From: Sulfitobacter sp. DFL-14
GTDB taxonomy: Bacteria; Pseudomonadota; Alphaproteobacteria; Rhodobacterales; Rhodobacteraceae
DNA length: 64,000 nucleotides
Direction: 5' to 3'
NCBI RefSeq assembly: GCF_003335585.1
Contig: NZ_QBFD01000029.1
Location: 126,625-190,624 of the forward strand
The first letter of the stretch is position 1. The number at the start of each line of letters is the position of its first letter. Of this stretch, positions 1 through 64,000 are shown piece after piece. The translations under genes were made by a program, and so were the position numbers. The notes under the pieces were generated by a model. The model made no database searches. It had not been told where the DNA came from and saw only the letters and a program-made list of their open reading frames with translations.

Positions 1-1557
1 ATCTGTCGGTGCGCCGCCTTCGGCCTTCCGCCGCGCCACGAAATCCGCCAGTTCGTCGCGGATCGCGATATCCATCGGGGGCGGTTCGAAACTGGTGACG
101 ATATCCTTGAACATGTGATGCGCCCGCTCCGGGGTCCAGATCGCGCCCGCGGCCTCCCAGCCCTCGTAGTTCTTCCAGTCGGACAGGAAGGGCTGGTAAA
201 ACGCGGTGGTATAGCGGTCCTGGGTGTGCTGAATGCCAAAGAAATGGCCGGTATTGCCCACCGATTTGATCGCATCCAGCGCGATCTCATCCGGGCCGGT
301 GGCGCAGATCTCGGGCTGCATGTAGCGCTGGATCTGCTGCAGCACCTCGCAATCCATGATGAACTTTTCGGGGCTGGCGATCAGCCCGCCCTCCAGCCAT
401 CCGGCGGCGTGATACACCATGTTGGTGCCCGATTGCACCGCGGCCCAAAGCGAATTGGAGGTTTCCCACATCGCCTGCCCGTCCGGCACATTGGCGGCAC
501 AGACGCCGGAGGACCGCAGCGGCAGGCCATAGAAGCGGGCAAGCTGCCCGGTCATCTGGGTCGCGCGCATGTATTCCGGCGTGCCAAAGGCGGGCGCGCC
601 CGATTTCATGTCCACGTTGGATGTGAATGTGCCGATCGCGACAGGGCAGCCGGGGCGGATGATCTGCGCCAGCACCACGGCGCAAAGCGCCTCTGCCAGC
701 GATTGCGCCACGGCGCCGGACATGGTGACAGGGGCCATGGCGCCCGCCAGGGTGAAGGGGGTCACCACCAGCCCCTGCCCGCGCCGCGCCAGCCGCATCC
801 AGCCGTCCATCATCGGAAAATCGTGTTTCAAGGGCGAGGTCGAATTGATGTTGGTGTACATATGCGGGGTGGCGTCGAATTCATCATGGGTCAGACCACC
901 CGCGATGCGCACCATTTCCATCACATCCTCGACCCGCTCGCGGCCCAGCGAATAGGCGTGCATGACCTTGTCGGTCAGCGTCAGCTTGTCATAAAGCACG
1001 TCAAGGTGCCGCACCGAGGCATGTACATCCACCGGTTCGACGGGATAGCCGCCCGCAAAGTGGATGCAGTTGAAATACTGCGTCAGCTTCAGCAGGTCGC
1101 GGCACATCTCGCGGGTGCCGGGGACCTTCTTGCCAATCGCCATATCCCAGTAGTTGGGCGGTGAGGACACATTGCCGAACAGCAGGTTCCTGCCGCCCAC
1201 GGTGATCCGGCGGTCCGGGTTGCGCGGGGTCAGGGTGAATTCGGCGGGGGCCTTGCCCACCCACTCCATCACAAAGTCGCGCCCCATGCGGACATTCTCG
1301 CCATTGACGGTGCAGCCCGCCTTGCCCAGGATTTCCAGCGCCTCGGGGTTCAGAAACTCGATCCCGATTTCTTCCAGTATCCGCATTGCGCCATCGTGAA
1401 TCGCCGCGATGCCTTCCTCGTCCAGCGGCTCGGTGGGGCGGTCGATGTTGACCGGCGGGTTCCAGGGCATCTGCTCGATGACCGCGCTGCCACGCCGGGT
1501 CTTGGCCCCCGCGCGCCCGCCGCTGCGCGTTTTGCGTCTGGGTTGGGTCTCTGTCAT
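1..1557 (-). CDS. Trimethylamine methyltransferase family (MttB-like) protein, 3' end cut by window edge
   Basis: This frame stays open from an ATG preceded by an AGGAGAG ribosome site to the window edge, giving 519 residues without a stop. The sequence has the MttB-family look: an N-terminal basic stretch, then an alpha/beta-barrel with the segments EEIGIEFLNPEALEIL (about residues 60-75) and HAAGWLEGG (about 390). MttB methyltransferases move a methyl group from a quaternary or tertiary amine to a corrinoid protein. No in-frame amber codon was met in the visible part, so it belongs with the non-pyrrolysine homologues, some of which demethylate glycine betaine or related betaines. The substrate cannot be read from sequence. 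It lies downstream of, and may be co-transcribed with, the gph-like gene. Confidence 0.88.
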   Translation of the reverse strand, partial: MTETQPRRKTRSGGRAGAKTRRGSAVIEQMPWNPPVNIDRPTEPLDEEGIAAIHDGAMRILEEIGIEFLNPEALEILGKAGCTVNGENVRMGRDFVMEWVGKAPAEFTLTPRNPDRRITVGGRNLLFGNVSSPPNYWDMAIGKKVPGTREMCRDLLKLTQYFNCIHFAGGYPVEPVDVHASVRHLDVLYDKLTLTDKVMHAYSLGRERVEDVMEMVRIAGGLTHDEFDATPHMYTNINSTSPLKHDFPMMDGWMRLARRGQGLVVTPFTLAGAMAPVTMSGAVAQSLAEALCAVVLAQIIRPGCPVAIGTFTSNVDMKSGAPAFGTPEYMRATQMTGQLARFYGLPLRSSGVCAANVPDGQAMWETSNSLWAAVQSGTNMVYHAAGWLEGGLIASPEKFIMDCEVLQQIQRYMQPEICATGPDEIALDAIKSVGNTGHFFGIQHTQDRYTTAFYQPFLSDWKNYEGWEAAGAIWTPERAHHMFKDIVTSFEPPPMDIAIRDELADFVARRKAEGGAPTD

Positions 1558-1648
1558 GGTTGCTCTCCTGAGATTGCTCTCAGAAAGCCCCAGCCCAGCG
1601 CCCACATCCGTTCCGTTCGCGACGAAGGATGTCGCTTCCGGGCCGCCG

Positions 1649-2359
1649 TTAGCCGGTTATCGGGTGGCGGGCGTCGAGCCAGGCGGGCAGATGGCCGATA
1701 TCGGGCAATACGGCATCGGCCAGCGGCGCCAGCGTTTCCGCCGTGGCCATGCCGGTCAGGACCGCGACACAGATCATGCCTGCGGCGCGCCCGGCCACCA
1801 GATCATGGGTACTGTCGCCGATCATGGCGATCCGTTCGGCCGGCAGGCCGGTCGCCTCGGCAAAGGCCCGCATCTGGCCCGGCTCCGGCTTGCCGCCATG
1901 GCCGCTGTCGAAACCGGCGATGAAATCGAACTGGTCCTCGATCCCCGCCGCCGCCAGATGCGCCCGTGCAGGCACGATGGCATCATTGGTCGCCACACCC
2001 AGCGCCAGGCCGCGCCCGCGCAGGCCCGTCAGCAAGGGAATCAGCGGCACCGCCTCGCGCTGCGGCGCGCGGGCGGCTTCCTCATTCATCACGCCGATCA
2101 GCTGCGGGCCGGAAAGTTCGGGAAAAAGCGGCAGAAGCGCCGCCGTCACCTCTCCCGGTGTGCCCGCGATGACGATGCTGTCAGGCGCGAAGACGGCTGC
2201 ATCATAGTCAAATCCGATCCTGGAGCCCGCCTGCAACGCGCGGTCGTGGTCGCCGCCGCACAACCGGGTCAGAAAGGCAGCGGCCCAAGCCTCCCATGTG
2301 GCGGCAAAGTCGAACAGGGTGCCATCCTTGTCAAAAAGCAACCCTTTGATTTCATTCAT
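1649..2359 (-). CDS. gph: HAD-superfamily hydrolase, phosphoglycolate-phosphatase-like
   Basis: This 236-residue protein carries all four haloacid dehalogenase motifs: motif I DKDGTLFD (Asp10 nucleophile, Asp12 acid/base), a VATND threonine motif near residue 120, the GKPEPG lysine near 150, and MIGDSTHD near 170 for magnesium binding. It also has an alpha-helical cap between motifs I and II, as in Gph and the pyrophosphatase PpaX. The likely role is dephosphorylating 2-phosphoglycolate or a similar small phosphoester in the cytoplasm. The ATG at 2359 forms an ATGA overlap with the stop of the upstream DUF3572 gene, which is why it is preferred to a TTG six bases earlier. The exact substrate is inferred. 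Confidence 0.85.
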   Translation of the reverse strand: MNEIKGLLFDKDGTLFDFAATWEAWAAAFLTRLCGGDHDRALQAGSRIGFDYDAAVFAPDSIVIAGTPGEVTAALLPLFPELSGPQLIGVMNEEAARAPQREAVPLIPLLTGLRGRGLALGVATNDAIVPARAHLAAAGIEDQFDFIAGFDSGHGGKPEPGQMRAFAEATGLPAERIAMIGDSTHDLVAGRAAGMICVAVLTGMATAETLAPLADAVLPDIGHLPAWLDARHPITG

Positions 2360-2640
2360 GTCCAATTCACCTGCTCCCCACCGGGCAAGGCCGCCCGTGC
2401 CATCATCGGCCTGTCGTAAGATGCTTTCACCGCGTCACAGAAAGCCACCACCCAGGCATCATCCATCATCAGGAAATCGAGCACACCGCCCAGGAAAGCG
2501 GGATCGGCCGCGCGGTCGCGCAGATCGGTCTCGGAGGTCCCGGTGCTGCCCAGGAACACCGGCAGAAGGTCATCATTGCCAACCAGCCAGGCCAGCGCCT
2601 GCAGGGCAAAACTTTCGGCGGACTCCCGCGTATCGGACAT
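2356..2640 (-). CDS. DUF3572 family protein
   Basis: A 94-residue soluble, acidic, helical protein with the pattern ESFALQALAWLVGNDD followed by FLGSTG and a DDAWVVAFCDA segment, which matches the small alphaproteobacterial DUF3572 family as I remember it. The function of the family is unknown. It overlaps the gph-like gene by four bases (ATGA), so the two are very likely translated from one message. It is divergent from the pleD-like gene, and the 100 bases between them must hold both promoters. Confidence 0.75.
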   Translation of the reverse strand: MSDTRESAESFALQALAWLVGNDDLLPVFLGSTGTSETDLRDRAADPAFLGGVLDFLMMDDAWVVAFCDAVKASYDRPMMARAALPGGEQVNWT

Positions 2641-2740
2641 GGCTCTTCCGTTTTTTAAGGTTCCAGCAACGCTTTGTTAACCAATGGGTTCAAGAAAGAA
2701 CCTATGGAATGCGTTCTTACATCACGCGGAGGTCGGGGGC

Positions 2741-4162
2741 ATGCAAGCTAGAATCCTCATTGCCGACCCGATTGTCACCAACCGCATCGTGCTGAAGGTC
2801 AAACTGGCCAGCGCGTTCTATACTGTCATTCAGGCGGGAACGATGGCCGAGGCCACGGAAATCGCGCTCTCCGATGCGCCGGACCTGATCATCAGCGCAT
2901 TGGAACTGCCCGACGGTTCGGCGGCGGAGCTTTGCGCTCAGCTGGCCAAATGGTCCCAGACCCGGCAGATCGGCATCCTGGCCCTGGCCGGTCAGATCGA
3001 CCATGCCACGCGCATGGCCACGCTGGAGGCGGGTGTGCATGATATCCTGGTCAGACCCTATGACGAGACCTTGCTGCTGAGCCGGGTGCGCAGCCTGATC
3101 CGCACCTATAATGCAGAGGCTGAGTGGCAGATCCGTGACGATACCACGCGCGCTTTGGGCTTTGCCGAACCGGAGGTATCCTTTGGCCCGCAGGGCGAAT
3201 TCGTGCTGGTGGGGCAGGACAAGACCACAATCCAGCGATGGGCCATCGGGCTGCGCCCCCTGCTGGGCGGCAAGGTCACGCTGGCCAGCGACAAGGAGAT
3301 CATGGGCAAGCGGCTGGACAAGGGCCCGCCGGACGTCTTTGTTCTTGTGATCGGGCCGGAGACCGCCGGGTCCGGCGACAGTCTGAGGCTGATCTCGGCG
3401 TTGCGGACAAATGCAAGGTCGCGCCATTGCGGCATCCTTGTCCTGCAGACGCAGCCCGATGCCACATTGGCAACCAATGCGCTGGACATGGGCGCGGACG
3501 ACCTGATGACCGATGGTTTCGACGCGGCCGAACTTGCCCTGCGGCTCAAGGCCTTGTTGCGGCGCAAGCTTCTGTCGGAAAAGCTGCGCCAGACCGTCCG
3601 GACGGGGCTGAAAGCGGCGATGTATGACCCGCTCACCGGGCTCTACAACCGGCGCTATGCCATGCCGCATCTGGTGCGCGTGGCCGAACAGGCGCGCGGC
3701 ACGGGACGCCCCTTTGCGGTGATGGTCTGCGATCTGGATCATTTCAAACGCATCAATGACCTTTATGGCCATGCCTCGGGCGATGCGGTGCTGGTCGAGG
3801 TGGCCGAACGGCTGCGCAGCTCCCTGCGGGCGATGGACATGGTGGCCCGGATCGGGGGCGAGGAATTCATGATCGTGATGCCCGCCACCACCCTGCCCGA
3901 AGCGCGCCAGGCGGCGCTGCGCCTTTGCGACCTGATTGGCGGACGCCCCTTCGACCTGCCCGGCAGCGCCGATCCGGTCCGCATCACCATCAGCATCGGA
4001 ATGGCGCTTGATACCCAGCCCCCATCACCGGAGGAGGCAGCCGATGCCGATATCTCGGCGAAGGATGCGGGGGCCAGGCTGATGGATCAGGCGGACAAGG
4101 CGCTTTACGCCGCCAAGGTCAAAGGCCGCAATCAGGTCAAGCTTGGCCGTCCCGCCGCCTGA
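2741..4162 (+). CDS. pleD: PleD-type diguanylate cyclase with two degenerate receiver domains
   Basis: The start at 2741 follows a perfect GGAGGT ribosome site seven bases upstream; this gives 473 residues, close to the usual PleD length. The order is receiver 1 (about 1-120), receiver 2 (about 150-290) and a GGDEF domain (about 310-470). The cyclase half is intact: a CDLDHFKRIND metal/substrate segment, the catalytic GGEEF, and an inhibitory I-site RAMD five residues before GGEEF, so it should make cyclic di-GMP and be product-inhibited. The receivers look inactive: where PleD has the phosphoacceptor Asp, receiver 1 has Ala53 (PDLIISALELPDG) and receiver 2 has a hydrophobic residue. Control by phosphorylation is therefore doubtful. 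Confidence 0.9.
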   Translation: MQARILIADPIVTNRIVLKVKLASAFYTVIQAGTMAEATEIALSDAPDLIISALELPDGSAAELCAQLAKWSQTRQIGILALAGQIDHATRMATLEAGVHDILVRPYDETLLLSRVRSLIRTYNAEAEWQIRDDTTRALGFAEPEVSFGPQGEFVLVGQDKTTIQRWAIGLRPLLGGKVTLASDKEIMGKRLDKGPPDVFVLVIGPETAGSGDSLRLISALRTNARSRHCGILVLQTQPDATLATNALDMGADDLMTDGFDAAELALRLKALLRRKLLSEKLRQTVRTGLKAAMYDPLTGLYNRRYAMPHLVRVAEQARGTGRPFAVMVCDLDHFKRINDLYGHASGDAVLVEVAERLRSSLRAMDMVARIGGEEFMIVMPATTLPEARQAALRLCDLIGGRPFDLPGSADPVRITISIGMALDTQPPSPEEAADADISAKDAGARLMDQADKALYAAKVKGRNQVKLGRPAA

Positions 4163-4220
4163 ACCGCCGCCGCCTGAACCTCCAATGTCACCATGATCGC
4201 AATTGCGGCGGGATCTGAAT

Positions 4221-4934
4221 TCATTCCGCCTGACGGGGCCAGCGCTGTGCATCCGGCGCGCCAAGCGCTGCCACCACCGGGTCAAGCAAGCGCCGGGGCA
4301 CCATCATCAGAAGCGCCGGCGCATCAACCGTGACCGTCATCGGCCCGGTGGCATGGTTCGATGTGCCCGACTGGACGCCGGGCGCGAAATCAAGCCCGTC
4401 GAGCGGCCAGTGCAACCCGGTGCTCTGCGCCGTGACAGGGGCGAGCGGAAACAGGGAGATCACCTCGGCGCGTTCGGTCGGCAGGCTGATGCGGGGCGGG
4501 GCAAGGAACAAAAGCTCCTCTGCCCCGATCAGGACACAGGGGCGATCCGCGCAGACCATCAGCGTGTGCAATGCCGCCAGCTGGTGGTCGATCCGCCCGC
4601 CGGTAAAGCCCACCGCGATGACAACGGGGGCCGCAATGCGGGTCAGCGCCTTTTCGAAATCCGTGCTGTCCTGTTCCGCAATCAGATGCAGGTGACCCGC
4701 AGGTATCGCGCGCCGCGTTTCGGGCGTGAGTGAGTCAAAATCGCCGATCACGGCTTCGGGCATGATCCCGGCTGCAAGCGCAAGGGCCGCGCCGCCATCC
4801 GCTGCAACGCAGCGCGGCGCCAGCGTCAATGCTTTGTGAAGATCTTGTGGCGTAGCCTGCCCACCACCGACCAAAGTGATTGGTTCCTTCCCGTGAACAA
4901 TGCCCTTCGTTTTGGCGACAATGCTGTCAATCAT
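4221..4934 (-). CDS. Thiamine diphosphokinase (thiamine pyrophosphokinase)
   Basis: A 237-residue protein with the thiamine pyrophosphokinase signature: VAADGGAALAL and VIGDFDSL (substrate and magnesium site, about residues 43-68), EQDSTDFEKAL (about 87-97) and GFTGGRIDHQLA (about 108-119), followed by a beta-rich C-terminal half. It transfers pyrophosphate from ATP to thiamine to give thiamine diphosphate. The first 15 or so residues are not conserved in my memory of the family, so a slightly later start is possible. It is divergent from the large acidic protein gene at 5073. Confidence 0.9.
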   Translation of the reverse strand: MIDSIVAKTKGIVHGKEPITLVGGGQATPQDLHKALTLAPRCVAADGGAALALAAGIMPEAVIGDFDSLTPETRRAIPAGHLHLIAEQDSTDFEKALTRIAAPVVIAVGFTGGRIDHQLAALHTLMVCADRPCVLIGAEELLFLAPPRISLPTERAEVISLFPLAPVTAQSTGLHWPLDGLDFAPGVQSGTSNHATGPMTVTVDAPALLMMVPRRLLDPVVAALGAPDAQRWPRQAE

Positions 4935-5072
4935 GGTTCATTTGCCCTTATTTCGGAAACAGATCACATTCTGGCCTTAAAATGATACGATGCCTTGCAC
5001 AGATTCGGACCTCTTTGGTCTTGGACATCGTGGTAAACAGATATCTGCAAAACCGCAGAGGACGAGCATCCG

Positions 5073-7373
5073 ATGATGAGTAACAACAAGATCCTGACCG
5101 TCTCATATGGCACGTTTTCGTGCACGCTGGAAGGTTTCGATGACAGCTTCGGCACCATGAAGGCGATTGCGGAGTATTTCCGCGATCTGGCGGCAGATGA
5201 CCGTTACTTTGGTGCAGAACCTCCGCAGCCCGATGCCGAAATGCTGACGCGGATTGCTCAGAAGGAAATTTCGCGCCGGGTTCAGGCCCGCGAACATGAT
5301 GGCAAGATCGTGCTGAGCGCGCTGGAAGATCACAGCGATGCGCCCGAACAACCCGCAGCCAAGACGCCGGAAGCCGCTCAGCCAGAGGCCAGCGCGCCTG
5401 CTGCCGCTGGTATCGCAGCATTGGCCGGTGCCGCCGCCCCCGCGCCGCAGCCTGCCGAAGCTGAAACAGCCGCCGAGCCTGCCGCCCCTGCCCCCGTTGA
5501 AGCAGCCCCTGCACCGGTCGATGAGGCTGACGCCGCCATCGCCGCAGAAGCGCATGTTGACCTGGCCGATCTGGCCCGGGAAGAGCTGGCCGGGACTGAC
5601 AGCGAAACACCCGCAGAAGAGACAGCAGCGCCGGAACCGGTCAGCGACCTCGCCGAAGACGCCCAGGCCAGCGCGGCACCCGAGACTTCTGTTCAGGACG
5701 AAGACGAGAACGACATCGTTCCCGGCCAGCCCGATTCGGAAGTCGAAGCCTTCTTTGCCGAGAACGCGGCAGAGGGTTCCGTCTCTGACGATTTCGAAGA
5801 AGACGTGGCAGAAGCCGCCGAACTGGCCGGGACGGCAGAGCCGGTTGCCGCTGCCCCGGCAGCCCCCGCGCCCGACAGCATCGCCGCCAAGCTGCAGCGC
5901 ATCCGCGCGGTTGTGGCGCAGCAAGACGATGCCGACGACGAAGAGACCTATGCCGAAGACGAAGATGCCATCGCAGGCAGCAGTGCCGCGGCTGCGTTTG
6001 ACGATCTGGAAGACGCCGCAGAGGATGGTCATACCGACGACAACGCGGAGCAGGATCTGGTCGCCCGCGCCCGCCATGACATCGAAGACGCGCTTGATGC
6101 GGATGATGCAGCGGATCAGGCCGAAACGGAAGACGAATACAGCGACATCCTGAACCGTCTTTCGATGGATGATGATGACGCCGTGGCCGAGGCCGTGGAA
6201 GACGAGGCCGAAGGTGAGGACGACAGATCTTCCGAGGTCGAGGATGCACTGGCGAACCTGTTTGACGACGAGGACGAGGCAGAGACAGAGATCGAGGAAA
6301 CCGCCGAAGCTGAGGATGCCTTCGACGCCATCGAGGATGCCGAGGTAGAGGCCGCGCTTGCGACTGAACCCGAAACCGCCCCGCAGCCCCGCGCCCGCGT
6401 GATCAAGGTCAAGCGCGCCGATCTGGAAGCAGCAATCAACCGTGGCGAGCTGGAAGAATACGACGACGAGGAAGACGACGATTTCGACATGTCCGACCTG
6501 GATGATGTGGACCCGGCGCTTGACGATCTGGCACCTTCCAAATCGGCCGATACCTCGCTTTCGCCCGAAGACGAACAGGAACTGGCCCGCGAACTGGCCG
6601 AGCTTGAGAAAGACATCGAAGGCGACAACATCCTGCCGGTCGGGGAAAAGGCCGATGACCGCGCTGCCGGCGCGTCCCGGCACACCCTGCCCGCCATCGA
6701 GGATGAAGCAAGCGACGACATGTCCCGCCTGATGGCCGAAGCCGACCATCACATGGACGAGCCCGAAAGCACGACACGCCGCAATGCCTTTGCCCATCTG
6801 CGTGCCGCGGTTGCGGCCAAGAAGGCTGATGGCGGGATCGGCACCGATGCCGAGCAGGAAAAGAAGGACCGCGCCTTCCGCTCCGACCTGGCAGAGGTTG
6901 TGCGCCCGCGCCGTCCGGTTGGGTCCGGCAACCGCACCGCCCGGCCGGAAGAATCGCGTCCCGCACCGCTGAAGCTGGTGGCCGAACAGCGCATCGACGT
7001 TGAAAAGACCCGTGCCGCGGGCCCGGTGCGTCCGCGCCGTGTTTCCGCCGTTGTGACAGAACCGAAGGCCACCGCCGAGGGCACCGTCAGTTTTGCGGAA
7101 TATGCCGAGGAGATGGGCGCGCATTCCCTTCCCGAACTTTTGGAAGCGGCAGCGGCCTATATGTCCTTTGTCGAAGGGTTCGAGCAGTTCTCCCGCCCGC
7201 AGCTGATGACAAAGGTGCGTCAGGTCGGCCCGGAAGAGGGTTTCAGCCGCGAAGACGGTTTGCGATCCTTTGGCCAGCTGCTGCGCGCGGGCAAGATCGA
7301 AAAGATCAAGGGCGGGCGGTTCACCGTCTCCGAGGATATCGGCTATCGCCCCGACCAGCGCGCCGTGGGGTAA
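5073..7373 (+). CDS. Large acidic conserved hypothetical protein with winged-helix-like C-terminus
   Basis: This 766-residue protein has three visible parts. An ordered N-terminus (about 1-90) begins ILTVSYGTFSCTLEGFDD. A very long low-complexity middle (about 95-600) is dominated by Glu, Asp, Ala and Pro, with runs such as EEYDDEEDDDFDMSDLDD; it is probably disordered and strongly negative. The ordered C-terminal 90 residues contain FSRPQLMTKVRQ and SFGQLLRAGKIEKIKGGRF, a pattern resembling a winged helix. No signal peptide or membrane segment is seen. The function is unknown; the layout would suit a scaffold or nucleic-acid mimic, but that is inference. A strong terminator follows. Confidence 0.8.
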   Translation: MMSNNKILTVSYGTFSCTLEGFDDSFGTMKAIAEYFRDLAADDRYFGAEPPQPDAEMLTRIAQKEISRRVQAREHDGKIVLSALEDHSDAPEQPAAKTPEAAQPEASAPAAAGIAALAGAAAPAPQPAEAETAAEPAAPAPVEAAPAPVDEADAAIAAEAHVDLADLAREELAGTDSETPAEETAAPEPVSDLAEDAQASAAPETSVQDEDENDIVPGQPDSEVEAFFAENAAEGSVSDDFEEDVAEAAELAGTAEPVAAAPAAPAPDSIAAKLQRIRAVVAQQDDADDEETYAEDEDAIAGSSAAAAFDDLEDAAEDGHTDDNAEQDLVARARHDIEDALDADDAADQAETEDEYSDILNRLSMDDDDAVAEAVEDEAEGEDDRSSEVEDALANLFDDEDEAETEIEETAEAEDAFDAIEDAEVEAALATEPETAPQPRARVIKVKRADLEAAINRGELEEYDDEEDDDFDMSDLDDVDPALDDLAPSKSADTSLSPEDEQELARELAELEKDIEGDNILPVGEKADDRAAGASRHTLPAIEDEASDDMSRLMAEADHHMDEPESTTRRNAFAHLRAAVAAKKADGGIGTDAEQEKKDRAFRSDLAEVVRPRRPVGSGNRTARPEESRPAPLKLVAEQRIDVEKTRAAGPVRPRRVSAVVTEPKATAEGTVSFAEYAEEMGAHSLPELLEAAAAYMSFVEGFEQFSRPQLMTKVRQVGPEEGFSREDGLRSFGQLLRAGKIEKIKGGRFTVSEDIGYRPDQRAVG

Positions 7374-7397
7374 ACCCGGCACGCCCGCTGCGAAATG

Positions 7398-7420
7398 GCC
7401 GCCCCTCGGGGCGGCTTTTT
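7398..7420 (+). terminator. Rho-independent terminator after the acidic protein gene
   Basis: GCCGCCC (7398-7404) pairs with GGGCGGC (7409-7415) across a four-base loop and is followed directly by five T residues. It lies 25 bases after the stop codon at 7373. Confidence 0.9.
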
Positions 7421-7554
7421 CATTTTAGGTCAGGGCCTTGCGGACACCCTCAATGAACGCGGCAGCTTGTCGGACTAGGGCGGCGGAGCTGCCTCGGGGA
7501 CCATCGCGTCAGATTTGCGGCTCAGTGAACATTGCAGCCTTGCCCGCAGCCGCC

Positions 7555-7779
7555 TCAATCGTCGCGCGCTTCCGGGTCCGCCTGGCCGATCCCCTTGAAC
7601 ACGAACTTGAACGGGATCGCCCAAAGCACGCCAAGACCCACGTAGATCGCGAGCTCCACGAGAATCGAGGGCCGGTCGAAGAGCGCCACCAGGTTCAGCG
7701 CCACGACGATATAAAGTGGCAGACCGACCAGCAGAATCACCAATGCCCAACGGCGGCGTGCCTTATAGCTCAGGGCCAT
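7555..7779 (-). CDS. DUF2842 family small membrane protein
   Basis: A 74-residue protein with two hydrophobic helices (about 12-30 and 40-60) and the internal segment GVLWAIPFKFVFKGIG, matching the DUF2842 family of alphaproteobacterial inner-membrane proteins of unknown function. It lies nine bases downstream of purA on the same strand, an arrangement I recall from other Rhodobacteraceae, and is probably co-transcribed with it. Confidence 0.75.
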   Translation of the reverse strand: MALSYKARRRWALVILLVGLPLYIVVALNLVALFDRPSILVELAIYVGLGVLWAIPFKFVFKGIGQADPEARDD

Positions 7780-7788
7780 GAAGCCTCC

Positions 7789-9081
7789 TCAGTCCGCGAA
7801 GGGATCGGTGACCAGAATCGTGTCTTCCCGCTCCGGCGAAGTGGAGAGCAGTGCCACGGGACATTGGATCAACTCTTCGACGCGGCGCACGTATTTGATC
7901 GCCTCGGCGGGCAGATCGGCCCAGCTGCGCGCGCCTTCGGTCGATTGCGACCAGCCCGGCATTTCCTCGTAGACCGGGGTGCAGCGCGCCTGCTGGTCTG
8001 CGGCAGTGGGCAGATATTCCAGCGTCTTGCCGTCCAGCTCATAGCCCACGCAGATCTTGAGGGTTTCAAAACCGTCCAGCACATCCAGCTTGGTGAAGGC
8101 GATGCCGTTCACACCGGATGTGGCGCAGGTCTGGCGCACCAGCACCGCGTCGAACCAGCCGCAGCGGCGCTTGCGCCCGGTCACCGTGCCAAATTCATGC
8201 CCCCGCTCGCCCAGCCGCTGACCATCCGCGTCGTGCAATTCGGCGGGGAAAGGCCCCTCGCCCACGCGGGTGGTATAGGCCTTCACGATGCCGAGGACAA
8301 AGTCGATGGAGCCGGGCCCGATGCCGGTGCCTGTTGCCGCCTGACCCGCGATCACATTCGACGAGGTGACAAAGGGATAGGTGCCAAAGTCGATATCCAG
8401 CAGCGCGCCCTGTGCGCCCTCGAACAGGATCCGCTTGCCCGCCTTGCGCTGCTCGTTCAGCACCTTCCAGACCGGTGCCGCATATTCCAGAACCGCCGGG
8501 GCGATCTCTTTCAGCGCCGCGATCAGCGCGTCGCGGTCCACCGGCTCCAGCCCCAGACCCCGGCGCAGCGCGTCGTGATGCACCAGCGCGCGGTCCACCC
8601 GCAGCTCCAGCGTCGCCTCATCCGCCAGATCGGCCACACGCACCGCGCGGCGGCCCACCTTGTCCTCATAGGCCGGGCCGATGCCGCGCCCTGTCGTGCC
8701 GATCTTGGCCACCGAATTCTGCGCCTCGCGGGCGCGGTCCAACTCGCCGTGGATCGGCAGGATCAGCGATGTGTTTTCGGCAATCATCAGGGTCTCGGGG
8801 GTGATGGTGACACCCTGGCTGCGCAGCCCTTCAATCTCTTTCACCAGATGCCAGGGGTCCAGCACCACGCCATTGCCGATCACGCTCAGCTTGCCGCCGC
8901 GCACGATGCCCGAGGGCAGCAGGCTCAGCTTGAAGACCTCACCGTCGATCACCAGCGTATGGCCCGCGTTATGCCCGCCCTGGAAACGCGCGATCACATC
9001 GGCACGCTCGGACAGCCAGTCGACAATCTTGCCTTTTCCCTCGTCGCCCCACTGGGCTCCGACAACAACGACATTGGCCAT
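7789..9081 (-). CDS. purA: Adenylosuccinate synthetase
   Basis: A 430-residue enzyme, the standard PurA length. It joins IMP and aspartate with GTP, the first committed step from IMP to AMP. The start [20 protein letters not shown] contains the GDEGKGK P-loop and catalytic Asp13. It is followed by the GGHNAGHT catalytic His42 motif, [15 protein letters not shown], the FEGAQG loop and a C-terminal TKLDVLDG guanine-binding stretch. The ATG at 9081 was chosen because the conserved N-terminus begins there; the same frame stays open further upstream. The downstream partner is the DUF2842 gene. Confidence 0.97.
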
Positions 9082-9262
9082 ATTGAACTTCCCCTTTTGG
9101 CAACCGGCCCTGCTATAACGTCGAAGCGGCGCGGGTGAAACTGAAAAACGCGGCATTGCACCGAAGGCCGCACTTTCCCGCGCGTTGCGGGCGGGGACAG
9201 CCATGGACTTTCCCCGCGCGAGAGCGGTAATTTCAGCGTGAAACGGCAAAAGGGTCCGCAAT

Positions 9263-9658
9263 ATGGGTTTCGTGATGCGCTGGGTCTGCGCCTTTTTCCT
9301 GCTGGCGGTGACCTTCAATCCGACCGAATACAATTACACCAACTGGGTGATGGATTATGGCAGCGCCAATATGTCCATTGCAGTGCTGCTGGGGCTGTTG
9401 CTGCTGATCGGCTACATCATCTATCTGCGCGCCACCCTGCGCTCCATCGGGGCCTTCGGCATGTTGCTGGTGCTTGCGGTCGTGGGGGCCGCACTTTGGG
9501 TGCTTTATGATCTGGGGGTGCTGCGGCTGGACAATTCCAGCTTCAATGTCTGGCTGTCGCTGGTCGCGCTCAGCTTTGTCCTGGGCATCGGGCTCAGCTG
9601 GAGCCATGTGCGCCGGGCGCTCTCCGGTCAGGCCGATATGGATGACGTGGACGAATAA
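9263..9658 (+). CDS. DUF6524-like four-helix membrane protein
   Basis: A 131-residue protein with four hydrophobic helices (about 3-17, 36-54, 62-84 and 95-112) joined by short loops and ending in an acidic tail, MDDVDE. The motif [12 protein letters not shown] after helix 1 fits the family I know as DUF6524; no function is known. An AAGGG ribosome site precedes the ATG. It is divergent from purA and converges on the nitrile hydratase operon. Confidence 0.7.
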
Positions 9659-9691
9659 CGGGACGCAAAACGGGGGCGGGGCGCACTGGCG

Positions 9692-10015
9692 TCAGCCAGC
9701 AGCGTCGTCCAGCCGGACGGGCGCGCCATGCGGGGTGCGCAGATAGGCCGCTTCCCAGGCGTCCCGCAATGCCGCGACATCACCGGATTCGGCGAGGCCC
9801 GTCTCTGCCAGGAAAACCTCAAGCGTTTCCAGCCAGGCGGCAAAGTAATCCTCGCCGCCGTTCAGCTCCCGCGTCAGACCGTGCCGCCGCAGGGTTGCGC
9901 CGAAACGCGCGGCCCAGTCGCCCCAGCTGAACTGGCCGCTCTCGTTCAGATGCACCGTCAGGGCAAAGACCTGCGCATGCCAGGGTGCTTCGAACACCGG
10001 TTCGGGCCGGGTCAT
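9692..10015 (-). CDS. Nitrile hydratase accessory protein (cobalt activator / beta-N-like)
   Basis: A 107-residue protein starting at an ATG whose last two bases form the TGA of the beta-subunit gene (ATGA overlap), so it is translationally coupled. The sequence EAPWHAQVFALTVHLNESGQFSWGDWAARFG resembles the N-terminal domain of nitrile hydratase beta subunits and is typical of the small accessory proteins encoded behind cobalt-type enzymes. Those proteins help insert cobalt and oxidise the active-site cysteines by swapping alpha subunits. It is the last gene of the three-gene operon. Confidence 0.85.
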   Translation of the reverse strand: MTRPEPVFEAPWHAQVFALTVHLNESGQFSWGDWAARFGATLRRHGLTRELNGGEDYFAAWLETLEVFLAETGLAESGDVAALRDAWEAAYLRTPHGAPVRLDDAAG

Positions 10016-10689
10016 GGTGCAGCGCTCAGATAGCTTTGCCACAGGTCCACCACCACCTCGTCATCCGGGTGTTCGGGGTGGGCCCAAAGTTCGGAGGCCG
10101 GGAAAACCACGGCATAAAGCGGCTCGGGCGCCTCGCCCTGCCCATGGGCATTGCTGTCGGGAAAAACATGTGACCCGTGCAGCCGCAGGATGCGCCCCCG
10201 CGCCCCTGCCGCATAGCCGGGCAGCCGTGTATGCCCGCCCGGCACCACGGCGTTTTCGGCCTGCGCCCGTGTCACCACCGCGTCGCCTGCCGCAAAGATC
10301 GGTGTCACCGGGCTGGGGCGCTCCACCGGGCCGCCGCGCGCCAGAACCTCGGCCACCCCGGCACGCGTCAGCACCTTGTCGGCCAAGGGGCTGGGCCCTG
10401 CATCCGCCGCGCCTGCCAGTTCGTCGCGGGTGACAAGGCCCCGTTCCACCAGCAGGTTCGCCAGCGCCGCCATCCACTTTTCATAATAGGAGAACCGCGC
10501 GTAATCCTTTGGGGCCAGGCGTTCCCGCGCATGGCGCGACATGTCGATGCTCCATTGCCCCAGCGGGCCCGTCGCCACGGTGACCGCCATGGCACGCGGG
10601 TGCCAGTCTGCGTGAAAGATCACGCTTTCGTCTTCGGGCACCACCGCGCCGTCGCCGAAACGACCGCCCATGTCGTGGACGCGGGTCAC
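10012..10689 (-). CDS. nthB: Nitrile hydratase beta subunit
   Basis: A 225-residue subunit beginning with the typical VHDMGG-FG pattern. It has a helical N-terminal domain (DYARFSYYEKWMAAL, about 82-96), a linker rich in Pro and Ala, and a beta-barrel C-terminal domain containing GYAAGARGRILRLHGSHVFPDS. It pairs with the alpha subunit to hydrate nitriles to amides. It lies 31 bases after alpha and overlaps the accessory gene by four bases. Confidence 0.93.
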   Translation of the reverse strand: MTRVHDMGGRFGDGAVVPEDESVIFHADWHPRAMAVTVATGPLGQWSIDMSRHARERLAPKDYARFSYYEKWMAALANLLVERGLVTRDELAGAADAGPSPLADKVLTRAGVAEVLARGGPVERPSPVTPIFAAGDAVVTRAQAENAVVPGGHTRLPGYAAGARGRILRLHGSHVFPDSNAHGQGEAPEPLYAVVFPASELWAHPEHPDDEVVVDLWQSYLSAAP

Positions 10690-10720
10690 GCGGCTGCGCC
10701 AGTATGGTGGCAGAGGCGGG

Positions 10721-11329
10721 TCATGGCTGCCGCGCCAGGCCGGTGCCGATCATGCTGTCGCGGCTGACAAGGGCCATCAGCGCCTCCTCCTCCATGCCTT
10801 CGGTGCCCTCGGGCCTGCGCGGGATCACCAGATAGCGCATCTCGGCGGTCGAATCCCAGACCCGCACCGCTGTTTCCGGCGGCAGTTCAACACCGAAATC
10901 CGCCAGCACCTTGCGGGGTTCGCGCACCACGCGGGCGCGGTAGGCATCCGATTTGTACCAGCCCGGCGGGATCCCCAGGAGCGGCCAGGGATAGCAGCTG
11001 CACAGGGTGCAGACGACCATGTTGTGCTGCTGCGCCGTGTTCTCGACCGCCATCATATGTTCGCCCTGACGCCCGTAGAACCCCATCTCGGCCACCACGG
11101 CGGTCGCATCCGCCATCAGGGCGGCGTGAAATCCCGGATCGCGCCAGGCCCGCGCCACCACCCGCGCGCCGTTGCGCGGACCGATCCGGTTTTCATAGGT
11201 GTCGATGATTTCATCCACCGCCGCCGGGTCGATCAGCCCCTTGCGCGTCAAAAGCGTTTCAAGCGCCTTGACCCGCAAGGCGGGGTCGGAGGGCAGCAGG
11301 CTGTGCGGTTCATCATGATCGTGCGGCAT
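10721..11329 (-). CDS. nthA: Nitrile hydratase alpha subunit, cobalt type
   Basis: A 202-residue catalytic subunit. The metal-binding claw [10 protein letters not shown] is present, with Cys107, Cys110, Ser111 and Cys112 as ligands. The Thr at the third position (VCTLC rather than VCSLC) marks the cobalt-containing class. The His/Asp-rich start PHDHDEPH is typical and supports the ATG at 11329; the frame continues upstream to a TTG at 11392, but that has a ribosome site too close to be useful. The enzyme should be cytoplasmic. No amidase gene is adjacent, so further use of the amide must be encoded elsewhere. Confidence 0.93.
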
Positions 11330-11454
11330 GGACCAATCATTGCCAAAGGCCCGCGCGCTTGTCCATGGGCTGAAACCGGCCCAATCGGCCAAGTCCTTCT
11401 GATTTCAGATCACTTTACAGGCGAAATGCGCCGAAAAATATGTTATACAGATTG

Positions 11455-11566
11455 CATGAAGCGAGTCTGATACACCTCATTTCCAGGGAAAACCTCTTAA
11501 ACAAAGGCGTGGTTGAGCACCGCTTCGAGAAAGACCGCCCACCGCAATGGGCGGTCTTTGTTTTGG
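11455..11566 (+). ncRNA. Candidate small RNA ending at an orphan terminator
   Basis: The 350 bases between the nitrile hydratase operon and secG contain no convincing gene but end in a strong intrinsic terminator at 11530-11565 that no + strand gene explains. A weak promoter-like pair (TTTACA near 11414 and an AT-rich block near 11437-11448) precedes it. A transcript of roughly 110 nucleotides with pyrimidine-rich loops could be made. The 5' end is a guess; the evidence is the isolated terminator. Confidence 0.35.
11530..11564 (+). terminator. Strong rho-independent terminator without an upstream gene
   Basis: The 12-base arms AAAGACCGCCCA (11530-11541) and TGGGCGGTCTTT (11548-11559) pair perfectly around a six-base loop and are followed by GTTTT. 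It is 117 bases upstream of secG. Read in reverse it would also be preceded by an A/T-rich flank, so bidirectional use is possible. Confidence 0.85.
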
Positions 11567-11681
11567 GCCGGACAGCGGGGTTTCACCGCTGACCCGCGAC
11601 TGATGTGCTTCGGGCCAATCCTCCCTTGCCCCGCGTGGCAAAGATGCCTAGATACGCCCAAACCAAATCGAAAGCGGTCCC

Positions 11682-12041
11682 ATGGAAAACGTCCTTCTGA
11701 TCATTCACCTTCTGCTGGCCCTTGGCCTGATTGCGGTTGTCCTGCTGCAGCGGTCAGAGGGTGGCGGTCTTGGCATGGGCGGCGGCGGCGGTGCCGTTTC
11801 GGGCCGCGCGGCGGCAACCGCATTGGGCAAGCTGACCTGGCTGCTGGGCGCAGCGTTTCTGGTCACTTCGATTTCGCTGACCATCATCGTGGCGCAGAAA
11901 TCTTCGGGGGCTTCCGTGATCGACCGTCTGGGCGCGGCGCCGGCCACCCAGTCCGAAGATGGCGGCACAGCACCCGCAAGCGACAATCTGCTGCCGCCGA
12001 CGGCGGATGACAATGCGCCGCTGGTGCCCGCAGCCGATTAA
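11682..12041 (+). CDS. secG: Preprotein translocase subunit SecG
   Basis: A 119-residue protein with the SecG pattern: a first membrane helix (about 3-20), the conserved cytoplasmic loop LLQRSEGGGLGMGGG (about 21-35), a second helix (about 50-70), and a variable acidic, proline-rich tail. SecG assists SecA-driven translocation through SecYEG. It is followed by pyrG, a common order in alphaproteobacteria. Confidence 0.93.
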   Translation: MENVLLIIHLLLALGLIAVVLLQRSEGGGLGMGGGGGAVSGRAAATALGKLTWLLGAAFLVTSISLTIIVAQKSSGASVIDRLGAAPATQSEDGGTAPASDNLLPPTADDNAPLVPAAD

Positions 12042-12077
12042 CCTGCAAACACAATACCTTGAGGATAGGATGATTTT

Positions 12078-12094
12078 CGCAACATGATGTTGCG
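12078..12094 (+). promoter_or_regulatory. Perfect hairpin in the secG-pyrG spacer
   Basis: CGCAACA (12078-12084) and TGTTGCG (12088-12094) form a perfect seven-pair stem with a three-base loop. There is no T-run, so it is not a terminator. It lies in the 175-base spacer before pyrG and could be part of the leader; the role is unknown. Confidence 0.4.
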
Positions 12095-12216
12095 GGCGAC
12101 TCTTGCCTCGACCAACCGAATCCTGTTAGGCTTAAGTCCCGTGGTGCTGCGGTTTTCTGCAACGCATCTGGCTGGTTTTTGCCACAGAAATGCGAATACA
12201 CGGGGGCTGTCCGAAC

Positions 12217-13863
12217 ATGGCGCGATATATATTCATCACCGGTGGTGTGGTCTCTTCACTGGGCAAGGGGCTGGCCTCCGCGGCGCTGGGGGCATTGCTG
12301 CAGGCGCGGGGCTTTTCGGTGCGGCTGCGCAAACTTGACCCCTACCTGAACGTCGATCCCGGCACGATGTCGCCGTTCGAACATGGCGAAGTCTTCGTCA
12401 CCGATGACGGGGCCGAAACCGATCTCGACCTGGGCCATTACGAACGCTTCACCGGGGTCCCCGCAAGGATGACCGATTCCGTCTCCTCCGGCCGCATCTA
12501 TTCCAACGTGCTGGAAAAAGAGCGCCGCGGCGATTACCTGGGCAAGACCATCCAGGTGGTGCCGCATGTTACCAATGAAATCAAGGACTTCCTCAACATC
12601 GGTGACGATGAGGTGGATTTCATGCTCTGCGAGATCGGCGGCACTGTGGGCGACATCGAAGGCCTGCCCTTTTTCGAGGCGATCCGCCAGTTCAGCCACG
12701 ACAGGCCGCGCGGGCAATGCATCTTCATGCATCTGACCCTCCTGCCCTACCTTGCCGCTTCCGGCGAGTTGAAGACCAAGCCGACGCAACACTCCGTCAA
12801 GGAATTGCAAAGCATCGGCATCGCCCCCGACATCCTTGTCTGCCGCTCGGAACAGCCGATCCCGGAAAAGGAACGCGAGAAAATCGCCCTGTTCTGCAAC
12901 GTCCGCAAGGAATCCGTTGTTGCCGCCTATGACCTGAAGTCGATCTACGAGGCGCCGCTGGCCTATCACGCGCAGGGGCTGGACCAGGCGGTGCTGGACG
13001 CCTTCGAGATCTCCCCGGCGCCGCGTCCGGACCTGGCCATGTGGCACGATGTCTATGACCGCATCCACAACCCCGAGGGTGAAGTGAAGGTCGCCATCGT
13101 CGGCAAATACACCCAGCTTGAGGATGCCTATAAATCCATTGCAGAGGCGCTGACCCATGGCGGCATGGCCAACCGGGTCAAGGTGCGGGTCGAATGGGTT
13201 GATTCAGAGATTTTCGACAAGGCCCAGGATGTCGGCCCGCATCTGGAAGGGTTCCACGCCATCCTTGTGCCCGGCGGTTTCGGCGAGCGCGGCACCGAGG
13301 GCAAGATCAAGGCGGCGCAATATGCCCGTGAACACAAGGTCCCCTATCTGGGGATCTGCCTGGGCATGCAGATGGCGGTGATCGAGGCGGCGCGCAACCT
13401 GGCCGGCCTGAAAACCGCTGGCTCCGAGGAATTCGACCACGAAGCCGGGAAAAAACGTTTCGAGCCGGTGGTTTACCACCTCAAGGAATGGGTGCAGGGC
13501 AACCACAAGGTTGAACGCAAACTGGGCGACGACAAGGGTGGCACCATGCGTCTGGGTGCCTATGACGCGGTGCTCAAGGCCGGGTCCCGCGTGGCCGAGG
13601 CCTATGGCACCACCCAGATCGACGAACGCCACCGCCACCGTTACGAGGTGGACATTGCCTATCAGGAAACGCTTGAGAAAACCGGTCTGGTGTTTTCCGG
13701 CATGTCCCCTGACGGCCGCCTGCCCGAGATCGTGGAATGGCCCGATCACCCGTGGTTCATCGGCGTGCAGTTCCATCCGGAGCTGAAATCCAAACCCTTC
13801 GCCCCGCACCCGCTGTTCAAGGATTTCGTGCGCGCGGCCAAGGAGAACTCGCGGCTGGTCTAG
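12217..13863 (+). CDS. pyrG: CTP synthase
   Basis: A 548-residue enzyme, the usual length. It converts UTP to CTP using ATP and glutamine. The synthetase domain opens with [18 protein letters not shown], including the SLGKG P-loop (about residues 10-20), and contains [19 protein letters not shown] and the [11 protein letters not shown] motif near 147. The glutaminase domain (about 295-548) has GICLGMQ with the catalytic Cys near 385, and GVQFHPE with the catalytic His/Glu near 522. The start was set at 12217 by the conserved N-terminus; an in-frame ATG nine codons upstream is less likely. Confidence 0.97.
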
Positions 13864-14045
13864 GGCGTTTCAGCGCCACAGGGACGACACGGGCAAAATG
13901 CGGGCATGGCGGTTGAACCTGCCAGCCGGGCCTCGGGCAAGGACGGCTGACACCGGACAGCGACGCGGTAAACCCTCCCGTCTTGCGGGAATGATGCATT
14001 GGCAGTAGCCTTGGCGGCATTTCACATCCGCCTTTTCAGAAAGCC

Positions 14046-14888
14046 ATGATCATGCAAGTTTTTCAGACTGGTGCCGACCGGTATCAAAATGCGTCAGAAG
14101 ACCCCTATGCCAAGATCAACCAGCGCACCCTCGCCTTTTTCGTAGGGCTGGTTGCGCTTGGCCTGCCCACCATCATGCTGATCGGCGTGTTCAACCCGGT
14201 CTGGCCGACCTGCTACCGCGGCTCCATCAGCCATTATTATTACGCGCCCTTCCTGGGCGGCCCTTTCATCGGGGCGCTGGTCTTTATCGGCACCTATCTG
14301 TGGGTCTATCAGGGCGAGGACAAGGACGGCGCGGAGGGGCGTCTGGCCACCTGGGCCGGCATATTTGCCATTGGCGTGGCCCTGTTCCCCACCTCGGGCT
14401 TTGGCTGCGATGCCCAAAGTTTCACCGCCCGCGCCATGGTCAGCTTTGGCCCCGATCCCGACCATCTGGACCTGATCAAGGTGCCGCCCATCGACGGGCT
14501 GCCCGATCTTGCACCCTACTTCCGGCTCACCTCCTTTTCGGCCAGCCTGCATTACGCCTCTGCGGCGCTGCTGTTTTCGTTCCTGGCCTGGTTCGCGCTG
14601 GTGGTCTTTACCGCCGTGGAGCCGCATCAGCGCAATCCCGACGGGTCGCTGAAACAGGCCAAGATCATCCGCAACAGCCTTTATGTCGCCTGTGGCGGCA
14701 TCATGATCTTCTGCATCCTGACGATGGGGCTTTACGCGGCACTGGGCGCCTGGACCAGCCTTGACCTGTCCTGGTGGCCCCGCGCCCGGCTGACCTTCTG
14801 GTTCGAGGCTGTGGCGCTCTGGGCCTTCGGGCTGTCCTGGATGGTCAAGGGCCGGTTCTGGGGCAGCGCGCTGGAGGATGCCCACTGA
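14046..14888 (+). CDS. Conserved multi-spanning membrane protein of unknown function
   Basis: A 280-residue protein with about six hydrophobic helices (near 28-47, 70-90, 103-118, 168-190, 215-235 and 248-270). The periplasmic-looking loop after helix 1 carries WPTCYRGSISHYYYAP, and two further cysteines lie near 118. SISHYYY-type patterns occur in uncharacterised membrane proteins of several phyla; I know no function. Met at 14046 or 14052 could be the start. It stands alone between pyrG and a repeat-rich spacer. Confidence 0.7.
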   Translation: MIMQVFQTGADRYQNASEDPYAKINQRTLAFFVGLVALGLPTIMLIGVFNPVWPTCYRGSISHYYYAPFLGGPFIGALVFIGTYLWVYQGEDKDGAEGRLATWAGIFAIGVALFPTSGFGCDAQSFTARAMVSFGPDPDHLDLIKVPPIDGLPDLAPYFRLTSFSASLHYASAALLFSFLAWFALVVFTAVEPHQRNPDGSLKQAKIIRNSLYVACGGIMIFCILTMGLYAALGAWTSLDLSWWPRARLTFWFEAVALWAFGLSWMVKGRFWGSALEDAH

Positions 14889-14921
14889 CGAATGCCATGC
14901 GAAAGTGACTCGAACCAACGG

Positions 14922-14990
14922 ATTTCCTGAATCTTGCCGGAAGGCCGTGCCAGGCAATCCCGACTCAAATGCCAATAATTTCCGACCCGA
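14922..14990 (+). repeat. Dispersed repeat, copy 1 (TGCCAAGCAATTCCGAC-type)
   Basis: Bases 14922-14964 align with 30836-30878: both have a TTTYCTGAATC start and then GGCCGTGCCARGCAATYCCGAC. A second, shorter copy of the core follows at once (TGCCAATAATTTCCGACCC, 14970-14988). Other core copies lie at 30805 and 31087. Confidence 0.6.
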
Positions 14991-15085
14991 AGCGGGGCTT
15001 CTGCGCGGCACACTCGGGTGATTGCTCAGCGCACATTGCTGCCATCAAACATGAGCACCCAGGCCCGGAACAAGCCGAAGGCGCC

Positions 15086-15224
15086 GGGCCAGCGCCTGCC
15101 CGCCGGTCGGGTAGGCGATTTGGTGAGGCTAGTTGTTCCCTCGTTAGGATTCATCAAGGTTGAGAAATAAAGTGGCATGAACATAGGTCGGCATCGCCCA
15201 CCCCGGGCAGGCGCTGGCCCGGCT
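15086..15224. repeat. GC-rich inverted repeat, about 30-base arms
   Basis: The stretch GCCGGGCCAGCGCCTGCCCG near 15087-15106 is matched exactly by its reverse complement near 15205-15224. The pairing continues, with a small bulge, into GGGTAGGCGAT against ATCGCCCACCCC. The 86 bases between the arms hold nothing recognisable. A further short pair AGTGGCATGA / TCATGCCACT (15170 and 15228) is interleaved with the right arm. Confidence 0.65.
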
Positions 15225-15251
15225 TGTGTCTCATGCCACTCCAGGCTCGCT

Positions 15252-15340
15252 CCCGACCTTCGCCGCAAAGCGCACGAACGGCAGTGTCTCCCTGGCAGAA
15301 GCGATCCGGGTCAGCGACCTGACAGGAAAGTCGCCTTTAT
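15252..15340 (+). repeat. Diverged interspersed repeat, copy 1
   Basis: This stretch shares an ordered set of blocks with 32536-32641: CCGACCTTCGCYGCA, CACGAACG, GGGTCAGCGA, then TGACA and AAAGTCG. The spacing is about the same but identity between blocks is low, so the copies are old. Confidence 0.45.
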
Positions 15341-15405
15341 CTGACACCTGACACCCGCGAAAGCTGAGCCCTTGCCACGCCGCTGCAATCCACTACACCC
15401 GTGCC

Positions 15406-16179
15406 ATGCTGAGTTACCAACATATCTACCACGCGGGGAATCTCGCGGATGTGCATAAACACGGGCTTCTGGCCTGGATGCTGGCCTACCTTACCCGCAA
15501 GGACAAGCCGCTGACCTATCTGGAAACCCACGGCGGTCGCGCGCTTTATGATCTGGACGATGCGGCCGCGCGCAAGACCGGCGAGGCGGCGCAGGGCATT
15601 GACCGCGCGGCGGGCTGGTTCGGTGCGGATCATCCCTATCTGCAGGTGCTGAACGAGGTGCGCGCCGACCACGGGCCGCGCGCCTATCCCGGCTCCCCGC
15701 TGATCGCGGCACGGCTGTTGCGCCCCGATGACCGGATCCACCTGGCCGAACTGCACCCCGCGGAACATGCCGCCCTCGACCTTGCGATGTCACCCTACCC
15801 CGCGACCTGCCATCTGCGTGACGGGGTGGAAATGGCCTTTGCCCTGACCCCGCCCACACCGCGCCGGGGGTTGATGCTGATCGACCCGAGCTATGAGATC
15901 AAGACCGACTACGAGAGCCTGCCGCGCAGCATCGCCAAGCTGGCGCGCGCCTGGAATGTCGGGATCATCGTGCTGTGGTATCCGATCCTGACCAGCAAGG
16001 CGCATCAGCCGATGCTGGCCGAGCTTGCCCGCAACCACCCCGACGCCCTGCGCCATGAGGTCCGCTTTCCCCCCGCGCGCCCCGGCCACGGGATGGTGGG
16101 ATCGGGGCTTTTTGTCATCAACCCGCCCTACGGGCTGGAGGCCGAGGCCAAACGGCTGGCCGCGCAATTTTCAAAATAG
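15406..16179 (+). CDS. rlmJ: 23S rRNA (adenine(2030)-N6)-methyltransferase RlmJ
   Basis: A 257-residue protein beginning MLSYQHIYHAGNLADVHKH, the diagnostic RlmJ start. It then has LTYLETHGGRALYDL (SAM-binding motif region, about 37-51), YPGSPLIAARLLRPDD (about 93-108) and the catalytic LIDPSYE (about 157-163; the DPPY/DPSY motif of N6-adenine methyltransferases). It methylates A2030 of 23S rRNA and is non-essential in E. coli. The DUF1330 gene follows after nine bases. Confidence 0.95.
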   Translation: MLSYQHIYHAGNLADVHKHGLLAWMLAYLTRKDKPLTYLETHGGRALYDLDDAAARKTGEAAQGIDRAAGWFGADHPYLQVLNEVRADHGPRAYPGSPLIAARLLRPDDRIHLAELHPAEHAALDLAMSPYPATCHLRDGVEMAFALTPPTPRRGLMLIDPSYEIKTDYESLPRSIAKLARAWNVGIIVLWYPILTSKAHQPMLAELARNHPDALRHEVRFPPARPGHGMVGSGLFVINPPYGLEAEAKRLAAQFSK

Positions 16180-16188
16180 GAGCCACCG

Positions 16189-16482
16189 ATGCCCAAGGGA
16201 TACTGGATCGCCCGGATGGATGTGAAAGACGCGGAAACCTACGACAGCTACCGCGCGGCCAATGCGAAACCCTTTGCCGACTTCGGGGCAAGGTTCCTGG
16301 TGCGGGGCGGCACCCAGGACCTGCGCGAAGGCACCTGGCGCAGCCGCACCGTGGTGCTGGAGTTCGACAGCCTTGCCGATGCCATTGCCTGTTACGAAAG
16401 CGATGCCTACCAGAAAGCGAAGGAGATCCGCCTGCCCGTCTCCGAAGGTGACATGATCATCGTCGAAGGGTACGACGGCTGA
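16189..16482 (+). CDS. DUF1330 family protein
   Basis: A 97-residue ferredoxin-like-fold protein: KGYWIARMDVKDAETYDSYR at the start, then LVRGGTQDLREG and RTVVLEFDSLADAIACYESDAY, the full pattern of DUF1330 dimeric alpha/beta proteins. The role of the family is unknown, though it resembles small monooxygenases and stress proteins. A GGAGCC ribosome site lies in the nine-base gap after rlmJ, so the two are probably one operon. Confidence 0.9.
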   Translation: MPKGYWIARMDVKDAETYDSYRAANAKPFADFGARFLVRGGTQDLREGTWRSRTVVLEFDSLADAIACYESDAYQKAKEIRLPVSEGDMIIVEGYDG

Positions 16483-16503
16483 AATCTATGCTAGGCTGCG
16501 CCG

Positions 16504-17154
16504 ATGATCCTCATGCGCGCGCTCTTTCTTTCCCTGCTCCCCACCGGCCTGCTTGCCTGTGGCGCGCCGGTCTGCCTGGTCAACCCGGACAGCCTTGCGC
16601 TGACCCGTGTCATCACCTTTGACGACATTCCATCCGGTGCCGGACCGGGTCTGCGGATGGATGATGTCATGAACCTCGACGGTGCTCAGTTCGGTGAAAT
16701 CTTCGCAGGCCAGGGGCTGGCGGCGGCGGGCGCCCATGATCAGGTCATCGGCGCGGCGCTGGGTCCGCTGATCCTGCTGCCGGGTGCGCCGGGGCAGAAC
16801 CTGTCGGTGGTCAACTTCTACGGCAATACGGTGTTGAACGGCTATGGCCCCGCCGGTTTTCCACGCCGTGAAGGCCAGGGGGAAGGCGCGATTGCCGTGC
16901 TCTTCGACAATGACCAGAACGCCCTGTCCTTTGCCCTGCGCGGCGGCGAATCCGGTGCCGCACTTGCCCAGTTCCTGCGCCGCGACGGCTCGGTCATCGG
17001 GGCCGTTCCGATAGAGCCCACAGGCGAATTCACCCTGGGTTTTGCCCGCGCCGACGACATCCGTGACATCGCAGGCATGGTTTTGACAAATACTGACCCC
17101 GAAGGCATCGCCATCGACACTTTACGCTTTGGAAATCCGCCGGACCTGAGCTAG
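16504..17154 (+). CDS. Putative lipoprotein of unknown function
   Basis: A 216-residue protein with a signal sequence ending in a lipobox-like LLACG (Cys19), so it is probably lipidated; a further Cys follows at 24. The mature part is rich in beta strands and turns (ITFDDIPSG, VVNFYGNTVLNGYG, ALSFALRGGESG) and ends NPPDLS. It looks like an exported beta-sandwich, but I do not recognise the family. It lies 22 bases after the DUF1330 gene. Confidence 0.65.
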   Translation: MILMRALFLSLLPTGLLACGAPVCLVNPDSLALTRVITFDDIPSGAGPGLRMDDVMNLDGAQFGEIFAGQGLAAAGAHDQVIGAALGPLILLPGAPGQNLSVVNFYGNTVLNGYGPAGFPRREGQGEGAIAVLFDNDQNALSFALRGGESGAALAQFLRRDGSVIGAVPIEPTGEFTLGFARADDIRDIAGMVLTNTDPEGIAIDTLRFGNPPDLS

Positions 17155-17164
17155 ACAGGCCGTC

Positions 17165-17602
17165 ATGTTTGAACGCCTCTTTCCCCGCCGCAAACCCGCG
17201 CCGAAACCCCTGCCGCAGCCGAATGCGCAGCTTGCCCTTGGGGCATTGCTGGTGCGCGTGGCGCTTGCCGACCGGAATTACAATGCAGCGGAGGTCGGCC
17301 AGATCGACCGCATCCTTGCCCGGACTTTCGAGCTGAAACCGCTGGAGGCCGCGAAACTACGCGCCACCTGCGAGGCGCTGGAACGGGATGCACCGGGCAC
17401 GCCCGAATTCGTGGATATCCTGCGCGAGGAAGTCGATTACGCCCACCGCAGGGCTTTGGGCGAAGCCATGTGGTCCGTCGCGCTGGCCGATGGCGATCGT
17501 GACGAAAAGGAAGAAATCCAGCTGCTTGCCATCGAAACCGCGCTTGGGCTGACCGATGATGACATGCAGGCCGCGCGCGAGGATGCGCTGCGCAATCTCT
17601 GA
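17165..17602 (+). CDS. TerB-family protein, copy 1
   Basis: A 145-residue helical protein with the TerB pattern: ALGALLVRVALADRNYNAAEV, then GEAMWSVALADGDRDEKEEIQLL, the two acidic LADG-type metal-binding repeats. TerB-like proteins bind metal at the membrane face and are linked to tellurite and stress responses; the single-domain versions are of unknown role. It starts 11 bases after the lipoprotein gene and is followed 37 bases later by a paralogue. Confidence 0.8.
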   Translation: MFERLFPRRKPAPKPLPQPNAQLALGALLVRVALADRNYNAAEVGQIDRILARTFELKPLEAAKLRATCEALERDAPGTPEFVDILREEVDYAHRRALGEAMWSVALADGDRDEKEEIQLLAIETALGLTDDDMQAAREDALRNL

Positions 17603-17638
17603 GTTGGCAAGGCCCCTGCGCGGGTCTATATCCTGATC

Positions 17639-18076
17639 ATGTTTGCTGATTTCATCAAACGGCTGACCCAGCCGGATCCCGCCCCGCTTGCCGATACCGA
17701 TGCCCGCCTCGCGCTGACCGCGCTTCTGGTGCGTGTTGCCCGGTCGGACAATGACTATGATGCCGGCGAAATGCGGCGGATCGAGGAAATCGCCCGCGAC
17801 CGCTATGGGCTGACGCCGGAACAGGCCGCCGCCCTGCGCGCCGAGGCCGAAGAGCTGGAGGCGCAGGCCCCCGATACCGTCCGCTTTACCCGCGCGATCA
17901 AGGAGGCGGTGCCCTACGAGAATCGCCTCGGCGTGATCGAGGCGCTGTGGAAGGTGGTTCTGGCCGACGGCACCCGCGCCGACGAGGAAGACGCGCTGCT
18001 GCGCCTTGTCGCCAGCCTGCTGGGTGTCGAGGACAAGGACAGCGCCATGGCCCGCCAGCGCGTCGCGGCCCAGTAA
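17639..18076 (+). CDS. TerB-family protein, copy 2
   Basis: A 145-residue paralogue of the preceding gene, the same length and plan: ALTALLVRVARSDNDYDAGEM near residue 30 and IEALWKVVLADGTRADEEDALL near 103. The two copies share the helix pattern but only moderate identity, so the duplication is old. The stop codon is directly followed by a 98-bp palindromic element. Probably co-transcribed with copy 1. Confidence 0.8.
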   Translation: MFADFIKRLTQPDPAPLADTDARLALTALLVRVARSDNDYDAGEMRRIEEIARDRYGLTPEQAAALRAEAEELEAQAPDTVRFTRAIKEAVPYENRLGVIEALWKVVLADGTRADEEDALLRLVASLLGVEDKDSAMARQRVAAQ

Positions 18077-18174
18077 AGCGTTTCCAGTTTTCGTTGAAAC
18101 GAAGCATCGCCAATGTCCCGGGAGCGCCAAAGGCGCGGCAGGGTATTGGCGATACAGCATAAACTGGAAACGCT
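18077..18174. repeat. 98-bp palindromic intergenic element A
   Basis: The ends AGCGTTTCCAGTTT (18077-18090) and AAACTGGAAACGCT (18161-18174) are perfect 14-base inverted repeats. Inside, ATCGCCAAT (18106-18114) pairs with ATTGGCGAT (18145-18153), and at the centre GCGCC pairs with GGCGC. The core between the inner arms is nearly the same, in reverse orientation, as that of element C at 30984. The element starts right after the terB stop and is preceded by GTAA. Confidence 0.8.
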
Positions 18175-18196
18175 CCAGGCAAGGCTCAGCGCCGGG

Positions 18197-19366
18197 TCAT
18201 GATCCGGCGCCCAGCGCCCTGCCCCGCAAGCGGCCGGTCCTGCGCGCAAATGTCACGATGATCAGGGTCGCCGCGATCTGCAGCGCTGCAAAGACGATCA
18301 TCGCGGGCAGCAGCCCCAGCACATCCGCCAGCGCGCCGCTGGCGATGACCGGCAGCGAGAACCCCGCATAGGCATAGACGAACAGCCCCGCAGCGGCGCG
18401 CGCACGGTCCTGCGGTGCCCGCAGCGACACCTCTGCCAGCGCGGCCAGATAGGTGAACCCATAGCTCGCCGCACTGGTGATGCAGGTGCCGAGCAACACA
18501 AGGGCCAGCACCTTGAGCCAGACACCGGCCAGCAGCACCAGAAACCCCAGCGGGATCAGCACAAACCCCAGGTTCAGCGCGCCCTGGTTTGTCATGCGCC
18601 GGGCCAGCGGCTGGCACAGGAAGCCCGCAAAAATCGCCAGAAAGATCACCAGACCTGTCCATCCGCCCAGGTCGTTCGCCGCCAGTTCCAGCGGCACGAT
18701 GGCAATGGTCATGCCGGTCGTGGACCATGCCAGCGCCATCGCCGCCCCGAAGCGCCAGCTGCCTGCCGGAAACACAGGCAGACGCAGCAGGGACACCGGT
18801 CGCAGGCTGTAGTTCCGGGGCAGCATCAATGCTGTCACCGCAAGCAGGGGCGCCGCGATGAACAGGGCGATATAGCTGACCGGCAGCAGCGTCGGGCCCT
18901 GCACCCCAAGGCTGATCCCCGTTGCCAGCGCCCCGCCACCGAACCCCAGCGAGGTCGCCGAGGTGACAGCCAGCGCCGCGTTCCGCGTCTGCGCCGTTCC
19001 CATGATCTCTGCCATATAGGCGGTGCCCGCCGTGGTGGCGAGGCCGGTGCCTACCCCCAGCAGACAGCGGGCAACAACAAGCGTGGTCCAGCCCGGCAAC
19101 AGGACCAGAAGCCCCGTGGCCACCGCCCCCAGAATCAGCGCCAGCGCCAGCGGAATGCGCCGCCCGATCCGGTCAGACAGACCGCCCAGCAGCAGGAGTG
19201 TCGGCATCAGCCCCCCGACATAGGCGGCAAAGGCCAGGGTCACCGCCGTCGCGCCCACGCCGCTTTGCGCCGCATAGATATCATAGAGCGGGGCCTGAAG
19301 GTTCACCGCAAAGGTGACAGTGAACAGAGCCAGCCCAAGCAGCGCGGCGGCAAGATTTCCCGACAT
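18197..19366 (-). CDS. MFS transporter (drug/metabolite exporter type)
   Basis: A 389-residue protein with about twelve hydrophobic helices. The loop between helices 2 and 3 carries GGLSDRIGRRIPL, the major-facilitator signature, and helix 4-5 has RCLLGVGTGLATTAGTAYMAE. It is an inner-membrane proton-linked transporter, probably an exporter; the substrate is not evident. The ATG at 19366 follows a TGAGGG site and is preferred to an upstream in-frame start. It is divergent from a MocR-type regulator that may control it. Confidence 0.88.
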   Translation of the reverse strand: MSGNLAAALLGLALFTVTFAVNLQAPLYDIYAAQSGVGATAVTLAFAAYVGGLMPTLLLLGGLSDRIGRRIPLALALILGAVATGLLVLLPGWTTLVVARCLLGVGTGLATTAGTAYMAEIMGTAQTRNAALAVTSATSLGFGGGALATGISLGVQGPTLLPVSYIALFIAAPLLAVTALMLPRNYSLRPVSLLRLPVFPAGSWRFGAAMALAWSTTGMTIAIVPLELAANDLGGWTGLVIFLAIFAGFLCQPLARRMTNQGALNLGFVLIPLGFLVLLAGVWLKVLALVLLGTCITSAASYGFTYLAALAEVSLRAPQDRARAAAGLFVYAYAGFSLPVIASGALADVLGLLPAMIVFAALQIAATLIIVTFARRTGRLRGRALGAGS

Positions 19367-19434
19367 GGCAAGACCCTCAAAGATTGACTTGCACGGGGCA
19401 TGCCATGCGCCATAATGCATGACAATTTTTAGAT

Positions 19435-19447
19435 TGTACTAGGTACA
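19435..19447. promoter_or_regulatory. Palindrome TGTAC-TAG-GTACA in the divergent MFS/MocR promoter region
   Basis: Perfect five-base arms with a three-base spacer, ten bases before the MocR start. MocR-type regulators usually bind their own divergent promoter regions, so this is a plausible operator; a single copy is seen and no footprint is known to me. Confidence 0.4.
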
Positions 19448-19456
19448 GAGGGTGTC

Positions 19457-20815
19457 ATGGGCAAAGCCAAATATCTGCGCCTCGCCGACGCGCTCACCGG
19501 CGCCATCGAGAACGGCAAACTTGCGCCGGGCACCAGATTGCCCACGCACCGCGCCTTTGCCGAACAATTCGGCGTCGCCCTTGCCACCGCCACGCGCACC
19601 TATGGCGAACTTGAACGCCGGGGCATGGTCCTGGGCGAGGCGGGGCGCGGCACCTTCGTGCGCGATCCTGGCCTGCCGCTCACTCTGGGGGTCCGGCAGA
19701 CCGACAGCGAAGGGCTGGTTGATCTTGTCTTCAACATGCCCGGCGGTGCCGGGGACGCGGATATGCTGCGCTCCGGGCTGCGGCGGCTCGCGGCATCGGG
19801 CGATCTTGAGGCGATGCTGCGCTATCAGCCCCATGGCGGCCGCCCCCACGAACGCCGGATCATCGCTGAACATCTCTCGGCCAGCCTCGGCCCGGTCGAT
19901 CCGGGGGTGCTGCTGGTCACATCGGGCGCGCAGCACGGGCTGGCGATCACCGCACTTGGGGTGCTGCGGCGCGGGGATGCGGTGGCCACCGACATGCTGA
20001 CCTATCCCGGCTTCAAATCCGTCGCCGCCCTGCAGGGGCTCGACCTGGTGGGCATCGAGGGGATGAATGGCGTGATGAACCCCGATGCGCTGGACCGGCA
20101 GTGCCGCACCCGCAAGCTGCGCGCGGTCTATCTGATCCCGACCGTGCAGAACCCGCTGGGCGCGGTCATGGACCTGCCCACCCGCCTGCGCCTGATCGAG
20201 GTGGCGCGAAAGCATGATCTGTTGATCCTGGAGGACGCGGCATATGCTTTTCTCGAACCGGACCCGCCGCCGGGCTTTCTTGCCCTTGCCCCCGATCTGA
20301 CCATCCATCTGGGCGGTTTCTCCAAAAGCCTCGCGACGGGGCTGCGGCTTGGCTATGTGATTGCCCCGGCGCGGCGTCTCGACGGGCTGCTTGATGCGAT
20401 CCGGGCAACCACATGGAACGCGCCCGCGCTGATTTCCGGCCTGGTCACCGGCTGGATCATGGATGGCACGCTTGCAGCCTCCGAGCAGGCCCGCCGCGCG
20501 GACGGTGCCGAACGTCAGCGCATCTGCCGCGCCGTATTTGGCGAAAGGCCGGTGCTGGCGCACCGCAATGCGGGGTTCGCCTGGCTGCCCCTGGACAGGG
20601 GGCTGCGCGCCGGCCCCATCGTCACCCATCTGAAACAAAAGGGGCTTTCCGTCTCCGGTGCGGAGCCTTTTGCCACCACCGCCGCGATTCCGCAGGCGCT
20701 GCGGCTGGCCTTTGGCGGCGTCCGGACAGAGGAGCTGACCGCTTCCCTGCAAACGGTACAGGACGCCATCGAGAGCCACACGCCAGTGAAACCCACCCCG
20801 CGACCGGGCCTGTGA
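19457..20815 (+). CDS. MocR/PdxR-type GntR regulator with aminotransferase domain
   Basis: A 452-residue fusion. The N-terminal winged helix (about 1-75) reads YLRLADALTGAIENGKLAPG, LPTHRAFAEQFGV and GRGTFVRD, the GntR pattern. The rest is a fold-type I PLP domain with LVTSGAQHGLAI, YLIPTVQNPLGAVM, EDAAYAFLE and the PLP lysine in GGFSKSLATGLRLGY (near residue 280). MocR proteins use PLP or amino compounds as effectors. It is divergent from the MFS gene and lies just before the polyamine-type cluster, so it could regulate either; no direct evidence. Confidence 0.92.
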   Translation: MGKAKYLRLADALTGAIENGKLAPGTRLPTHRAFAEQFGVALATATRTYGELERRGMVLGEAGRGTFVRDPGLPLTLGVRQTDSEGLVDLVFNMPGGAGDADMLRSGLRRLAASGDLEAMLRYQPHGGRPHERRIIAEHLSASLGPVDPGVLLVTSGAQHGLAITALGVLRRGDAVATDMLTYPGFKSVAALQGLDLVGIEGMNGVMNPDALDRQCRTRKLRAVYLIPTVQNPLGAVMDLPTRLRLIEVARKHDLLILEDAAYAFLEPDPPPGFLALAPDLTIHLGGFSKSLATGLRLGYVIAPARRLDGLLDAIRATTWNAPALISGLVTGWIMDGTLAASEQARRADGAERQRICRAVFGERPVLAHRNAGFAWLPLDRGLRAGPIVTHLKQKGLSVSGAEPFATTAAIPQALRLAFGGVRTEELTASLQTVQDAIESHTPVKPTPRPGL

Positions 20816-20865
20816 CGCAGCTTTGCCACCGCCCGCACCGAGCGCCTGCCCTGTCCTTCAGCGAT

Positions 20866-20938
20866 TGACCCTAGGTCAGCCCGCAAATTATGCGGCCCTG
20901 TCAAACACGGCGTTGCAATCTGAGGGAAATTATTCCCT
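20866..20938. promoter_or_regulatory. Three short palindromes upstream of the ABC transporter operon
   Basis: Within 75 bases lie TGACC-CTA-GGTCA (20866-20878), CCGCA-AATTA-TGCGG (20881-20895) and AGGGAA-ATTA-TTCCCT (20923-20938). All have perfect arms. This is the only non-coding space before the operon and is a reasonable place for operators; the binding proteins are unknown. Confidence 0.4.
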
Positions 20939-20962
20939 TATGTCACATCGAAACGGTAAGAA

Positions 20963-21748
20963 GTGACACTCGTGGACCCTGAGACCCCCGTCATCCAGAT
21001 CAACGACCTGCACAAGGCCTATGGCGCGCTCGAAGTGCTCAAAGGCGTCAGCCTGAATGCCCCCAAGGGCAATGTGATTTCGCTGATCGGATCATCCGGA
21101 TCGGGCAAATCGACGCTGCTGCGGTGCTGCAACCTGCTGGAAGACAGCCAGCAGGGCGACATCCTGTTCAAGGGCGAACCCGTCACCTGGAAGGGCAGCC
21201 ACCATGGCCGCAGGCCCAGCGACCCCAAACAGGTGCTGCGCATCCGCACCAACCTCAGCATGGTGTTCCAGCAGTTCAACCTGTGGTCCCATATGACCAT
21301 CCTGCAAAACGTGATGGAGGCGCCGCTGACCGTGCTGGGGCGCGACCGGGCAGAGGTTGAACAGGCCGCGCGCGGCTATCTCGACAAGGTCGGGATCGGC
21401 GACAAATGCGATGTCTACCCGGCCCAGCTTTCCGGCGGCCAGCAGCAGCGCGCCGCGATTGCACGGGGGCTCTGCATGGAGCCCGAGGCGCTGCTCTTTG
21501 ACGAGCCGACCAGCGCGCTTGACCCGGAGCTGGAGCAGGAGGTGGTCAGGGTCATCAAGGACCTGGCCACCGAGGGGCGCACGATGCTGATCGTCACCCA
21601 TGACATGAAACTGGCCGCTGATGTGTCCGACCACGTCATTTTCCTGCATCAGGGCCTGATCGAGGAACAGGGGCCGCCCGACCGGCTGTTCGGCGCGCCC
21701 ACATCAGAACGCCTGCGCGGGTTCCTTTCGGCGACCCACGCAACGTAG
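20963..21748 (+). CDS. ABC transporter ATP-binding protein (polar amino acid/polyamine type, HisP-like)
   Basis: A 261-residue ATPase with Walker A GSSGSGKST (about 43-51), Q-loop in MVFQQFNLWSHMT (about 100), signature LSGGQQQR (about 156-163), Walker B LLFDEPTSALDPE (about 176-188) and switch His in VTHDMKLA. The family drives uptake of polar amino acids, opines and similar bases. The start is a GTG (20963; a second GTG lies at 20972). It is the first gene of the transport and gamma-glutamylation cluster. Confidence 0.93.
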   Translation: MTLVDPETPVIQINDLHKAYGALEVLKGVSLNAPKGNVISLIGSSGSGKSTLLRCCNLLEDSQQGDILFKGEPVTWKGSHHGRRPSDPKQVLRIRTNLSMVFQQFNLWSHMTILQNVMEAPLTVLGRDRAEVEQAARGYLDKVGIGDKCDVYPAQLSGGQQQRAAIARGLCMEPEALLFDEPTSALDPELEQEVVRVIKDLATEGRTMLIVTHDMKLAADVSDHVIFLHQGLIEEQGPPDRLFGAPTSERLRGFLSATHAT

Positions 21749-21782
21749 ACCAGAACGAAAACCAGAACGGGAGTAACACGTT

Positions 21783-22517
21783 ATGAAAAAGATTATCCTT
21801 TCCGCCACGGCGCTGGCGATGATGGCCGGAGCGGCCTTTGCCGATTCGCATTCCAGCACCGTCCGCATGGGGACCGAGGGCGCCTACCCTCCCTACAACT
21901 TCCTCAACGATGCGGGTGAAGTCGACGGCTTCGAGCGTGAAGTGGGCGACGAGCTCTGCGCGCGGGCCGAGCTGACCTGCGAATGGGTCACCAATGAATG
22001 GGACAGCATCATCCCCAACCTGACCTCCGGCAACTACGACACCATCATCGCCGGCATGTCGATCACCGACGAACGTGACGAGGTCATCGACTTCACGCAG
22101 AACTACTTCCCGCCCGCCGCTTCCGCCTATGTGGCGAAATCGGCTGATGCGGATCTGACCGCCGGTGTCATCGCGGCGCAGACCAGCACCATCCAGGCCG
22201 GCTATGTTGCTGAATCCGGTGCCACCCTGCTGGAATTCGCCACCTATGACGAAACCGTCGCCGCCGTGATGTCGGGCGAAGCCGATGCGGTTTTCGCCGA
22301 CAAGGACGCGCTGGCCCCCACGGTCGAGGAATCGGGCGGTGAGCTGAGCTTTGTTGGCGATGACGTGCCGCTGGGCGGCGGTATCGGTGTCGGCGTCCGC
22401 GAAAGCGACACCGAGCTGAAAGGAAAGCTCGACGCGGCAATCCAGTCCATGAAGGACGACGGCAGCCTGAACGAGCTGATCGTCAAATGGTTCGGCGCAG
22501 ACGCCAAAACCTTCTGA
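21783..22517 (+). CDS. Periplasmic amino acid/polyamine-type substrate-binding protein
   Basis: A 244-residue family 3 solute-binding protein. The signal peptide runs to about AAFA-DS (residue 20), followed by TVRMGTEGAYPPYNFLNDAGEVDGFE, the typical opening. It then has GNYDTIIAGMSITDERDEVIDFT (about 82-104) and an acidic SGEADAVFADKDAL region. It delivers its ligand to the permeases encoded downstream. A strong terminator follows directly, which would separate it from the permease genes unless read through. Confidence 0.93.
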   Translation: MKKIILSATALAMMAGAAFADSHSSTVRMGTEGAYPPYNFLNDAGEVDGFEREVGDELCARAELTCEWVTNEWDSIIPNLTSGNYDTIIAGMSITDERDEVIDFTQNYFPPAASAYVAKSADADLTAGVIAAQTSTIQAGYVAESGATLLEFATYDETVAAVMSGEADAVFADKDALAPTVEESGGELSFVGDDVPLGGGIGVGVRESDTELKGKLDAAIQSMKDDGSLNELIVKWFGADAKTF

Positions 22518-22523
22518 TACAAC

Positions 22524-22551
22524 AAAGGCCGGCCCGATGCGGCCGGCCTTT
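22524..22551 (+). terminator. Hairpin terminator after the binding-protein gene
   Basis: AAAGGCCGGCC (22524-22534) pairs perfectly with GGCCGGCCTTT (22541-22551) over a six-base loop. The arm sequence gives three A on one side and three T on the other, so it could act on both strands and also end the antisense microgene at 22565. In transporter operons such hairpins commonly keep binding-protein expression above that of the permeases. Confidence 0.75.
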
Positions 22552-22564
22552 CCGCCCCGAAGCC

Positions 22565-22798
22565 CTAGCCCAGCAGCGGGTCTTCAAATGCCACAGGAAC
22601 GAGGAAATCAGTGCCCGCGTCATCCAGACTGAAAGACTGCGGACCGGTCGCGCCAAGCAATGGGTCTTCGAAGCCGTTTTCGACCACCAGACCCAGCACG
22701 CGGGGCATCGTCAGACCCAGCAGCGGATCCTCGAACATGCCTGATCCGTTGTCGATGACGGTGGCGGCGGAGCTTTTGAAAATGAACTGGTCTGACAT
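22565..22798 (-). CDS. FEDPLLG-repeat microprotein, antisense within the transporter cluster
   Basis: This 77-residue gene has an AAAGGA ribosome site six bases before its ATG. The protein has no signal peptide and holds the motif FEDPLLG three times, at residues 22-28, 43-49 and 71-77, the last at the very C-terminus. The starts are 21 and 28 residues apart, both multiples of seven. The first two copies are preceded by VIDNGSGM and LVVENG. The three DNA copies differ at several third positions but every change is synonymous, strong evidence that the protein sequence is under selection. I know no family with this motif. A repeated C-terminal core recalls ribosomally made peptide precursors, but no modification enzyme is adjacent. 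Confidence 0.75.
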   Translation of the reverse strand: MSDQFIFKSSAATVIDNGSGMFEDPLLGLTMPRVLGLVVENGFEDPLLGATGPQSFSLDDAGTDFLVPVAFEDPLLG

Positions 22799-22819
22799 GT
22801 GTTTTCCTTTGGCTGAATG

Positions 22820-22838
22820 CGGATCTTTGAATGATCCG
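22820..22838. promoter_or_regulatory. Palindrome CGGATC-N7-GATCCG between the microgene and the permease
   Basis: Perfect six-base arms with a seven-base spacer in the 100-base divergent region. It is the best operator candidate for either gene; the binding protein is unknown. Confidence 0.35.
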
Positions 22839-22900
22839 AGCATTCCAGACCTGTCTCTTGCTGAACAGTCGGGTATTCCTGACTCCGTCGGAGGGCCCTG

Positions 22901-23785
22901 CTGATCCTTCCCGATTGTACAGTTCCCGGAACGCTGGACGGCCTGATCTGGCTGACCTGCTACCTGACCACGGGCAAGCATGTGGCCTTTTACGGCGCAT
23001 TCGGCACAGTGCTGCTGCTGCTGGCGATCACGGCCCCCATGGCGCTGGCCTTCGGCTTTGGCGGGGCGATGGCGGCGCGGGCGCAGTTTGCGCCGCTGCG
23101 CTGGTTCGGCAAGGGCTATATCGCCATCGTGCGCGGCGTGCCGGACATCGCCTTTTTCCTGTTTTTCGTCATCGCGCTGGATCAGGCCGTCGAATACATG
23201 CGCCACCTGTGGAAATGCCCCGACTGGGATCAGCCGATCCGCCAGGGCAGCGATTTCCTGGTCTGCCAGGCGGCCAAGATGCCGCTGGGCAACTCCCCCC
23301 AATGGGTGCATGAAACCTATGGTTTCGCCCTTGCGGTGCTGACCTTTGCCATCGTCTTTGGCGCCTTCGCGGCCAATGTGCTGTTCGGTGCCATGCGCGC
23401 CGTGCCCCGTGCGCAGCTGGAGACCGCCGAAAGCTATGGCATGTCCCCGCGCCAGACCTTCTGGCGCATCCTGGTGCCGCAGATGTGGGTCTATGCGCTG
23501 CCCGGCCTGTCGAACCTGTGGATGGTATTGATCAAATCCACCCCCCTGCTGTTCCTGCTGGGGGTCGAGGATATCGTCTATTGGGCGCGGGAACTGGGCG
23601 CGGCCAAGACCCCGCGCTTTACCGCTTTCCCGCATGGCGACTGGCGCGTGTGGTACTTCCTCGCCCTGCTGGTCTTCTACCTCGCCTTCACGCGGGTCTC
23701 CGAAATCGTGCTGGGTCGGCTGATGACCCGGCTGACACGCGGGCAGGCCACCATGGGCGGCGAAGCGCAGAGGAAGAACGCATGA
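22901..23785 (+). CDS. Amino acid/polyamine ABC transporter permease 1, non-canonical start
   Basis: An inner-membrane permease of the HisQM type with five to six helices and the EAA loop MRAVPRAQLETAESYGMSPR (about 168-187), which docks on the ATPase. The first standard in-frame start is a GTG at 22982, but coding sequence clearly continues upstream (LPDCTVPGTLDGLIWLTCYL). A GGAGGG ribosome site at 22890-22895 points to a start near 22901, where the codon is CTG. No ATG, GTG or TTG lies in frame between the stop at 22880 and 22982. Either a CTG start is used or a base is in error. The gene ends in an ATGA overlap with a 30-codon reading frame. Confidence 0.85.
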   Translation: MILPDCTVPGTLDGLIWLTCYLTTGKHVAFYGAFGTVLLLLAITAPMALAFGFGGAMAARAQFAPLRWFGKGYIAIVRGVPDIAFFLFFVIALDQAVEYMRHLWKCPDWDQPIRQGSDFLVCQAAKMPLGNSPQWVHETYGFALAVLTFAIVFGAFAANVLFGAMRAVPRAQLETAESYGMSPRQTFWRILVPQMWVYALPGLSNLWMVLIKSTPLLFLLGVEDIVYWARELGAAKTPRFTAFPHGDWRVWYFLALLVFYLAFTRVSEIVLGRLMTRLTRGQATMGGEAQRKNA

Positions 23786-23874
23786 CCTGTTCTTCACATA
23801 CAAATGGGGCCGGACGCGCATGCGCCGCATACGCTCACCCGGCCGCGTTGCTCCACAAGGAGCAACGGACATGA
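23782..23874 (+). CDS. Coupling micro-ORF between the two permease genes (30 residues)
   Basis: This ATG is part of the ATGA at the end of permease 1, and its TGA is part of the ATGA at the start of permease 2. The 30 residues (starting MTCSSHTNG, ending LLHKEQRT) have no membrane segment and no recognisable motif. The perfect overlap at both ends suggests a translational relay rather than a functional protein. Permease 2 also has its own AAGGAG ribosome site inside this frame. Confidence 0.5.
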   Translation: MTCSSHTNGAGRACAAYAHPAALLHKEQRT

Positions 23875-24677
23875 CCTGCCTCCAGACCATCCAGGATTAC
23901 GGCCTGCGGTCGCTGGGCATCGGCGAACGCCTGCTGCCGCGTGACAATTTCACGCTCTGCGACCAGTTCACCCTGATCGGCTCCGGCATGCTGTGGAACG
24001 TCTACTTCGGCACCCTGGCGCTGATCACCGGCTTCTTCCTGGCCACCGCCCTTGGCCTGGGCAAGGCCAGCCCCAACCCGCTGCTGCGCAAACCGTCGGA
24101 ATGGTTCATCTTCATCTTCCGGGGCTCGCCGCTCTTTATCCAGTTCTTCTTTGGCTACTTCCTGTTCCTGACCCTGAAACAGCAGGCCGCCTTCTTTGAT
24201 CCCTTCTCTGCCGCCTGGCTGGGGGCGCTGGTTGTGCTTTTCTGCAACACCGCCGCCTATACCGGCGAAATCTTTTACGGCGCGCTGCTGTCGGTGCCCA
24301 AGGGCGACATCGAGGCGGCGGATGCCTATGGCCTCTCGGGCTGGAAACGCTTTCGCCGGGTGATCTGGCCCACCATGCTGCGGCTGGCCTGGCCCGCCTA
24401 TACGAACGAGGCGATTTTCCTGTTTCACGCCACAACACTGGTATTTTTCAGTGGGTTCCCGGCGGTTCAGCAAAAAGGCGACGCGCTTTATTACGCCAGC
24501 TATTTCGCGGACAAGACCTTCAACCCCTTTGTCCCCTATCCGATCCTGGCGGGGTATTTCATCCTGCTGACATTGGTCGTGATCACACTTTTCGGGCTGA
24601 TCAACAAACGGCTGAACCGGCACCTGCCGCAGGAACGCCGCCAAAAATTACGCTTGCGCCCTAATCTGATCCGGTAG
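23871..24677 (+). CDS. Amino acid/polyamine ABC transporter permease 2
   Basis: A 268-residue HisQM-type permease: MLWNVYFGTLALITGFFLA as the first helix, FIFIFRGSPLFIQFFFGYF in the second, and the EAA loop LLSVPKGDIEAADAYGLSGW (about 142-161). The start at 23871 follows AAGGAG with good spacing. With permease 1 it should form the heterodimeric channel for the cluster. The gene is followed by an 89-base spacer holding a palindrome. Confidence 0.92.
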   Translation: MTCLQTIQDYGLRSLGIGERLLPRDNFTLCDQFTLIGSGMLWNVYFGTLALITGFFLATALGLGKASPNPLLRKPSEWFIFIFRGSPLFIQFFFGYFLFLTLKQQAAFFDPFSAAWLGALVVLFCNTAAYTGEIFYGALLSVPKGDIEAADAYGLSGWKRFRRVIWPTMLRLAWPAYTNEAIFLFHATTLVFFSGFPAVQQKGDALYYASYFADKTFNPFVPYPILAGYFILLTLVVITLFGLINKRLNRHLPQERRQKLRLRPNLIR

Positions 24678-24678
24678 T

Positions 24679-24692
24679 ATCAAACTTTTGAT
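24679..24692. promoter_or_regulatory. Palindrome ATCAAA-CT-TTTGAT upstream of the first ligase gene
   Basis: Perfect six-base arms with a two-base spacer, two bases after the permease stop and 75 bases before the glutamine-synthetase-like gene. AT-rich in a GC-rich setting, so it is a fair operator candidate. Confidence 0.4.
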
Positions 24693-24766
24693 CAAATTAT
24701 CCGGCGGTGGTTGACGGCTGACAGGCTGAGGCCTGAACGCTTGTCCCACAGCCTATCAGGTGTGCA

Positions 24767-26101
24767 ATGAAAAACTGGCTCCGCAAGAACCCTCATGTCC
24801 GGACGATCCGTGTGGCCGCCGCTGACCTTAACGGTCAGCCGCGCGGCAAACGTGTCCCGACCCGTTTCGCGGACAAGGTGACAACCGAAGGCACGCGCTT
24901 TCCCTTCTCCGTGCTGAATCTCGACATCTGGGGCGAGGACATTGACGACAGCCCGCTGGTCTTTGACAGCGGCGACCGCGACGGCGTGCTGAAACCGACC
25001 GAGCGCGGCTTCCTGCCGATGCCCTGGCTTGAGACCCCCTCTGCCCTGCTGCCGATCTGGATGTTCCACGAGGATGGCCGCCCCTACGAGGGCGATCCGC
25101 GCCATGCGCTGCGCGCGGTGCTTGACCGGTTCAAGGCCCGGGGCCTGACGCCGGTCTGCGCGGTGGAGCTGGAATTCTTCCTGATCGACGATTCAGGCCG
25201 CAACCTGCAGATCCCGATCTCGCCCCGCTCCGGCAAGCGGCGCAAGGCGGCTGAAACCCTGTCGATCCGCGCCCTGGACCAGTTCGACAGTTTCTTCACC
25301 GATCTCTACGACGCCTGCGAGGAAATGGACATTCCCGCCGATACCGCGATTTCGGAAGCCGGGCTTGGCCAGTTCGAGATCAACATGATGCATTGCGACG
25401 ATGCCCTGCGCGCCGCCGACGATGCCTGGCTGTTCAAGATGCTGGTGAAAGGGCTGGCGCGGCGGCACGGCTTTGCCGCCTCTTTCATGGCCAAACCCTA
25501 TGAGGATTATCCCGGTTCCGGCCTGCACACGCATTTCTCGGTCCTGGATCAATCCGGCAAGAACGTCTTTGACAATGGCGGGCCCGAAGGCACCGACCTG
25601 ATGAAGAGCGCGGTTGCGGGCTGCATTTCCGCCATGCCCGGCTCCGCGCTGGTCTTTGCCCCGCATCTGAACAGCTATGACCGGCTGGTGCCGGGCAACC
25701 ATGCGCCCACCGGGGTCAGCTGGGCCTATGAGAACCGCACCTCCTCCATCCGCATCCCCTCGGGCAGCAGCTCGGCGCGGCGGATCGAGCACCGCGTCTC
25801 GGGCGGCGACGTGAACCCCTATCTGATGCTGGCCGCCGTTCTGGGCGCCGCCATCACCGGCATCGAGGATGGTGCCACGCCGCCGCCCCCGGTCACCGGC
25901 AACGCCTATGACGCCGATCTGCCGCAGATCCCCGACAACTGGCAGGCGGCCATCGACGCCTTCGAGAGCGACCCCTATGTCGCGCGCATCTTCGCGCCCG
26001 AAATGATACGAAATCTTGTCCTGACAAAGCGGCAGGAACTGCATTACATGCAGGAACTTACCCCTGAAGAACGGGTCATCATCTACCTCGACACTGTATA
26101 G
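24767..26101 (+). CDS. Glutamine synthetase family ligase 1 (gamma-glutamylpolyamine synthetase-like)
   Basis: A 444-residue enzyme of the glutamine synthetase superfamily. The metal and ATP site residues sit in VCAVELEFFLIDDSG (near 126), ISEAGLGQFEINMMH (near 205), PGSGLHTHFSVLDQSG (near 250), NSYDRLVPGNHAPTGVSWAYENRTSSIR (near 305, cited in part) and RIEHRVSGGDVNPYLMLAA (near 345). It lacks the adenylylation loop of true GlnA and is of PuuA size; such enzymes attach glutamate to putrescine or other amines. The binding-protein genes upstream fit amine uptake. The substrate is inferred. Confidence 0.9.
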   Translation: MKNWLRKNPHVRTIRVAAADLNGQPRGKRVPTRFADKVTTEGTRFPFSVLNLDIWGEDIDDSPLVFDSGDRDGVLKPTERGFLPMPWLETPSALLPIWMFHEDGRPYEGDPRHALRAVLDRFKARGLTPVCAVELEFFLIDDSGRNLQIPISPRSGKRRKAAETLSIRALDQFDSFFTDLYDACEEMDIPADTAISEAGLGQFEINMMHCDDALRAADDAWLFKMLVKGLARRHGFAASFMAKPYEDYPGSGLHTHFSVLDQSGKNVFDNGGPEGTDLMKSAVAGCISAMPGSALVFAPHLNSYDRLVPGNHAPTGVSWAYENRTSSIRIPSGSSSARRIEHRVSGGDVNPYLMLAAVLGAAITGIEDGATPPPPVTGNAYDADLPQIPDNWQAAIDAFESDPYVARIFAPEMIRNLVLTKRQELHYMQELTPEERVIIYLDTV

Positions 26102-26109
26102 GAGAGGCT

Positions 26110-26787
26110 ATGAAAATCGGCATCCTCATCACCGGCCATCCGCCCGAGGAAATGTCTGACGGCGGGCATTACGACGCCTATTTTGCGCGGCTGCTGGGCG
26201 ACCGCGATTTCACCTATCAGGCCTGGTCCGTCGTTGACGGCGAGATGCCGCAGGGCGTGCATGACGCCGAAGGCTGGCTGATCACCGGGTCGCGCCATGG
26301 CGCCTATGAGCCCCACCCCTGGATTCCCCCGCTGGAGCAGTTCATCCGCGACAGCTACGCCGCGCATGTGCCGATGATCGGCGTCTGTTTCGGCCACCAG
26401 GTCATCGCCCAGGCGATGGGCGGCAAGGTCGAGAAATTCGCAGGCGGCTGGTCCGTGGGCCGCGTGGTCTATCCGATCGAAGGGCAGGACTATGCCATCA
26501 ACGCCTGGCATCAGGATCAGGTGGTGGAAAAACCCGCGATGGCCGAGGTGATCGGCGCGACGGATTTCTGCGCCAATGCGGCCCTGCTCTATGATGACCG
26601 CATCTGGACCATTCAGCCCCATCCCGAATACGAATCCGATTTCATCGACGGGCTGATCCGCCATCGCGGCAAAGGTGTGGTTCCTGACGCGCAGCTCGAC
26701 AGCGCAACCGCCGTTCTGACGCAACCGCTCGACAATCATGCGATAGCTGCCAAGATGGCTGCATTCTTCAAGAAAGAGAGGGCCTGA
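26110..26787 (+). CDS. Class I glutamine amidotransferase-like hydrolase
   Basis: A 225-residue GMP-synthase-like glutaminase domain. The nucleophile elbow is GVCFGHQVIAQAMGG with Cys near 95, and the catalytic His-Glu pair is in QPHPEYESDF near 178. It lies between two glutamine-synthetase-like genes, eight bases after the first and overlapping the second by one base (TGATG). In the E. coli Puu pathway a hydrolase (PuuD) releases glutamate from a gamma-glutamyl product; this protein could do that job, though its motif is of the GuaA rather than the PuuD type. Confidence 0.88.
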   Translation: MKIGILITGHPPEEMSDGGHYDAYFARLLGDRDFTYQAWSVVDGEMPQGVHDAEGWLITGSRHGAYEPHPWIPPLEQFIRDSYAAHVPMIGVCFGHQVIAQAMGGKVEKFAGGWSVGRVVYPIEGQDYAINAWHQDQVVEKPAMAEVIGATDFCANAALLYDDRIWTIQPHPEYESDFIDGLIRHRGKGVVPDAQLDSATAVLTQPLDNHAIAAKMAAFFKKERA

Positions 26788-28145
26788 TGGCCGACAGGAT
26801 GACAGATCTGCCCGAAGCGGCACAACTTTATCTCGAAGGCAGGCGGCTGGACGAGGTCGAGTGCATCATCTCCGACCTGCCCGGCATCGCGCGCGGCAAG
26901 GCCGTGCCTGCGTCCAAATTCGCGCGCCAGGAATATTTCCACCTGCCCGACAGCATCTTTTTCCAGACCATCACCGGCGACTGGGGCGAAGCGGCCGGGG
27001 ATGACGGGTTCATCGAAAAGGACATGATCCTGCGGCCCGACATGAGCACCGCAACCGCCGCCCCCTGGACAGCGGACTGGACCCTGCAGGTGGTCCATGA
27101 CGCCTATGACCGCAACAACAAGCCGGTCCCCTATTCGCCGCGCAACGTGCTGAAACGAGTGGTGGACCTTTACCGCGCGCAGGGCTGGGAACCGGTGGTG
27201 GCCCCCGAGATGGAATTCTTCCTGGTCGCGCGCAACCTTGACCCCGCGCATGAGATCCAGCCGATGATGGGCCGCTCCGGCCGCCCCGCCGCCGCGCGGC
27301 AGGCCTATTCGATGACCGCCGTCGACGAATTCGGCCCGGTGATCGACGACATCTACGATTTCGCGGAAGCCCAGGGTTTCGAGATCGACGGCATCACCCA
27401 GGAGGGCGGCGCGGGCCAACTGGAGATCAACCTGATCCACGGCGACCCGGTCAAGCTGGCCGACGAGGTCTTCTACTTCAAGCGCCTGATCCGCGAGGCG
27501 GCACTGCGCCACGACTGCTATGCCACCTTCATGGCCAAGCCGATCGCGAATGAACCCGGCAGCGCCATGCACATCCATCATTCCGTGCTCGACAGCAGCA
27601 CCGGCAAGAACATCTTTTCCGACGCGCAGGAGGGCGAGACGGACGCCTTCATGTATTTCATCGCCGGGCTGCAGAACCACATGCCCGACGCGCTGGCGGT
27701 GATTGCGCCCTACGTCAACAGCTACCGGCGCTACGTCAAGGATCACGCCGCCCCGATCAACCTCGAATGGGGCCGCGACAACCGCACAACCGGCATCCGG
27801 GTCCCGCTGTCGAAACCGAACTCGCGCCGGGTCGAAAACCGGATTCCGGGCATGGATTGCAACCCCTACCTCGGCATCGCCGCCAGCCTCGCCTGCGGCT
27901 ATCTGGGGCTGATGGAACAGAAGAAACCGAAAGCCGAATTCATGGGCGACGCTTATGACGGTGACGGTGACATCCCGCAAGTGCTGGGCAATGCGCTGGA
28001 CCTGTTCGAAGAGGCCACCAAGCTGCACGAGGTCCTCGGCCCCGATTTCGCGCGGGTCTATGCCATCGTGAAACGCGCGGAATACGACGAATTCCTGCAG
28101 GTCATCTCGCCATGGGAGCGCGAGCACCTTCTGATGAACGTGTAA
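26787..28145 (+). CDS. Glutamine synthetase family ligase 2
   Basis: A 452-residue paralogue of the ligase at 24767. It shows VVAPEMEFFLVAR (near 138), ITQEGGAGQLEINLIHG (near 208), EPGSAMHIHHSVLDSSTG (near 258), WGRDNRTTGIRVP (near 330) and RRVENRIPGMDCNPYLGIAA (near 350). An N-terminal LEGRRLDEVECIISDLPGIARGK is typical of the gamma-glutamylamine ligases. Having two ligases suggests two substrates, or a heteromeric enzyme. It is translationally coupled to the amidotransferase gene. Confidence 0.9.
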   Translation: MADRMTDLPEAAQLYLEGRRLDEVECIISDLPGIARGKAVPASKFARQEYFHLPDSIFFQTITGDWGEAAGDDGFIEKDMILRPDMSTATAAPWTADWTLQVVHDAYDRNNKPVPYSPRNVLKRVVDLYRAQGWEPVVAPEMEFFLVARNLDPAHEIQPMMGRSGRPAAARQAYSMTAVDEFGPVIDDIYDFAEAQGFEIDGITQEGGAGQLEINLIHGDPVKLADEVFYFKRLIREAALRHDCYATFMAKPIANEPGSAMHIHHSVLDSSTGKNIFSDAQEGETDAFMYFIAGLQNHMPDALAVIAPYVNSYRRYVKDHAAPINLEWGRDNRTTGIRVPLSKPNSRRVENRIPGMDCNPYLGIAASLACGYLGLMEQKKPKAEFMGDAYDGDGDIPQVLGNALDLFEEATKLHEVLGPDFARVYAIVKRAEYDEFLQVISPWEREHLLMNV

Positions 28146-28183
28146 TGCCGCGCGCCGTGCAAAAGCCTGCATAGGAACCTGAC

Positions 28184-29488
28184 GTGAACCTGCTCTACGC
28201 CAATGACCGACGCGGCCAGTATCCCCAAAGCTGGTATGCGGCCACCGCGACCCCGCTGGAACGGTTCGGGGTGCTCAAGGGGCATCACAAGGCCGATGTC
28301 TGCGTGGTCGGCGGCGGCTACACCGGCTTGTCGGCGGCACTGCATCTGGCCAAGGCCGGGCGCGACGTCATCCTGATCGACGCACAGCGCGTGGGCTTTG
28401 GTGCCTCGGGCCGCAACGGGGGGCAATTGGGCAGCGGTCAGCGCGTGGAACAGGATGCGCTGGAAAAGATGCTGGGCCAGGACCATGCCACCCGCCTGTG
28501 GCAGATGGGCGAAGAGGCCAAGGCGCTGGTCAAATCGCTGATCGCCGAACACGGGATCGACTGCCACCTGAAACCCGGTGTGGCCTGGACCGCCTCTGAC
28601 AAGGGCGACCTGGCGCATCTGCATGACCACGCCGCACATCTGGAAAACCGCTATGGCTATGACCAGATCGAGGTGCTGGACCATGCTGCCCTGCAGGATG
28701 TCTGCCCCTCCCCCGACTATGTCGGCGGCATCCTCGACATGGGGGCGGCCCATCTGCACCCGCTGAACTTTGCCCTGGGTCTGGCCCGCGCCGCGCATGA
28801 GGCCGGGGTCCGCATATTCGAGACCTCCCCCGCCCATCACATCGACGAATCCTCTCCCTGCACCGTGCAGACCGACGCCGGGCGGATCGAGGCGGATCAC
28901 GTCATCCTGGCCTGCAACGGCTATCTCGGCGGGCTGAACCGCAAGGTCGCGGCACGGGTCATGCCGATCAACAATTTCATCGCCGCAACCGAACCGCTGG
29001 GCGACCGGATCAGCGACGTGCTGCCGCGTGATGTGGCCGTGGCCGACAGCCGCTTTGTCGTGAACTACTTCCGCCTGTCCCATGACGGGCGGCTGCTGTT
29101 CGGCGGCGGTGAAAGCTATGGCTACCGCTTCCCCCAGGACATCGCCGCCAAGGTGCGCAAACCGATGTCGGTGATCTTTCCGCAGCTCAGCGATGTGCCC
29201 ATCGACTACGCCTGGGGCGGCACATTGGGCATCACCATGAAACGCCTGCCCTATGTGTCGCGTGTCGGGCGCAACATCCTGTCCGCCTCGGGCTATTCCG
29301 GGCATGGGCTGGGCACCGCGACCCATGCAGGCGCCCTGATGGCACAGGCGGTGACGGGCGACAGCGACGGGTTCGACACCATGGCAGCCATCCCCAACAC
29401 ACCCTTTCCCGGCGGCCCCGCCATGCGGTCTCCGCTGCTGGTGCTGGCCATGAGCTGGTACAGCCTGCGCGACCGCCTAGGCGTCTGA
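28184..29488 (+). CDS. puuB: FAD-dependent oxidase, gamma-glutamylputrescine oxidase-like
   Basis: A 434-residue DAO-family flavoprotein. The N-terminus YANDRRGQYPQSWYAAT is the usual PuuB opening; the FAD dinucleotide fold follows with VCVVGGGYTGLSAALHLAKAG (near 40; cited in part) and FGASGRNGGQLGSGQR (near 75). GYSGHGLGTATHAG near 370 closes the FAD site. PuuB oxidises gamma-glutamylputrescine to the aldehyde with release of ammonia and peroxide. It lies 38 bases after ligase 2. No PuuC-type aldehyde dehydrogenase is visible in the cluster. Confidence 0.88.
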   Translation: MNLLYANDRRGQYPQSWYAATATPLERFGVLKGHHKADVCVVGGGYTGLSAALHLAKAGRDVILIDAQRVGFGASGRNGGQLGSGQRVEQDALEKMLGQDHATRLWQMGEEAKALVKSLIAEHGIDCHLKPGVAWTASDKGDLAHLHDHAAHLENRYGYDQIEVLDHAALQDVCPSPDYVGGILDMGAAHLHPLNFALGLARAAHEAGVRIFETSPAHHIDESSPCTVQTDAGRIEADHVILACNGYLGGLNRKVAARVMPINNFIAATEPLGDRISDVLPRDVAVADSRFVVNYFRLSHDGRLLFGGGESYGYRFPQDIAAKVRKPMSVIFPQLSDVPIDYAWGGTLGITMKRLPYVSRVGRNILSASGYSGHGLGTATHAGALMAQAVTGDSDGFDTMAAIPNTPFPGGPAMRSPLLVLAMSWYSLRDRLGV

Positions 29489-29593
29489 TTCACAGCGGGT
29501 CACAAAAACTTAACGCGGTGACGCCGCGAAAACACTTTCTGCGTGCAGCTTTTTGTTTTACAAAAACGAAAATGACTATTTGGGAAAGATGAA

Positions 29594-30772
29594 ATGACCC
29601 TTCCTGACCTGCACTGCGCCGAACCCATCCCGCCAGCGGCGATGGCCGAAATCACCCGGTTGATGGCGGATGCCGACCTGTTCCGCTATACCGCCGCATC
29701 CAACGCGCCGGTGACACTGCTGGAACAGGAATTCGCGCAGATGATGGGCAGCAGCTATGCGCTGGCGGTCTCTTCCTGCTCTGCCGCGCTGTTCCTCTCG
29801 CTCAAGGCGCTGGACCTGCCGGAAAAGGCCCGGGTGCTGATCCCCGGCTTTACCTTTGCCGCCGTGCCTTCCGCCGTCCTGCACGCGGATTGCCTGCCGG
29901 TGCTTTGTGAAGTGGGCGAGAATTACCGCATCGACATGGATGATTTCGCGGCAAAACTGCCCGGCGTGAAAGCGGTGATCGTCAGCCACATGCGCGGCCA
30001 TACCTCCGACATGGATGCGATCATGGCGCTCTGCGATGCCGCCGGGATTCCTGTGGTCGAGGATGCGGCACATTCGCTTGGCACCCTGTGGAAAGGCCGC
30101 AGGATCGGCACCATCGGCCGGATCGGCTGTTTCTCCTTCCAGTCCTACAAGATGATCAACGCAGGCGAAGGCGGGATCATGATCACCGATGACCCGGACC
30201 TGGCGGCGCGCGCCGTCATCATGTCCGGCGCCTATGAACACAACTGGAGCAAGCACGCGGTGCTCAAAAATGCCTTTGCCCCGCTTCAGAACACCCTGCC
30301 CCTGTACAACATGCGCATGTCGAATCTTGCCGCTGCGGTGATCCGGCCTCAGCTGCCGGAACTGCCGCGCCGGGTGCGCGACGGGCTGCGCAACCACGAT
30401 CATGTGGCGGCACGCCTCTCCGCCTCGCCCCATATCCATGTGCCCGCCCCGCTGGAGGGTGAACAGCGCGCCCCGGATTCGATCCAGTTCAACCTGGTGG
30501 ACATGGATGATGCCGCGATCCGCAGCTTTGCCGCAGCCGCCGATGCGCAGGGCGTCAAGGTGCAGGTCTTTGGCCAGAGCACGGACAACGCGCGGGCCTT
30601 CTGGAACTGGAAATTCATCCCCGACCTGCCGGAACTGCCCCGGACCCGCGCCATGCTGATGCAGGCCTGCGACGTGCGCCTGCCCGTTCAGCTGACCATG
30701 GAACAACTTGATGCGGTCTGCGACGTGATCCTGAACGCGCTGGCGCAGACCACAAAGGCCGCAGCAGCCTGA
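29594..30772 (+). CDS. DegT/DnrJ/EryC1/StrS aminotransferase family protein
   Basis: A 392-residue PLP enzyme. It has the family order SYALAVSSCSAALFLSLKAL (near 55), VVEDAAHSLGTLWKGRR (near 155), and the PLP lysine in FSFQSYKMINAGEGGIM (near 188). Members act on sugar nucleotides or on small amino alcohols. The place after a PuuB-like oxidase suggests a role in the amine pathway here, but the 105-base gap with its own hairpin (29514-29528) leaves room for separate expression. The substrate is unknown. Confidence 0.85.
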   Translation: MTLPDLHCAEPIPPAAMAEITRLMADADLFRYTAASNAPVTLLEQEFAQMMGSSYALAVSSCSAALFLSLKALDLPEKARVLIPGFTFAAVPSAVLHADCLPVLCEVGENYRIDMDDFAAKLPGVKAVIVSHMRGHTSDMDAIMALCDAAGIPVVEDAAHSLGTLWKGRRIGTIGRIGCFSFQSYKMINAGEGGIMITDDPDLAARAVIMSGAYEHNWSKHAVLKNAFAPLQNTLPLYNMRMSNLAAAVIRPQLPELPRRVRDGLRNHDHVAARLSASPHIHVPAPLEGEQRAPDSIQFNLVDMDDAAIRSFAAAADAQGVKVQVFGQSTDNARAFWNWKFIPDLPELPRTRAMLMQACDVRLPVQLTMEQLDAVCDVILNALAQTTKAAAA

Positions 30773-30835
30773 CCGCAGGGCAGCGCCGACAGCAGAGCTG
30801 TAGAATGCCGCGCAACTCCGACGCTTGGCGGCGGG

Positions 30836-30880
30836 TTTTCTGAATCAAGTCAGTGGGCCGTGCCAAGCAATTCCGACCTA
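30836..30880 (+). repeat. Dispersed repeat, copy 2 (TGCCAAGCAATTCCGAC-type)
   Basis: It aligns over about 43 bases with 14922-14964, including CTGAATC and GGCCGTGCCAAGCAATTCCGAC-like blocks, and directly abuts palindromic element B. Confidence 0.6.
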
Positions 30881-30881
30881 A

Positions 30882-30979
30882 AGCGCTTCGGGATATACCT
30901 GAATCACTTGTTCGCTGCCTCTCCCTGCGGTCGAACGCGAAAAGTGATGTTGGATGTTTCAAGTTAATCCCGAAACGCT
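30882..30979. repeat. 98-bp palindromic intergenic element B
   Basis: The outer arms AGCGCTTCGGGAT (30882-30894) and ATCCCGAAACGCT (30967-30979) pair at 12 of 13 positions. Inner arms ATCACTT and AAGTGAT (about 30903-30909 and 30941-30947) pair perfectly. The length and the AGCG...CGCT ends equal those of elements A and C, but the internal sequence is different. It is followed by GTAA. Confidence 0.75.
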
Positions 30980-30983
30980 GTAA

Positions 30984-31081
30984 AGCGCCCCGCCTTAAAC
31001 TTGAATCGCCGATACCCTGCCGCGCTTCGCGCTCTCGGGACATCGGCGATACGGGGTGTATCAGGTTAAAGGCGGGACGCT
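30984..31081. repeat. 98-bp palindromic intergenic element C
   Basis: Outer arms of about 21 bases start AGCGCCCCGCCTTAAAC and pair at about 18 positions with the right end (31061-31081). The inner arms ATCGCCGAT (31005-31013) and ATCGGCGAT (31042-31050) are perfect. The core reads ACCCTGCCGCGCTTCGCGC, nearly the same as element A reversed. GTAA flanks it on both sides (30980-30983 and 31082-31085). Confidence 0.8.
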
Positions 31082-31446
31082 GTAAATGCCAAGCATTTCT
31101 GACCCAAACCAGACTTTGGGCGTGGTGTGGGTCAAGGTCAGGTGAGCGGGACAAAGTGAGCTTTCGCTGCCGCTTCGCCAACGGCTGCTTTCGGTAGCCT
31201 TGTAAGTATCGTGATTTCAGCAAAGTCATAAATTTTAAGTTTTAATAGATACTTCATGTCTATCTAACCCGCTCTGTCAGACTGCCAACCTGATAAGCAC
31301 TTCTACGGCAAACGAAGGAGACCTAGACTTCACTTCGACAACAGGTTAGCCGGTTGCGCACTACTTTAGATACGCCCTAAAGAAGTTGATACACATACTA
31401 AAGTATTGCAACACTCCAAAGTGTATGATTCGTAAGGGAACACGTG

Positions 31447-32193
31447 ATGTTGGAGCGAGCAGTCGGTAAGAGTTATAGGTTCGTTATTGGAAAAATTCAT
31501 GAGCGCATGCTGTTTGACTGGTATCTGGAGATCGGTTGTCGGGGCGGCGAGACTTTTGCCTTGTCAGGGTCTCCGACCCTCGCCGTTGATCCGTATTTCC
31601 GGGTCGAGCATAACGTGATCCGCAATAAGCCAGCGTTGCACATCTTTCAGACCACCAGCGATACCTTTTTTGATAGCCCTTTTCTGGAACGCAACGCTAT
31701 AAAGCTGGGGTTCGCGTTTTTGGACGGGATGCATCTGATCGAATACCTGCTCCGCGACTTTCGCAACACCGAGCGCAACAGTGATCCTGGCGGGGTGATC
31801 GCCGTTCACGACTGCTGCCCGTGGAACGTGCCCATCACAACGCGCGATCTGGACAGTTTGCGCGATGGGGTTGCCTGGACTGGGGATGTGTGGAAGCTGC
31901 TGCCGATCTTGCAGCGGTACCGTCCGGATCTGAAAATCACGGTGCTGGATGCAAACCCCTCGGGTCTGGTTATGGTCAGCAACCTGGACCCGGACAATAC
32001 GGTGCTGTTCGACCGTTATGACGAGATTTTGGCGAGTTACGAACAGCCGCTCGACAAATACGGTCTGCAAAAGTTCGCCAATAGTTTCGACTATGTGTCG
32101 TCCGAAGCCTATGTCATGGCCGATTTTCCGGATTTTCATAAGATAGCTCGGCCAATCGACCTAGCATTGAAGCCTGCGATGGTGACGCCCTGA
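31447..32193 (+). CDS. Class I SAM-dependent methyltransferase-like protein (Methyltransf_24 type)
   Basis: A 248-residue protein. YLEIGCRGGETF (near 28) is a shortened SAM motif I, TLAVDPYFRV (near 45) holds the acidic post-I residue, and FAFLDGMHLIEYLLRDF (near 90) with GGVIAVHDCCPWN (near 118) matches the LDG-H...HD pattern of this group, where a metal is sometimes bound. Such genes often sit in cell-surface polysaccharide loci. The AT-rich upstream region and lower GC suggest gene transfer. The ATG at 31447 is three bases after a GTG that could also serve. Confidence 0.7.
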   Translation: MLERAVGKSYRFVIGKIHERMLFDWYLEIGCRGGETFALSGSPTLAVDPYFRVEHNVIRNKPALHIFQTTSDTFFDSPFLERNAIKLGFAFLDGMHLIEYLLRDFRNTERNSDPGGVIAVHDCCPWNVPITTRDLDSLRDGVAWTGDVWKLLPILQRYRPDLKITVLDANPSGLVMVSNLDPDNTVLFDRYDEILASYEQPLDKYGLQKFANSFDYVSSEAYVMADFPDFHKIARPIDLALKPAMVTP

Positions 32194-32378
32194 AATGGAC
32201 AAAGTACTGGTGAAATCAGGCCATCTGTCCAAATGTGACAAAGATTAACCCCAGCTATCAGGGAAATGGCCCCGGCCAGAGGGAAGACCTGATCCGGGGC
32301 CATCTCTAACTTAGGGGTTAGCTTATTAGACCAATCTGATGCAGTCGGTCATAGCGTGGCGCTGATTTCTCGCGCCTT

Positions 32379-32402
32379 TGGCACCAAAAGCGTGCCATTT
32401 TT
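32379..32402 (+). terminator. Probable terminator for the methyltransferase-like gene
   Basis: TGGCAC (32379-32384) pairs with GTGCCA (32392-32397) over a seven-base loop and is followed by five T residues. It is 186 bases past the stop codon. Confidence 0.5.
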
Positions 32403-32535
32403 GAGTTGACTCAAACAGCATCGTTTGATGCTGCCACAGACCCCCATTTAAAACCCAAGCATCTGTTGAAGGTTTATGCCTTTACAACGACAGCGGCCAT
32501 TCGTGGCGTGGCCGGATTCTAGCCGTGAGGGCTCT

Positions 32536-32641
32536 TTCCGGACCTTCGCTGCATTTTTCACGAACGACCACTTCGCCCTGCCCCGCCCTGCGGACGTAGC
32601 GCCGCGCTCTGGGTCAGCGATGTGACACAAAAGTCGGTTTT
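32536..32641 (+). repeat. Diverged interspersed repeat, copy 2
   Basis: The same ordered blocks as at 15252-15340: GACCTTCGCTGCA, CACGAACG, GGGTCAGCGA and AAAAGTCGG. Confidence 0.45.
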
Positions 32642-32734
32642 GCATGGCAATTGACAAGAGCCAAGGGCTCAGGCCCGCCACATCGCGCTGATGATCGCGC
32701 CGCGTGCCCCGTCAGGGGGCGCGCGTCCGCAGGA

Positions 32735-33310
32735 TCACTTCATCTTTGACAGCTTGTCCTGCAACTCGGCGAGTTGCTTCTTGATCGCGTCCAGATCCTC
32801 GGACTTTTCCGGTTCCGGCTCGTCTTCTTCCGACATGGTCGGCATGGTGGTGCCCATCGCACCCTTCTTGCCGCCCCAGCCGCCGGTCATCGCCTTCATG
32901 AAGGCTTCCTGCTGGGCCTTCACCGCTTCCATGCCGGGCATCGTCGCGATCGGATTGATCGTCGACATGTTTTCCATCATCTTGGCCTGCCCGTCGCGCA
33001 ACATGTCGAATGACGCCTGCAGGAATTGCGGCACCACCGAAACATTGCCGGACATGTAGCTGCGCACCAGGTCGTTCAACACCTCGACCGGCAAGACGCT
33101 TTCGCCCCGGCTCTCGTGTTCGGCAATGATCTGCAACAGATACTGACGGGTCAGGTCATCGCCCGACTTCAGATCCACAATCTGCACCTCGCGGCCATCA
33201 CGGATGAATCCGGCAATATCCTCCAGCGTCACATAGTCGCTGGTTTCGGTATTATATAGCCGCCGAGACGCGTAGCGCTTGATCAGCAAAGGCTTGGGTT
33301 GGTCCGCCAC
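32735..33310 (-). CDS. phaR: Polyhydroxyalkanoate synthesis repressor PhaR
   Basis: A 191-residue DNA-binding regulator. The conserved N-terminal domain QPLLIKRYASRRLYNT-like (here QPKPLLIKRYASRRLYNTET, about 3-22) binds DNA, followed by the PHB accumulation domain with YVTLEDIAGFI and the GNVSVVPQFLQ segment. PhaR represses phaP and itself until PHA granules titrate it away. The start is placed at GTG 33310, six bases after GGGAGG, because the ATG two codons upstream touches that ribosome site. The tail (about 150-191) is charged and coiled-coil-like. Confidence 0.95.
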   Translation of the reverse strand: MADQPKPLLIKRYASRRLYNTETSDYVTLEDIAGFIRDGREVQIVDLKSGDDLTRQYLLQIIAEHESRGESVLPVEVLNDLVRSYMSGNVSVVPQFLQASFDMLRDGQAKMMENMSTINPIATMPGMEAVKAQQEAFMKAMTGGWGGKKGAMGTTMPTMSEEDEPEPEKSEDLDAIKKQLAELQDKLSKMK

Positions 33311-33331
33311 AATCATCCTCCCGATTACGTG

Positions 33332-33342
33332 CTGCAATGCAG
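33332..33342. promoter_or_regulatory. PhaR operator upstream of phaR (CTGC-AAT-GCAG)
   Basis: It matches the CTGC-N3-GCAG target described for PhaR of Paracoccus denitrificans and lies 22 bases before the phaR start. This indicates autorepression. Confidence 0.75.
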
Positions 33343-33360
33343 CTTAGGCGCATGTTTCAC

Positions 33361-33393
33361 AAAAAGAAAGGGCGGGTGCATCAGCACCCGCCC
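33361..33393 (-). terminator. Rho-independent terminator after phaP
   Basis: On the minus strand GGGCGGGTGC pairs with GCACCCGCCC over a four-base loop and is followed by TTTCTTTTT. It separates phaP from phaR. Confidence 0.9.
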
Positions 33394-33441
33394 CACGGCA
33401 TCTACTTTCAGGGAGGAGGAGATAGATACCGGTAATCGGTC

Positions 33442-33885
33442 TTACTTCGCTGTCGCCTTCTTGGTGGCGGCCTGCACGTCGCTCGAAGCTTTCTTCATCG
33501 CGGCGGTTGCGTCTTCCTGGATGTCCTTGCCGGCAGCCATCATCAGCTCAACGGTGTCCATCTGAACCTTCTTGGCGATTTCCGCGAAAGCAGCCATGTG
33601 CTCGGCTGCGGATTCAGCGGAAGCAGAAGCGAAGTCGGACATCGCTTTTGCGTAATCGGCAGGCTCGGACTTCGCCTTGGCCATCTCGGTCATCTTTGCG
33701 ACGGTGTCTTTTGTCCACTTGGAGGAAACCTCGGTGGATTTCTCAACCGCTGTCAGGGCAACGCCGGACAGTTTTTCGTTCAGGGTCGCGCTTGTTTTGA
33801 AAGCGCCTTCCATTGCGGCTGTGTCAACCGGGAAAGAGCCCATTACGTCTTTGAAGATCGCGGTCATATCAGGTGTCTTTGTCAT
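33442..33885 (-). CDS. phaP: Phasin (PHA granule-associated protein) PhaP
   Basis: A 147-residue, almost entirely helical protein rich in Ala, Lys, Thr and Met, with heptad-like segments such as DFASASAESAAEHMAAFAEIAKK (about 83-105, cited in part) and an Ala/Lys-rich tail ending ATKKATAK. This is the composition of alphaproteobacterial phasins that coat PHA granules. The ribosome site AAGGA lies nine bases before the ATG. Two PhaR operators lie directly upstream, and a strong terminator follows. Confidence 0.92.
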   Translation of the reverse strand: MTKTPDMTAIFKDVMGSFPVDTAAMEGAFKTSATLNEKLSGVALTAVEKSTEVSSKWTKDTVAKMTEMAKAKSEPADYAKAMSDFASASAESAAEHMAAFAEIAKKVQMDTVELMMAAGKDIQEDATAAMKKASSDVQAATKKATAK

Positions 33886-33989
33886 GTCTGTATATCCTTA
33901 GGTTACGCTGTTTCGTTCGACGGGTCTGTCCCGCCTTTCGCGTCCAGTGGTGAATCCAGCCTTCCGCGTCTGCCTAAATTATATACATG

Positions 33990-34027
33990 CTGCACCGCAG
34001 CATTTCAAGTCTTTTTCTGCATTGCAG
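33990..34027. promoter_or_regulatory. Two PhaR operators upstream of phaP
   Basis: CTGC-ACC-GCAG (33990-34000) and CTGC-ATT-GCAG (34017-34027) both fit the CTGC-N3-GCAG rule. Their centres are 27 bases apart, and both share a TGCAGCATT-like extension. They sit 105-142 bases before the phaP start, so a promoter between or just after them would be blocked. Confidence 0.8.
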
Positions 34028-34063
34028 CATTAAACTTTCATGACGGCAAAAAGTGCTTTCCGA

Positions 34064-35869
34064 TCAGTGATTTGCCTTCTTTGCCACGTATTCTCCCGGC
34101 GCATCTCCCAGAATTTTCCTGCCATCATCCCCCGGTTTCCGCGCCTTGATCATCGCGCCGGACCGCTTTTTCAGCCAGGCTCCCCAGCGCGGCCACCACG
34201 ACCCTTCGTGAAATTCCGCCGCTTCCAGCCAGCCGGTATGCTCCGCTTCAAGCGAGGGGTTCACGTAGTGGCCGTATTTCTTCTTGGACGGCGGGTTCAC
34301 GATCCCCGCGATATGGCCCGACTGGGTCATGATAAAGGTCTTGTCCGAGGATCCCATCTGCCGCACGCCGCGATAGCTGTCTTTCCAGGGCGCGATATGG
34401 TCGGTCTCGCAGGCCACGGCACACAGCGGCACATCCACATCGCCGAGCTCCAGATGATGCCCCAGAAGGTCGAATCCCCCTTCCGCCAGCTCGTTGCGTT
34501 GACACAGGCCGCGCAGATATTGCATCGCCATCTTGGCAGGCAGGTTGGCCCCGTCCCCGTTCCAGTAGAGCAGATCGAAGGCCGGCGGCGTCTCTCCCAT
34601 GATGTAATGTTTGACGGCAGGGGCATAAACCAGGTCGTTCGACCGCAGGAAGGAAAAGGTGCGCGCCATGATGACCGAGGGGAGAATCCCCTTGTCCGCC
34701 GTCTCCCCCTCGATCCCGTCGATAAAATCGTCGGTCAGGAAGGGCTGGAACTCCCCCTGGTCGGAGAAATCGGTCAGCGCGGTAAAGAAGGTCGCGGATT
34801 TGACCGATTTGTCGCCGCGCTGCTTGAGCAGCGCCAGGGTAAGCGCCAGGGTGGTCCCGGCAATGCAATAGCCCACCGCATTCACCTTCTTCTCGCCGGT
34901 GATCGCCTTGACCTCGCGGATCGCGGCCAGATAGCCATCCTCGATGTAATCCTCCATCCCGACATCGCGGTAGGTGCTGTCAGGATTGACCCAGGACACC
35001 ATGAACAGCGTGTGGCCCTGATCCAGCAGCCATTTCACCAATGAATTCTGTTCCTTCAGGTCGAGGATATAGAACTTGTTGATCCAGGGCGGGAACACCA
35101 GCAGCGGCGTCTTGTGCACCTTTTCGGTGGTCGGCGTGTACTGGATCAGCTCGAACATCTTGTTGCGATAGACCACCTTGCCCGGTGTGCTTGCGATGTT
35201 CTCGCCCAGCTTGAAGGCCTTTTCATCGGCCAGCCGCACGATCAGCTCACCGTCGTTGGCCTCCAGATCGGAAATCAGGTTCTCGATTCCCTTCACCAGG
35301 CTCTCGCCCTCCGTCTCGATCGCGCGTTCCAGCGCATCGGGGTTGGTGGCCAGGAAATTCGTCGGGCTCATCATGTCGATGATCTGACGGCTGAAATAGG
35401 CCAGCCGCTTTTTCTCATGCGGCTCCATGTCGGTGACATCTTCGACCGCCTGTTCCAGCGCCTGCGCGTTGATCATGTACTGCTGCTTGACGTAGTTGAA
35501 ATAGGGATGGGTCTGCCACAGCGGATTGGCAAAGCGGCGGTCGCTTGGCGTATTGTCCTCAGGCGCGGTCAGCGTGCCCTTGGCCAGGGCCTGCTGCGCC
35601 TCGACGAAATGGGTCATCGTCCTGGTCCAGAATGACAGCTGATGTTCCATCAGCTTGGCCGGGTTGGTCATCGCCTCGGTCAGATAGGCCTGCTGCGCCT
35701 TGGCGAACAATTCCTGGTTCGGTCCATCCAGCGCCTGCCGGTGGGTCTGGCGATGTGCCATCACCTGCCCCAGCCGCTCGGTCAGCTGCTCCACCTTCTT
35801 GAGGTTTTCAACCATCCTGGACAGGGACGCCTCACTCAATGCCGGGTCGTTTTTAGTTTTAGTTGTCAT
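34064..35869 (-). CDS. phaC: Class I poly(3-hydroxyalkanoate) synthase PhaC
   Basis: A 601-residue polymerase of class I length. It links (R)-3-hydroxyacyl-CoA units at the granule surface. The lipase-like box is GYCIAG with catalytic Cys335; the partners are Asp490 in CETDHIAPW and His519 in SGHIAGIVNP. The conserved PPWINKFYILDL and VSWVNPD segments are present. It is divergent from phaZ, and only 100 bases separate the two starts. phaP and phaR follow on the same strand; phaA and phaB are not in the window. Confidence 0.97.
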   Translation of the reverse strand: MTTKTKNDPALSEASLSRMVENLKKVEQLTERLGQVMAHRQTHRQALDGPNQELFAKAQQAYLTEAMTNPAKLMEHQLSFWTRTMTHFVEAQQALAKGTLTAPEDNTPSDRRFANPLWQTHPYFNYVKQQYMINAQALEQAVEDVTDMEPHEKKRLAYFSRQIIDMMSPTNFLATNPDALERAIETEGESLVKGIENLISDLEANDGELIVRLADEKAFKLGENIASTPGKVVYRNKMFELIQYTPTTEKVHKTPLLVFPPWINKFYILDLKEQNSLVKWLLDQGHTLFMVSWVNPDSTYRDVGMEDYIEDGYLAAIREVKAITGEKKVNAVGYCIAGTTLALTLALLKQRGDKSVKSATFFTALTDFSDQGEFQPFLTDDFIDGIEGETADKGILPSVIMARTFSFLRSNDLVYAPAVKHYIMGETPPAFDLLYWNGDGANLPAKMAMQYLRGLCQRNELAEGGFDLLGHHLELGDVDVPLCAVACETDHIAPWKDSYRGVRQMGSSDKTFIMTQSGHIAGIVNPPSKKKYGHYVNPSLEAEHTGWLEAAEFHEGSWWPRWGAWLKKRSGAMIKARKPGDDGRKILGDAPGEYVAKKANH

Positions 35870-35969
35870 CTTAACCTTTTGCTCCTATCTTCGCAGGTGC
35901 AGCATTTCATGGACCGCTTCAGGGGCCGGACCAAGGAGGTGCGCATTCTCGGGCCCAAAGGAGACCCCT

Positions 35970-37250
35970 ATGCGTTACATGGCTTCCTACGATCTGATGG
36001 AGACCGTCAGAAATACCAACCAATGGCTCGGCGCGTCGGCGCTTGCCATGGCATCCTACCCTGCTTTTTCCATGTTTCCAAACCCTGGCTTGAACTGGAT
36101 GGCGGCCTGGGGCGAAGTCACCGAACGGACCTTCAGCCGGATCGTCGTCAAACCCGACTGGAACATCCCCGCGATCCCCGGCAACGACGGCCAGGACCAT
36201 GTCGTCAGCGCTGAAATCTCCCTGTCGCGCGACTTTGGCGATCTGCTGCATTTCAAGATTTCGGGCCGTCCCACGCCGCCCCGCAAGGTGCTGCTGGTGG
36301 CCCCGATGTCCGGCCATTATGCCACGCTGCTGCGCTCCACCGTGATCAGCCTGCTGCCCGATTGCGACGTCTATATCACCGACTGGCACAATGCGCGCGA
36401 CATTCCCGTCAGCGCCGGCAAGTTCGATGTCGAAGATTACACCCTCTATCTTGTCGATTTCATGAAGCATCTGGGCCCGGATACCCATGTGATCGCCGTC
36501 TGCCAGCCCGCCCCGCTGGCGCTGGCCGCCACCGCCTACCTGGCCGAGGAAGCGCCCGACGCCCAGCCGCGCACCCTGACCCTGATCGGCGGCCCGATCG
36601 ACCCCGGTGCCGCCCCCACCGAAGTCACCGACTTTGGCCATAGCGTCACCATGGGCCAGCTGGAACACATGATGATCCAGCGGGTCGGCTTCAAATACGC
36701 CGGTGTCGGCCGCAAGGTCTATCCCGGCCTGCTGCAGCTGTCCTCCTTCATCTCGATGAACGCGGAAACCCATTTCAAGGCGTTCAGCAACCAGATCGGC
36801 CGCGTCGCCCGGGGCGAGGCGCATGAACACGACAAGCACAACAAGTTCTACGATGAATATCTCGCCGTGATGGACATGACGGCAGAATTCTACCTGTCGA
36901 CCGTCGACCGGATCTTCAAGAACCACGAAATCGCCAGCAACAACTTTACCGTCGCAGGGCGCAAGGTGGACATCGGCAAGATCACCACCGTCGCGGTCAA
37001 GACCGTCGAAGGCTCCAAGGACGATATTTCCGCCCCCGGCCAATGCGTCGCCGCGCTGGATTTGCTGACCGGCCTGCCCGACAGCAAGAAGGCCAGCCAT
37101 CTGGAAGAAGGTGCCGGGCACTACGGCATCTTTGCCGGTGGCAGCTGGCGCGAGAACATCCGCCCGCTGGTGCTGAACTTCATCGACGAAAACAGCGGCG
37201 ATCCGCAGCCCAAGGCAAAAAAAGCGGCGAACAAGAACCAGGCGGCATGA
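35970..37250 (+). CDS. phaZ: Intracellular polyhydroxyalkanoate depolymerase PhaZ
   Basis: A 426-residue protein. It breaks down granule PHB during carbon need. Family features are the N-terminal MRYMASYDLMET, LLVAPMSGHYATLLRSTV (near 115), VYITDWHNARDIP (near 140) and AVCQPAPLALAA (near 180), where Cys replaces the usual lipase serine. The ATG at 35970 follows AAAGGAG with six-base spacing. Divergent from phaC; the DUF6151-like gene follows after three bases. Confidence 0.95.
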   Translation: MRYMASYDLMETVRNTNQWLGASALAMASYPAFSMFPNPGLNWMAAWGEVTERTFSRIVVKPDWNIPAIPGNDGQDHVVSAEISLSRDFGDLLHFKISGRPTPPRKVLLVAPMSGHYATLLRSTVISLLPDCDVYITDWHNARDIPVSAGKFDVEDYTLYLVDFMKHLGPDTHVIAVCQPAPLALAATAYLAEEAPDAQPRTLTLIGGPIDPGAAPTEVTDFGHSVTMGQLEHMMIQRVGFKYAGVGRKVYPGLLQLSSFISMNAETHFKAFSNQIGRVARGEAHEHDKHNKFYDEYLAVMDMTAEFYLSTVDRIFKNHEIASNNFTVAGRKVDIGKITTVAVKTVEGSKDDISAPGQCVAALDLLTGLPDSKKASHLEEGAGHYGIFAGGSWRENIRPLVLNFIDENSGDPQPKAKKAANKNQAA

Positions 37251-37253
37251 CCC

Positions 37254-37841
37254 ATGGCCAGGCGGCATGATATCGCATTCGCCTGCAGCTGCGGCAAACT
37301 GGCAGGCACCCTGCGGGGTGCCAGCCCCGGTGTAGGCACCCATGTTGAATGCTTTTGCCGCGACTGCCGCGCGGCGGAACTGCACCTGGGCCAGCCCGAC
37401 CCGGCCCCCGGCCCGGTCGGCATCTTTCAGACCACACCGGACCGGCTGACCATCACCAAGGGGGCCGATAAACTGGCGGTTTTCTCCTTTGGCGAGAACA
37501 ATGTGCTGCGCTGGCAGGCCACCTGCTGCGGCACGCCGCTGTTCAACACGCCGCGCAGCGCGCGGTTCTCCTTTGTGGGCATCCGCACCAATATCCTGGG
37601 GGAAACCGCGCCGCTTGGCCCGGTGGTCGGTCAGGCCTTCCTCCCCACCGACAGCGGCAAGACCCGCCACAAAGGTCTGCCGCGGTTCATCTGGGGCGTG
37701 CTCAGCCGCAGCGCGTTTCAGCTCATCACCGGCAGATGGAAGAAAACACCGTTTTTCAAGGCCGATGGCGCCACGCTGGTCAGCCCGGTCGAGATCCTGC
37801 CGCGCGGCACCCGCAGCGCCCTGCTCGACGCCGCGTCCTGA
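37254..37841 (+). CDS. DUF6151-like / GFA-type zinc protein
   Basis: A 195-residue protein with cysteine pairs arranged as in the glutathione-dependent formaldehyde-activating (GFA/CENP-V) fold: CSCGKLAG (near 12), CFCRDCRAAE (near 36) and CCGTPLFN (near 92). These should bind zinc. The long C-terminal half without cysteines fits the group I know as DUF6151. No reaction is established. It starts three bases after phaZ and is likely co-transcribed, but a link to PHA metabolism is only positional. Confidence 0.7.
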   Translation: MARRHDIAFACSCGKLAGTLRGASPGVGTHVECFCRDCRAAELHLGQPDPAPGPVGIFQTTPDRLTITKGADKLAVFSFGENNVLRWQATCCGTPLFNTPRSARFSFVGIRTNILGETAPLGPVVGQAFLPTDSGKTRHKGLPRFIWGVLSRSAFQLITGRWKKTPFFKADGATLVSPVEILPRGTRSALLDAAS

Positions 37842-37857
37842 CGCAAAACCGCTGCCG

Positions 37858-38568
37858 TTACCGCAACACCAGCGGCTGGCGCATCCATTTGCGCAGCGCT
37901 GCCGTGGTCTCTCCGGGCTGTTCCAGGGTTGGCAGATGGCCCGCATCCTCCAGCACCAAAAGCTCGGCATAGGGGATCAGCTCTGCCATGAAACTGTGGC
38001 GTTTGACCGGGCTCAACGTGTCATGCCGCCCGCAGAGCACCAGCGCAGGCGACTTGCATTTGCGCAGCACCGCCTGCTGGTCGCGCCGCCGCTGCAAGGC
38101 GCGGGACTGGCGGATGAACACCTCCGGCCCCAGCGTCTCGGCCATGTCCAGGGCAAGTTCCAGCACCTCGGCACGCTGACCGCCGGGCGCCAGGCTGGCC
38201 GCCGGAATTTCGTCGCGCATCACCTCAAGCAGCCGCCCGGAACGGACCCGCACGATCTGCGGCTCGCGGTTCGCGGCGGCGACAGGGGTTTCGGCAAGCG
38301 GATTGGTGCCCATCAGGCAGATGCGGGTCACCCGGTCCGGCGCGCGCCGCAGCAGTTCCATCGCCACCACGCCGCCCATGCCCTGCCCCGCCACGGCAAA
38401 ACGGTTCGGCAACAGGTCCAGAATGCCCGAGGCAATCTCCTCGATCCGTTCACCTTTTGTGATGGGGGCCAGCATGACAGCCATGTCAGCCGAAAGCTCG
38501 GCGATCTGGGGCCCGAAAAGCCGCGCGTCACACATCATGCCGGGCAACAGCACCAGCGGCTCGGCCAT
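37858..38568 (-). CDS. Alpha/beta-hydrolase fold protein lacking the nucleophile serine
   Basis: A 236-residue protein with the alpha/beta-hydrolase plan: an oxyanion region LVLLPGMMCDARLF (near 5), a nucleophile elbow, Asp in LCGRHDTLSPV (near 190) and His in EDAGHLPTLEQP (near 215). The elbow reads VAGQGMGGVVAMELL: position 63, where Ser is expected in G-x-S-x-G, is Gly. The protein is thus either non-hydrolytic or uses another mechanism. The ATG at 38568 fits the conserved start better than one 19 codons upstream. Confidence 0.8.
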   Translation of the reverse strand: MAEPLVLLPGMMCDARLFGPQIAELSADMAVMLAPITKGERIEEIASGILDLLPNRFAVAGQGMGGVVAMELLRRAPDRVTRICLMGTNPLAETPVAAANREPQIVRVRSGRLLEVMRDEIPAASLAPGGQRAEVLELALDMAETLGPEVFIRQSRALQRRRDQQAVLRKCKSPALVLCGRHDTLSPVKRHSFMAELIPYAELLVLEDAGHLPTLEQPGETTAALRKWMRQPLVLR

Positions 38569-38599
38569 ATCAGCGCACCTTGTTGATCTCAAAAGTCTT

Positions 38600-39289
38600 T
38601 CAGTCCGGGCGATTGCCCGCTTCATCCTCTATAGCATGGCCGGGGGCTGCCGCAACATCAGGCATCTTGATGCCGCGCAGGGGCGGAAAATCGGCATAGC
38701 GCCGCGCACGGGTGGCAGCATTTTCGTCTGGCGCCTCTCCTGCCCGCAACAGCATCCCGCGCGGCGCGACATAGCTGGAAATCGTGCGCCAGGGCTGCGG
38801 ACGCCAGACCAGGTTGAAGGCCGCCAGCTTGGGAAAGAACCACATCTCCGAATAGGGCAGATGGTCATGCACCCACCAGGCCAGATCGCGCCAGTCGCGC
38901 CCTTCGGCATATTGATCGGCAAACCAGGGGATCACCACGCTGGCCCCGGCCACGGCCCGGTCGCCGCCGGCCCAGTCCCAGATATGGCATTCCAGCGGGT
39001 TGTCATTGCGCGCGCAGTTCAGGCGGTTCTCGTTGCCATAGCGGTTCAGCGCCCGGCTGCGATAGCCCGACCGCACCGCGACCCGGCCAAAGGTTTCCTC
39101 CAAAGGGTCCATCAGCGCGCTGCAGAACGCCCGCCCGTTCGCGATTGCCAGATCGGGATCATCCGGCACATTGGGAATGCCGTGAAAGCCCGAAATCTCT
39201 GAATAGAGGAAATCGCGCATGTAGAAATGTTTCGACAGGCGGACCCGGCCAAAGGTCTCAAGGCTCCGCATGCTGGCCGGTCTGCGCAT
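38600..39289 (-). CDS. Peptidase M15-like hypothetical protein
   Basis: A 229-residue protein. The pattern LSKHFYMRDFLYSEI followed by a helical stretch, then VRSGYRSRALNRYGNE and CHIWDWAGGDRA, resembles the fold of D-Ala-D-Ala-type M15 peptidases, with an SGYRS motif and possible zinc ligands in C-HIWD. The metal ligands are not all convincing, so activity is uncertain. The start overlaps the VOC gene stop (ATGA). No signal peptide is seen. Confidence 0.6.
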   Translation of the reverse strand: MRRPASMRSLETFGRVRLSKHFYMRDFLYSEISGFHGIPNVPDDPDLAIANGRAFCSALMDPLEETFGRVAVRSGYRSRALNRYGNENRLNCARNDNPLECHIWDWAGGDRAVAGASVVIPWFADQYAEGRDWRDLAWWVHDHLPYSEMWFFPKLAAFNLVWRPQPWRTISSYVAPRGMLLRAGEAPDENAATRARRYADFPPLRGIKMPDVAAAPGHAIEDEAGNRPD

Positions 39290-39729
39290 CAGCCGTGGCC
39301 GTTCCAGCGAAAGGCGCCATCCGGGGCCAGCGGCGCAAAGGGGTTGTGGGTGACCTCCCAGATATGCCCCTCGGGGTCCGCGAAATACCCCACATGCCCG
39401 CCCCAGAAGATGTCATGCGCCGGGCGCAGGATGCGGCCCCCCGCGGCCTCTGCCCGCGCCAGCAGCGGGGCGACCTGCGCCTTGTCCCGCACATTGTAGG
39501 ACAGCGTCGTCGCCCCGTGGCCCAGGGCCTCAACCGGCACGCCGATGTCCTCGGCCAGTTTCCCGATCGGGTAAAGTCCCAGCGTCTGACCAATCAGATC
39601 ATAGGCGACAACGCCGTCCGGGCTCTCCACCCGGACCCAGCCCAGGGCGTCGTAAAAGGCGGCCAGCCCGGCCTGATCCCCTGCGCCCAGGGTGATCAGC
39701 GAAATACGTTGTTCCATCTTTTCAGTCAT
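39289..39729 (-). CDS. VOC-family (glyoxalase-fold) protein
   Basis: A 146-residue protein with two beta-alpha-beta-beta-beta modules: ISLITLGAGDQAGLAAFYDALGWV at the start (about 6-29; cited in part), then HGATTLSYNVRDKAQVAPLLARAEAAGG and GGHVGYFADPEGHIWEVTHNP at the end. This is the pattern of bleomycin-resistance/dioxygenase-type VOC proteins, with Glu in the last motif as a metal ligand. The substrate is unknown. It overlaps both neighbours by a few bases, so four genes on this strand form a tight operon. Confidence 0.88.
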   Translation of the reverse strand: MTEKMEQRISLITLGAGDQAGLAAFYDALGWVRVESPDGVVAYDLIGQTLGLYPIGKLAEDIGVPVEALGHGATTLSYNVRDKAQVAPLLARAEAAGGRILRPAHDIFWGGHVGYFADPEGHIWEVTHNPFAPLAPDGAFRWNGHG

Positions 39730-40474
39730 TTGCAGCCAAAACCTCATCTATCGCCTGAACAATCAGATCCAGAGAGGGACCGTCAGAAAACCGGTGATCC
39801 GCATCCTTGACCAGCAGCAGCCGCATGTCCGGCCCGGTGGCATGTTCCAGCAGCCGCGTGGCGGTGGCAACGCTGACGGCAGTATCCGCCGTGCCCTGCA
39901 GGAACCGCACCGGGAACGGCAGATGCAGCGGTGCGCGCAGCACCAGCTGCTCGCGCCCGTCGGTGATCATGCGCGGCGTGACCAGATAGGGTTCCATGTA
40001 ATCCGAGGGCAGCTCCACCATCTGCCCCGCCTCGATCTGCGCGCGCTGCGCATCGGTAAAATTCGCCCAATATCCGTCTTCGGTGAAATCCGGTGCCGCA
40101 GCGATGGTCACCAGCCCCGCCAGCCGCTCCGGCTGCGCCCGCGCCAGCAACAGCGCCTGCCATCCCCCCATGGAGGAGCCCACGGGCAGGACCGGCCCCT
40201 GCGTCAGCGCCGCCACCGCCTCGGCCGCGTCCTCGGCCCAGTCGCCGATGCAGCCTTCGGTGAATTCCCCCGACGATTCACCATGCCCGGAATAATCGAA
40301 CCGCAGAAAGGCCCGCCCGTTGCGGCGTGCCCATTCCTCCAGAAACACCGCCTTGGTGCCCATCATGTCGGATTTCAGACCGCCCAGAAACACGATGCAG
40401 GGCCCTGCCCCCTCGGTCCGGTGATAGGCCAGCCTGCGCCCTGATTTGGTTTCCAGAAATGCCGGTATGGTCAT
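39722..40474 (-). CDS. Alpha/beta hydrolase (ABHD10-like)
   Basis: A 250-residue hydrolase with a full catalytic set: nucleophile Ser in PVGSSMGGWQALL (near 100), Asp in LQGTADTAV (near 192) and His in KDADHRFSDG (near 226). The early FDYSGHGESSGEF segment is typical of this serine-esterase group, which in mitochondria includes ABHD10 thioesterases. First gene of the operon running to the M15-like gene. Confidence 0.88.
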   Translation of the reverse strand: MTIPAFLETKSGRRLAYHRTEGAGPCIVFLGGLKSDMMGTKAVFLEEWARRNGRAFLRFDYSGHGESSGEFTEGCIGDWAEDAAEAVAALTQGPVLPVGSSMGGWQALLLARAQPERLAGLVTIAAAPDFTEDGYWANFTDAQRAQIEAGQMVELPSDYMEPYLVTPRMITDGREQLVLRAPLHLPFPVRFLQGTADTAVSVATATRLLEHATGPDMRLLLVKDADHRFSDGPSLDLIVQAIDEVLAAND

Positions 40475-40577
40475 GGTGCCCCCTTTTTCGGGTCATCATG
40501 CGCAACACGGGGTCCAAGGGCAACCGCGAGAATCCCGCGTTACCGTTGTACCGGCGCGCCCACCGGGCGCGCGGGCC

Positions 40578-40823
40578 TCAGCCGCTGACGTAGGTCGATG
40601 TCTTGGGCCGGTAAAAGATCTTCTGACCGTGAAGCCGCCCCAGCAGTTCCTCGTTCTCGTGCTGGTCGTCCTCGATCACCCGGATCGATTCCATATGCGC
40701 CGGGTTGTCGCTGCCCAGGGCAAGCCGCATGCGGGACAATTCACGACCTCGGGCGCGCAACGCTTCCTCGATCATGTCGACATCCGCAATCGTCAGGTTG
40801 AATGTCCGGTTGTAGCTTGCCAT
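40578..40823 (-). CDS. Small conserved hypothetical protein
   Basis: An 81-residue protein starting at an ATG with an AAGGAG site six bases upstream. It has a helical, charged pattern (TIADVDMIEEALRARGREL, then IRVIEDDQHENEELLGRLHGQKIFYRPK). No membrane segment or cysteine. I do not recognise a family beyond similarity to small proteins of other Rhodobacteraceae. Confidence 0.65.
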   Translation of the reverse strand: MASYNRTFNLTIADVDMIEEALRARGRELSRMRLALGSDNPAHMESIRVIEDDQHENEELLGRLHGQKIFYRPKTSTYVSG

Positions 40824-40908
40824 GCCGCGCTCCTTCACGGAAATGTTGCTGGGGTCCTAGTGTCGCTTTTACGCTCCTGAACGTCGCAGTCAACGTATAG
40901 TTTGACAT

Positions 40909-42177
40909 TCACAGCCCTTCAGCCTCGGTCAGCCCCCGCGCGGTGAAAAATGCGGCAATCGCCATGACGGCAAAGAGCGTCAAAGTGGCCTCGGGCCCGA
41001 TCAGCGCCGCCCCGCCGCCCAGCACCCCCGCCCCCAGCAGCAAGACGCCGATGACGGTATTGGTGACAGCGGCATAGGCCGCGCGCCGGCCCTCTGGCGC
41101 GAGGTCCACCAGATAGGTGGACCGGCCCTGCCGGACCCCGTGATAGGCGATCATCAGGACAAAAAGCACCAGCGGCATCGCCATCCACTGCCCCGCCAAC
41201 CCCAGGGCCCAAAGGGCAACGCCGGCGCCCATGGCAACAGCCCCCAACAGGCCCGAGAACATCAGAACCCGGCGGCTGGAGTGATCGGCAAACCGCCCCC
41301 AGACATAGGAGCTGACCAGCGAGGCCAGCGCCGAGGCCAGCACAAGGGCGCCCAGCCTGCCCAGCGTGCTCTCACCCGACAGGACCACCAGATAGGGCGG
41401 CGCCAGAGCCGTTGACACCAGCAGCCCCCGCGTGATGATGAAACGCCACAGCGCCGGGTCTTCCCTGAGCACCGCGAAATGGGCAATGGTATCGCCGCCG
41501 GTCTCGCTCCTTTCCTCCTCCAGGGTGGTGAACAGCAGGGCGGCAGCCCCCCAGAACAGGGCGGCCAGGGCAATCGCGGCAATGACCAGCCCCGCGCTTT
41601 GCCCCGGCCCCAGGATCAGCAGCGCGGCAAAGACCAGCACACCGACAGAGGAGGCCGACCCCGCCAGCCCGGTCACCGCGCCGCGCCGGGACAGCGACAC
41701 CGTCTTGCCCAGGATCGCCTTGTAGGAGACCGAACAGGCCGCGCGGCAGACTGCCAGCAGCGCCAGCGCCGCGCAGATGGCAAAGCCCGCCGCCTGCCCC
41801 TCCAGCGACAGCGCCGCCAGCACGATCACGCCCGCCGCCAGCCCCTGACCGGCGCTGCCCAGCACCCATATCCATTTGCGCCGGGCCATGCGCTGCAACA
41901 GCGCCGCAAGCGGCATCTGCGGCAGCAGCGCGCCCGCCTCGCGGATCGGCACCAGCGCGCCCGCAAAGACCGCAGGCGCCCCCAGCGCCGTGAGCAGCCA
42001 GGCCAGCACCAGCTTGGGGTCGATCAGCCCGTCCGCCACCTTGGTCATCGACAGCGCCGCGATATGCCGCAAACCGTTGCGCCCTTCGCTCGGGCCGGGC
42101 TGGCCGGCCCCTTCCTCGCCCGCGATCCTGCTGAAAACGTCCTCTGCCGTGCTGTCCGTCATCCACTTTTCCGCCAT
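40909..42177 (-). CDS. MFS-like membrane transporter
   Basis: A 422-residue protein with about twelve hydrophobic helices after a charged cytoplasmic N-terminus. It shows ALVPIREAGALLPQMPLAALLQ between the first helices and RRGAVTGLAGSASS near the middle, as in MFS proteins of unknown substrate. The start is uncertain: ATG 42177 or 42162; the frame remains open far upstream into a low-complexity stretch that is not convincing coding sequence. Confidence 0.75.
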   Translation of the reverse strand: MAEKWMTDSTAEDVFSRIAGEEGAGQPGPSEGRNGLRHIAALSMTKVADGLIDPKLVLAWLLTALGAPAVFAGALVPIREAGALLPQMPLAALLQRMARRKWIWVLGSAGQGLAAGVIVLAALSLEGQAAGFAICAALALLAVCRAACSVSYKAILGKTVSLSRRGAVTGLAGSASSVGVLVFAALLILGPGQSAGLVIAAIALAALFWGAAALLFTTLEEERSETGGDTIAHFAVLREDPALWRFIITRGLLVSTALAPPYLVVLSGESTLGRLGALVLASALASLVSSYVWGRFADHSSRRVLMFSGLLGAVAMGAGVALWALGLAGQWMAMPLVLFVLMIAYHGVRQGRSTYLVDLAPEGRRAAYAAVTNTVIGVLLLGAGVLGGGAALIGPEATLTLFAVMAIAAFFTARGLTEAEGL

Positions 42178-42295
42178 GCCCATGATGCAGATGCAGTTAG
42201 GGCGTCGCCTGTGAATGGAAAGCGCGGCCATCGGCAGATGGCGGGGCTGTGGGCTGCGGGGGGGCAAAACGGGATCGCCGCCTTGCCCTGCCCCC

Positions 42296-42333
42296 CTACA
42301 TCTACATCTACCTCTACATCCGCGCGCGCGCGC
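42296..42333. repeat. CTACAT hexamer and CG dinucleotide tracts at a gene end
   Basis: Four imperfect CTACAT units (42296-42319) are followed by an alternating CG tract (42320-42333). The stop codon of the GcvT-type dehydrogenase lies inside the hexamer tract, so slippage would alter its last few residues (SARARM). Confidence 0.7.
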
Positions 42334-44758
42334 TCGCGGGATCATACATGCTGTCATGGGTCACCACCGCCTCGCGCATCTCGCCATGGACGGAGACCTG
42401 CAGCGCCGTGCCTTCGGCCGAAAGCGCCGGTGGCACCAGCGCCATCGCGATGTCATGGGCGAAATGATAGGAATAGCCGCCCGATGTCACGCGCCCGACC
42501 AGTGCGCCATCCTGATACACCCCCTCGTCCGCGAGGACAGAGGTATCGCAGGGCGGCAGTTTCAGCGTCACCAGAACCCGTGCCGGCCCCGCCGCCGCTT
42601 CCGCCCGCAGCGCATCGCGCCCCGGGAAATCGCCCTTGTCCAGCTTGACGAAACGGCCCAGCCCGGCCTCCAGCGGCGAGATGTCCTGCGACAGCTCGCG
42701 GTTGATCGCGCGGTAGGATTTTTCCAGCCGCATCGATTCCAGCGCCCGCAGGCCAAAGGGCACCATCCCATGCGCCGCCCCCGCGTTCAGCAGCAGTTCG
42801 ACCAGATGCCGGTTATAGGCGACGGGGTGGTGCAATTCCCACCCCAGTTCCCCGGTATAGCTGACCCGGATCAGCCGGACATCCCGTGCATAGCCGACCT
42901 CGCCCAACTGGGCAGAAAGCCAGGGGAAGGCCGCGTTGGACAGATCGTTGTCGGTCAAGGGCTGCAGGATCTCGCGGGATTTCGGACCGGCGATGGCAAG
43001 GACGCCAAGCTGCCCGGACAGGTTTTCCAGGATCACCCTGCCATCCTGCGGCAAGAGCCGCGACAGCTGGTCAAGGTTGCGGACCTCGCCGTTCGGTGTG
43101 CTGACGAGGTAGAAATCGTCTTTGCCATAGCGCACCACCGTATATTCCGCGTCGATCCCGCCGCGCGGATTGCAGACCACACTCAGACGCAACCGCCCCA
43201 CTTTCGGCAGCGCATTGGCCATGATCCCATCCAGCCATGCCGCCGCCCCGGCCCCGCGCACGCGGAACTTGGTCATCGGCGACATCTCGATCAGCCCGGC
43301 CGCGCTGCGGGTCGCCCGCACCTCGGCCTCGACATGTTCCATCGACCGTGTCCTGCGAAAGCTGGCCTCCGGCAGCGCCAGTTCGGGCGATGGCGCGTAC
43401 CAGTTCGGAACCTCATAGCCATCAAGCACGGTCCAGACCGCGCCCTTCGCCGTCAGAAGGTCATAAGACCCCACCGTCTTCAGCGGGCGTCCCGCCGGCG
43501 TGTCCTCACCCGGGATATGGGCCAGCATGTGCCGCCCCCAGGTCTCGCGCACCTTGTCGGCGGTCCAGCGCTTGGTCACGTAATCGCCAAAGCGCCGCGG
43601 GTCGAGCGCGGACATGTCCATGCCCGGGTCGCCGTTCAGGATCCAGCGGCTCAGACGCGCGCCCATGGTGCCGCCCCAGAGGATGCCACCCGGCACCCCC
43701 TCGGCCAGCCACAGCCCCTCGTGGCCGGGGGCAGGACCGCACAGCGGCATCTCGTCCGGGGTCATCTGGAAAGGTCCGCGCGTATTGGCCTTGATGCCCA
43801 CCTCGCCCAAGGTTGGCACCCGCTCGATGGCCTGCTCCCACTGGCTCTCGACGGCATCGAAATCCTCGGGCAGCAGGTCCGCGCCGAAATCCTTCGGCAC
43901 CCCGTCCACGGCAAAGAGCTTGAGATCCTTCTCGAATTCATAAGGTCCGAACTGGAAGGCACCTGTGTCCTCGCGCAGATAGGCGCCGTAATCCTCATCC
44001 CGCAGGATCGGCAGTTCGGGCAGCCCCGCGGCCTTGCGGTCTTTCAGCGCGGGCACCACTTCGGTGGTCCAGTATTGATGGACAATCGGGATGCAGGGCA
44101 GATCGAGGCCCACGCGTTTCGCATTCTCGCGGGCATAATTGCCGGTGGCAAAGACCAGGTGATCGCAGGTAATCTCGCCCTGCGAGGTGACAACCTTCCA
44201 GCCGCCGCCGGGCCGCTTCTCATACGACAGCGCTTCGCTGTTCTGATAGATTTTCGCGCCCTGATCCCGCGCCAGCCCCTGGGTGATGTCGGCCGGGTTG
44301 ATATAGCCATCCTCGCGGTGAAGGATCCCGCCGAAAATGGAGTTGCTGGGCGAAAGATACGGATGCTGTTCCTGCACCTGTTCAGGCGTCAGCAGCTCTG
44401 CCGGAACGCCTGCCGCCTCCGCGATGCTGATATAGCTCTGGAACTCGTCCCAGCGGTCCCGGGTATTGGCAACGCGCAGCTGGCCCACCTGACGCAGCCC
44501 GCAGGAGGTGCCCAGCCGGCGTTCCACATCCGCATAGATCCGGATCGTTTCCATCGTCATCTGGCTGATGACATGTGAACGCACAAAGGTGACCAGCAAC
44601 CCCGCCGCATGCCAGGTCGACCCGGCGGTCAGCTGGCTGCGCTCCAGCAACACGGCATCGGAACACCCCTGTTCGGTCAGCCCGAACAGGATGGATGCGC
44701 CAACACATCCCCCACCTACGACAACGACCCTGGCATGTGATTGCATGAACATCCCCAT
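42314..44758 (-). CDS. GcvT-type FAD-dependent dehydrogenase (dimethylglycine/sarcosine dehydrogenase family)
   Basis: An 814-residue two-domain enzyme. The N-terminal DAO half begins [19 protein letters not shown] with the FAD fold, followed by [12 protein letters not shown] (near 50), whose His binds FAD covalently in this family. The C-terminal half is a GcvT folate-binding region with [18 protein letters not shown] (near 480) and [15 protein letters not shown] (near 642). It should demethylate an N-methylated glycine and pass the one-carbon unit to tetrahydrofolate. The substrate among dimethylglycine, sarcosine and related amines is not decidable here. It is in keeping with the MttB-like gene at the window start. 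Confidence 0.9.
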
Positions 44759-44859
44759 TGAAATTTCTGGGCGAGGCTATTCCGCCAAACCGCAGTTGTC
44801 CCGTGCAAAACCGCAACCCGAAATTCGCGCGGCGCACCAGCAGGCGATGCTGGTGCGGA

Positions 44860-45102
44860 AGACCTGCGCATCAGGCAGGTCAGGAGTTTGAACCAAAGGC
44901 ACTGCGCCCCACACCAGGGTCGATGGATCTGTGTCTGATAACGTCGCTCGCCCTGGACATCGTTGTGGAAATGCTCAGGCGTGCCCCCGTTCCGATAGAG
45001 GCCGGGCCCATCGCACGCACCGGCGGCCAAGGTCCTATACTGTCGGTCTATATACGCGACCCGGACCATAACCTGAGCGAGATTTCGAGTTACGACGCAT
45101 GA
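44860..45102 (+). pseudogene. 5'-truncated VOC-family gene fragment
   Basis: About 75 codons encode the C-terminal half of a small glyoxalase-fold protein: [18 protein letters not shown], then [20 protein letters not shown], and the closing [21 protein letters not shown], where family members have a metal-binding Glu. The first module is missing, and sequence before 44860 in the same frame does not look related. There is no proper start. It is a remnant next to mobile debris. Confidence 0.7.
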
Positions 45103-45124
45103 CCGGTTGGTCCCGGTTCTGCGC

Positions 45125-45492
45125 AAATGAAGACATGTCATTTTTGACATGTGAGGCTGCTGACAAACCCGGAAACGGCTGCCGCCGGAGGTAAATCGTT
45201 CTTCTGCGCTCTGCGTTACGTTTTCGAACGAAGGGCCGCGCCCGAGCCTGGGAGGGCGCATTGAGACGCGCATTCGGAGCGCCTCCCTTACAAATATCAA
45301 TGTTGTCAGTGTGATACGAGAAGTCACCAAAAGCGCCCTCCCGGGGGGAGGGTCGGGCGCGGCCCGGGCTGACACCCGGGCCAAGGCTTGTGGCTGGCGT
45401 CGTGGAAGAACGATTTCGTTGTTTCGGGGGGGCGGGTGCAGGAACGTGCTTTTTCAGCAGCCTCACATGTCATTTTTGACATGTCTTCATTT
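45125..45492. mobile_element. MITE-like element, 368 bp with 39-base terminal inverted repeats
   Basis: The ends (45125-45163 and 45454-45492) are inverted copies that agree at 34 of 39 positions. All five differences lie in the TTTTT loop of a nested palindrome ACATGTCA-TTTTT-GACATGT. A second inverted pair, AAATCGTTCTTC (45193-45204) and GAAGAACGATTT (45405-45416), lies inside, and the centre has further GC-rich hairpins. There is no transposase gene and no obvious target duplication. Confidence 0.7.
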
Positions 45493-45714
45493 ACGGATCA
45501 GCACCGCGCGCATATGGCACCTTCATGGCTGGCGCAGCGGAGGTCCGGAAAGCGCCCTTTCCGCTTCCCCCCGCGCGGAATCAAGGCCGCAGGCCGCCGC
45601 GCATCATGCCAAAGGCATTTCTCCGACATGACGGGCCGTCCCCTGGCACGGCGATTTGGCTGCTGTAATGCCAAATCGTTATGTAGGATGTGCTTGGCCA
45701 CCATAAAGTGCCAG

Positions 45715-45804
45715 TCACAGAGGTCGGATCGCCGCAACACATGCTACAAATTTCTCAGCGGGCGTTTGGTATTGCAAGGCCTTTCGCGGTCGCTCATTGA
45801 GCTG
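45715..45804 (-). pseudogene. IS30-family transposase C-terminal remnant
   Basis: The minus strand encodes [19 protein letters not shown] followed by [10 protein letters not shown] and a stop. RPRK-L-Y-TPAE is the typical end of IS30-family transposases. Nothing upstream in this frame continues the transposase, so only the last 30 codons remain. Confidence 0.75.
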
Positions 45805-46027
45805 GCAGTCGACACTCTCGCATCGGCAAGCCGCCCCCCCGCAGCCGCCCGCCGCGCAAACATCACGGCGAAACCCCGCTTTCCCGACACCATCCGCCAA
45901 AAATTCCCACAGCGCGCCCCCTTCGGTGCCGCCCGAGGTTGACAAGCCCCCGACCAGGCGCGATGTCTGCGCCCTCATAACCCGCAACCGGGCGTCTCGT
46001 AGGCGCCAAACCGACGAGGAGGCCCAG

Positions 46028-48013
46028 ATGGCCCGGATCACCCTTACCCTTCCCGATGGCAATGCACGACAGTACGACGCAGGTATCACTGCGGGCGAGG
46101 TCGCGGCAGACATCTCCAAATCCCTCGGCAAGAAGGCCATCAGCGCCACCGTCAACAACATGCATTACGATCTGGCCTGGCCGATCGACGGCGACGCCGA
46201 CATCGCCATTCACACCATGGCGGACGAAGAGCAGGCCAACGAACTGCTGCGCCACGACCTGGCCCATATCATGGCCCGCGCCGTGCAGGAAATCTGGCCC
46301 GACACCCGCGTCACCATCGGCCCTGTCATCAAGGACGGCTGGTACTACGACTTTGACCGCGCCGAACCCTTCACCCCCGAAGACCTGGGCGAGATCGAAA
46401 AGAAGATGAAAGAGATCATCAACAAGCGCGATCCCGTCCGCACCGAGGTCTGGGATCGTGATGTTGCACTCAAATACTACGAAGACCGGGGCGAGCCCTA
46501 CAAGGTCGAGCTGATCGAAAGCATCCCGGGCGACGAGCCACTGCGCATGTATTGGCACGGCGACTGGCAGGATCTCTGCCGGGGTCCGCACCTGCAACAT
46601 ACCGGCCAGGTGCCGGGCGATGCCTTCAAGCTGATGTCCATCGCCGGTGCCTATTGGCGCGGCGACAGCAAGCGCCAGATGCTGCAACGCATCTACGGCG
46701 TGGCCTTCACCGGCAAGGAAAAGCTGCGCGCGCATCTCAACATGCTGGAAGAAGCCGCCAAGCGCGACCACCGCAAGCTGGGCCGCGAGATGGACCTTTT
46801 CCACATGCAGGAAGAAGCCCCCGGTCAGGTCTTCTGGCACCCCAACGGCTGGACCATCTACACCACGCTGCAGGACTACATGCGCCGCAAGCAGCGCGCG
46901 GGCGGCTACCGCGAGATCAACACCCCCCAGATCGTCGACCGCAAGCTGTGGGAACTCTCGGGCCACTGGGACAAGTACCAGCACCACATGTTCATCGTCG
47001 AAGTGGACGAAAGCCGCGATGGCGAGCATGACGATGCCGCCGCAACCAACAAGGCCGAAACCCGCATCAACGCGCTGAAGCCGATGAACTGCCCCTGTCA
47101 CGTCCAGGTCTACAATCAGGGCCTCAAATCCTACCGCGACCTGCCGCTGCGGCTGGCCGAATTCGGCTCCTGCACCCGCTACGAGCCCTCCGGCGCGCTG
47201 CACGGCATCATGCGCGTGCGCGGCTTTACCCAGGATGACGCCCATATCTTCTGCACCGAGGAACAGATCGAGGCGGAATGCGCCCGCTTCATCGAATTCC
47301 TCGCCGAGATCTATGCCGAGCTGGGCTTTCCCACCTTCGAGATCAAATTCGCCACCCGCCCCGAAAAGCGCGTGGGCACCGAGGAATCCTGGGATTACGT
47401 CGAAAACGCGCTGGAGGAAGCGATCCGCAAGACCGGCCGCACCTACACGCTGGAACCGGGCGACGGCGCCTTCTATGGCCCCAAGCTCGACTTCTACCTG
47501 ACCGATGCCATCGGCCGTGTCTGGCAATGCGGCACCTTCCAGGTGGACCCGAACCTGCCCGAACGGCTTGATGCCACCTATATCGGCGAGGACGGGGCCA
47601 AACACCGCCCCTTCATGCTGCACCGCGCCACGCTGGGCAGTTTTGAACGCTTCGTCGGCATCCTGGTGGAGGAACACGCAGGCAAGCTGCCCTTCTGGCT
47701 GGCCCCGCGTCAGGTTGTGGTCGCCTCCATCACTTCCGAGGCCGATGACTACGTGCAGGAAGTCGTTGCCGAACTGCTGGCCGCAGGCGTGCGCGCCGAA
47801 GCGGATGTGCGCAACGAAAAGATCAACTACAAGGTCCGCGAACATTCGGTCGGCAAGGTGCCTGTCATCCTGGCCGTCGGTGCGCGCGAGGTTGAGGACA
47901 GAACAGTCTCCGTCCGCCGCCTTGGCGAAAAACAAACATCGGTTCAGCCGCTTGCCGAAGTTGCTGTAACATTGGCCACCGAGGCCACACCGCCGGACCT
48001 GCGCGCGTTGTAA
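46028..48013 (+). CDS. thrS: Threonyl-tRNA synthetase
   Basis: A 661-residue class II synthetase with the full ThrRS plan: TGS domain (about 1-62), editing domain with [11 protein letters not shown] and the later [10 protein letters not shown] (His/Cys editing site, about 75-230), catalytic core with [10 protein letters not shown] (zinc Cys) and [19 protein letters not shown] (motif 2), [12 protein letters not shown] (motif 3), and an anticodon-binding domain (about 550-661). The ATG at 46028 follows GAGGAGG and fits the conserved start [10 protein letters not shown]; the frame is open far upstream. Confidence 0.97.
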
Positions 48014-48017
48014 CATT

Positions 48018-48039
48018 CACCGGGCGGTGCCTGCCGCCC
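48018..48039 (+). terminator. GC-rich hairpin after thrS
   Basis: CCGGGCGG (48018-48025) and CCGCCCGG (48032-48039) form a perfect eight-pair stem four bases after the stop. The following bases are C-rich, not T-rich, so its strength as a terminator is uncertain. Confidence 0.5.
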
Positions 48040-48214
48040 GGCCCCCGCCTGAAACAATTTCGCCGCAATGGCGCTGTCTTCGCGCAACTTTCACCGGATT
48101 TCTCACGTTTCTCCTGACAGGATCGTGACACACCTGCTCGTGAATGGTGCTAAGGTCCGGTGACTGCTTTACTCAAGGCATCACATGTTCCACATGACGA
48201 ATACAGGAGGCTTT

Positions 48215-48520
48215 ATGTCCAACACCATGAAATCATTCGCCATTGCAGGCGCAGTTGCCGCCGCGATGACGGCGCACGGCACCACGACCGCCGAAGCGGC
48301 GTCCAAGGAAAAATGCTACGGCGTCAGCCTTGCCGGCGAAAACGATTGTGCGGCCGGCCCCGGCACCACCTGTGCAGGCACCTCCGTGACCGACTATCAG
48401 GGCAACGCCTGGACCCTGGTTGACGCAGGCACCTGCGCCGAGATCGAGCTGCCGCAAATGGCCGACGGAACGCCACGCCAGGGCTCTCTTGAGGCGCTGG
48501 ACCGCGACCTGCCCGCATAA
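48215..48520 (+). CDS. bufA: Bufferin-type copper-binding peptide precursor (BufA, DUF2282)
   Basis: A 101-residue DUF2282 protein. A signal peptide (about 1-28, ending AEA) is followed by [20 protein letters not shown] and TTCAG, with Cys34, Cys45, Cys53 and Cys74; the spacing is that of bufferin precursors. In characterised bufferins the MNIO enzyme BufB with BufC turns core cysteines into copper-binding thiooxazole-type groups, and the peptide is exported to the periplasm as protection against copper. The start is the ATG four bases after AGGAGG. Cys74 lies outside the tight core. A short acidic tail ends LDRDLPA. Confidence 0.88.
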
Positions 48521-48592
48521 CCCAAAGATCCGCACCCCGGGCCATCTGTCCGGGGTGCCACTCTGCCCCCGACCCCAGCTGCCCGGAGCGAT

Positions 48593-49444
48593 ATGATGCT
48601 TGACGCGGCCCACCCGTTTGACCGCCTGCCGAACGCCCCCGGCGTTGGCTACAAACCCCAGCATTTCAACGACCTGCAGAACGACCCCGGCGATGTCGCC
48701 TGGATCGAGGTCCATGCCGAGAACTATATGGGCGACGGGGGCCGCCCGCTGGCGCAACTGCGCGCCCTGTCGGAAAAATTTCCCCTCTCGGTGCATGGTG
48801 TCGGCCTTTCCATCGGCGGCGAAGGGCCGCTGGACCGCGACCATCTCGCCCGGCTGAAAAAGCTCTGCGACTGGGCCAAACCGGCCAGTTTCTCCGAACA
48901 TCTGGCATGGTCCACCCATGGGGCGGAATTCCTGAATGACCTGCTGCCCCTGCCCTATACCCAGGCCACGCTGGCCCGCGTCGCGGACCACATCAATCAG
49001 GTGCAAGACAGGCTGGGGCGGCGGATGCTGCTGGAAAACCCCTCCAGCTATCTTGTTTTTGACGACTCCGACTTGTCTGAATGCGACTTTTTATCCACGC
49101 TGACCCGGCAAACCGGCTGTGGTCTCTTGCTGGATGTGAACAATGTCTTCATTTCCGCCACCAATCTGGGGATCAGCGCTCAGGCCTATATCGATGCCTA
49201 TCCGACCGACCGGGTCGAAGAGCTGCATGTCGGCGGCCATGACGAGGATCACGACGATCATGGCGCGCCGCTGCTGATCGACAGCCACGGCAAACCCGTG
49301 GCTGATCCGGTCTGGGCCCTGCTGGATTATGCGCTGGCGCAGACCGGCCCGAAACCGGTGCTGGTGGAATGGGACAATGATGTGCCCGACTGGCCCCTCC
49401 TGCGGGCAGAGGCGCAGCGCGCCGCAAGGGCGCTTGCCGGATGA
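48593..49444 (+). CDS. bufB: Multinuclear non-heme iron oxidase (MNIO, DUF692), bufferin maturase BufB
   Basis: A 283-residue TIM-barrel protein of the DUF692 family. It shows [14 protein letters not shown] at the start, EVHAENYMG (near 40), [12 protein letters not shown] (near 65), [13 protein letters not shown] (near 102), LLENPSSYL (near 143), [14 protein letters not shown] (near 178), [13 protein letters not shown] (near 209) and [12 protein letters not shown] (near 259). The His, Glu, Asp and Asn in these motifs hold the iron cluster. Its place after bufA and the ATGA overlap with bufC fit peptide maturation. Confidence 0.93.
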
Positions 49445-50181
49445 CTGCGCAGGAGGCATTCCGGCAAGCGCTGCTGGACCCGGATCAACCGGTGCCGACC
49501 GGCCTCAGCGATGGCAAGGCCAGCCCCGTCGGCCGGCGCTATGCGGTCTACCGCAACAATGTCACGGTCTCGCTGAGCGAAGCGATGACCACCGCCTTCC
49601 CGCTGGTCCGCAAGCTGATCGGGGGTCAACGCTTTGACCGGCTGGCGCTGGAATTCATCCGCGCCTTTCCGCCCCGGTCGCCGCTGATGATGTTCTACGG
49701 CGCTGATTTTCCCGCCTTCATCCAGGGTTTCGCCCCCCTGTCGCAGATCGGCTATCTGGCCGATGCCGCCCGGCTGGACCTTGCCCTGCGCCGGTCCTAC
49801 CACGCGGCGGATGCCGCACCTTTCGATCCGGCCCCGCTGGCAAGCATGACCCCGGCGGCGCTGACGGAACTGCGCCTGCCGCTGGCCCCGGCCAGCGTGA
49901 TCCTGCGCTCTGTCTGGCCGCTCTATGACATCTGGCGCTTCAACATGCAGCCCGATGCGCCCAAACCCGCCGCCATCCCCCAGGACGTGCTGGTCACCCG
50001 GCCCGAATTCGACCCGGCGCCGCATCCCCTGCCCGCCGGTGCCGCCGACTGGCTCGCCGCCCTTGCCGAAGGTCACACCCTGGGCGCGGCCGTGGACAGG
50101 GCCACGACATGCCACGCGGATTTCGATCTGGGCCGCAGCCTGACCGCCGCCCTGAATGCCCGGGCCTTTACGGCTCTTTGA
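49441..50181 (+). CDS. bufC: DUF2063 family protein, bufferin partner BufC
   Basis: A 246-residue protein. The N-terminal DUF2063 domain reads [30 protein letters not shown] (about 31-60, cited in part), followed by [16 protein letters not shown] and FPAFI, and the C-terminal half holds [22 protein letters not shown]. In MNIO operons this partner recognises the precursor and presents it to the enzyme. It overlaps bufB by four bases. Confidence 0.92.
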
Positions 50182-50194
50182 TCAAGGACACGCT

Positions 50195-50743
50195 ATGTCA
50201 TCACTCCTGTCTCATTATTTCGCCGTGACCGACAGGCTGGCACGGGCAGACTGGCTCCTGTCGACGCTTGCAAGGTTCCTTGTTGCCGCGATCCTGCTGG
50301 TCTACTTCCTGAACTCCGGTCTGACCAAGCTGGGCGATGGTCTGGCGGGCCTCCTGATGCCTTCCGCCGGCGCCTATGCCCAGATTTTCCCCAAGGCGTT
50401 CGAGGCCGCAGGATATGATTCCGACGCGCTTTCCGCGTTTCACCAGATCGTCGTCATCGCCGGAACCTGGGCCGAATTCATCCTGCCCGTCGCCATCGTG
50501 CTGGGGCTGTTCACCCGGCTCGCGGCGCTGGGCATGATCGGCTTTGTCGTGCTGCAATCCCTGACCGACATCTACGGCCACGGCCAGACCGATGCCCTGG
50601 GGGCATGGTTTGACCGCTTCCCCGATGCGCTTGTGCTGGATCAGCGCGGCCTGTGGGTGTTTGTCCTGCTGGTGCTGGTGATCAAGGGCGCAGGCCCCCT
50701 GTCATTCGACCGGGCGTTGCGGGGCAGCACGGGCCCTGCCTGA
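50195..50743 (+). CDS. DoxX family membrane protein of the buf operon
   Basis: A 182-residue protein with four hydrophobic helices (about 24-42, 85-105, 112-130 and 150-168). The segment LARFLVAAILLVYFLNSGLTKL and the GTWAEFILPVAIVLGLFTR helix fit the DoxX/DUF417 group that often closes bufferin operons. AAGGA lies six bases before the ATG, and the gap to bufC is 13 bases. A redox or electron-transfer role in the inner membrane is likely, not shown. Confidence 0.88.
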   Translation: MSSLLSHYFAVTDRLARADWLLSTLARFLVAAILLVYFLNSGLTKLGDGLAGLLMPSAGAYAQIFPKAFEAAGYDSDALSAFHQIVVIAGTWAEFILPVAIVLGLFTRLAALGMIGFVVLQSLTDIYGHGQTDALGAWFDRFPDALVLDQRGLWVFVLLVLVIKGAGPLSFDRALRGSTGPA

Positions 50744-50753
50744 GCGCCCGGGA

Positions 50754-51077
50754 TCAGGAAGCAAGCGCTTTGACCTCGGCCTCGACCTCGCTGTTCCACC
50801 CCAGGAAAAGCGCATTTCCCGCCGCAATCAGCGGCCGTTTCATCACCGCCGGATGCGCCTTGATCAGGTCCCGCGCCGCCATGCCGCGCGCCGCCTCGTC
50901 CAGCCCCCGCCAGGTCGCCGAGCGTGTGTTGACCAGCGCCGCCTGAAACTGCTCCAGGGCCGCATCCAGCACCGCATCGGGCAGGTCATCGGCCCGTACA
51001 TCCACCAGTTCCGCAGCAGGCAGCGATTTCAATGCCTTGCGGCAGGTGTCACAATTCTTCAATCCATAGATGCGCAT
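50754..51077 (-). CDS. ArsC/Spx-family thioredoxin-fold protein, 107 residues
   Basis: A short protein of the arsenate-reductase-like fold: RIYGLKNCDTCRKALKSL (Cys9 and Cys12 in CDTC), then VNTRSATWRGL and PAVMKRPLIAAGNALFLGW. Spx and YffB proteins have this CxxC and the RPL loop; the classical arsenate reductase has a single Cys. The function is thus more likely thiol-based regulation or repair than arsenate detoxification. Convergent with the buf operon. Confidence 0.82.
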   Translation of the reverse strand: MRIYGLKNCDTCRKALKSLPAAELVDVRADDLPDAVLDAALEQFQAALVNTRSATWRGLDEAARGMAARDLIKAHPAVMKRPLIAAGNALFLGWNSEVEAEVKALAS

Positions 51078-51242
51078 TTTGCGGGCCCTTTTGTTATTCC
51101 CCGGTTGTTTATTGCAGGAAATTTGGACGGGAAACTTGATTTTCCGGCACAGTGCTCAATCTTTTTACCTGTGGGCCCGGGCGATGAACGGGCACACCCT
51201 GCCGCGGCAGGAACAGCAAAGATCAAAGGAGGCACGGACATT

Positions 51243-51449
51243 ATGCCAACTGGCACCGTGAAGTGGTTCAACACAACCAAAGGGTACGGTTTCATCGCAC
51301 CCGAAGGTGGGGGGAACGACGTTTTTGTACATATCTCTGCAGTGGAGCGGTCCGGCCTGACCGGCCTTGCTGACGAGCAGAAAGTGAGCTTTGAGCTCAC
51401 CGAGGGACGCGACGGGCGTCAGATGGCGACCGATCTGGCGCTGCTCTGA
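51243..51449 (+). CDS. Cold-shock protein (CspA family)
   Basis: A 68-residue single-domain protein: GTVKWFNTTKGYGFIAPEGG (residues 4-23, RNP1 KGYGFI) and NDVFVHISAVE (RNP2 VFVHI). It binds single-stranded RNA and DNA as a chaperone. An AAGGAGG ribosome site lies ten bases before the ATG, and the leader of more than 100 bases is long, as is common for csp genes. A GC-rich hairpin follows. Confidence 0.93.
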   Translation: MPTGTVKWFNTTKGYGFIAPEGGGNDVFVHISAVERSGLTGLADEQKVSFELTEGRDGRQMATDLALL

Positions 51450-51455
51450 CCGATC

Positions 51456-51483
51456 CGGTCCCGGCGGCAAGGCACCGGGACCG
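51456..51483. terminator. Hairpin between the convergent csp and exported-protein genes
   Basis: CGGTCCCGG (51456-51464) pairs perfectly with CCGGGACCG (51475-51483) over a ten-base loop. It has no long T-run, but its place between convergent genes suits a shared terminator. Confidence 0.6.
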
Positions 51484-51493
51484 CCTGTTCACA

Positions 51494-51787
51494 TCAGTCG
51501 CAGCCCTTGAGGCCCGCCTGACAATGAGCGCGCGCCGAGCGCACGTAATGTTGCCTGACCGGTTTGTGTCTGCGTACCGGATGGGCCATGGCCTGCTGGT
51601 ATGAGATGCTCTGGTTCGGGGTGCCACAGCAGATGGCACCGGCGATTGTAATCGGCTGCAGGCCAGCGGGGCAGTAATTTGCGCTGGCCGGATAGGCATA
51701 AATCTTGGGCTGAGCCGCGACCTGTGCAGGCATCAGCGTGGTAAATGTCATGGCGATGGCGGCCATCGCGCCGGTTGTGAAACGCAT
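51494..51787 (-). CDS. Small exported cysteine-containing protein
   Basis: A 97-residue protein with a signal peptide (cleavage likely after VAAQ, about residue 26). The mature part has YCPAGLQPITIAGAICCGTP and C-terminal HCQAGLKGC, five cysteines in all, and a basic middle (HPVRRHKPVRQHYVRSARAH). The layout recalls small periplasmic proteins of the Rhodobacteraceae; I know no function. Confidence 0.65.
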   Translation of the reverse strand: MRFTTGAMAAIAMTFTTLMPAQVAAQPKIYAYPASANYCPAGLQPITIAGAICCGTPNQSISYQQAMAHPVRRHKPVRQHYVRSARAHCQAGLKGCD

Positions 51788-51867
51788 ATTATCCCTCGTT
51801 TATCATACCGCTATATGGCCCAAGTGTGACCGCGCGGGGCGGGGCTGTCCAGCGTTTATTGCCGCAT

Positions 51868-53085
51868 TTACCGGTGTCCCGGGGTGACTGGCGCCCGCCC
51901 CTGGCCCAATTGTGCAGGCAGATGCTGGTAGCCGTGAAAGCGGATGCGCCCGCCGGGCACGCGACCTTCCCTGAGCCGGTAGGACGGATAGCGGCGCAGG
52001 AAACGGGCAATCGCGATGCGCCCCTCCATCCGCGCCAGGGTCAGCCCGACGCAGACATGCGGCCCGCCGGCAAAGGCCAGATGCCGGTTGGGCCGGCGCG
52101 CGATGTCAAAGACGCCGGGATCCTCAAACACCGCCGGATCGCGGTTGGCGGCACCGATGCACAGGTGCAGATTGCTGCCCGGCGGAATCCCGTACCCGCC
52201 CAGCGTGACCGGCGCCGTTGTCTCGCGGTTGCCAAACTGGTTCGGAGACCGCAGGCGCAGCACCTCTTCCACCATCGTGTCGATCAGCGCAGGATCATCG
52301 ATAAGACGTTGTTTCTGATCAGGAAAATCATTCAGCAGGGCAAGGCCATTGCCGATCAGGTTGGTCGTGGTTTCATGCCCCGCATTCAGGATGAAAATGC
52401 AGTTCTGGATCAGCTCGGTCTCGGTCAGCTTGCCGCTGTCGTCACCGTTGATCAGGCGGGTCAGCACATCAGTCTCCGGATCGCCCGGATTGGCGCGGCG
52501 GCGGGCGATGAGGTCTTGCAGATAGGTCTTGAATTCAGTCACCGCCCGGTGGCCACGGGCCAGCTGCGCCTCGGTCAGCGTGGGTTCCAGCGCGCCGAGG
52601 ATGGCCAGCGACCAGTCCCGCAGGGGCGCGCGTTCTTCCATCGGGACATCCAGCAGATTGCCGATGATCTGGATCGGGATGGAGGAGGCGAAATCCTCGA
52701 TCAGGTCGGCCTCCTGCGGCATGTCCTCCAGCAGGTGATCGACGGTGGCGATCAGCCCCGGCTCCATCCGCGCCAGTGCTTTCGGCGTCAGCGCCGAGGT
52801 CATGATGCGCCGCACGCGGGTGTGCAGCGGCGGGTCGTTGAAGACGAGGCTGGTGGTATGGTGTTCGTAAAGCGGCGAGCCGGGGCCGAACTTGGGCGCG
52901 AAGGCCTGTTTCTTGTCCGAGATATACAGCGTGGTGTCGCGGTAGATCGCGTTCAGATCGGCATGGCGGCTGATCAGGAATGACCCGTCGGGCTGCGGGC
53001 AGACGGGGGCCTCGGCCAGCAGGCGGTCGTAATGCGGGAAAGGATTTTCAAGGAAATCCGCGGGGGGATGGGACAGGTCGAACAT
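51868..53085 (-). CDS. Cytochrome P450
   Basis: A 405-residue soluble bacterial P450. The I-helix oxygen-binding motif is AGHETTTN (near 250), the K-helix ExxR is EEVLRLR (near 288), and the heme loop is FAGGPHVCVG with the Cys ligand near 355. An HTRVRRIMTSAL motif lies in the C-helix. The substrate cannot be read from sequence, and no ferredoxin or reductase gene is adjacent. Confidence 0.95.
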   Translation of the reverse strand: MFDLSHPPADFLENPFPHYDRLLAEAPVCPQPDGSFLISRHADLNAIYRDTTLYISDKKQAFAPKFGPGSPLYEHHTTSLVFNDPPLHTRVRRIMTSALTPKALARMEPGLIATVDHLLEDMPQEADLIEDFASSIPIQIIGNLLDVPMEERAPLRDWSLAILGALEPTLTEAQLARGHRAVTEFKTYLQDLIARRRANPGDPETDVLTRLINGDDSGKLTETELIQNCIFILNAGHETTTNLIGNGLALLNDFPDQKQRLIDDPALIDTMVEEVLRLRSPNQFGNRETTAPVTLGGYGIPPGSNLHLCIGAANRDPAVFEDPGVFDIARRPNRHLAFAGGPHVCVGLTLARMEGRIAIARFLRRYPSYRLREGRVPGGRIRFHGYQHLPAQLGQGRAPVTPGHR

Positions 53086-53352
53086 GGGCGGAGTCTGGGG
53101 GGATTTTCGCGGCTGTCAATGAGGTGCCGTAGGGTTCACAGCTGTGAACATTAAGCTATTGTTAATATTAATTTATTTCTGGTTTTCCGGGCGTTCCCCG
53201 GGGTGTTGCGCCCGATGGGGACCGCGCGCCGGCAGATTGAAGGCCCGAACGCGCGGGCCCCGGGGCGGAACGGTGTGGAATGCGGCAGGGTGGGATTTTA
53301 TCCCCAGGGCGCGGGCGCGCAGACGGGCACGCGCCCTGGCAATGGCCGCTGT

Positions 53353-53679
53353 TCAGCCCAGCCAGACAGCCTGCGCGGCATCGTCCCAGCCCAGCGTGTA
53401 ACGGGTGCCATCGGTGAGAATGGGGCGGGCCATCAGGGCCGGCTGGTCCAGCAGCTGCGCCTCGGCCTCGCTCTCGCGCATCCAGACGCTGAGGTTGCGG
53501 TAAGTCTGGGATTTCCGGTCGATGATGTTGTCCCCGAATTCCGCGATCAGGGGCGCCCATTCGGCCGCGCTCAGCGGGTCGGCGCGGACATCGCGCAGGG
53601 TGACACTATGGCCCGCGTCGCTGAGGGCCTTGGTGGCTTTCTTGCACTCGGAACAGGTGGGCAGGCCGTAGAGGATCAT
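53353..53679 (-). CDS. ArsC/Spx-family thioredoxin-fold protein, 108 residues
   Basis: A second protein of this fold in the window: ILYGLPTCSECKKATKAL (Cys9 and Cys12, CSEC), DRKSQTYRNL, then PALMARPILTDGTRYTLGW. It differs from the copy at 50754 at most positions, so they are old paralogues. Thiol chemistry of the Spx/YffB kind is likely. The ATG at 53679 fits the conserved start; an upstream in-frame ATG is 16 codons away. Confidence 0.82.
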   Translation of the reverse strand: MILYGLPTCSECKKATKALSDAGHSVTLRDVRADPLSAAEWAPLIAEFGDNIIDRKSQTYRNLSVWMRESEAEAQLLDQPALMARPILTDGTRYTLGWDDAAQAVWLG

Positions 53680-53753
53680 GTTGCAGGCTTTCCTTGGGGT
53701 ACGGGCATATGGCGTTTCATGTTCCATTAACCTTGATTTGCCACAAATTGACC

Positions 53754-54218
53754 ATGCCCAATTACCGTCGTCCCCGCCAGCCTGGTGCCCGTGTGTTTTT
53801 GACCGTCACACTGGCAGAGCGCGGCGCGCGGTGGTTGGTGGATCATATCGAAAGCCTGCGGATGGCGGTGCGCAGGACGCGGGACGAGCGGCCCCTCAGG
53901 ATTGATGCATGGGTCGTCTTGCCCGATCACATGCATTGTGTGTGGACCTTGCCCGAGGGGGACAGGGATTTCTCGACACGGGTGCAGGTGATCAAGTCCC
54001 GGTTTTCGCGCACAGTGCCAATGGGCCATCGGCGGTTGAGCCATGTCGTGCGGCGAGAGCGTGGCCTCTGGCAGCGGCGGTTTTGGGAGCATCATATTCG
54101 AAATGAGGCCGATTTTCACAACCATATTGCGTATTGTTGGCACAATCCGGTGAAACACGGGTTTGTGGAACGCCCCGAGGATTGGCCATTTTCATCATGG
54201 CATCGCGACCACCCGTAG
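53754..54218 (+). CDS. REP-associated tyrosine transposase (RAYT)
   Basis: A 154-residue Y1-transposase-like protein: the metal-binding HUH motif is DHMHCVW (His59, His61), and the catalytic tyrosine is Tyr127 in IAYCWHNPVKHGFV. WQRRFWEHHIRNEADFHNHI matches the TnpA-REP pattern. RAYT proteins cut and move REP palindromes at single-stranded DNA. Its stop codon lies inside the first unit of a tandem REP array, a strong link between the enzyme and its target. Confidence 0.93.
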   Translation: MPNYRRPRQPGARVFLTVTLAERGARWLVDHIESLRMAVRRTRDERPLRIDAWVVLPDHMHCVWTLPEGDRDFSTRVQVIKSRFSRTVPMGHRRLSHVVRRERGLWQRRFWEHHIRNEADFHNHIAYCWHNPVKHGFVERPEDWPFSSWHRDHP

Positions 54219-54726
54219 GGTGCGCATTCATGCGCACCGGCAGCGAGAGGTTGCGAGGGGGATCGACCGTAGGGTGCGCATTCATGCGCACCGACAGCGC
54301 CAGGTTGTGAGGGGGATCGACCGTAGGGTGCGCATTCATGCGCACCGACAGCGCCAGGTTGTGAGGGGGGATCGACCGTAGGGTGCGCATTCATGCGCAC
54401 CGGCAGCGCCAGGTTGTGAGAGGGGATCGACCGTAGGGTGCGCATTCATGCGCACCGGCAGCGCCAGGTTGTGAGGCGGGATCGACCGTAGGGTGCGCAT
54501 TCATGCGCACCGGCAGCACGAGATTGTGAGGGGGATCGAACGTAGGGTGCGCATTCATGCGCACCGGCGGCACGAGGTTGTGAGGCGGGATCGACCGTAG
54601 GGTGCGCATTCATGCGCACCGGCAGCACCAGGTTGTGAGGGGGGATCGAACGTAGGGTGCGCATTCATGCGCACCGGCAGCGAAAGGTTGTGAGGGGGGA
54701 TGGTGCGCAATGAATGCGCACCCTAC
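54215..54726. repeat. Tandem REP array: nine direct units and one inverted unit
   Basis: Each 54-55-base unit begins GTAGGGTGCGCATTCATGCG and contains the palindrome GGTGCGCATTCATGCGCACC. The remaining 30 bases (variants of CAGCGCCAGGTTGTGAGG and GATCGACC) are also repeated, so there are no unique spacers. Nine copies run in one direction (from 54215) and a tenth at 54702-54726 is inverted, with ATTGC in place of ATGC in its palindrome. The first unit supplies the stop codon of the RAYT gene. Confidence 0.92.
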
Positions 54727-54915
54727 GGTGAATTGAAAAGGAGCACCGCGCCCGAACCGAGGGGCAGGAAGCGAAGCGCCCGCGTCACGCCGCAGGCGTG
54801 CCTCCGGCACGACGGGGGCGGTTCGGGCGCTGCCAAATCGGAGATTTGGCATGGATGCGTGACGGTTGTGGGAGATTGTGCGATACACGGACGGAACGCT
54901 GTGAAAAATCGCAAT
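54727..54915. repeat. GC-rich hairpins between the REP array and the low-GC gene
   Basis: GCGCCCGAACCG (about 54750) pairs with CGGTTCGGGCGC (about 54817) around a 55-base loop that holds smaller hairpins. GCCAAATC and GATTTGGC (54833-54851) pair next to it. No gene was seen in this stretch. Confidence 0.6.
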
Positions 54916-56364
54916 TTAGTCGCTGTCGGCAAACCGAAGACCAAGGGCAGCCTTCACGTCCCTGATCGCGTTGTCTCCAGAACGGTGATCTCCGGCTGTC
55001 TTGGCAATTGTCGTTCCACCGATCCCCTTCAACTCATACGGAGGAGAAAACTTAATATGTTTACCTTGCTCGCTACGCTCAAATCCTAGTGGTGCCAGAA
55101 CGACTTTGAGTGTTTGATCCACTTGTGTCGGATCGCTAGCTGGCTTGAGACTATCAAGAATTTTGGTGGAAAATGCCGATAGTTGAATTCGCGCCAAAAT
55201 AGCATCCATTACTGCGCGATCTCTAGAACTCACAGCAAAACCTTTTGTTCCAGAAGCAGCAACCGCATTACGAATGCGATCTAGCAATTCACCCTCGTAA
55301 AGCTCTCCGACTTCACCTCGCACTTCACCAATAATCTGCGAGAGGACAGATTCAGCTAAGCTCGCCGCTAGTTGTGCTTGTAGCTTGAAATTTTCACTTC
55401 TTAATTTCGACAGTTGTCCATCTTTTTCTCTAATTTCTTCCTCAAAGCTATCTATCCATTCATCGAGACCTGTTTCATCGTCTTCTCCACGCTGTTGCTC
55501 TTGAAGTCGTTGCCGCGCGGATTTAATTAGGTCTTGCTGAAGATCACTCCACTCTTTTCCATGAACTGCAACGCGTCCCAAGAAGACATTTTGTATATAC
55601 CCAATGATATCTTCTCTGGTTTTTTTATCCCCACGATTAGGAAAAATCTTTGCCGAAATAGGAGACCCCGGTCTCGCAATTCCAATAGCACCAGCGTAAG
55701 GGTTGCGACTTTCAGTTTCATCTCTGAGAAGAAAAGAAAAGTTCCTGTCAGGTTCCACTAATACGTGCGCCAATCCACCTAACTCGTATGCTAATTGATC
55801 CGCGTCGATGGCAATACTATCATCCGACTTGCTACTTATGTAAACAATTGGAAGACTTACCGAAGCGCCTCCCAAGACAGCCCGCTTTGCCTTTTCTATT
55901 TCTTTCTCAGAAATGTAGTGCGGCGAGTCACTTACCAATAAATCCCCGTCAAATCCCCCAAAAGCATCAGAAATTATCTGCTTAATGAGGACTGGCCGTT
56001 TAGGTGTCGTTATATGTCCGGAGAAACCGTCTGTAATACAGCTAGTGCGAACAGACAGATGACTTTGGTTTTCTGCACTGCTAAGAATAGCTTCGGTGCG
56101 CCAAATCCGACCAGATCTATCTGGTAAATCGTGCTGAACCCCAGCAGTCTGTTCACCACCAAAATCTACAATGGAGTATTTAAGGGTTTCGCCAGATTCA
56201 GTCTTCGTTTCGAAATCGCCATTGTTTTCAGAGTCTGCTAGGACTCTCTTAATTTTGATATCTGAATCAACGATTCCAGAGATCCACCGCAAGAAAATCT
56301 CTAAGAAATTGTCGTGGTTCAAGCCACTAGAGACTGGGAATTCCGTAAAGAACTGGTTACTCAT
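54916..56364 (-). CDS. Low-GC protein of unknown function with HicA-like C-terminus
   Basis: A 482-residue protein. The gene is much poorer in GC than its neighbours and uses many A/T-ending codons, so it was probably acquired. Three parts are visible: an alpha/beta N-terminal region (about 1-250) with [26 protein letters not shown] and [19 protein letters not shown]; a charged coiled coil (about 285-335, [20 protein letters not shown]); and a C-terminal 60-residue unit, [20 protein letters not shown] then [20 protein letters not shown], resembling a HicA/YcfA double-stranded-RNA-binding fold with its His. Its ATG overlaps the thyX stop (ATGA). A defence or nucleic-acid-sensing role is possible, but only inferred. 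Confidence 0.75.
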
Positions 56365-57266
56365 TTCAAAACCCCCTCAAACTCCCGCCATTCCCCCTTG
56401 GACATGCCGCTGTTCTCCTGCGTGACCTCTTCCCCCTTCAGCATCCGCCGCACACAATCCAGCGCCTTGCCTGACAGCGTCGCGCCCCCCAGACGGTAAT
56501 CCTCGAAGGCGCCGTAGGCGGCTGGGACCCAATCGGCCACCACTTTGCAGATCGCATCGGCGTAGACCCGGATCTCGTATTGCGCATGGGCGTCGGCGCG
56601 CAGGCGGAGGAAGTGGAACAGGTTGTGCAGATCCACCTTCCAGTACCATTGGGTATAGACATTGGCGGGCAGGTTCATGCGTGCCAGTTCGCGGGCCAGA
56701 CCGTCCTGGCCCTCCTGGCTAATCATCTGTTCGTAATGGTCATAGGCGCGGTTGCTGTCGGATTTCAGGATTTCGAGGACGCGGGCGGCCTCCTCTCCCT
56801 CCAGCACGCCACCGCGGCCCTGGTTGTTGACCACGGATTGCGCGTTGATGTGTTCCGGCGCGGGGATGTAGAATTCGCGGTCCAGGATCGAATAGCGGGC
56901 GGAATATTCGTTGACGTTGGCGGTGCGGTGGCGGATCCACTGGCGCGCGACGAAGACGGGCAGTTTCACATGCAGCTTGATCTCGCACATCTCGAAGGGG
57001 GTCGAATGCCAGTGCCGCATCAGGTAGCGGATCAGCCCTTCGTCGTTCTGCACGCTCTTGGTGCCCTTGCCATAGGAGACGCGGGCGGCCTGGCAGATCG
57101 CTGAATCGTCGCCCATGTAGTCGATCACCCGGATGAAGCCGTGGTCGAGCACCTCATGTGCCTTGTACAGATGCGCCTCCATCCCCGGCACGGTGGCGCG
57201 CAGGGTCTGCTGCGACTGGCTGCGCAGGGTTTCGATTTCGGCTTGTTGCTCTGGCGTGAGGGTCAT
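56361..57266 (-). CDS. thyX: Flavin-dependent thymidylate synthase ThyX
   Basis: A 301-residue enzyme. It makes dTMP from dUMP using methylenetetrahydrofolate and FAD. The signature RHR-X7-S is at residues 112-122 ([11 protein letters not shown]), followed by [13 protein letters not shown]. The dUMP/FAD residues sit in [16 protein letters not shown] near 220. The start at 57266 fits the family better than an open frame upstream. Its stop codon overlaps the start of the low-GC gene, so the two share a message. Confidence 0.96.
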
Positions 57267-57465
57267 GGGGCGCGTCCTGTGATGGGCTTGGGATTCGGGA
57301 TTTACTATATCTGCGGCGGCGCACCACAGGAACCACGATATGCGGTATTGTTTTTGGGATGCACTGGGGCAGGAAAATGACACACCCCCCTATCGCGCGT
57401 TGACAAGACAGGCAGGGGTTTGGGAGGGTGCGAAAAAACAAAGATATATATTGAGGGCAGAAAAA

Positions 57466-58350
57466 ATGAAACGCACCGCAATTGCGCTGACCTGCGCCGC
57501 TGTTTTCTTGTCGGCCTGCAGCGGCACGCCGCCTTTTGGTGGGGATGCTGTGGATCAGGGGGGCGCAGATACGGACGCGGGCAGTGTCTATCTGGATGAG
57601 CAGAACGCATTCCTGTCGCTCAACAACATCTCCTACAACCCCGATACCGACACGCTGACGCTGAACAACATTCCTTTCGACGATCCGGACAACGCCTATC
57701 AGCGAATCCCGGGCACAAAGTTCAACAACGGGTTCAACGCCTATCAGAGCGCGCCGGCACCGGGGACGAACGAGATCCAGTATTTCGCGGTGTTCCGGCG
57801 TTCGGATTCCGGCCATTCTCAGGTCGCGGCGGCAGGCACCACGGCCTATGTTGATTTCGGCTATGGCGGCGCGGGGGCGCAACGGCTGGGCGCGGCACCC
57901 TCGTTGCCGTCGAACGGCATTTACTCCTATTCGGGTGAATATGCCGGGGTGCGCACCAGTCTGAATGCCGGTGCAAACGGCGAAAACACCATCAACTATG
58001 TCACGGGCGATGTAGAACTTGCCGTCGATTTCGACGATTTCGACGACACCGGCACGGTGGGTGGTTTTGTGACCAACCGCGAAATTTACGACAACGCAGG
58101 TCAGCCGCTTGGCGCCCTTGACGGGTTCATTTCCTTGCAGGATTCCACCATCGACTTCACCAATGCCACAATCGAGACCGCCACAGCGAGCGAGGTCGTC
58201 GGCGGCAATATCGTGCGGTCCGGCAACTGGGAAGGCGTTCTTGCAGGCCCCGGTGCATCCGAGGTCGCGGGCATCCTGTTTGTGGAAGGTTCGACCGGCA
58301 ATGCCAACAACGGCATACGCGAAGTAGGTGGTTTCATCGCGGAGCGGTGA
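57466..58350 (+). CDS. Surface lipoprotein with TbpB-like beta-barrel domain (Slam substrate candidate)
   Basis: A 294-residue lipoprotein. The lipobox LSAC gives Cys18 as the lipidated residue, and Ser at +2 predicts the outer membrane. The N-terminal part (about 20-170) is a beta-rich handle domain with low-complexity linkers. The C-terminal 115 residues, with GDVELAVDFDDFDDTGTVGG (about 184-203), DGFISLQ and GNWEGVLAGPGASEVAGILF, form the eight-stranded-barrel pattern of transferrin-binding-protein-like surface lipoproteins. Its stop overlaps the start of a Slam-type gene by one base, which makes it the likely cargo. Confidence 0.82.
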   Translation: MKRTAIALTCAAVFLSACSGTPPFGGDAVDQGGADTDAGSVYLDEQNAFLSLNNISYNPDTDTLTLNNIPFDDPDNAYQRIPGTKFNNGFNAYQSAPAPGTNEIQYFAVFRRSDSGHSQVAAAGTTAYVDFGYGGAGAQRLGAAPSLPSNGIYSYSGEYAGVRTSLNAGANGENTINYVTGDVELAVDFDDFDDTGTVGGFVTNREIYDNAGQPLGALDGFISLQDSTIDFTNATIETATASEVVGGNIVRSGNWEGVLAGPGASEVAGILFVEGSTGNANNGIREVGGFIAER

Positions 58351-59690
58351 TGAAACGCCTGACATTACCCCTCGCCTGTGTGCTTGTCATGGCCGGAGCG
58401 GGGCTGGCGGAAACCACAATGGACCCGGACGAGGCCCGGCTGACGGCGGCGCAATTGCTCTCTGCCGGACAGGCGCACGCGGCGGCTGAAATCACCGCTG
58501 TTCTGATCAAGCGGGACGGCCGCGATGCCCCCAGCCTGATCATTCATGCCCATGCCATGCGCAAGATGAACCGGCATGCCCCTGCCCAAAAGGCGGCGCG
58601 GCAGGCCTGGCGCGCTGCCGACCGTGACATAGAGAAATACGGTGCCGCACTGGCCATGGCCCAGGCCTTGTCATCGGATGGCAAGAAGACACGCGCTCAG
58701 CTATGGCTGCGCCGCGCTGCCGAAGTGGCCCCTTCCCGGCAGTTGCGCAACCGCGCGGTGCGCGACTATCAGTTCGTGCGCACGGCTAACCCGTGGTCTG
58801 TCAACTTTTCCTTTGGCATCAACCCCAGCGACAACGTCAACAACGCGCCGCGCGACAACACCTTTGTGCTGGGCGGGATCATCTTCACCAATCCCGCTGC
58901 TGTACCGATTTCAGGCCTGTCGATCAGTTCGGACACCACGTTGCGGTATAATTTCAACGTTCAGACGACCAGTCGCAATTTCGTTGCCCTGCGCTGGACC
59001 GAAAGCCATGTGGTCTTTACCGACGACAATGTGCCGGCGGGGGTGAGCGCTTCGGACTACGCATTCCGCAAGCTTGAGGGGCGGATCGGCCGGGATTGGA
59101 CGCGCGGGCCGGACAAACCACGCCAGACTGTTTCGTTCAGCTTTGGCCAGCTGTGGTCCGGCAACAGCCATTTCGCAAATGAATACACGGTCGAATGGCG
59201 GCAGGCCTTCACCCGCGACAACGGCCGCAGCTTTGTCTGGGACGCAAGTTTCGGCCATTCCGACCGCAGCGATTCCGCCATCCGGTCGAACAACACATAT
59301 ACTTTGGGCGGACGCTGGAGCAGGCCCACCGGCACCGGCGACAGGATCAGCTGGGACGCGGCGCTGTCGCGCACGGACAGCGACAGCAAAGCCATCGCCC
59401 ACACGCGGGTGAATGCAGGCCTGCAATATGCCTTTGCCAAGCCGGTGCTGAGCGCGCAGGCCCTGATCTCGGTCAGTGGCGAGCTGCGCCAATACGACGA
59501 TCCGCTCTACTCCCCGCAGGCGCGCCGGGACGTCAAGGCGACGATTTCCGGCTCATTGCTGTTTGTAGATTTTGACACTTATGGTTTCGCCCCTAAACTT
59601 ACCCTGGAAGCGAGCCAGACAAATTCGAACCAGACCCGCTTTGAAACACGGAATTTCGGGCTGAACATCGGTTTCCAATCTTTGTTCTGA
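58350..59690 (+). CDS. Surface lipoprotein assembly modifier (Slam) outer-membrane protein
   Basis: A 446-residue protein. A signal peptide (cleavage after GLA, about 20) precedes a helical TPR-like periplasmic domain (about 25-135). A beta-barrel of the DUF560/Slam type follows, beginning NPWSVNFSFGINPSDNVNN and ending NFGLNIGFQSLF with the terminal Phe typical of outer-membrane barrels. Slam proteins move lipoproteins with a barrel domain across the outer membrane to the cell surface. The ATG at 58350 shares its A with the TGA of the lipoprotein gene. Confidence 0.85.
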   Translation: MKRLTLPLACVLVMAGAGLAETTMDPDEARLTAAQLLSAGQAHAAAEITAVLIKRDGRDAPSLIIHAHAMRKMNRHAPAQKAARQAWRAADRDIEKYGAALAMAQALSSDGKKTRAQLWLRRAAEVAPSRQLRNRAVRDYQFVRTANPWSVNFSFGINPSDNVNNAPRDNTFVLGGIIFTNPAAVPISGLSISSDTTLRYNFNVQTTSRNFVALRWTESHVVFTDDNVPAGVSASDYAFRKLEGRIGRDWTRGPDKPRQTVSFSFGQLWSGNSHFANEYTVEWRQAFTRDNGRSFVWDASFGHSDRSDSAIRSNNTYTLGGRWSRPTGTGDRISWDAALSRTDSDSKAIAHTRVNAGLQYAFAKPVLSAQALISVSGELRQYDDPLYSPQARRDVKATISGSLLFVDFDTYGFAPKLTLEASQTNSNQTRFETRNFGLNIGFQSLF

Positions 59691-59714
59691 CCCGGTCATG
59701 ACAAAGGAATCCGC

Positions 59715-60149
59715 ATGCCGATCAAATACCTGCACACCATGGTGCGCGTCAAAGACCTTGATGTCTCGATTGATTTTTACAAGAAACTGGGGCTGATCGA
59801 ACGCCGCCGGATCGACCATGAGGGCGGGCGGTTCACGCTGGTGTTCCTGTGCCCTCCCGGCATGGATGACGGCCATGCGGATGTGGAACTGACCTATAAC
59901 TGGGACGGGGATGATGAACTGCCCAGCGACAGCAGGCATTTCGGCCATCTCGCCTATACGGTCGAGAATATCTATGACATGTGCCAGAGCCTGATGGACC
60001 AGGGTGTGACGATCAACCGTCCGCCGCGCGACGGGCGCATGGCCTTTGTGCGCAGCCCCGACAACATCTCGGTCGAGCTGTTGCAGGAGGGGGATGCCCT
60101 GCCCGAGCAGGAGCCCTGGGCGAGCATGGAAAATACCGGTCATTGGTAA
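59715..60149 (+). CDS. gloA: Lactoylglutathione lyase-type VOC protein (glyoxalase I family)
   Basis: A 144-residue protein: KYLHTMVRVKDLDVSIDFYKKLG at the start (about 4-26, cited in part), ADVELTYNWDGDDE (near 56), HFGHLAYTVENIYDMCQ (near 75) and SPDNISVELLQEGD at the end, with His and Glu ligands in glyoxalase I positions. It should turn the methylglyoxal-glutathione hemithioacetal into lactoylglutathione. It is close to GloA of roseobacters. The next gene overlaps its last seven bases. Confidence 0.9.
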   Translation: MPIKYLHTMVRVKDLDVSIDFYKKLGLIERRRIDHEGGRFTLVFLCPPGMDDGHADVELTYNWDGDDELPSDSRHFGHLAYTVENIYDMCQSLMDQGVTINRPPRDGRMAFVRSPDNISVELLQEGDALPEQEPWASMENTGHW

Positions 60150-60844
60150 GAGCCGCCGCCCTTCTGACGCTGCTTGCCGTTCCCGCGGCGGCGGCTGACT
60201 GCCGTCTGGCGCTGGCGCTGGCGCTGGATGTCTCCAGCTCGGTCGATCCTTCCGAGGACCGGCTGCAGCGGCAGGGCACGGCGGAGGCCCTGGCATCGCC
60301 GGAGGTGGCCGCGGCCTTCTTTGCCGCGGATCTTCCGGTGGCGCTTGCCGTTTACGAATGGTCGGGGCGCTATAACCAGCAGGTCATTCTGGACTGGACG
60401 ATGATCGACAGCCCGGCGGCCCTGACCGGGGCGGCAGAGACCGTGGCGGCGAGCCTGCGCGGTCATACCGAGTTTCCCACCGCCATGGGCTATGCGCTGG
60501 GCTTTGGCGCGGGCCTGCTGGCGCGCGCGCCCGATTGTCTGGCAAAGACCCTGGACATGTCGGGGGACGGGCAGAACAACGAGGGGTTCGGCCCCGCCAT
60601 CGCCTACCGCGAATTCGCCTTTGACGGGGTCACGGTGAACGGGCTGGCGATCAATGCGGCCGATTTCGAGGGGGAATTGGGGCTGATTGCCTTTTACCGG
60701 CGCGAGGTGCTGCATGGCCCGGGGGCCTTTCTGGTGATCGCGGACGGTTTTCCCGATTTTGCCCGCGCGATGCGCCAGAAGCTGGTGCGCGAAGTCTCCC
60801 CGGCGGCAATCGGCGGTCTGATGCGCCGCAAGGAGGACAGGTGA
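60143..60844 (+). CDS. DUF1194 family exported protein, copy 1
   Basis: A 233-residue protein. The only suitable start is a TTG at 60143 that overlaps gloA by seven bases and gives a clean signal peptide, VRAAALLTLLAVPAAA. The mature part has a von Willebrand A-like fold: LALALDVSSSVDPSED (MIDAS-type DxSxS, near 25), TMIDSPAALTG, and LDMSGDGQNNEGFGP (near 140). This is the DUF1194 pattern; the role is unknown. It overlaps copy 2 by four bases (GTGA). Confidence 0.82.
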   Translation: MVRAAALLTLLAVPAAAADCRLALALALDVSSSVDPSEDRLQRQGTAEALASPEVAAAFFAADLPVALAVYEWSGRYNQQVILDWTMIDSPAALTGAAETVAASLRGHTEFPTAMGYALGFGAGLLARAPDCLAKTLDMSGDGQNNEGFGPAIAYREFAFDGVTVNGLAINAADFEGELGLIAFYRREVLHGPGAFLVIADGFPDFARAMRQKLVREVSPAAIGGLMRRKEDR

Positions 60845-61599
60845 TCCGCCTGGCTGTGCTTGCGGGCGCCCTGATGCTGGGAGGCCTGCCGGGGGCGGGA
60901 CAGGCCCTTGCGGATTGCCGTCAGGCGCTGGCGCTGGCGCTGGATGTCTCCGGCTCTGTCGATGCGCGGGAATATCGCCAGCAGATCGGCGGTGTGGCAG
61001 AGGCGCTGGACAGTCCGGAGGTGCGTGTCCGCATTCTCGCGATGCCGCAGGCCCCTGTCCGGCTGATGGTGTTCGAATGGAGCGGCCCGCAGGAACAGGT
61101 GGAGCTGGTGCCCTGGACCGACCTGGACAGCGCCGCCACTCTTGACGGGGTGATCGAGACCCTGCGTCAGACCAGCCGACGCAGTACGCCCCCCGGCACG
61201 GCACTGGGGGTGGCGATGGCCGAAGGGGTGCGCAGGCTCACTGCCCAGAGCGACTGCTGGAAACGCACGCTGGATATTTCAGGCGATGGAAAATCCAACC
61301 TCGGCCCCCGCCCCCGCACCGTCAGGACACAGCTTGAGGACAGCGGCGTGACCATCAATGCGCTGGTGATCGGGGTGGACAACCCCCGCTCCACCGACAT
61401 CCGCCAGGCCGAGATCGCGGAGCTGTCCTCCTACTTCCGGGCGGAGGTGATCATGGGGCCCGGCGCCTTTGTGCAGACTGCCATCGGTTTTGCCGATTAT
61501 GCCCGTGCGATGAAGGAAAAATTGCTGAAGGAACTGGAGGGGCTGGTGGTTTCGGAACTGGCATCCCCTGCCCCGAACACCCCGGGCACAGATCAGTAG
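60841..61599 (+). CDS. DUF1194 family exported protein, copy 2
   Basis: A 252-residue paralogue of the previous gene, starting with GTG in a GTGA overlap. A signal peptide ends near QALA (about 23). ALALALDVSGSVDAREY (near 30) holds the DxSxS metal-binding motif, followed by LDISGDGKSNLGPRPR (near 145). The C-terminal region SSYFRAEVIMGPGAFVQTA is shared with copy 1. The tandem pair is probably translated as a unit with gloA. Confidence 0.85.
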   Translation: MIRLAVLAGALMLGGLPGAGQALADCRQALALALDVSGSVDAREYRQQIGGVAEALDSPEVRVRILAMPQAPVRLMVFEWSGPQEQVELVPWTDLDSAATLDGVIETLRQTSRRSTPPGTALGVAMAEGVRRLTAQSDCWKRTLDISGDGKSNLGPRPRTVRTQLEDSGVTINALVIGVDNPRSTDIRQAEIAELSSYFRAEVIMGPGAFVQTAIGFADYARAMKEKLLKELEGLVVSELASPAPNTPGTDQ

Positions 61600-62093
61600 A
61601 TATACCGGATCTGGTCGGTCCAGTAGCGTTCCATCCGTTTCAGCGACAGGGTGATGTCGGCAATGCCCGCAGGCCCCAGCACGCCCTTCTCTTCCAGCCC
61701 GTCGGCATGGCGCGCGAAGAGTTGCGACACCACATCACGGATGTTGCGCCCCTTTTCGGTCAGGCGGACCCGGACCGAGCGGCGGTCAATCTCGCACCGG
61801 TTGTGGTGCATATAGCCCATTTCGACCAGTTTCTTGAGGTTGTAGCTGACGTTGGAGCCCTGGTAGTAGCCCCGGCTTTTCAATTCGCCCGCCGTCACCT
61901 CATTGTCGCCGATGTTGAACAGCAGCAGCGCCTGGACCGCGTTGATTTCGAGCACGCCGACGCGTTCGAATTCATCCTTGATCACGTCCAGCAGCAGACG
62001 GTGCAGACGCTCAACCAGCGAAAGCGCCTCTAGGTAGCCCATCATGAAGCCCTTTTCCCGCATGGGGATGGCCATTGGTTCCTGAATGCTCAT
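61593..62093 (-). CDS. MarR-family transcriptional regulator (LdtR-like)
   Basis: A 166-residue winged-helix regulator: VLEINAVQALLLFNIGDNEVTAGELKSRGY (about 47-76, cited in part), GSNVSYNLKKLVEMGYMHHN (recognition helix, about 79-98), then DRRSVRVRLTEKGRNI (wing). The sequence is of the LdtR type known from Liberibacter and rhizobia, which controls L,D-transpeptidase and stress genes. Its overlap with the convergent DUF1194 gene is seven bases. Confidence 0.88.
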   Translation of the reverse strand: MSIQEPMAIPMREKGFMMGYLEALSLVERLHRLLLDVIKDEFERVGVLEINAVQALLLFNIGDNEVTAGELKSRGYYQGSNVSYNLKKLVEMGYMHHNRCEIDRRSVRVRLTEKGRNIRDVVSQLFARHADGLEEKGVLGPAGIADITLSLKRMERYWTDQIRYIY

Positions 62094-62154
62094 TTCTCTC
62101 TCCGACTCGGTGGGTTGGAGCGAAACTGCGCAAAAAAGCAGAATATTTCGTTAA

Positions 62155-62190
62155 ATCGCCCCGCCTTCAACTTGAAACGCCGATACCGCA
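62155..62190 (+). repeat. Half copy of palindromic element C
   Basis: ATCGCCCCGCCTTCAACTTG then AAACGCCGATACC matches the left half of element C (30986-31016) with a few changes. The right half is missing or replaced, so this copy is broken. It lies between the MarR and SDR genes. Confidence 0.6.
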
Positions 62191-62253
62191 GGAAACGGGT
62201 CGGTTCGATGTCGCTTGCTTGTTTAAGCATCACCCAATCAACAAAGGATGGAG

Positions 62254-63012
62254 ATGGGAATGCTTCTGAACGGAAAGACAATTATCGTCACGGGTGCAAG
62301 CAGCGGCATCGGTGCTGCCGCCGCAAGGTTGTTCGCCGGGGAAGGCGCGAAACTGGTGCTTGGTGCGCGCCGCGCCGAATTGCTTGAAGAAATTGCGGAA
62401 GATATCTCTGCCAAGGGGGGCGAAGCGGCCTTTCTGGCGGGGAATGTCGAAGACAGCGCCTATGCCGAGGCGCTGGTGACGCTGGCGCAGGAGCGCTTTG
62501 GCGGGCTTGATGGCGCTTTCAACAATGCCGGGATCACCGGAGACATGGGACCGATACCCGAGATGGCGGAAAGCAACTGGCACAAGGTGGTTGCAGTCAA
62601 TCTCGACAGCGGGTTCTACGCAGCCAGGCATCAGATACCGGCCCTGCGCAAACGCGGCGGCGGCTCGATTGTCTTCACCTCCTCTTTCGTCGGACAGGGC
62701 ATCGGTTTGCCGGGGATGGCGGCCTATGCCGCGGCAAAAGCGGGGCTTGTCGGCATGACGCAGGTCCTCGCGGCGGAGCACGGGCCGGAGAACATCCGGG
62801 TGAACGCGCTGCTGCCGGGGGGCACGATGACGCCCATGGCCGGGGATGATGCCGGTTTTCATGAGGTCGTGCGCGGCTTTCATGCGCTGAAACGCATGGC
62901 TGAGCCCTCCGAGATTGCCGGTGCGGCGCTCTTTTTGCTTTCCGATCACGCGTCTTTCGTGACCGGAAGTGCCATGTTCGCCGACGGAGGAAACTCCATT
63001 AACAAGCTTTAG
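62254..63012 (+). CDS. Short-chain dehydrogenase/reductase (SDR)
   Basis: A 252-residue classical SDR. The cofactor motif is TGASSGIG (near 11), NNAG is near 88, the catalytic Ser is in FTSSFVG (near 140), and Tyr and Lys are in AAYAAAKAG (near 155). FVTGSAMFADGG closes the substrate site. The residue after the second strand (GARR) suggests NADP(H). The reaction is unknown. The start among three ATGs (62248, 62254, 62260) was set by the AAAGGA spacing. Confidence 0.92.
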   Translation: MGMLLNGKTIIVTGASSGIGAAAARLFAGEGAKLVLGARRAELLEEIAEDISAKGGEAAFLAGNVEDSAYAEALVTLAQERFGGLDGAFNNAGITGDMGPIPEMAESNWHKVVAVNLDSGFYAARHQIPALRKRGGGSIVFTSSFVGQGIGLPGMAAYAAAKAGLVGMTQVLAAEHGPENIRVNALLPGGTMTPMAGDDAGFHEVVRGFHALKRMAEPSEIAGAALFLLSDHASFVTGSAMFADGGNSINKL

Positions 63013-63050
63013 GCACTGGATTTGAAAGGGCCAGTGTCCGCTTGCCGACC

Positions 63051-63323
63051 TTACGCCGGTCGAACCCCGCCTGCCAGTTGCTCCCGGATCAGGGTGATGA
63101 ACCGTGCGTAGCGGTCGGGGGGCTGGGCCTGTTCGGAGACCCACAGATAGAGATCGTGATCGCTTTCGTTCAGCATCTCTTCGTAAAGGGCCAGATCGGC
63201 ATCATCCATCCCGGCCAGATGCACCTTGGCAAAGGCGGGCAGGATCAGGTCCATTTCCTTGATCCCGCGCCGCATCGACCGCATGTTCAGCCGCTTGATC
63301 CGATGTTCGGCAAGTTCAGACAT
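63051..63323 (-). CDS. sdhE: FAD assembly factor SdhE
   Basis: A 90-residue helical protein with RIKRLNMRSMRRGIKEMDLIL, containing the RGxxE motif needed to attach FAD covalently to succinate dehydrogenase SdhA. The length and pattern (LPAFAKVHLAGMDDADLALYEEML) are typical. The start MSEL at 63323 fits relatives; the frame continues three codons upstream. It overlaps the XRE gene by eight bases. Confidence 0.92.
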   Translation of the reverse strand: MSELAEHRIKRLNMRSMRRGIKEMDLILPAFAKVHLAGMDDADLALYEEMLNESDHDLYLWVSEQAQPPDRYARFITLIREQLAGGVRPA

Positions 63324-63714
63324 TTGCGGCATGGGTCATAACACGGCGCAGGCGTTTCTCCAGCCGCCCCATGTCTTCGGCCTTGCGCAGCAGGTCCGCG
63401 CGCATGCTGCGGATTTCCGACACGATCTCTGCCAGGCCCGCGTTGTCGGCGCCCTCCGCATCGGGCGCACCGACGCCTTCGCCTTCACCGTTGATCAGCC
63501 ACATCATCGACACGTTCAGCAATCCTGCCAGCATCGACAGCCGGTTCGCACGCGGCTCTGCATGGTCATCTTCCCAGCCCCGCAGGGTGGGCAGTTGCAC
63601 CCCCAGCCGCTTGGCCAGTTCTCCCTGGCTCATGCCCGCTTGTTCGCGCGCGGCGGCGAGCCTGTCGCCGAAAGTTGCCGCATCAGGTCCGTACCAGTCC
63701 GTTACATCGTTCAT
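63316..63714 (-). CDS. XRE-family helix-turn-helix regulator
   Basis: A 132-residue protein. The helix-turn-helix (about 16-70) reads FGDRLAAAREQAGMSQGELAKRLGV and PTLRGWEDDHAEPR, a Cro/CI pattern. The C-terminal part (about 88-132) is a coiled-coil-like helix, NAGLAEIVSEIRSMRADLLRK. It is divergent from the aminotransferase gene and is probably transcribed with sdhE. Confidence 0.88.
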   Translation of the reverse strand: MNDVTDWYGPDAATFGDRLAAAREQAGMSQGELAKRLGVQLPTLRGWEDDHAEPRANRLSMLAGLLNVSMMWLINGEGEGVGAPDAEGADNAGLAEIVSEIRSMRADLLRKAEDMGRLEKRLRRVMTHAANV

Positions 63715-63754
63715 TCATCATCCCTTTCGTCAGAACAAAGGCGTTCTTTCTTGA

Positions 63755-64000
<246 letters not shown>

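Follow-up and report, generated by a model that had tools for sequence, protein, structure and literature searches.

An unannotated family of small acidic microproteins in the Rhodobacteraceae, with repeated motifs that may act as multivalent binding peptides

Graspetides and cyanobactins are modified peptides (RiPPs) made from precursors with repeated cores, and disordered regulatory microproteins that carry short linear motifs form another general class of small proteins. The gene described here lies in a 64,000-nucleotide stretch of Sulfitobacter sp. DFL-14 DNA (the window), and its product and relatives share with the graspetide and cyanobactin precursors their small size, lack of a predicted fold and repeated acidic blocks, but differ from them in showing no nearby modifying enzyme, in lacking a leader and in having modules that interchange. 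With the disordered regulatory microproteins they have in common size, predicted disorder and a repeated short motif, whereas the tested members match nothing firm in databases and show an unusual coherence in the spelling of the motif within each protein (its "dialect"). We know of no other example of such coherence. A further likeness is to Hcp (TssD, PF05638), the tube protein of the type VI secretion system (T6SS), whose N-terminal strand and loop, Y-(L/M)-K-I-x-D-I-x-G-E-S-Q, is echoed over about 13 residues by the DIxGES module of one type of these microproteins; this likeness is limited to that short stretch, and the module is absent from the window's own protein.

The microprotein gene occupies positions 22565..22798 (-), comprising 77 codons and a TAG stop, and the open reading frame for the 77-residue product (P0001) was confirmed at these coordinates. 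The frame remains open further upstream to 23890, which would give 441 residues in the list of open reading frames; the start at 22798 is favored because the ribosome-binding site and the starts of the homologs agree on it. That site, AAAGGAAAACAC directly before the ATG, was read from the sequence in the region 22799..22813 (-) and bears out the good ribosome site described in an earlier note on this DNA. The gene lies antisense within an amino-acid ABC transporter cluster, as that note had also recognized, between the gene for the binding protein at 21783..22517 (+), which is outside the microprotein unit, and the divergent permease gene at 22982..23785 (+). The note had further placed it between a terminator and a divergent palindrome. 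A terminator-like hairpin was indeed found by a hairpin scan at 22527..22544 (-), where the microprotein gene and the gene for the binding protein converge, which by itself is weak evidence because shuffled sequences already yield a mean of 0.4 hairpins against the single one in this region; the palindrome that relatives share is at 22868-22883 (see below) and not the GGATC hairpin near 22820-22840. A scan of the region recovered no sigma-70-like promoter for the gene. The wider neighborhood (19457-28145) encodes a MocR/EhuR-like regulator, the amino-acid ABC transporter, two glutamine-synthetase-like proteins and a class-I amidotransferase, an assemblage reminiscent of polyamine use.

P0001 contains three copies of the motif FEDPLLG, at residues 22-28 (22715..22735, -), 43-49 (22652..22672, -) and 71-77 (22568..22588, -), the last being the exact C-terminus. 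As the earlier note had it, the spacings between their first residues (21 and 28) are both multiples of seven, and the differences between the three 21-nt copies, which share 15, 17 and 17 of 21 bases in pairwise comparison, are all silent. When P0001 was shuffled 20,000 times, the longest word present thrice was of four residues (in five shuffles), and no shuffle contained a thrice-repeated word of seven. Between the first two copies, at residues 30-36 (22691..22711, -), is a TMPRVLG module that also occurs in type 2 relatives (see below) and may resemble a conserved stretch of the T6SS sheath protein TssC.

Sequence searches yielded 4 proteins in a database search, 25 with a profile and 57 with a wider profile (E up to 10 for both profiles), amounting to about 60 relatives. 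The organism name is absent from most of their records, and all those named are from roseobacter-type genera: Antarctobacter, Mameliella, Roseovarius, Pseudooceanicola, Sagittula, Sedimentitalea, Salipiger, Thalassococcus, Primorskyibacter, Arenibacterium, Flavimaricola, Pukyongiella, Seohaeicola and Meridianimarinicoccus, along with one "Rhodobacteraceae bacterium". We take these genera to be Rhodobacteraceae in the broad sense. Motifs are conserved and frames intact in these other genera, so that the absence of motif-bearing homologs or the broken frames that might have betrayed a spurious gene are not what is seen. Members were detected in 8 of 394 genomes from the family (G000, G064, G164, G186, G308, G313, G388 and G424), and a single-sequence search of 35 further genomes from the window's genus gave nothing better than an E-value of 0.09; the gene is thus common to several genera yet patchy in distribution. 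The set of 60 proteins used for the counts below leaves out two near-copies of the window protein (P0002 and P0004), a doubtful relative (P0025) and two proteins outside the family (P0028 and P0029); it retains several weak profile matches (E up to 10) since they carry modules, and the end of one protein, P0018, looks truncated or frameshifted. None of Pfam, NCBIfam, PHROGs, PADLOC or PDB assigned the tested members firmly to a family (10, 2, 8 and 1 members in separate searches), the one PHROGs match having an E-value of 0.25, which agrees with the earlier note, whose author knew of no family with this motif. Plasmid and phage records contained no clear relative (E of 2 or weaker, one match being an annotated Hcp at E 4), six motif strings were absent from publications in the PMC open subset, and no recognizable publication on the family was among the matches listed in a literature search. 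Taken together, this is a real and conserved microprotein family that is unannotated.

The 60 proteins are 64-105 residues long, with a median net charge of -9 and cysteine in only one of them. They are assembled from recurring motifs that interchange among them, namely FEDPxxG, DIxGES, WGTNG, MHVDPVIPG and MPRVLG; by loose patterns FEDPxxG is present in 53, DIxGES in 52, HxDP in 33, WGxxG in 30, MPRVLG in 16 and DNGSG, which might be read as an actin-like string, in 10. Order and copy number vary between members and the modules are distributed along the whole chain, with up to four exact FEDPxxG copies per protein. A C-terminal glycine is found in 53 of the 60, and the last three residues are LFG, LLG or SFG in 47. 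The two variable positions of FEDPxxG are filled by LL, LF or SF, and 24 of the 29 proteins that carry two or more exact copies use a single dialect throughout, whereas 20,000 shuffles averaged 6.1 such proteins and never exceeded 16. After similar proteins were thinned, 17 of 22 remained uniform compared with 5.2 in shuffles. Only exact copies enter these counts, looser ones such as FEEPLLG in P0003 and FDDPLLG in P0009 being excluded; the five proteins with mixed dialects are P0019, P0021, P0024, P0032 and P0048.

At the DNA level the copies look different. In six genes, with codon usage taken from eight window genes, 51 of 119 synonymous codon pairs differ between copies, against 56.3 expected from random choice. 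The copies are therefore alike as protein while their codons look random, which argues against recent DNA copying and points to selection by a partner as what keeps the repeats alike. Comparisons between genes concur: dN/dS is 0.09 (L027-L028), 0.07 (L026-L027), 0.09 (L026-L028), 0.28 (window-L027), 0.26 (L038-L041) and 0.31 (L038-L039), these being rough ratios because dS is near saturation. A usable dS was obtained in six of eight pairs, the exceptions being window-L026 and L043-L040. The microprotein sequence is under purifying selection, and the proposal that selection acts on the protein motif is supported by these ratios, by the random-looking codons and by the retention of the motifs in relatives.

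Two types of microprotein can be distinguished by sequence and location. Type 1, which includes the window protein, begins with MSDxFxFKKP and consists mostly of FEDPxxG repeats. In Mameliella (two instances), Roseovarius and Arenibacterium it likewise runs antisense within the amino-acid ABC cluster seen in the window (at the L026 locus the binding-protein gene was not called by the gene finder), and in G388 it sits elsewhere, adjoining a gene read as uroporphyrinogen decarboxylase. Type 2 begins with MDxFVF and contains DIxGES, often with WGTNG, MHVDPVIPG, MPRVLG and FEDPxxG. In four of five loci it is 0.2-2.9 kb from the gene for ribosomal protein S1, with cytidylate kinase on its other side in two; the fifth locus is that of G308. 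In G424 the microprotein gene adjoins a gene for a 500-residue protein with two hemopexin repeats (L041:8061-9563, +), in front of which is a palindrome-like site, GTGTGGAATTCCGGAC, at 8012; the C-terminal part of this protein, which has no family match, looks by eye like a cysteine peptidase. As a partner this protein was set aside, being above the cut-off only in G424 among 11 genomes searched, with a weak match in G388.

Most of the family genes examined also share upstream features. A 16-bp palindromic element, GTCGGGTATTCCTGAC, unstranded and at 22868..22883, begins 85 bases before the start codon of the window gene and is the one exact site in the window. The pattern GTCnGGnWWnCCnGAC is found 85-111 bases before the start in 8 of 11 family genes, exactly in four and with one or two mismatches in four, and the genes that bear it occupy unrelated chromosomal places; L026, L027 and L037 have no upstream palindrome. 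In a Gibbs search of width 16, the best of 12 starts had a log-likelihood of 126, whereas the best of 4 starts in each of four shuffled sets scored 96-104. The exact pattern had 50 strand-matches in six carrier genomes, and reading it backwards yielded 3. At least one of the sites (G000 C46) is inside a gene model. By eye, a ribosome site can be read in front of nearly all of the 11 genes and a hairpin behind most. The element is also seen near other genes, named here from our reading of Pfam matches and sequences: it adjoins pyrF in three genomes (L150, L158, L160), with a dinB-like gene on its other side in two, precedes hemA-like genes in two genomes (L152, L161), ctaD twice in one (L162) and a gyrase-B-type gene read as parE (L147), and lies near the end of a gene for an RTX-repeat protein (L163). 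No matching site appears among known quorum-sensing, LexA and CtrA sites in the passages of PMC6473078 and PMC11655674 that were consulted. The occurrence of the palindrome at corresponding intergenic places in several genera suggests an uncharacterized regulon or DNA element of the Rhodobacteraceae.

An AlphaFold2 model of P0001, built on an alignment of 31 sequences (P0001 and 30 relatives), has a pLDDT of 55.9, a pTM of 0.13 and no secondary structure. The absence of a predicted stable fold fits a disordered protein and, together with a repeated motif conserved at the protein level, corresponds to what would be expected of a disordered, multivalent motif microprotein. The most likely reading, and about an even bet (a probability near 0.5), is that the gene stands alone and encodes an acidic microprotein, intrinsically disordered, which acts as a multivalent binding peptide. 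The repeated motif would dock into one pocket of a partner in the same cell, the specificity of the pocket would set the dialect, and the repeats would raise avidity; a uniform dialect per protein would follow most simply if each species had a single partner with a single binding pocket. Readings of the repeated motif as akin to the SSB tail or to beta-clamp binding were also considered and are speculative.

Several alternatives were weighed against a multivalent binding peptide. That the frame arose by chance, or is a functionless DNA repeat of recent origin, could be argued from its antisense position, the long open frame upstream and the patchy occurrence, and is barely credible given homologs both at the shared locus and elsewhere, a dN lower than dS, repeat differences that are silent, and an upstream palindrome and ribosome site common to relatives. 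The identical short blocks repeated in a small protein without predicted fold, the acidic residues in every block and the C-terminal glycine in 53 of 60 members are what one might see in the precursor of a RiPP with repeated cores, whose modifying enzyme would be encoded elsewhere in the genome. This is quite improbable in view of the neighborhoods and the architecture. Of 100 gene models within 5 kb, 87 were used and 13 doubtful ones left out; for these 87 neighbors from 10 loci, the 25 Pfam families listed out of 57 include transport proteins, glutamine synthetase, S1, kinase and other general families and no RiPP enzyme, and no CxxxCxxC radical-SAM motif occurs in the gene models called in 11 stretches, a T6SS locus among them. 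Within this scope, the observation in the earlier note that no modifying enzyme adjoins the gene extends to relatives. Furthermore, the genes are at unrelated places, 59 of the 60 proteins lack cysteine, and in place of a conserved leader and a variable core the modules interchange along the whole chain, so that the resemblance to repeated-core precursors drawn in that note finds no support in the neighborhood or in a leader/core division. The same C-terminal glycine, with the LFG, LLG or SFG ending of 47 members, could alternatively mark a tag for degradation, localization or recruitment, in which a terminal L/F-Gly is read by a protease adaptor, a PDZ-like domain or a similar receptor. This is distinctly unlikely, as the same motif is also internal, up to three more times, so that not every copy can depend on a free C-terminus.

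A further alternative is that the microproteins mimic parts of the T6SS, namely peptides of its tube (Hcp) and of its sheath (TssC), and serve as decoys that block assembly of the cell's own or an attacker's T6SS. A type 2 profile run against the 394 genomes (E up to 0.1) gave 22 listed rows, made up of 7 microproteins, 7 Hcp N-termini and 8 unrelated proteins; since Hcp is present in only 104 of these genomes (in three of them only within ORFs above 1,400 residues), 7 Hcp among 15 non-microprotein rows are far beyond chance (as computed with 14 rows). With blastp-short, the 60 proteins matched, besides microproteins, only Hcp and TssC among 1,823 ORFs from 26 loci and the window (E up to 2e-3): 21 queries hit two Hcp proteins, with E down to 1.7e-7 and identity at 14 of 14 residues, and 4 queries hit six TssC proteins, with E of 1.2e-4 to 1e-3. 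As 17 of the 27 ORF sources were from around T6SS clusters, such matches were favored, and 40 shuffled sets gave a best E of 2e-5, with some match below 2e-3 in six; on this basis the likeness to Hcp is firm, whereas that to TssC is no more than suggestive. Profile comparisons, each done singly, gave E 1.8e-5 for Hcp and 0.26 for TssC with a broad type 2 set, and 1.4e-4 and 3.2e-5, respectively, with a subset of ten. The DIxGES module has near-identical counterparts in the Hcp that the window's genome encodes and in that of a Pseudosulfitobacter plasmid, the Hcp of other carriers being less like it; no match to PF05638, and none to any Pfam family up to E 10, was returned for each of 10 members. 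The MPRV(L/I)G module of 16 of the 60 members resembles the stretch L-A-M-P-R-V-L-G-R of the TssC/VipB sheath, with weak statistical support, and no other TssC stretch clearly matched the microproteins.

Hcp is also commoner in carriers of the microprotein, in 6 of 8 against 98 of the 386 others (Fisher p 0.005, a raw value that ignores genome size and kinship). Against a decoy, the family is not confined to genomes with a T6SS, as two of the eight carriers, G308 and G424, have neither Hcp (PF05638, E up to 0.001) nor TssC (PF05943, E up to 0.1), and no T6SS gene was seen to have an upstream palindrome as strong as those of the microproteins, the one strong match in a T6SS stretch (L042 12425) being inside a gene model. 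An enzyme of G159 that reads by eye like a sulfoacetaldehyde acetyltransferase (Xsc-like; L095:529-2307, +) carries LKVPDIAGESQR, so that an Hcp-like string can arise elsewhere, and the TssC likeness is weak. At the loci examined the microprotein genes are outside T6SS clusters: the Hcp of the window genome is on another contig, and in G164 the two genes share a contig at a distance of about 114 kb. Overall, we regard the decoy as unlikely. A stretch containing YYIKIPGTTGETQRL near the T6SS of the window genome lies in a 149-residue ORF of another kind and was judged a chance match. As a separate observation, four carriers have a second VipB/TssC-like domain in open frames of 1278-1497 residues, 12-13 kb from the T6SS sheath gene (G064:C10:89506, G186:C9:120037, G164:C26:60928 and G313:C1:1642036).

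If the multivalent binding peptide is the correct reading, the resemblance of DIxGES to the first strand and loop of Hcp makes the T6SS tube and sheath machinery, or a factor that handles it, our best guess for the partner system, and the microprotein might then be a titrating decoy or an assembly regulator of the T6SS. At the level of sequence this connection is a lead and not a result. A bolder and, in our estimate, unlikely version would have "motif-deck" microproteins that string copies of an Hcp strand and a TssC segment together with a docking motif of one dialect, and thereby inhibit or adjust type VI injection, also in cells that lack a T6SS, where they would act on the parts of an attacker.

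The same spelling within a protein, as seen in most members, together with different spellings between proteins and drifting codons, amounts to a clean sign of concerted evolution at the protein level. The dialect pattern predicts a co-evolving partner, which could be fished for with the peptide. Should the likeness to Hcp prove functional, these microproteins would represent a new kind of regulator or defense peptide for contractile injection systems.
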